Below, in pieces: positions 1 to 13,190 of a stretch of DNA of 13,190 bases; the first letter of the stretch is position 1, and each line of letters opens with the position of its first letter. This DNA comes from Bacteroides sp. Lineage in GTDB: Bacteria; Bacteroidota; Bacteroidia; Bacteroidales; Bacteroidaceae. Made by a program: the position numbers and the translations under genes. The notes beneath the pieces were generated by a model, which was not told the origin of the DNA, did not search any database, and saw only the letters and a list, made by a program, of their open reading frames with translations. The stretch lies in the NCBI GenBank assembly GCA_021204375.1, contig JAJPZL010000136.1, positions 1 to 13,190 of the forward strand, in the 5' to 3' direction.

Positions 1-762
1 GGTATATACAACCACTACCAAAACCGCTCCTCCCACAAAATTTCCCAGTATAGCAGGAATTAAATTCTGCACGATAAATTCTCCTCAGCTGATCGGTGCT
101 CCGGTATAAATAGCCGCCGGGATAAAGAACATATTGGCAATTGAGTGTTCAAAACCCAGCGTAACAAAAAGCATCACCGGTATCCAGATGCCGATACACT
201 TTCCGGAGATATCTTTGGCAGCATACCCCATAAACATACCTAAGCAAACCAGCCAGTTCGCCCCTATCCCTTTTACAAAAACCTTTAGAAAATCCTGATT
301 AACTTTGGCACCCGAATAAGTATGCAGATAAGAGAGCCAGGGTTCGTGGCTCAGGATACCTGTATAAGCAGTCAGTAGCCAGGCAACAAACTGAGTACCT
401 ATAAAGTTAAAGAAGTAGGAGAGGAGCAGGAACCTGATAAACTTTGCAGCCCCTATCTCTTTTTTGCAGAGCGACATGGTAAAAGCAGCACAATAACTCG
501 TAAAAAGATCCGCTCCCGTAACAGATACCAGGATAAGACCTACAGGGAAGAGGGCACCTGCTATAAATTTTATAATTCCCGGATTAGCTGCACCCACACC
601 AGGCATTCCTCCTGCCACCATCACAGAGAGAAGCCCTCCCAGTACAATAAAAGCTCCTCCCAGCATAGCAATTACCATAAACTTAACAACCGGCAGGTTT
701 CCCTTATAAATACCCGATGAACGGAACGCTTCCGTCATTTCAACAGGAGAATAATATCCCAT
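1..762 (-). pseudogene. formate/nitrite transporter (FNT family), interrupted by in-frame TGA; 3' end beyond window
   Basis: Integral membrane channel of the FNT (FocA/NirC) family, which moves formate, nitrite or similar small anions across the inner membrane. The frame starts at ATG 762 (MGYYSPVEMTEAF). It carries FNT signature 1 (TGADLFTS, residues 82-89), signature 2 (GIGANWLVCL, 165-174) and the central-pore His region (GFEHSIAN, His206), with about six hydrophobic segments. After residue 225 (GAPIS) a TGA at 87-85 stops the frame. The same frame then stays open to the window edge and encodes the conserved FNT tail (NLIPAILGNFVGG, then a hydrophobic stretch). The stop falls where related proteins have Trp (S-W-G type sequence), so TGG to TGA is the likely change. 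No frameshift is seen. A protein ending here would lack the last transmembrane segment, so it is probably nonfunctional unless the stop is read through. The substrate cannot be told from sequence. Confidence 0.85.
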
Positions 763-798
763 AAAACTCTATTTTTAATTTCTTTAATTTTCAGCGTG

Positions 799-806
799 CA
801 AAGGTA
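799..806 (-). promoter_or_regulatory. candidate -7 box for the FNT transporter gene
   Basis: On the minus strand this reads TACCTTTG, an exact match to the Bacteroidota -7 consensus TAnnTTTG. It lies 36 bases upstream of the ATG at 762. No clear TTTG -33 element is found at the usual distance, so the assignment rests on the -7 box and position alone. Confidence 0.5.
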
Positions 807-1004
807 ATGAAACTTCTATTTTCACAGGATACCTCCCGCTATCTTTTTTCTATATCAGGTGATCTTTGCAGGATCACAGAAAGATAAAAATATTCTCCTT
901 TATCACTTTGGTTAGCGTCGGTCTTTCATTCAAATACTACTCAGTAGTTCTGCTGTCTCCGGTTTAGCTTCACTGGCCGTTGGTTCCTAACTGGTAGCTC
1001 TCAT

Positions 1005-1038
1005 AAAAAAATCCCGCAATCAAACAGAGATTGCAGGA
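1005..1038 (-). terminator. rho-independent terminator of putP
   Basis: On the minus strand the sequence TCCTGCAATC pairs with GATTGCGGGA (10 bp with one G-U) around a 7-base loop. A run of seven T follows. It sits about 40 bases after the TAA of putP, in the right orientation. Confidence 0.85.
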
Positions 1039-1076
1039 CTTTTATGACTCACATTTAACTAAATATCTTCTTTCTT

Positions 1077-2582
1077 TTACATATTCGAAGCCTTTTCAAA
1101 CTGATCCATCAATTTCTTATCCGGCTCTTTATCCAGTAAAGAGACCACTACGATACTAAGGATAGAGAAAATAAAGCAAGGTACGATCGAAGTAAATCCG
1201 GTAACACTATACATATCTAAACTCTCCCAAGCAATCACTCCTACAGCCCTCAGTACCATACCCGCCATCGCCCCTTTCAGGGTCAGCCGCTTCAAGATTA
1301 GCGATAACAAAATAATCGGAGCAAACGTAGCTCCAAAACCAGCCCAGGCATACGATACAAATCCCATTACCGAACTATCCGGGAACCAGGCCAGACCGAT
1401 ACCCAGTCCGGTAACCAACACAATGGAGATACGGCTGAGTAACATAGATCTTTTATTGGTCTGATTTTTGCTGAACATACAATAAATGTCATTCACCATA
1501 GCAGAACCTACTACCAACAGCTGTGAAGAGACTGTACTCATAATAGCGGCCAGAATCGCCGATAACAAAATACCCGCTATCCACGAAGAGAAAAGCATGG
1601 TGGAGAGCCGCATAAAAATACGCTCTGCCATTGCCTGGGTCTCATAGACCACTCCCTGTGAAGCCAGGTAAGCCCCACCGAATACACCGATAGCAATGGC
1701 AGCAGCCAGTGTCAGGAATACCCAGCTTACAGCGATAACCCGCGAACGCTTGATCTCATCAGCCGAACGGATAGCCATAAAACGTACCAGGATGTGAGGC
1801 ATCCCAAAATAGCCCAGGCCCCAGCCCAACCCTGAAATAATATCCCCAATCCCATTATCCGTCTGTGAGGAGAAGAGCGTCCCCAATACATACTCTCCTG
1901 AAACCAGTTCCCCACTCTCTGAGGCAGGAAGCCTTCCCAATACAATAATGGGTACGATCAGCAACGCAAAGAACATCAGGATACTCTGGAAAAAGTCTGT
2001 CCAGCATACCGCCTGAAATCCTCCCAGGAAAGTGTAGAAAAGAATAATAAAAGCACACAGGAACAGGGACGACCGGTAATTCATGCTGAAAAGTTCTTCA
2101 AACAATTTAGCCTCCGCACTAAAGCCCGAAGCCACATAAAGCAGGAAAAAGATAAGAATAACAGTCGAACAGATCAGCCGGATATAAGGAAATTGGGTAT
2201 GAAACCGGTTTTGAAGATACTCCGGTACCGTGATCGAATCCCCAAAGCTCGCTGTAAAATTGCGTAGCCGGTGTGCCACGATCCTCCAGTTGAGGTAAGT
2301 CCCGATAAAAAGTCCGATAGCGATCCAGGCAGCCCGGTAACCGAATAGGCAGGCAGCACCGGGCAGGCTCATAAACAGCCACGCACTCATATCCGATGCC
2401 TATGCACTCAATGCAGTAACCCAGGGATTGATCTGTCTTTCCCCCAGAAAATAGAAGGCCAGTCCGTTCTTCGAACAATTGTAGAAATAAATACCAATTA
2501 AGAAAACACCTATCGAATAGGCAAAAAAGGAGACATACAGTCCGGTGTTATTATCTATACCCAAAATCAGCTCTAATTACAT
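1077..2582 (-). pseudogene. putP: sodium/proline symporter (SSS family) with in-frame TAA and TAG
   Basis: Sodium:solute symporter of the PutP type, which imports proline with Na+ through a roughly 12-13 helix inner-membrane protein. The frame from ATG 2582 to TAA 1077 is 501 codons, matching full-length PutP. Family hallmarks include WVTALSA, ASDMSAWLFMSLPG, TVPEYLQNRF, FLGGFQAVCWTDFFQ and AIMSTVSSQLLV. Two stops interrupt it: TAA at codon 2 (2579-2577) and TAG at codon 61 (2402-2400), the latter between WVTALSA and ASDMSAW, inside a conserved motif where a Gln or Gly is usual. Restarting at ATG 2390 would lose the first two helices and Na+-site residues. The TAA matters only if 2582 is the real start; a TTG at codon 7 is an alternative. 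Odd residues also appear at positions usually conserved, such as LSLILKR where LSLYWKR is typical. It has its own promoter and terminator. Probably a recent pseudogene. Confidence 0.85.
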
Positions 2583-2603
2583 TAACCTAATATATACAAG
2601 CTG

Positions 2604-2611
2604 CAAATATA
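2604..2611 (-). promoter_or_regulatory. candidate -7 box for putP
   Basis: On the minus strand this reads TATATTTG, an exact TAnnTTTG match. It is only about 21 bases upstream of ATG 2582, so the leader would be short (around 15 bases). No good TTTG -33 box is visible upstream. Confidence 0.5.
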
Positions 2612-2793
2612 GGAATTTTAACTTTATTTCCCGAGGCGGTAAAGAATAAGTTCTTCCAGGTACAGGTTTTACAGAATGGGGCAGCTACAGAATATAACAG
2701 CACTGTCTTTCAACTTAACTATCCGGACACGCAGGGTGCAATGCATATTCTACCTTTCAAACACTGCATTATCCCGCTTTCCTATCCCATAAA

Positions 2794-3378
2794 TTACGGC
2801 CTCCACTCCAGGCTATCGGTCAACGGAGACTTTTTCCGCCACTCTTCCAGTTCCTGATAACTCTGTACACCTCCGGTAAAAATAGCGTGATAGATCTCTA
2901 TTCCCGGAATACTCACTCCCTGCGGTACCTCAAACTTTACCTGCAAAATTGTTTTCCGTAGCTCCGGTGTCAGCTTCTCCATAATAGCCTCCGTTACCCC
3001 TTCCACTACACCGTCATACTTCGATCTCAGGCGTATATGGATCATATCCAGTTTACAGGTTTTTCCCTCCTTATCTTCGTGTAAGGCATGTCACTCCACA
3101 CACTCCTCTTCCGTATCCCGCAGATCCATGTAGGTGAGCTCCCTCAGGAAAAGCCTTTCCGCCAGTTGCTGTATCACCCCGAAACTCTCAGTCAGCGAAA
3201 CCCGGTCCGTATAGATATGAATATCAATATCCCGGTTCTTCATCAGCAGCCCCGACCGGAGCGACCCCACTATATAAACGGTTGCCTCAATGCTTTCCCA
3301 TAACAGGATCACCCCGCTTTGTTCCACGATCTGCCACGTACGTTGCTGGTTCTCTTCTGCAATTTTTAAAATATCCAT
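2794..3378 (-). pseudogene. small nucleotidyltransferase-fold protein, interrupted by in-frame TGA
   Basis: Pol-beta-type nucleotidyltransferase of about 194 residues, a family found in Bacteroides relatives; target unknown. ATG 3378 starts MDILKIAEEN. The NTase signature is G38-S39 followed by D50-I-D52 (GSLRSG, then NRDIDIHIY), the metal- and nucleotide-binding motif. After residue 95 (EECVE) a TGA at 3093-3091 stops translation. The same frame then continues through HALHEDKEGKT and KLDMIHIRL to TAA 2794 with no shift. Relatives as I recall them read E-W-H-A here, so TGG to TGA is the likely change. A few codons later Cys replaces another usual Trp (KTCKLDM for a W-K-LDM type sequence). The first 95 residues alone contain the catalytic Asp pair but not the C-terminal half. 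It lies just downstream of the GGGtGRT terminator and shows no obvious promoter of its own. Probably decayed. Confidence 0.8.
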
Positions 3379-3400
3379 CCTTCTTTGGTTTTATAATTAT

Positions 3401-3441
3401 AAAAAACAAAAAACCACCGAACCCCTCAAAAGGTCCGGTGG
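3401..3441 (-). terminator. rho-independent terminator of the Fe-S scaffold / GGGtGRT operon
   Basis: On the minus strand CCACCGGACC pairs with GGTTCGGTGG (10 bp including one G-U) around an 8-base loop. A T-rich run (TTTTTTGTTTTTT) follows. It begins about 22 bases after the TAA of the GGGtGRT gene and ends before the nucleotidyltransferase start. Confidence 0.9.
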
Positions 3442-3463
3442 CCTGATATAATCGTAATTGAAA

Positions 3464-4465
3464 TTACTTGTTCGGTGCAGTAGCAATATCCACAGCCACC
3501 GCTACAGTAGCACCCACCATCGGGTTGTTACCCATACCCAGGAATCCCATCATTTCTACGTGAGCGGGAACAGAGGAAGAACCGGCAAACTGGGCATCCC
3601 CGTGCATACGTCCCATCGTATCGGTCATACCGTAAGAAGCAGGACCGGCAGCCATGTTATCCGGGTGCAGCGTACGTCCTGTACCACCACCGGAAGCTAC
3701 GGAGAAGTAGTTCTTACCATTCTCGATACACTCTTTTTTGTAAGTACCGGCAACCGGGTGCTGGAAACGCGTCGGGTTTGTAGAGTTACCTGTAATCGAT
3801 ACATCCACACCCTCTTTGCGCATAATTGCTACCCCTTCCCGTACATCATCGGCACCGTAGCATTTTACTTTGGCACGGTCTCCGTTAGAGTAAGCAATTT
3901 CACGAACCACTTTGAGTTCACCTGAGAAGTAATCAAACTCAGTCTGAACGTATGTAAATCCGTTAATACGTGAAATGATCTGAGCCGCGTCCTTACCCAA
4001 TCCGTTCAGGATACAACGAAGCGGTTCCTTACGTACCTTATCTGCTTTAGCAGCGATCTTGATAGCCCCTTCGGCGGCAGCAAAAGATTCATGTCCGGCC
4101 AGGAAAGCAAAACATTTAGTCTCTTCCCGAAGCAGGCGGGCAGCCAGGTTACCATGTCCGATACCCACCTTGCGGTCTTCGGCTACAGATCCCGGGATAC
4201 AGAAAGCCTGCAAACCGATACCAATCGCTTCGGCAGCATCAGCCGCATTTTTGCAACCTTTTTTAACAGCGATAGCAGCACCCGCTACATACGCCCATTT
4301 CGCATTTTCAAAACAGATAGGCTGAGTCTCTTCACAAATTTTATAAGGATCCACACTAATACTATCGCAAAGCGCTTTTGCCTCTTCGAGGTCTTTGATA
4401 CCGTTAGCGTTCAACGCTGCGTTAACTTTGTCGATACGACGATCGTAACTTTCAAGTAATGCCAT
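3464..4465 (-). CDS. GGGtGRT family protein
   Basis: A 333-residue protein of the GGGtGRT family, named for its conserved glycine-rich motif, which is intact here (GGGTGRT, about residues 259-265). It is followed by the conserved tail with HPDNMAAGPASYGMTDTMG and NNPMVGATVAVAVD. The family's biochemical role is not established as far as I know. It has no signal peptide or membrane span, so it should be cytoplasmic; several Cys residues are scattered in the first 110 positions. The ATG at 4465 is preceded by an unusually strong Shine-Dalgarno. The gene starts 20 bases after the stop of the upstream NifU/IscU-like scaffold and ends at a strong terminator, so the two form an operon. This pairing recurs in Bacteroidota and Clostridia and suggests a role tied to iron-sulfur chemistry, which is inference. 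The frame is intact. Confidence 0.93.
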   Translation of the reverse strand: MALLESYDRRIDKVNAALNANGIKDLEEAKALCDSISVDPYKICEETQPICFENAKWAYVAGAAIAVKKGCKNAADAAEAIGIGLQAFCIPGSVAEDRKVGIGHGNLAARLLREETKCFAFLAGHESFAAAEGAIKIAAKADKVRKEPLRCILNGLGKDAAQIISRINGFTYVQTEFDYFSGELKVVREIAYSNGDRAKVKCYGADDVREGVAIMRKEGVDVSITGNSTNPTRFQHPVAGTYKKECIENGKNYFSVASGGGTGRTLHPDNMAAGPASYGMTDTMGRMHGDAQFAGSSSVPAHVEMMGFLGMGNNPMVGATVAVAVDIATAPNK

Positions 4466-4474
4466 ATTGTATTT

Positions 4475-4481
4475 CCTCCTT
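4475..4481 (-). promoter_or_regulatory. strong Shine-Dalgarno of the GGGtGRT gene
   Basis: The minus strand reads AAGGAGG, 9 bases before ATG 4465. Strong SD sites are uncommon in Bacteroidota and the other genes here lack one, so this fixes the start and suggests high or coupled translation after the scaffold gene. Confidence 0.75.
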
Positions 4482-4485
4482 ATTT

Positions 4486-5187
4486 TTATTCGTGACGTGG
4501 GTCGATATATTTTACAACTCCGGCTTCTTCAGTAAAACGTCCGTAAGTACCGGTAACTTTTTTCAGCGCTTCGTTCGCATCCGTACTTTTTTTGATCTCA
4601 TCCATAAATTTACCCATGTGGATGAACTCATAGCCGCAGATCTCATCGTTGGCATCCAGGGCGATGCGGCTGATGTAACCTTCTGCCATCTCTAAGTAAC
4701 GTGGACCTTTGGCAAGCGTACCATACAGCGTACCTACCTGGCTGCGGAGACCTTTACCCAGGTCTTCCAGGCCTGCACCGATAGGCAGACCATCTTCAGA
4801 GAAAGCACTCTGTGTACGTCCGTAAACGATCTGGAGGAATAATTCACGCATAGCTGTGTTGATCGCATCACAAACCAGGTCGGTATTCAGCGCTTCCAGA
4901 ACCGTTTTTCCCGGAAGGATCTCAGAAGCCATAGCCGCTGAGTGAGTCATACCCGAACATCCGATCGTTTCGATCAAAGCTTCCTGAATGATGCCCTCTT
5001 TCACATTCAATGTAAGTTTACAGGCACCCTGCTGGGGAGCACACCAGCCTACACCGTGTGTAAGGCCTGAAATATCAACAATTTCTTTAGATTTTACCCA
5101 TTTGCCTTCCTGGGGTATGGGAGCCGGTCCATGGTTCGGACCCTTCTTCACAACACACATGTGTTCCACTTCGTGTGAATACATCAT
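4486..5187 (-). CDS. NifU/IscU-like iron-sulfur cluster assembly scaffold protein
   Basis: A 233-residue protein related to the NifU N-terminal/IscU scaffold, on which [Fe-S] clusters are built before transfer to target proteins. Candidate ligand cysteines are visible in GWCAPQQGACKLTL, TIGCSGMTHSAAM and LVCDAIN; the G-C-S-G segment matches the IscU-type fold. It is longer than IscU (about 128 residues) and carries an extra C-terminal part ending KYIDPRHE. The frame is open upstream to a TTG at 5274. I chose the tandem ATG at 5187/5184 (M-M-YSHEVEHMC) because the conserved family sequence starts there and the upstream residues look non-homologous; the second ATG is equally possible. It is the first gene of an operon with the GGGtGRT gene, 20 bases downstream. 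The leader from the predicted promoter is about 90 bases. Cytoplasmic, frame intact. Confidence 0.85.
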   Translation of the reverse strand: MMYSHEVEHMCVVKKGPNHGPAPIPQEGKWVKSKEIVDISGLTHGVGWCAPQQGACKLTLNVKEGIIQEALIETIGCSGMTHSAAMASEILPGKTVLEALNTDLVCDAINTAMRELFLQIVYGRTQSAFSEDGLPIGAGLEDLGKGLRSQVGTLYGTLAKGPRYLEMAEGYISRIALDANDEICGYEFIHMGKFMDEIKKSTDANEALKKVTGTYGRFTEEAGVVKYIDPRHE

Positions 5188-5282
5188 AATTAGCTCTTTT
5201 TTAGTAATAAAATTTTGTTCGTAACCACTGGTTGGGAAACCCATCGTACACTTACGGAAGAAAGATTTGCCCAAATCGAACG

Positions 5283-5312
5283 CAAAGTTAGGAGTTTTAT
5301 CGGTTTATGCAA
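5283..5312 (-). promoter_or_regulatory. candidate promoter of the scaffold / GGGtGRT operon
   Basis: The minus strand has TAACTTTG at 5290-5283, an exact TAnnTTTG -7 match. A partial -33 element (TTG at 5312-5310) lies 19 bases further upstream, the expected spacing. The predicted start is near 5276, leaving about 90 bases of untranslated leader. Confidence 0.6.
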
Positions 5313-5500
5313 CCTGCCTGTTATTACTTTTTGATGAAAAAAACGATTTACCGGAAAGGGAGTATTATATTGCAATCCCGGGTTTGCAAACACCGGTAAA
5401 AGTGAGTCAGGGAGAAGAAGATAGAGGGAGTAGGTAAAGGTATCCGGAAGGCAGTCAGGTGATGGTCAAAACCAGAGGAAATAAAACGCTCACCCTTTCC

Positions 5501-5528
5501 GGGAGGTTAACCGGCCGGCTAACTTCCC
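5501..5528. repeat. 28-bp imperfect palindrome centred on CCGGCCGG
   Basis: GGGAGGTTAACCGG is followed directly by CCGGCTAACTTCCC. The halves pair over 14 positions with one mismatch and one G-T. It lies in noncoding DNA. It could be an operator for a dimeric regulator, part of an RNA stem, or a leftover of a repeat element; a single copy is seen in this window. Confidence 0.7.
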
Positions 5529-5559
5529 CTCTCTTCCCGGTTAAAAAATACCCTTATAC

Positions 5560-5631
5560 TCTTTTCGGGAAAGATCTATCCGGTCTTCCGGAGCCTCTGT
5601 GTGGTTGTTTTAAGCCTGCACTTTCAGGCTT
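5560..5631. other. cluster of three short hairpins
   Basis: Three perfect hairpins follow each other: 5560-5574 (TCTTT / AAAGA, 5-base loop), 5579-5592 (TCCGG / CCGGA, 4-base loop) and 5612-5631 (AAGCCTG / CAGGCTT, 6-base loop). With the palindrome at 5501-5528 they make a dense structured stretch. The last hairpin is followed on the plus strand only by TTATTA, so it is a poor terminator. No known RNA family was recognised. Confidence 0.4.
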
Positions 5632-5636
5632 TATTA

Positions 5637-5644
5637 CAAATATA
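5637..5644 (-). promoter_or_regulatory. orphan minus-strand -7 box
   Basis: The minus strand reads TATATTTG, an exact TAnnTTTG match, with no coding gene directly downstream. Transcription from it would run through the hairpin cluster and palindrome toward the scaffold gene. No good -33 box was seen, so a chance match is possible. Confidence 0.3.
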
Positions 5645-5725
5645 GCAAAAAAACGATCGATATTCCTCTCCATACAAAAAAAATGAGGAATAAAAACGGA
5701 ATTCACCTAGAAAACAACCGTACAT

Positions 5726-5767
5726 AAAAAAGAGAAAGGAGCTGTAAAACACAGGCTCCTCTCTCTT
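5726..5767 (-). terminator. rho-independent terminator of rplS
   Basis: On the minus strand AAGAGAGAGGAG, a bulged C and CTGT pair with ACAG, CTCC and TTTCTCTT around the loop GTTTT. Six T follow. This long stem starts about 20 bases after the rplS stop. Confidence 0.92.
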
Positions 5768-5788
5768 ATTTCGTTGGTTCGCTTCCGG

Positions 5789-6142
5789 TTAAGCGTTCAC
5801 TCTCTTTTCTTTGATTCTTGCCTTTTTACCGGTCAGTGCGCGCAGGTAGTACAATTTAGCACGACGAACTTTACCCACCTTGTTCACCTGGATGCTGTCG
5901 ATAAACGGAGAATCCATCGGGAAAATTCTTTCTACACCAATCGTACCTGACATTTTACGTACGGTAAAACGTTTTTTGTTACCGTGGCCTGCAATCTTGA
6001 TCACCACACCGCGGTATAACTGGATACGCTCTTTGTTACCCTCTTTGATGCGGTACGCTACCGTTACGGTATCACCGGCTTTAAATTTTGGATGCTCTTT
6101 TCCGCTTGCAAATGCTTCTTCGGCAATTTTAATAAAATCCAT
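5789..6142 (-). CDS. rplS: 50S ribosomal protein L19
   Basis: Ribosomal protein L19, 117 residues, a large-subunit protein at the 30S-50S interface (bridge region). The full family pattern is present: [16 protein letters not shown], the [10 protein letters not shown] core strand, [25 protein letters not shown] and [14 protein letters not shown], with a basic tail typical of Bacteroidales. ATG 6142 matches the usual N-terminus ([11 protein letters not shown]). The gene is transcribed alone here, from the divergent region 6143-6323 to a strong terminator at 5767-5726. A TTTG at minus-strand 6185-6182 could be its -33 box, but the expected -7 site is weak. The gene is intact and essential, in contrast with the interrupted genes to its left. 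Confidence 0.98.
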
Positions 6143-6237
6143 TGTTTATATTTTAATTATTATTGTTACAACGCAACATATCAAATCTCTCTACTTTTGA
6201 CAGCGATTGCGCGAAAGCGGTGCAAAGAAACGAAATA

Positions 6238-6280
6238 TTTGTCAGATAGCCAAATGTATAAAAATAATTTTGTAGTTTTG
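6238..6280 (+). promoter_or_regulatory. candidate promoter of the plus-strand five-gene operon
   Basis: TTTG at 6238-6241 could be the -33 box. Two adjacent -7 matches follow: TAATTTTG (6265-6272) and TAGTTTTG (6273-6280). Spacing from TTTG to the first is 23 bases, slightly longer than the usual 19-21. The first gene starts at 6324, giving a leader of about 40 bases. Confidence 0.6.
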
Positions 6281-6323
6281 TGCTCCCGGGCACCACCCTG
6301 GCTCCACCCTAAAACACATTGGT

Positions 6324-7094
6324 ATGAACCTGGAAAAGAGTTTCAGATCCCTTATTCTGCTCCTTACGGCAGGATTTTTCTTTTTCTCCTGCCGGCCTTC
6401 CTATACACTGGTATCGGTAGAGGGAGGACGCATAGAAATAGATTCCGTTCTGGATGCCCTGCCCCATGCAGAGGCGGCAGCTATCGTTTCCCTCTATAAA
6501 GCCCGCATGGATAGCATCATGCTCCCTGTAGTGGGTACCTCCGCCTTAAATATGACAACCGGTAAACCCGAAGGGCTTCTCTCCAACCTCATCTCTGATG
6601 TATTGCTGGAGAGTGCACAACTCCGCACCGGCCGCCCCGCCGATCTTGCCATTATGAATATGGGCGGTATCCGCAGCGACCTGCCCCAGGGAGAAATTAC
6701 CTTTGGAAAAATATACGAGATCCTTCCCTTTGAGAATGCCCTTTGCGTAGTCGAACTATCCGGGGATCATCTTCTTTCTCTTTTTGGAGAGATTGCCCAA
6801 AGCGGGGGACAAGGCGTAGCCGGGGTAAAGCTGGAGATCTCCGGCGACGGCAAACTCCTGGCTGCCCGGGTAGCCGGAGCACCTGTTGACCCGCAGAAGA
6901 ACTACCGTATTGCCACCATTGATTACCTGGCCGAAGGAAACGACGGCTTCCCTTCACTGGCTCAGCATACCCGGCAGGAGTGTCCCGAAAATGCCACTTT
7001 GCGGGAACTCTTCCTCAATTACGTACAACGGCAAAGTGCCGCCGGCCAGGTAATAACAGCTACCCTGGATGGCCGTATTATGGTAAAACCTTAA
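6324..7094 (+). CDS. lipoprotein with 5'-nucleotidase C-terminal (substrate-binding) domain
   Basis: A 256-residue exported protein equal to the C-terminal domain of UshA-type 5'-nucleotidases, which binds the nucleotide base and sugar. The N-terminus is a lipoprotein signal: Lys/Arg, a hydrophobic run, then FFSC with Cys23 as probable lipidation site. The residues after Cys (RPS) are not acidic, so it lacks the usual Bacteroidota surface-export signal and probably faces the periplasm. Domain motifs visible are NMGGIRSDLPQGEITFG, EILPFENALCVVELSG and the late GNDGF segment that stacks the base. It has no metallophosphoesterase half; that is supplied by the next gene, 12 bases downstream. The two probably act as a split 5'-nucleotidase that releases phosphate and nucleosides. 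First gene of the operon. The frame is intact. Confidence 0.88.
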   Translation: MNLEKSFRSLILLLTAGFFFFSCRPSYTLVSVEGGRIEIDSVLDALPHAEAAAIVSLYKARMDSIMLPVVGTSALNMTTGKPEGLLSNLISDVLLESAQLRTGRPADLAIMNMGGIRSDLPQGEITFGKIYEILPFENALCVVELSGDHLLSLFGEIAQSGGQGVAGVKLEISGDGKLLAARVAGAPVDPQKNYRIATIDYLAEGNDGFPSLAQHTRQECPENATLRELFLNYVQRQSAAGQVITATLDGRIMVKP

Positions 7095-7106
7095 CAACCC
7101 ACACGT

Positions 7107-7961
7107 ATGAAAATAAATAGATATACCTTATTTACATCCCTGTTACTCACCCTCCTTCCGGCAGTATTACCGGCACAGGAACTTATTTCCCTGCGTATTC
7201 TCCATACCAACGATACCCACAACCGCATTGAGCCCATCCCTGCCGGCGGACGCAACGCAGGCAAAGCCGGCTTTGTGCGCCGGGCTGCCTCTATTGCCGT
7301 AGAACGCGAAGAACACCACGGCCTCCTTCTCTTTGACAGCGGAGACTTTTCACAGGGAACCCCTTACTACAACCTTTTCAAAGGCGAAGTAGAAGTACAA
7401 CTCATGAACGTGATGGGATACGATGCCTGTGCCGTCGGTAACCACAAGTTCGATTTTGGCCTGGAGAATATGGCCCGCCTGTTCCGGATGGCCGGCTTTC
7501 CCATCCTGTGTGCCAATTACGACTTTACCGGCACCGTCGTAGAAGGGCTGACCCAACCCTACGAGATCTTTGAACGCCAGGGAGTACGTATCGGTGTACT
7601 AGGCATTTCTCCCCGGATGGAAGGATTAGTAGCCGCCTCCAACTTTGAAGGTGTCGGTTACCTCGACCCGGTAGAAAAAGCCAACGAAATAGCCGCCCTT
7701 TTAAAAAACCAAAATGATTGCGATGTTGTTATCTGTTTATCACACTTAGGCATGTTACCCTCGGCCTTTAATCCCGAATGCGATGAGTACTTAGTACGCC
7801 ATACCCGCAACATCGATCTCATCCTCGGAGGCCATTCCCACACCTATATGGAAGGGCCCGAACCCTATCTCAATGCCAACGGCCGGACGATCTATATCAG
7901 CCAGATAGGAAAAGAGGGGGTATATGTAGGAACTGTAGATTTGAAACTGGAAAAGAGATGA
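7107..7961 (+). CDS. exported metallophosphoesterase, N-terminal half of a 5'-nucleotidase
   Basis: A 284-residue calcineurin-like phosphoesterase with a signal peptide (basic start, hydrophobic run, cleavage near LPAQ). It should hydrolyse nucleotide phosphoesters in the periplasm using two metal ions. Metal-site motifs: HTNDTH (residues 33-38), DSGDF, GNH (111-113) and GGHSH (241-245). The canonical G-N-H-E motif reads GNHKFDFG here: Lys114 replaces a nearly invariant Glu, a GAG to AAG type change. Asn112 and His113 remain, so activity may be reduced rather than lost. It ends at TGA 7959-7961, overlapping the next gene's start (ATGA); a TAA follows directly in the same frame. It pairs with the preceding gene, which holds the substrate-binding domain. 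Confidence 0.9.
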   Translation: MKINRYTLFTSLLLTLLPAVLPAQELISLRILHTNDTHNRIEPIPAGGRNAGKAGFVRRAASIAVEREEHHGLLLFDSGDFSQGTPYYNLFKGEVEVQLMNVMGYDACAVGNHKFDFGLENMARLFRMAGFPILCANYDFTGTVVEGLTQPYEIFERQGVRIGVLGISPRMEGLVAASNFEGVGYLDPVEKANEIAALLKNQNDCDVVICLSHLGMLPSAFNPECDEYLVRHTRNIDLILGGHSHTYMEGPEPYLNANGRTIYISQIGKEGVYVGTVDLKLEKR

Positions 7962-10933
7962 TAAAAAAGCTACTGCTTGCAGGAGGAGTCTTACTCGCCT
8001 CCGCTCTCCCGGTAAAGGCTCAGGTAGAACCTTTGCTTGCGTATAAAGTACAACACGACCCCGACTGTATCCGGTGGGTCGATTCCATAGCCTCCGACCT
8101 GACACTCCGCCAAAAGGTGGGACAACTCTTAGTCTACACTATTGCACCCGATCAATCCGGAGGGAACATATCCCACCTGCGCGATATCGTGAAGAATTAC
8201 CACGTAGGAGGACTCCTCTTCTCCGGCGGACAGATCCAGGACCAGGTAGCCCTGACCAACCTGGTCCAGGGTGAAGCTAGCGTTCCCCTGATGATCACCT
8301 TCGACGGCGAGTGGGGCCTCTCCATGCGGCTGAAGAATACACCCGTTTTTCCCCGCAACGCCATTCTGGGAACCATCAGCGACGACCGCATCCTCTACCG
8401 ATACGGGGCCGAGGTAGCCCGCCAGCTCCGGGAGATCGGGGTACACGTGAATTTCGCCCCCGTAGCCGATGTCAATATCAACCCTAAAAATCCCGTCATC
8501 GGTACCCGGGCCTTCGGTGCCGACCCCTACTTAGTAGCCGATAAAGTGATCGCATATTCTGCCGGATTGGAGAGTGGAGGCGTACTTTCCGTCTCCAAAC
8601 ACTTTCCCGGACACGGCGATACCGATGTAGACTCTCATAAAGCACTCCCGGTACTCACCTTCGACCGGGTACGCCTGGATAGTGTTGAACTCTACCCCTT
8701 TGCAAAAGCCATTCAGGCAGGCGTAGGAGGAATTATGGTCGGCCACCTACAGGTAAATGCCTTCGACCCCGGCCAGCGTTTGCCCTCCTCACTCTCCCGC
8801 AATATCGTACAACACCTCCTGCAAGAGGAGATGGGATTCCGGGGCCTCATCTTTACCGACGCCCTCTCCATGAAAGGCGTAGGAACCCCCGGCAGCCTCG
8901 GGACCGCTGCCCTGAAAGCAGGCAACGATGTGCTGCTGATCCCCCGTCCCCTCAAGACCGAGATGGAGAACATCCTGGAGGCCATCCGGCGGGGCGAGAT
9001 CAGCGAAGAGGAGATCGACCGCAAATGCCGCAAAGTACTCCTCTATAAATATGCCTTAGGCGTGCAGAACCAGCAACCCATCCGGCTCTCCGGGCTCAAC
9101 GAACGCTTAAACCAGCCTCACGTCGGAGAACTCCTGCACGATATACGCCGGGCGGCTATCACGGTCGTTGCCAATGAGAACAACCTGTTACCCCTCTATC
9201 CCGAAGATACCAATATGGGAATGGTAATGATCGGCGACGGTGCCTCCACCTTTACCTCCGAACTCAACAAATACGCCTATACGGCCCAGTATAAAGTGAC
9301 TCCCGGTACTACTGAGTCGCAGCGCAATACTCTTATTGCCGATCTTAAAAAGCACTCCCGGATCCTTGTCTGTGTAGCCCAGGACAATATCCAGGCCTAT
9401 GCCTCCTTCCTCTCCCGGCTCTCCAAAGATGACCATGTAATATACGTCTTCTTTGCCTCCCATAAAACCATGGAAGGAGTTGAATCCACCCTGCGCAACG
9501 CCTCCTCCATTATCCTGGCCCATACTAACCAGCCTGACGTACAAAAGCAGGTAGCAGCCGTGCTCTTCGGCCTGGCCGAAGCCTCCGGACGCCTGGCCAT
9601 GAATCTGGGACAACTCTACCCCGCCGGAAGCGGAGTCACCCTTACCCCCGATATGAAACCCACCTATATACCCGAAGATTTCGGTATGCGCTCCGAGGTC
9701 TTAGAAAAGATCGATAAAATAGCCCGGGATGCTATTGCTGCCAAAGCTATACCGGGTTGCCAGATCGTGATCCTCAAAGAGGGCAAACCCGTCTACGACA
9801 AAGCCTTTGGCAAACATACCTACGAAGGCGACCGCCCCGTACAACCCGACGATGTTTACGATATTGCCTCCCTGACCAAAACTTCGGCTACCCTGCTGGC
9901 TGTGATGAAGCTATACGACCAGGGCAAACTCAATATCACAGACCTCGCCTCCCAGCATCTTTTTTTTTTAAAGGGCACCGATAAAAAAGCCATTACCATT
10001 AAAGAGCTCCTGCTCCACCAATCCGGCCTGCCCGCCGTACTTCCCTTCTGGCGTGAACTGGCAGATCCCGAGACCCTTAAAGGAAGCATGTACTCCAAAA
10101 CACGGGATGCCAACCATACCATCCGGGTCGATGTCAATAGCTACATCAACACTACCTTTGACTACAAAAAGAACCTCGTCTCCCGGGGAGGCACCCACCG
10201 GTATGCCCTCCACATGGGAGAAAACATGTGGATAGACACCACCTTCCGCGACAGTATACAGCAACAAATAGCCTCCGCTACCCTCAGACCCCGTAAATAT
10301 CTATACAGCTGTGTCGGGTTTATCCTGTTGCAACACATTGTCGAACAGATCACCGGTATGCCGCTCGATACCTACCTGGCCCGGGAGTTCTATACCCCCA
10401 TGAAGCTTATCCATACCGGCTACCTGCCCCTCCGTTTCCTGGAGAAAGAGAGCGTAGTCCCTACCGTAAAGATGGACTACCTGCGCCGGGAGATGCTCCA
10501 GGGATATGTACACGACGAAGCAGCCGCCTGCCAGGGAGGCATATCCGGCAATGCCGGGCTCTTCTCCAATGCCCGGGAGATCGCACAGATCCACCAGATG
10601 ATCCTCAACGGAGGCGAGCTCAACGGCAAACGTTACCTCAGCCAATCCACCTGCGAACTCTTCCTGACTACCAAATCGGGTATCAGCCAGCGCGTACTGG
10701 GGTATAACAAACCCGGTCCCAATGGGGGAGGAGCCTGTTCACCCTCCACCCCCCGTTCTGCCTACGGGCACACCGGCTTTACCGGTACCTGTGCCTGGGT
10801 AGATCCCGATAACCAGTTAGTCTATGTCTTTCTCAGCAACTGCGTCTATCCCGATCCCTGGAACAACAAACTCTCTGCCCTGGATGTCAGGCGGAACATC
10901 CAGGAGACCATCTACCAATCCCTGATCCGCTAA
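7958..10933 (+). CDS. exported GH3 (NagZ-like) and beta-lactamase-type serine hydrolase fusion
   Basis: A 991-residue exported two-enzyme protein. A signal peptide (MIKKLLLAGGVLLAS, cleavage near VKAQ) precedes a glycoside hydrolase family 3 domain with the NagZ-type KHFPGHGDTDVDSH loop (residues 214-226) and the probable nucleophile Asp301 in TDALSMKG. A GH3 C-terminal-like region spans roughly 390-560. From about 580 to the end is a class C beta-lactamase/PBP-like domain with SxxK (Ser638-Lys641, SLTK), a YSC motif (783-785) in the YxN position and HTG (938-940) replacing KTG. Such fusions are known in Bacteroidota. NagZ homology suggests cleavage of N-acetylglucosaminyl bonds in peptidoglycan fragments or glycans; the second half may be a peptidase or esterase. 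The start overlaps the previous gene by 4 bases. A nine-T run lies at 9960-9968. The frame is intact. Confidence 0.92.
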   Translation: MIKKLLLAGGVLLASALPVKAQVEPLLAYKVQHDPDCIRWVDSIASDLTLRQKVGQLLVYTIAPDQSGGNISHLRDIVKNYHVGGLLFSGGQIQDQVALTNLVQGEASVPLMITFDGEWGLSMRLKNTPVFPRNAILGTISDDRILYRYGAEVARQLREIGVHVNFAPVADVNINPKNPVIGTRAFGADPYLVADKVIAYSAGLESGGVLSVSKHFPGHGDTDVDSHKALPVLTFDRVRLDSVELYPFAKAIQAGVGGIMVGHLQVNAFDPGQRLPSSLSRNIVQHLLQEEMGFRGLIFTDALSMKGVGTPGSLGTAALKAGNDVLLIPRPLKTEMENILEAIRRGEISEEEIDRKCRKVLLYKYALGVQNQQPIRLSGLNERLNQPHVGELLHDIRRAAITVVANENNLLPLYPEDTNMGMVMIGDGASTFTSELNKYAYTAQYKVTPGTTESQRNTLIADLKKHSRILVCVAQDNIQAYASFLSRLSKDDHVIYVFFASHKTMEGVESTLRNASSIILAHTNQPDVQKQVAAVLFGLAEASGRLAMNLGQLYPAGSGVTLTPDMKPTYIPEDFGMRSEVLEKIDKIARDAIAAKAIPGCQIVILKEGKPVYDKAFGKHTYEGDRPVQPDDVYDIASLTKTSATLLAVMKLYDQGKLNITDLASQHLFFLKGTDKKAITIKELLLHQSGLPAVLPFWRELADPETLKGSMYSKTRDANHTIRVDVNSYINTTFDYKKNLVSRGGTHRYALHMGENMWIDTTFRDSIQQQIASATLRPRKYLYSCVGFILLQHIVEQITGMPLDTYLAREFYTPMKLIHTGYLPLRFLEKESVVPTVKMDYLRREMLQGYVHDEAAACQGGISGNAGLFSNAREIAQIHQMILNGGELNGKRYLSQSTCELFLTTKSGISQRVLGYNKPGPNGGGACSPSTPRSAYGHTGFTGTCAWVDPDNQLVYVFLSNCVYPDPWNNKLSALDVRRNIQETIYQSLIR

Positions 10934-10948
10934 TATACTCACATTACA

Positions 10949-12259
10949 ATGAAAAACACCCTCGCTCTCTTCCGTCAGCCTTTCCTGCTGGTGGTATGGA
11001 TCGCCTGCTCGTTGCCCCTGTGGGGGCAGGAGCCCGCCTCTTTGCCGGAGATCCTGCAAAAGATGCTCTTAGTCAAAGAGGTCACTTCGCTAGAATCCGA
11101 CAGGTTTTCCCGGAAATACCTGCTTCGTATCGAACAGCCCTTAGATCACGCCGACCCCGCAGGCCCCCGCTTTACCCAACGCGTCGTCCTGTGCCACACC
11201 GGCTTCGATAAACCGGTAGTACTCGTTACCGAAGGCTACTCCGGAGAGTATGCCCTGCGTGCCTCCTACAGAGACGAACTCTCCCGCCTGCTCGATGCCA
11301 ATATCCTCTTTGCCGAACACCGCTACTTTGGGGAATCCCGCCCCGATACCCTCCTCTGGGAGTACCTTACCGCAGAAAATGCCGCTTACGATATACACCG
11401 CATCACCCACCTGTTTAAACCCTTTTATCCCGGAAAGTGGATCGCCACCGGTATCAGCAAAGGAGGCCAGACCGCCCTGATCTACCGCACCTTTTTTCCG
11501 GACGATGTCGCTGTAACCCTGCCCTACGTGGCCCCTCTTTGCCGGGCGGTAGAAGACGAGCGGCACGAAAAGTTCCTGCGTCACGTAGGTACCCGGAGAG
11601 AACGCAGGCGCATTGAGCACTATCAAAAAGAGGTCTTACGCCGCAGGGAGGAGATCCAACCTCTCTTTGATGCCTGGTGCAACCAGCGCGGATATACCTT
11701 CCGTATCCCCCTGCAAGAGGTATACGACTATTGCCTGCTCGAATACCCGTTCGCCTTCTGGCAATGGGGCAAAAACGTAGCAGATATTCCCCCTCCCGGC
11801 AGTGAAGTCGGCCGACTCTTTGCCCACCTGATGGATGTCAGCGAGCCCTCCTATTTTGCCCGCGAACAAGCCCATCTCCCTTTCTTTGTACAAGCTGCCC
11901 GGGAGCTGGGCTACTACGGATACGATACCCATCCCTTCCGGCCATACCTGACAATAGAGAGTGCCCACGGATACCTGCACCGGGTGATGCTCCCCCGGGA
12001 GCTGGAAAACCTCCCTTTTGACGATACCCTCTACCACCAGGTAACAGAGTTCCTGGATAAGAACGACCTGCCCATCCTCTTTATTTACGGGCAGCACGAC
12101 CCCTGGACAGCCGCAGGAGTAACCGGGTTAAAAGGCAAAAAACAGATAAAAGTCTATACAGAACCGGGAGGCAGCCACCTCGCCCGTATCTCCTCCTTTC
12201 CGGAGCAGACCCGGGTAGAGATCCTAAAGATCCTGGAAAAATGGCTGGAAGAAGAATGA
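10949..12259 (+). CDS. S37 (PS-10) type serine peptidase, exported
   Basis: A 436-residue alpha/beta-hydrolase peptidase resembling family S37, tripeptidyl-aminopeptidases that trim peptides from the N-terminus. The N-terminal hydrophobic segment (residues 8-24, cleavage near LWGQ) indicates export to the periplasm. A complete triad can be proposed: Ser170 in GISKGGQ, Asp384 in YGQHDPW and His410 in GGSHLA. Other family features are the early RIEQPLDHADP segment, VTEGYSG and FAEHRYFGESRP. It starts 15 bases after the GH3 fusion gene and is followed 24 bases later by cobQ, all on one strand without an obvious terminator, so it is probably co-transcribed. It ends in TGA 12257-12259; beyond this the frame is open for eight codons into the cobQ ATG. 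Intact. Confidence 0.87.
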   Translation: MKNTLALFRQPFLLVVWIACSLPLWGQEPASLPEILQKMLLVKEVTSLESDRFSRKYLLRIEQPLDHADPAGPRFTQRVVLCHTGFDKPVVLVTEGYSGEYALRASYRDELSRLLDANILFAEHRYFGESRPDTLLWEYLTAENAAYDIHRITHLFKPFYPGKWIATGISKGGQTALIYRTFFPDDVAVTLPYVAPLCRAVEDERHEKFLRHVGTRRERRRIEHYQKEVLRRREEIQPLFDAWCNQRGYTFRIPLQEVYDYCLLEYPFAFWQWGKNVADIPPPGSEVGRLFAHLMDVSEPSYFAREQAHLPFFVQAARELGYYGYDTHPFRPYLTIESAHGYLHRVMLPRELENLPFDDTLYHQVTEFLDKNDLPILFIYGQHDPWTAAGVTGLKGKKQIKVYTEPGGSHLARISSFPEQTRVEILKILEKWLEEE

Positions 12260-12283
12260 ATATGCAGTAATTTATCAAACAAG

Positions 12284-13105
12284 ATGAGAACACTCATGAT
12301 CCAGGGCACCGCCAGTAACAGCGGCAAGAGCCTGATAGTAGCCGCCCTTTGCCGGATGCTCACCCGCAAAGGCTATCGGGTAGCCCCTTTTAAAGCCCAC
12401 AACCTATCCGATAAAAGCTATACCACCGCACAGGGAAAAATAATCGGTTCTGCACAATATATCCAGGCCTACGGCTGCGGGGCCACCGTCAGTGAACTCC
12501 TCAATCCCGTACTTATCTCTCTCGCCGGCAGCCAAACCCGCTTTATCATAAACGGGGAAGTAGTACATACCGGCCCTTTCTCCGATTACTCCCGCCTGGT
12601 TCCCCGCATGAAGGAGGCCATTACCGGTTCTCTCCATACCCTGCAGGAGTAGTACGACTGGATCATTATCGAAGGAGCCGGCTCTCCGGCCGAGATCAAC
12701 CGCCGGGAAGAAGGCCTAGCCAATCACTTTACCGCCTCCGTAGCAGATGCTCCCGTCCTGTTGGTAAGCAGTATGGAGCTGGGCGGAGCCTTTGCAGCCG
12801 TAGCCGGCACCTTAGCACTCCTTTCCCCGGCAGCACGCGCCTCTGTCAAAGGTTTTCTATTCAATAAATACGACGGACCCCTCTCTCTACTGGAGCCCGG
12901 TACCCGCATCCTCGAAGAGCGGTATGGCATCCCCTTCCTGGGAGCCATCCCTTACCTGGAAGGACTCCGGATCCCGGACGAAGATAACGGTACCTATACG
13001 CCCGCCTGCCTGCCGGAAGCCGTTCAGTTCTCTTTGCCGGAGATAGAGAACTCTTTAGATAGGATGGTCTGTGTGGTAGAAAAGCTTTTTACAGGTTGGG
13101 TGTAA
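12284..13105 (+). pseudogene. cobQ: cobyric acid synthase, ATP-binding domain only, interrupted by in-frame TAG
   Basis: CobQ adds amide groups to adenosylcobyrinic acid a,c-diamide in cobalamin synthesis, using ATP and glutamine. The frame starts MRTLMIQGT with a P-loop (GTASNSGKS, residues 8-16) and the APFKAHN segment. A TAG at 12650-12652 (codon 123) stops it. The same frame then continues with YDWIIIEGAGSPAEIN, ADAPVLLV, VKGFLFNKYDG and IPFLGAIPYLEGL, to TAA 13103-13105. Family members usually have Glu, Arg or Gln just before Y-D, so CAG to TAG is plausible. Total length is 274 codons against about 490 for complete CobQ: the glutaminase domain and its Cys are absent, and nothing like it follows before the window ends. 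Conserved spots are altered, with SMELGGAFA where DxDRGGVFA is typical and FKAHN for FKAQN. Either a decayed gene or a divergent stand-alone domain that then gained a stop. Confidence 0.75.
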
Positions 13106-13167
13106 GGATCAGGTTATACAGGAATCTCATCAGATCCATACTTTAAACCATTAATTTAATAAATAAA

Positions 13168-13190
13168 ATGATTGCTTATACTAAATTTTA
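13168..13190 (+). CDS. possible start of a downstream gene, cut by window edge
   Basis: An ATG after an AT-rich stretch begins M-I-A-Y-T-K-F and runs off the window. Seven codons are too few to identify or to be sure it is coding. It starts 62 bases after the cobQ stop. Confidence 0.3.

Follow-up and report, generated by a model that had tools for sequence, protein, structure and literature searches.

What makes a gene carry a stop codon in the middle of an otherwise readable frame: decay of the genome, damage to its DNA, or a code in which the stop is read through? The question arises at a 13,190-nucleotide stretch of Bacteroides DNA (the window), which spans the entire contig C492 of the draft genome G000 (3,300,552 bases in 506 contigs; 79.26% complete). 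A sequence-only reading had listed five stops in four genes, all one G:C to A:T step away from Gln or Trp codons and free of frameshifts, and had offered recent decay, damage or misassembly, and readthrough as explanations. Our analysis indicates that the four interrupted genes are very probably genuine, fairly recent pseudogenes, carried by a lineage whose genome is decaying under transition-biased mutation where selection has lapsed. The mechanism is ordinary and the process already known; the pattern of nonsense without indels fails beyond the window.

All five stop codons are present in the sequence, and four of them interrupt a gene. The first is a formate/nitrite transporter (FNT) pseudogene that runs off the contig end (1–762, minus strand; PF01226, E 2.3e-63 for a 225-residue piece). 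Its frame continues for 28 more codons beyond an in-frame TGA at 87–85, which presumably replaced a Trp, going by the family motif; the comparison loci contain no FNT homologue. A putP-like Na+/solute symporter pseudogene (1077–2564, minus strand, with a probable TTG start near 2564) is interrupted by a TAG at 2402–2400. Its 437-residue piece scores 477.1 bits against NCBIfam TIGR02121, under the cut-off of 515.5. The adjoining nucleotidyltransferase pseudogene (2794–3378, minus strand; weak NTP_transf_2 and Polbeta matches) has a TGA at 3093–3091, and the cobQ pseudogene (12284–13105, plus strand) a TAG at 12650–12652. The fifth stop, a TAA at 2579–2577 (minus strand), had been counted against putP. 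Three homologues (L031, L032 and L033) define the N-terminus: each begins with a Met, about seven codons further downstream. We reject this TAA as a lesion; as it lies upstream of the likely start, the interruptions number four, not five. In the nearest relative, the stretch matching this TAA contains indels and a nearby in-frame stop.

That relative, G101, is the closest among the genomes compared and retains most of the window region at 89–95% DNA identity: its contig C386 aligns in three blocks from 1030 to 13123, with the FNT end of the window unmatched on that contig. Both genomes are fragmented drafts in which assembly error is possible site by site, a consideration that weighs against decay. 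The alignment supplies sense codons at three sites: G101 has Gln at both TAGs, of putP and cobQ, and in place of the nucleotidyltransferase TGA it has Trp, within an open frame of 211 codons. No frameshift occurs in the four genes inside the window, as had been claimed. As to the further claim, of family length or family-like sequence on both sides of each stop, cobQ falls short of family length. The frame matches the NCBIfam cobyric acid synthase model at positions 2–121 before the TAG and 124–237 after it, and then ends, leaving the C-terminal half of the 480-position model absent. Since the match reaches only 2–237 and the G101 contig has no further cobQ-like frame after its own cobQ, the gene was already shortened, perhaps before the two species split.

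Between these pseudogenes lie genes whose frames are kept. On the minus strand they comprise a 333-residue gene without an NCBIfam name, kept in both G000 and G101 (3464–4465), a NifU-like, Fe–S scaffold-type gene (4486–5187; weak PF01592 and TIGR03419 matches; 0.99 open relative to G101) and an intact rplS for ribosomal protein L19 (5789–6142; TIGR01024, 138.9 bits). On the plus strand are a gene with a 5'-nucleotidase C-terminal domain (6324–7094; PF02872), a metallophosphoesterase gene (7107–7961; PF00149) and a GH3/β-lactamase-fold fusion (7958–10933). The G101 counterpart of the fusion is 94% identical, and no other protein exceeds 56% among the 119 same-genus genomes with a GH3 match; named homologues, at 53–56% identity, come mostly from Bacteroides. 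The last, an S37-type peptidase (10949–12259, plus strand; PF05576), is open in G000 and broken only in G101, where a five-base indel spreads the copy over two frames. A search of 158 genomes for this peptidase found a match in 50, with G101 alone above 58%.

The G101 copies of two interrupted genes are also broken, by lesions of their own: putP has lost one base from a T run close to its start, and cobQ has a two-base indel. The two genes were thus inactivated independently in the two genomes, by different lesions.

How far the pattern extends was assessed on 158 kb of G000 aligned to G101, comprising the window and 40 further contigs or pieces, 20 of which were picked for carrying ABC-transporter matches. 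We compared 129 reading frames, each of at least 120 codons and chosen for little overlap, and called a frame broken if it contained a stop or frameshift and less than 90% of it stayed open. A first count gave 33 candidates in G000, reduced to 28 by dropping frames at least 90% open, and 17 in G101. The comparison under-counts genes broken in both genomes. Two window genes are not among the 28 broken frames: for cobQ, G101 offers no more than a fragment as reference frame, and putP has an interruption close to its start in both genomes. A search of G000 with one degenerate DNA pattern gave no match.

Breakage is widespread in both genomes. In G000, 28/129 frames are broken (7 have stops alone, 8 frameshifts alone and 13 both kinds of lesion), and in G101 12/129 (4, 7 and 1, respectively); these counts describe the G000–G101 pair alone. 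Family matches support 23 of the G000 frames (4 with stops only, 7 with frameshifts only, 12 with both) and are missing for 5. Frameshifts therefore occur in 21 of the 28, and the nonsense-only pattern does not hold beyond the window; nor does the argument that a lack of indels sets these genes apart from ordinary pseudogenes. ABC ATPase domains (PF00005) provide an external control. Stops lie within 7 of the 49 such matches of G000 and within 3 of the 57 of G101 (one of these three scores under the family cut-off), but in none of the 123 matches listed for three genomes of the genus, of which one is likewise fragmented (390 contigs); Fisher's test against these controls gives p 1.1e-4 for G000 and 0.03 for G101. 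Split PF00005 matches, as expected from frameshifts, occur by our own reading at four loci in each genome. The pseudogene load is unusual relative to the three relatives.

Lesions in G000 are concentrated in particular genes. The 69 lesions leave 89/117 frames untouched, compared with 67.7 in simulations, none of 5,000 simulations being as extreme; the 14 lesions of G101 show no significant clustering (1,545 of 5,000 as extreme). Ratios of nonsynonymous to synonymous counts are 0.24 in lesion-free frames, 0.33 in those broken in G000 and 0.52 in those broken in G101 (33 and 17 frames, both first counts). Of 30 first-count G000 candidates scanned (from 33), 25 matched a family, and the broken ones include transporters, a sensor kinase, polysaccharide enzymes and a helicase–nuclease pair that we tentatively name AddA/AddB-like. 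Some, such as an FKBP-type isomerase and a tRNA-editing domain, are less clearly dispensable, which weighs against decay. Era-like and GrpE frames entered the first count, yet stay at least 91% open despite paired indels. Scanning 18 lesion-free frames gave 15 family matches, among them IF-2, two UvrA, PBP2, SufB, Der, DnaJ and Asd, and the class-I tRNA synthetase matches found in G000 contain no stops. Housekeeping genes are kept in the G000 sample.

The 28 broken G000 frames contain 32 stops. We left four out of the mutation spectrum: two precede the start of the nucleotidyltransferase, and two need more than one base change. Among the 28 single-step stops, C to T or G to A changes account for 22; the rest are transversions (four G to T, one C to A, one A to T). 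The share is 16/20 in family-supported frames only and 24/30 once putP and cobQ of the window are added. Fourfold-site differences predict a G:C to A:T share of 37% from lesion-free genes and 31% from broken ones; the observed 79% departs from 37% with p 1e-5. However, 37% is a poor null because synonymous differences come from the two lineages together and bear the marks of selection and saturation. A recent spectrum about six times more transition-rich than the synonymous differences gives 78%, and such a spectrum is needed for the observed value. With 22 of 28 stops arising in this way, the transition pattern first seen in the window is genuine across the sample, though the six transversions show that it is not exclusive. 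Frameshifts and stops of non-transition origin, for which the sequence-only reading had looked to alignments, both occur in the sample.

An excess of C to T and G to A steps is also what cytosine deamination damage in the source DNA would leave behind. In the 79 frames without a candidate lesion, nonsynonymous transitions in G000 lean the same way, G:C to A:T changes outnumbering the reverse by 447 to 324. The corresponding transversions show an equal AT-ward ratio (129 versus 98; Fisher p 0.76), where deamination would raise transitions alone. Despite this lean in amino-acid changes, GC content is 45.8% in the samples of both genomes. The clustering of lesions likewise opposes damage, which would not be expected to spare 89 of 117 frames, and frameshifts are about as common as stops. 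The same genes, moreover, have different lesions of their own in the separate G101 assembly. We consider damage or assembly error a very improbable source of the stops. As far as the assemblies can tell, the interruptions are real.

Could the stops instead be read through or reassigned, and the proteins made? The frames do stay in family register past the stops. Yet across the sample TAG, TAA and TGA all occur and replace a mixture of residues (Gln, Trp, Arg, Glu, Gly, Tyr and Lys), and all three also end unbroken genes (TAA 59, TGA 15, TAG 7). Frameshifts, alone or beside stops, affect most of the broken frames. A low-power scan of 406 kb found two tRNAs, neither of them a suppressor. We regard readthrough or recoding as scarcely credible. 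The stops break genes that are being lost through nonsense and frameshift mutations in both genomes, and therefore point to real decay rather than to damage or recoding. Of the explanations first offered, recent decay under transition-biased mutation is the one that the spectrum and the widespread breakage support.

On this reading, decay proceeds as follows. Many genes for transport, catabolism and accessory functions have escaped selection, as their breakage in two related genomes shows, and nonsense and frameshift mutations become fixed in them. The point mutations are dominated by G:C to A:T transitions, for which Gln and Trp codons are targets, so the stops look alike. It is by chance that the window holds four nonsense lesions and no frameshift. 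Host restriction, which fits the observations, may be what relaxed selection, and both transitions and homopolymer slippage may have been amplified by a weakening of mismatch repair, uracil removal and AddAB function.

Repair could have a larger part than this. If DNA repair was lost, a mutator lineage might have accumulated transition-type nonsense mutations and homopolymer slippage at a pace that selection could not match, making repair loss the main driver. In G101, mutS contains an in-frame TAA and mutL an in-frame TAG, each where a further genome, G076, has Gln; the mutL stop sits in a variable linker, at a position that is Leu in G104. Neither gene was found in G000 (79% complete), where a MutS2-like gene is present. 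Missing both at this completeness has a chance of about 4% if the two are independent. G000 has a single match to the uracil-DNA glycosylase (UDG) superfamily, which a frameshift and a TAG interrupt, and its G101 counterpart (90% DNA identity) is open; neither G000 nor G101 yielded a relative of the longer UDG-family protein present in G104. The AddA/AddB-like pair is broken in G000. Of the 30 frameshifting indels of one base in the G000 candidates of the first count (33 frames), 14 fall in runs of at least five, although such runs make up 2.8% of bases. Together with the transition-rich stops, these indels fit weak mismatch repair, but any set of pseudogenes, or sequencing error, would give some.

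Stops in repair genes may, in addition, be a consequence of decay rather than its cause. Loss of mismatch repair also raises A:T to G:C transitions, which are invisible among nonsense mutations, and this counts against the mutator account, as do the variable site of the mutL stop and the 4% chance of missing both genes. Repair loss as the main driver is in our judgement a tentative option, well short of even. Somewhat more doubtful still is the fuller scenario, in which two related species of a Bacteroides-like clade are caught in mid-decay, losing the same genes independently, with a collapse of repair (mismatch, uracil and AddAB-type) driving pseudogenization rich in nonsense mutations and transitions. 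Repair loss may, with modest probability, be an amplifier of the decay.

Polarizing changes by an outgroup (800 kb of G104) is too thin to rely on, with 6 genes under a strict filter and 12/129 frames under a looser one. In those 12 frames, GC-to-AT transitions make up 16/35 of the G000-derived and 13/28 of the G101-derived changes, with no difference between lineages.

The closest described situation is that of two insect symbionts whose restriction to hosts is recent, Sodalis glossinidius and SOPE (PMC3499248): many of their genes have been inactivated by small indels or nonsense mutations while remaining undeleted, and related lineages inactivated genes independently. G000 resembles them in having small indels and nonsense mutations in undeleted genes, with independent lesions in G101. 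It differs in phylum and in its nonsense share: 30/67 (45%) of the lesions here are nonsense mutations, whereas the symbiont study gives 16–19% of all disrupting mutations, or 23–26% when we recompute from Table 2 over internal insertions, internal deletions and nonsense mutations. This higher share, the equal GC content of the two samples, the steep transition bias required and the lack of significant clustering in G101 count against the decay reading. On the best reading, the pseudogenization in G000 would be Sodalis-like and ongoing.

Its transition bias is expected, since in clonal bacteria C/G to T/A transitions prevail once selection is relaxed (PMC2936535). They dominate the G000 stops too, but mutation direction here comes from one relative, with few frames polarized by the outgroup. 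A mutation-accumulation study of mismatch-repair-deficient E. coli offers a second parallel: its indel rate (PMC8510543) climbs steeply with homopolymer length, and the one-base indels of G000 likewise favour long runs, although repair status in G000 rests on the absence of genes from an incomplete draft. Judged by titles and the openings of abstracts, the literature yielded no decaying Bacteroides lineage; one may still have been described.

A genome at an intermediate stage of decay is useful when a relative at about 91% DNA identity is at hand, because lesions can then be compared and partly ordered. If repair loss does turn out to be the driver, this clade could test whether mutators drive early pseudogenization. 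The locus also illustrates that a 13-kb window may appear nonsense-only even though the genome is not.

Apart from its counterpart in G101, the nearest relative among the genomes compared, the putP pseudogene of the window (1077–2564, minus strand) lacks close relatives across 24 searched genomes of the same genus, where identity is about 26%. It is 65–70% identical to genes of a Tannerella MAG (Md513_bin134), a Parabacteroides MAG and Bacteroidia bacterium MS495-74. On sequence comparison, a lateral transfer of putP, preceding its decay, is possible.

Elsewhere in G000, the genome that carries the window, an AddA/AddB-like helicase and nuclease pair (contig C33; locus L137, about 1160–7220) is broken by a mix of stops and frameshifts, unlike in G101, where the frames are open. 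A UDG-superfamily gene of G000 (contig C99; within L148 2900–3950) has its frame interrupted by one frameshift and one TAG; the G101 counterpart is open (L273 388–1080). Locus L137 also holds, at 7290–7363, a copy of a 74-base element (96% identity) found in this one G000 contig and in two other contigs, of G101 (L169 4338–4411 and L156 457–528), which looks like an interspersed repeat.

Beyond G000 and G101, the main matches to the S37-type peptidase carry in-frame stops in three other same-genus genomes (one in G067, two each in G072 and G129), suggesting that further members of the genus may also be decaying. At window 6324–7961, a 5'-nucleotidase C-terminal-domain gene is followed by a metallophosphoesterase as a separate gene, as if a single enzyme were encoded in two parts.
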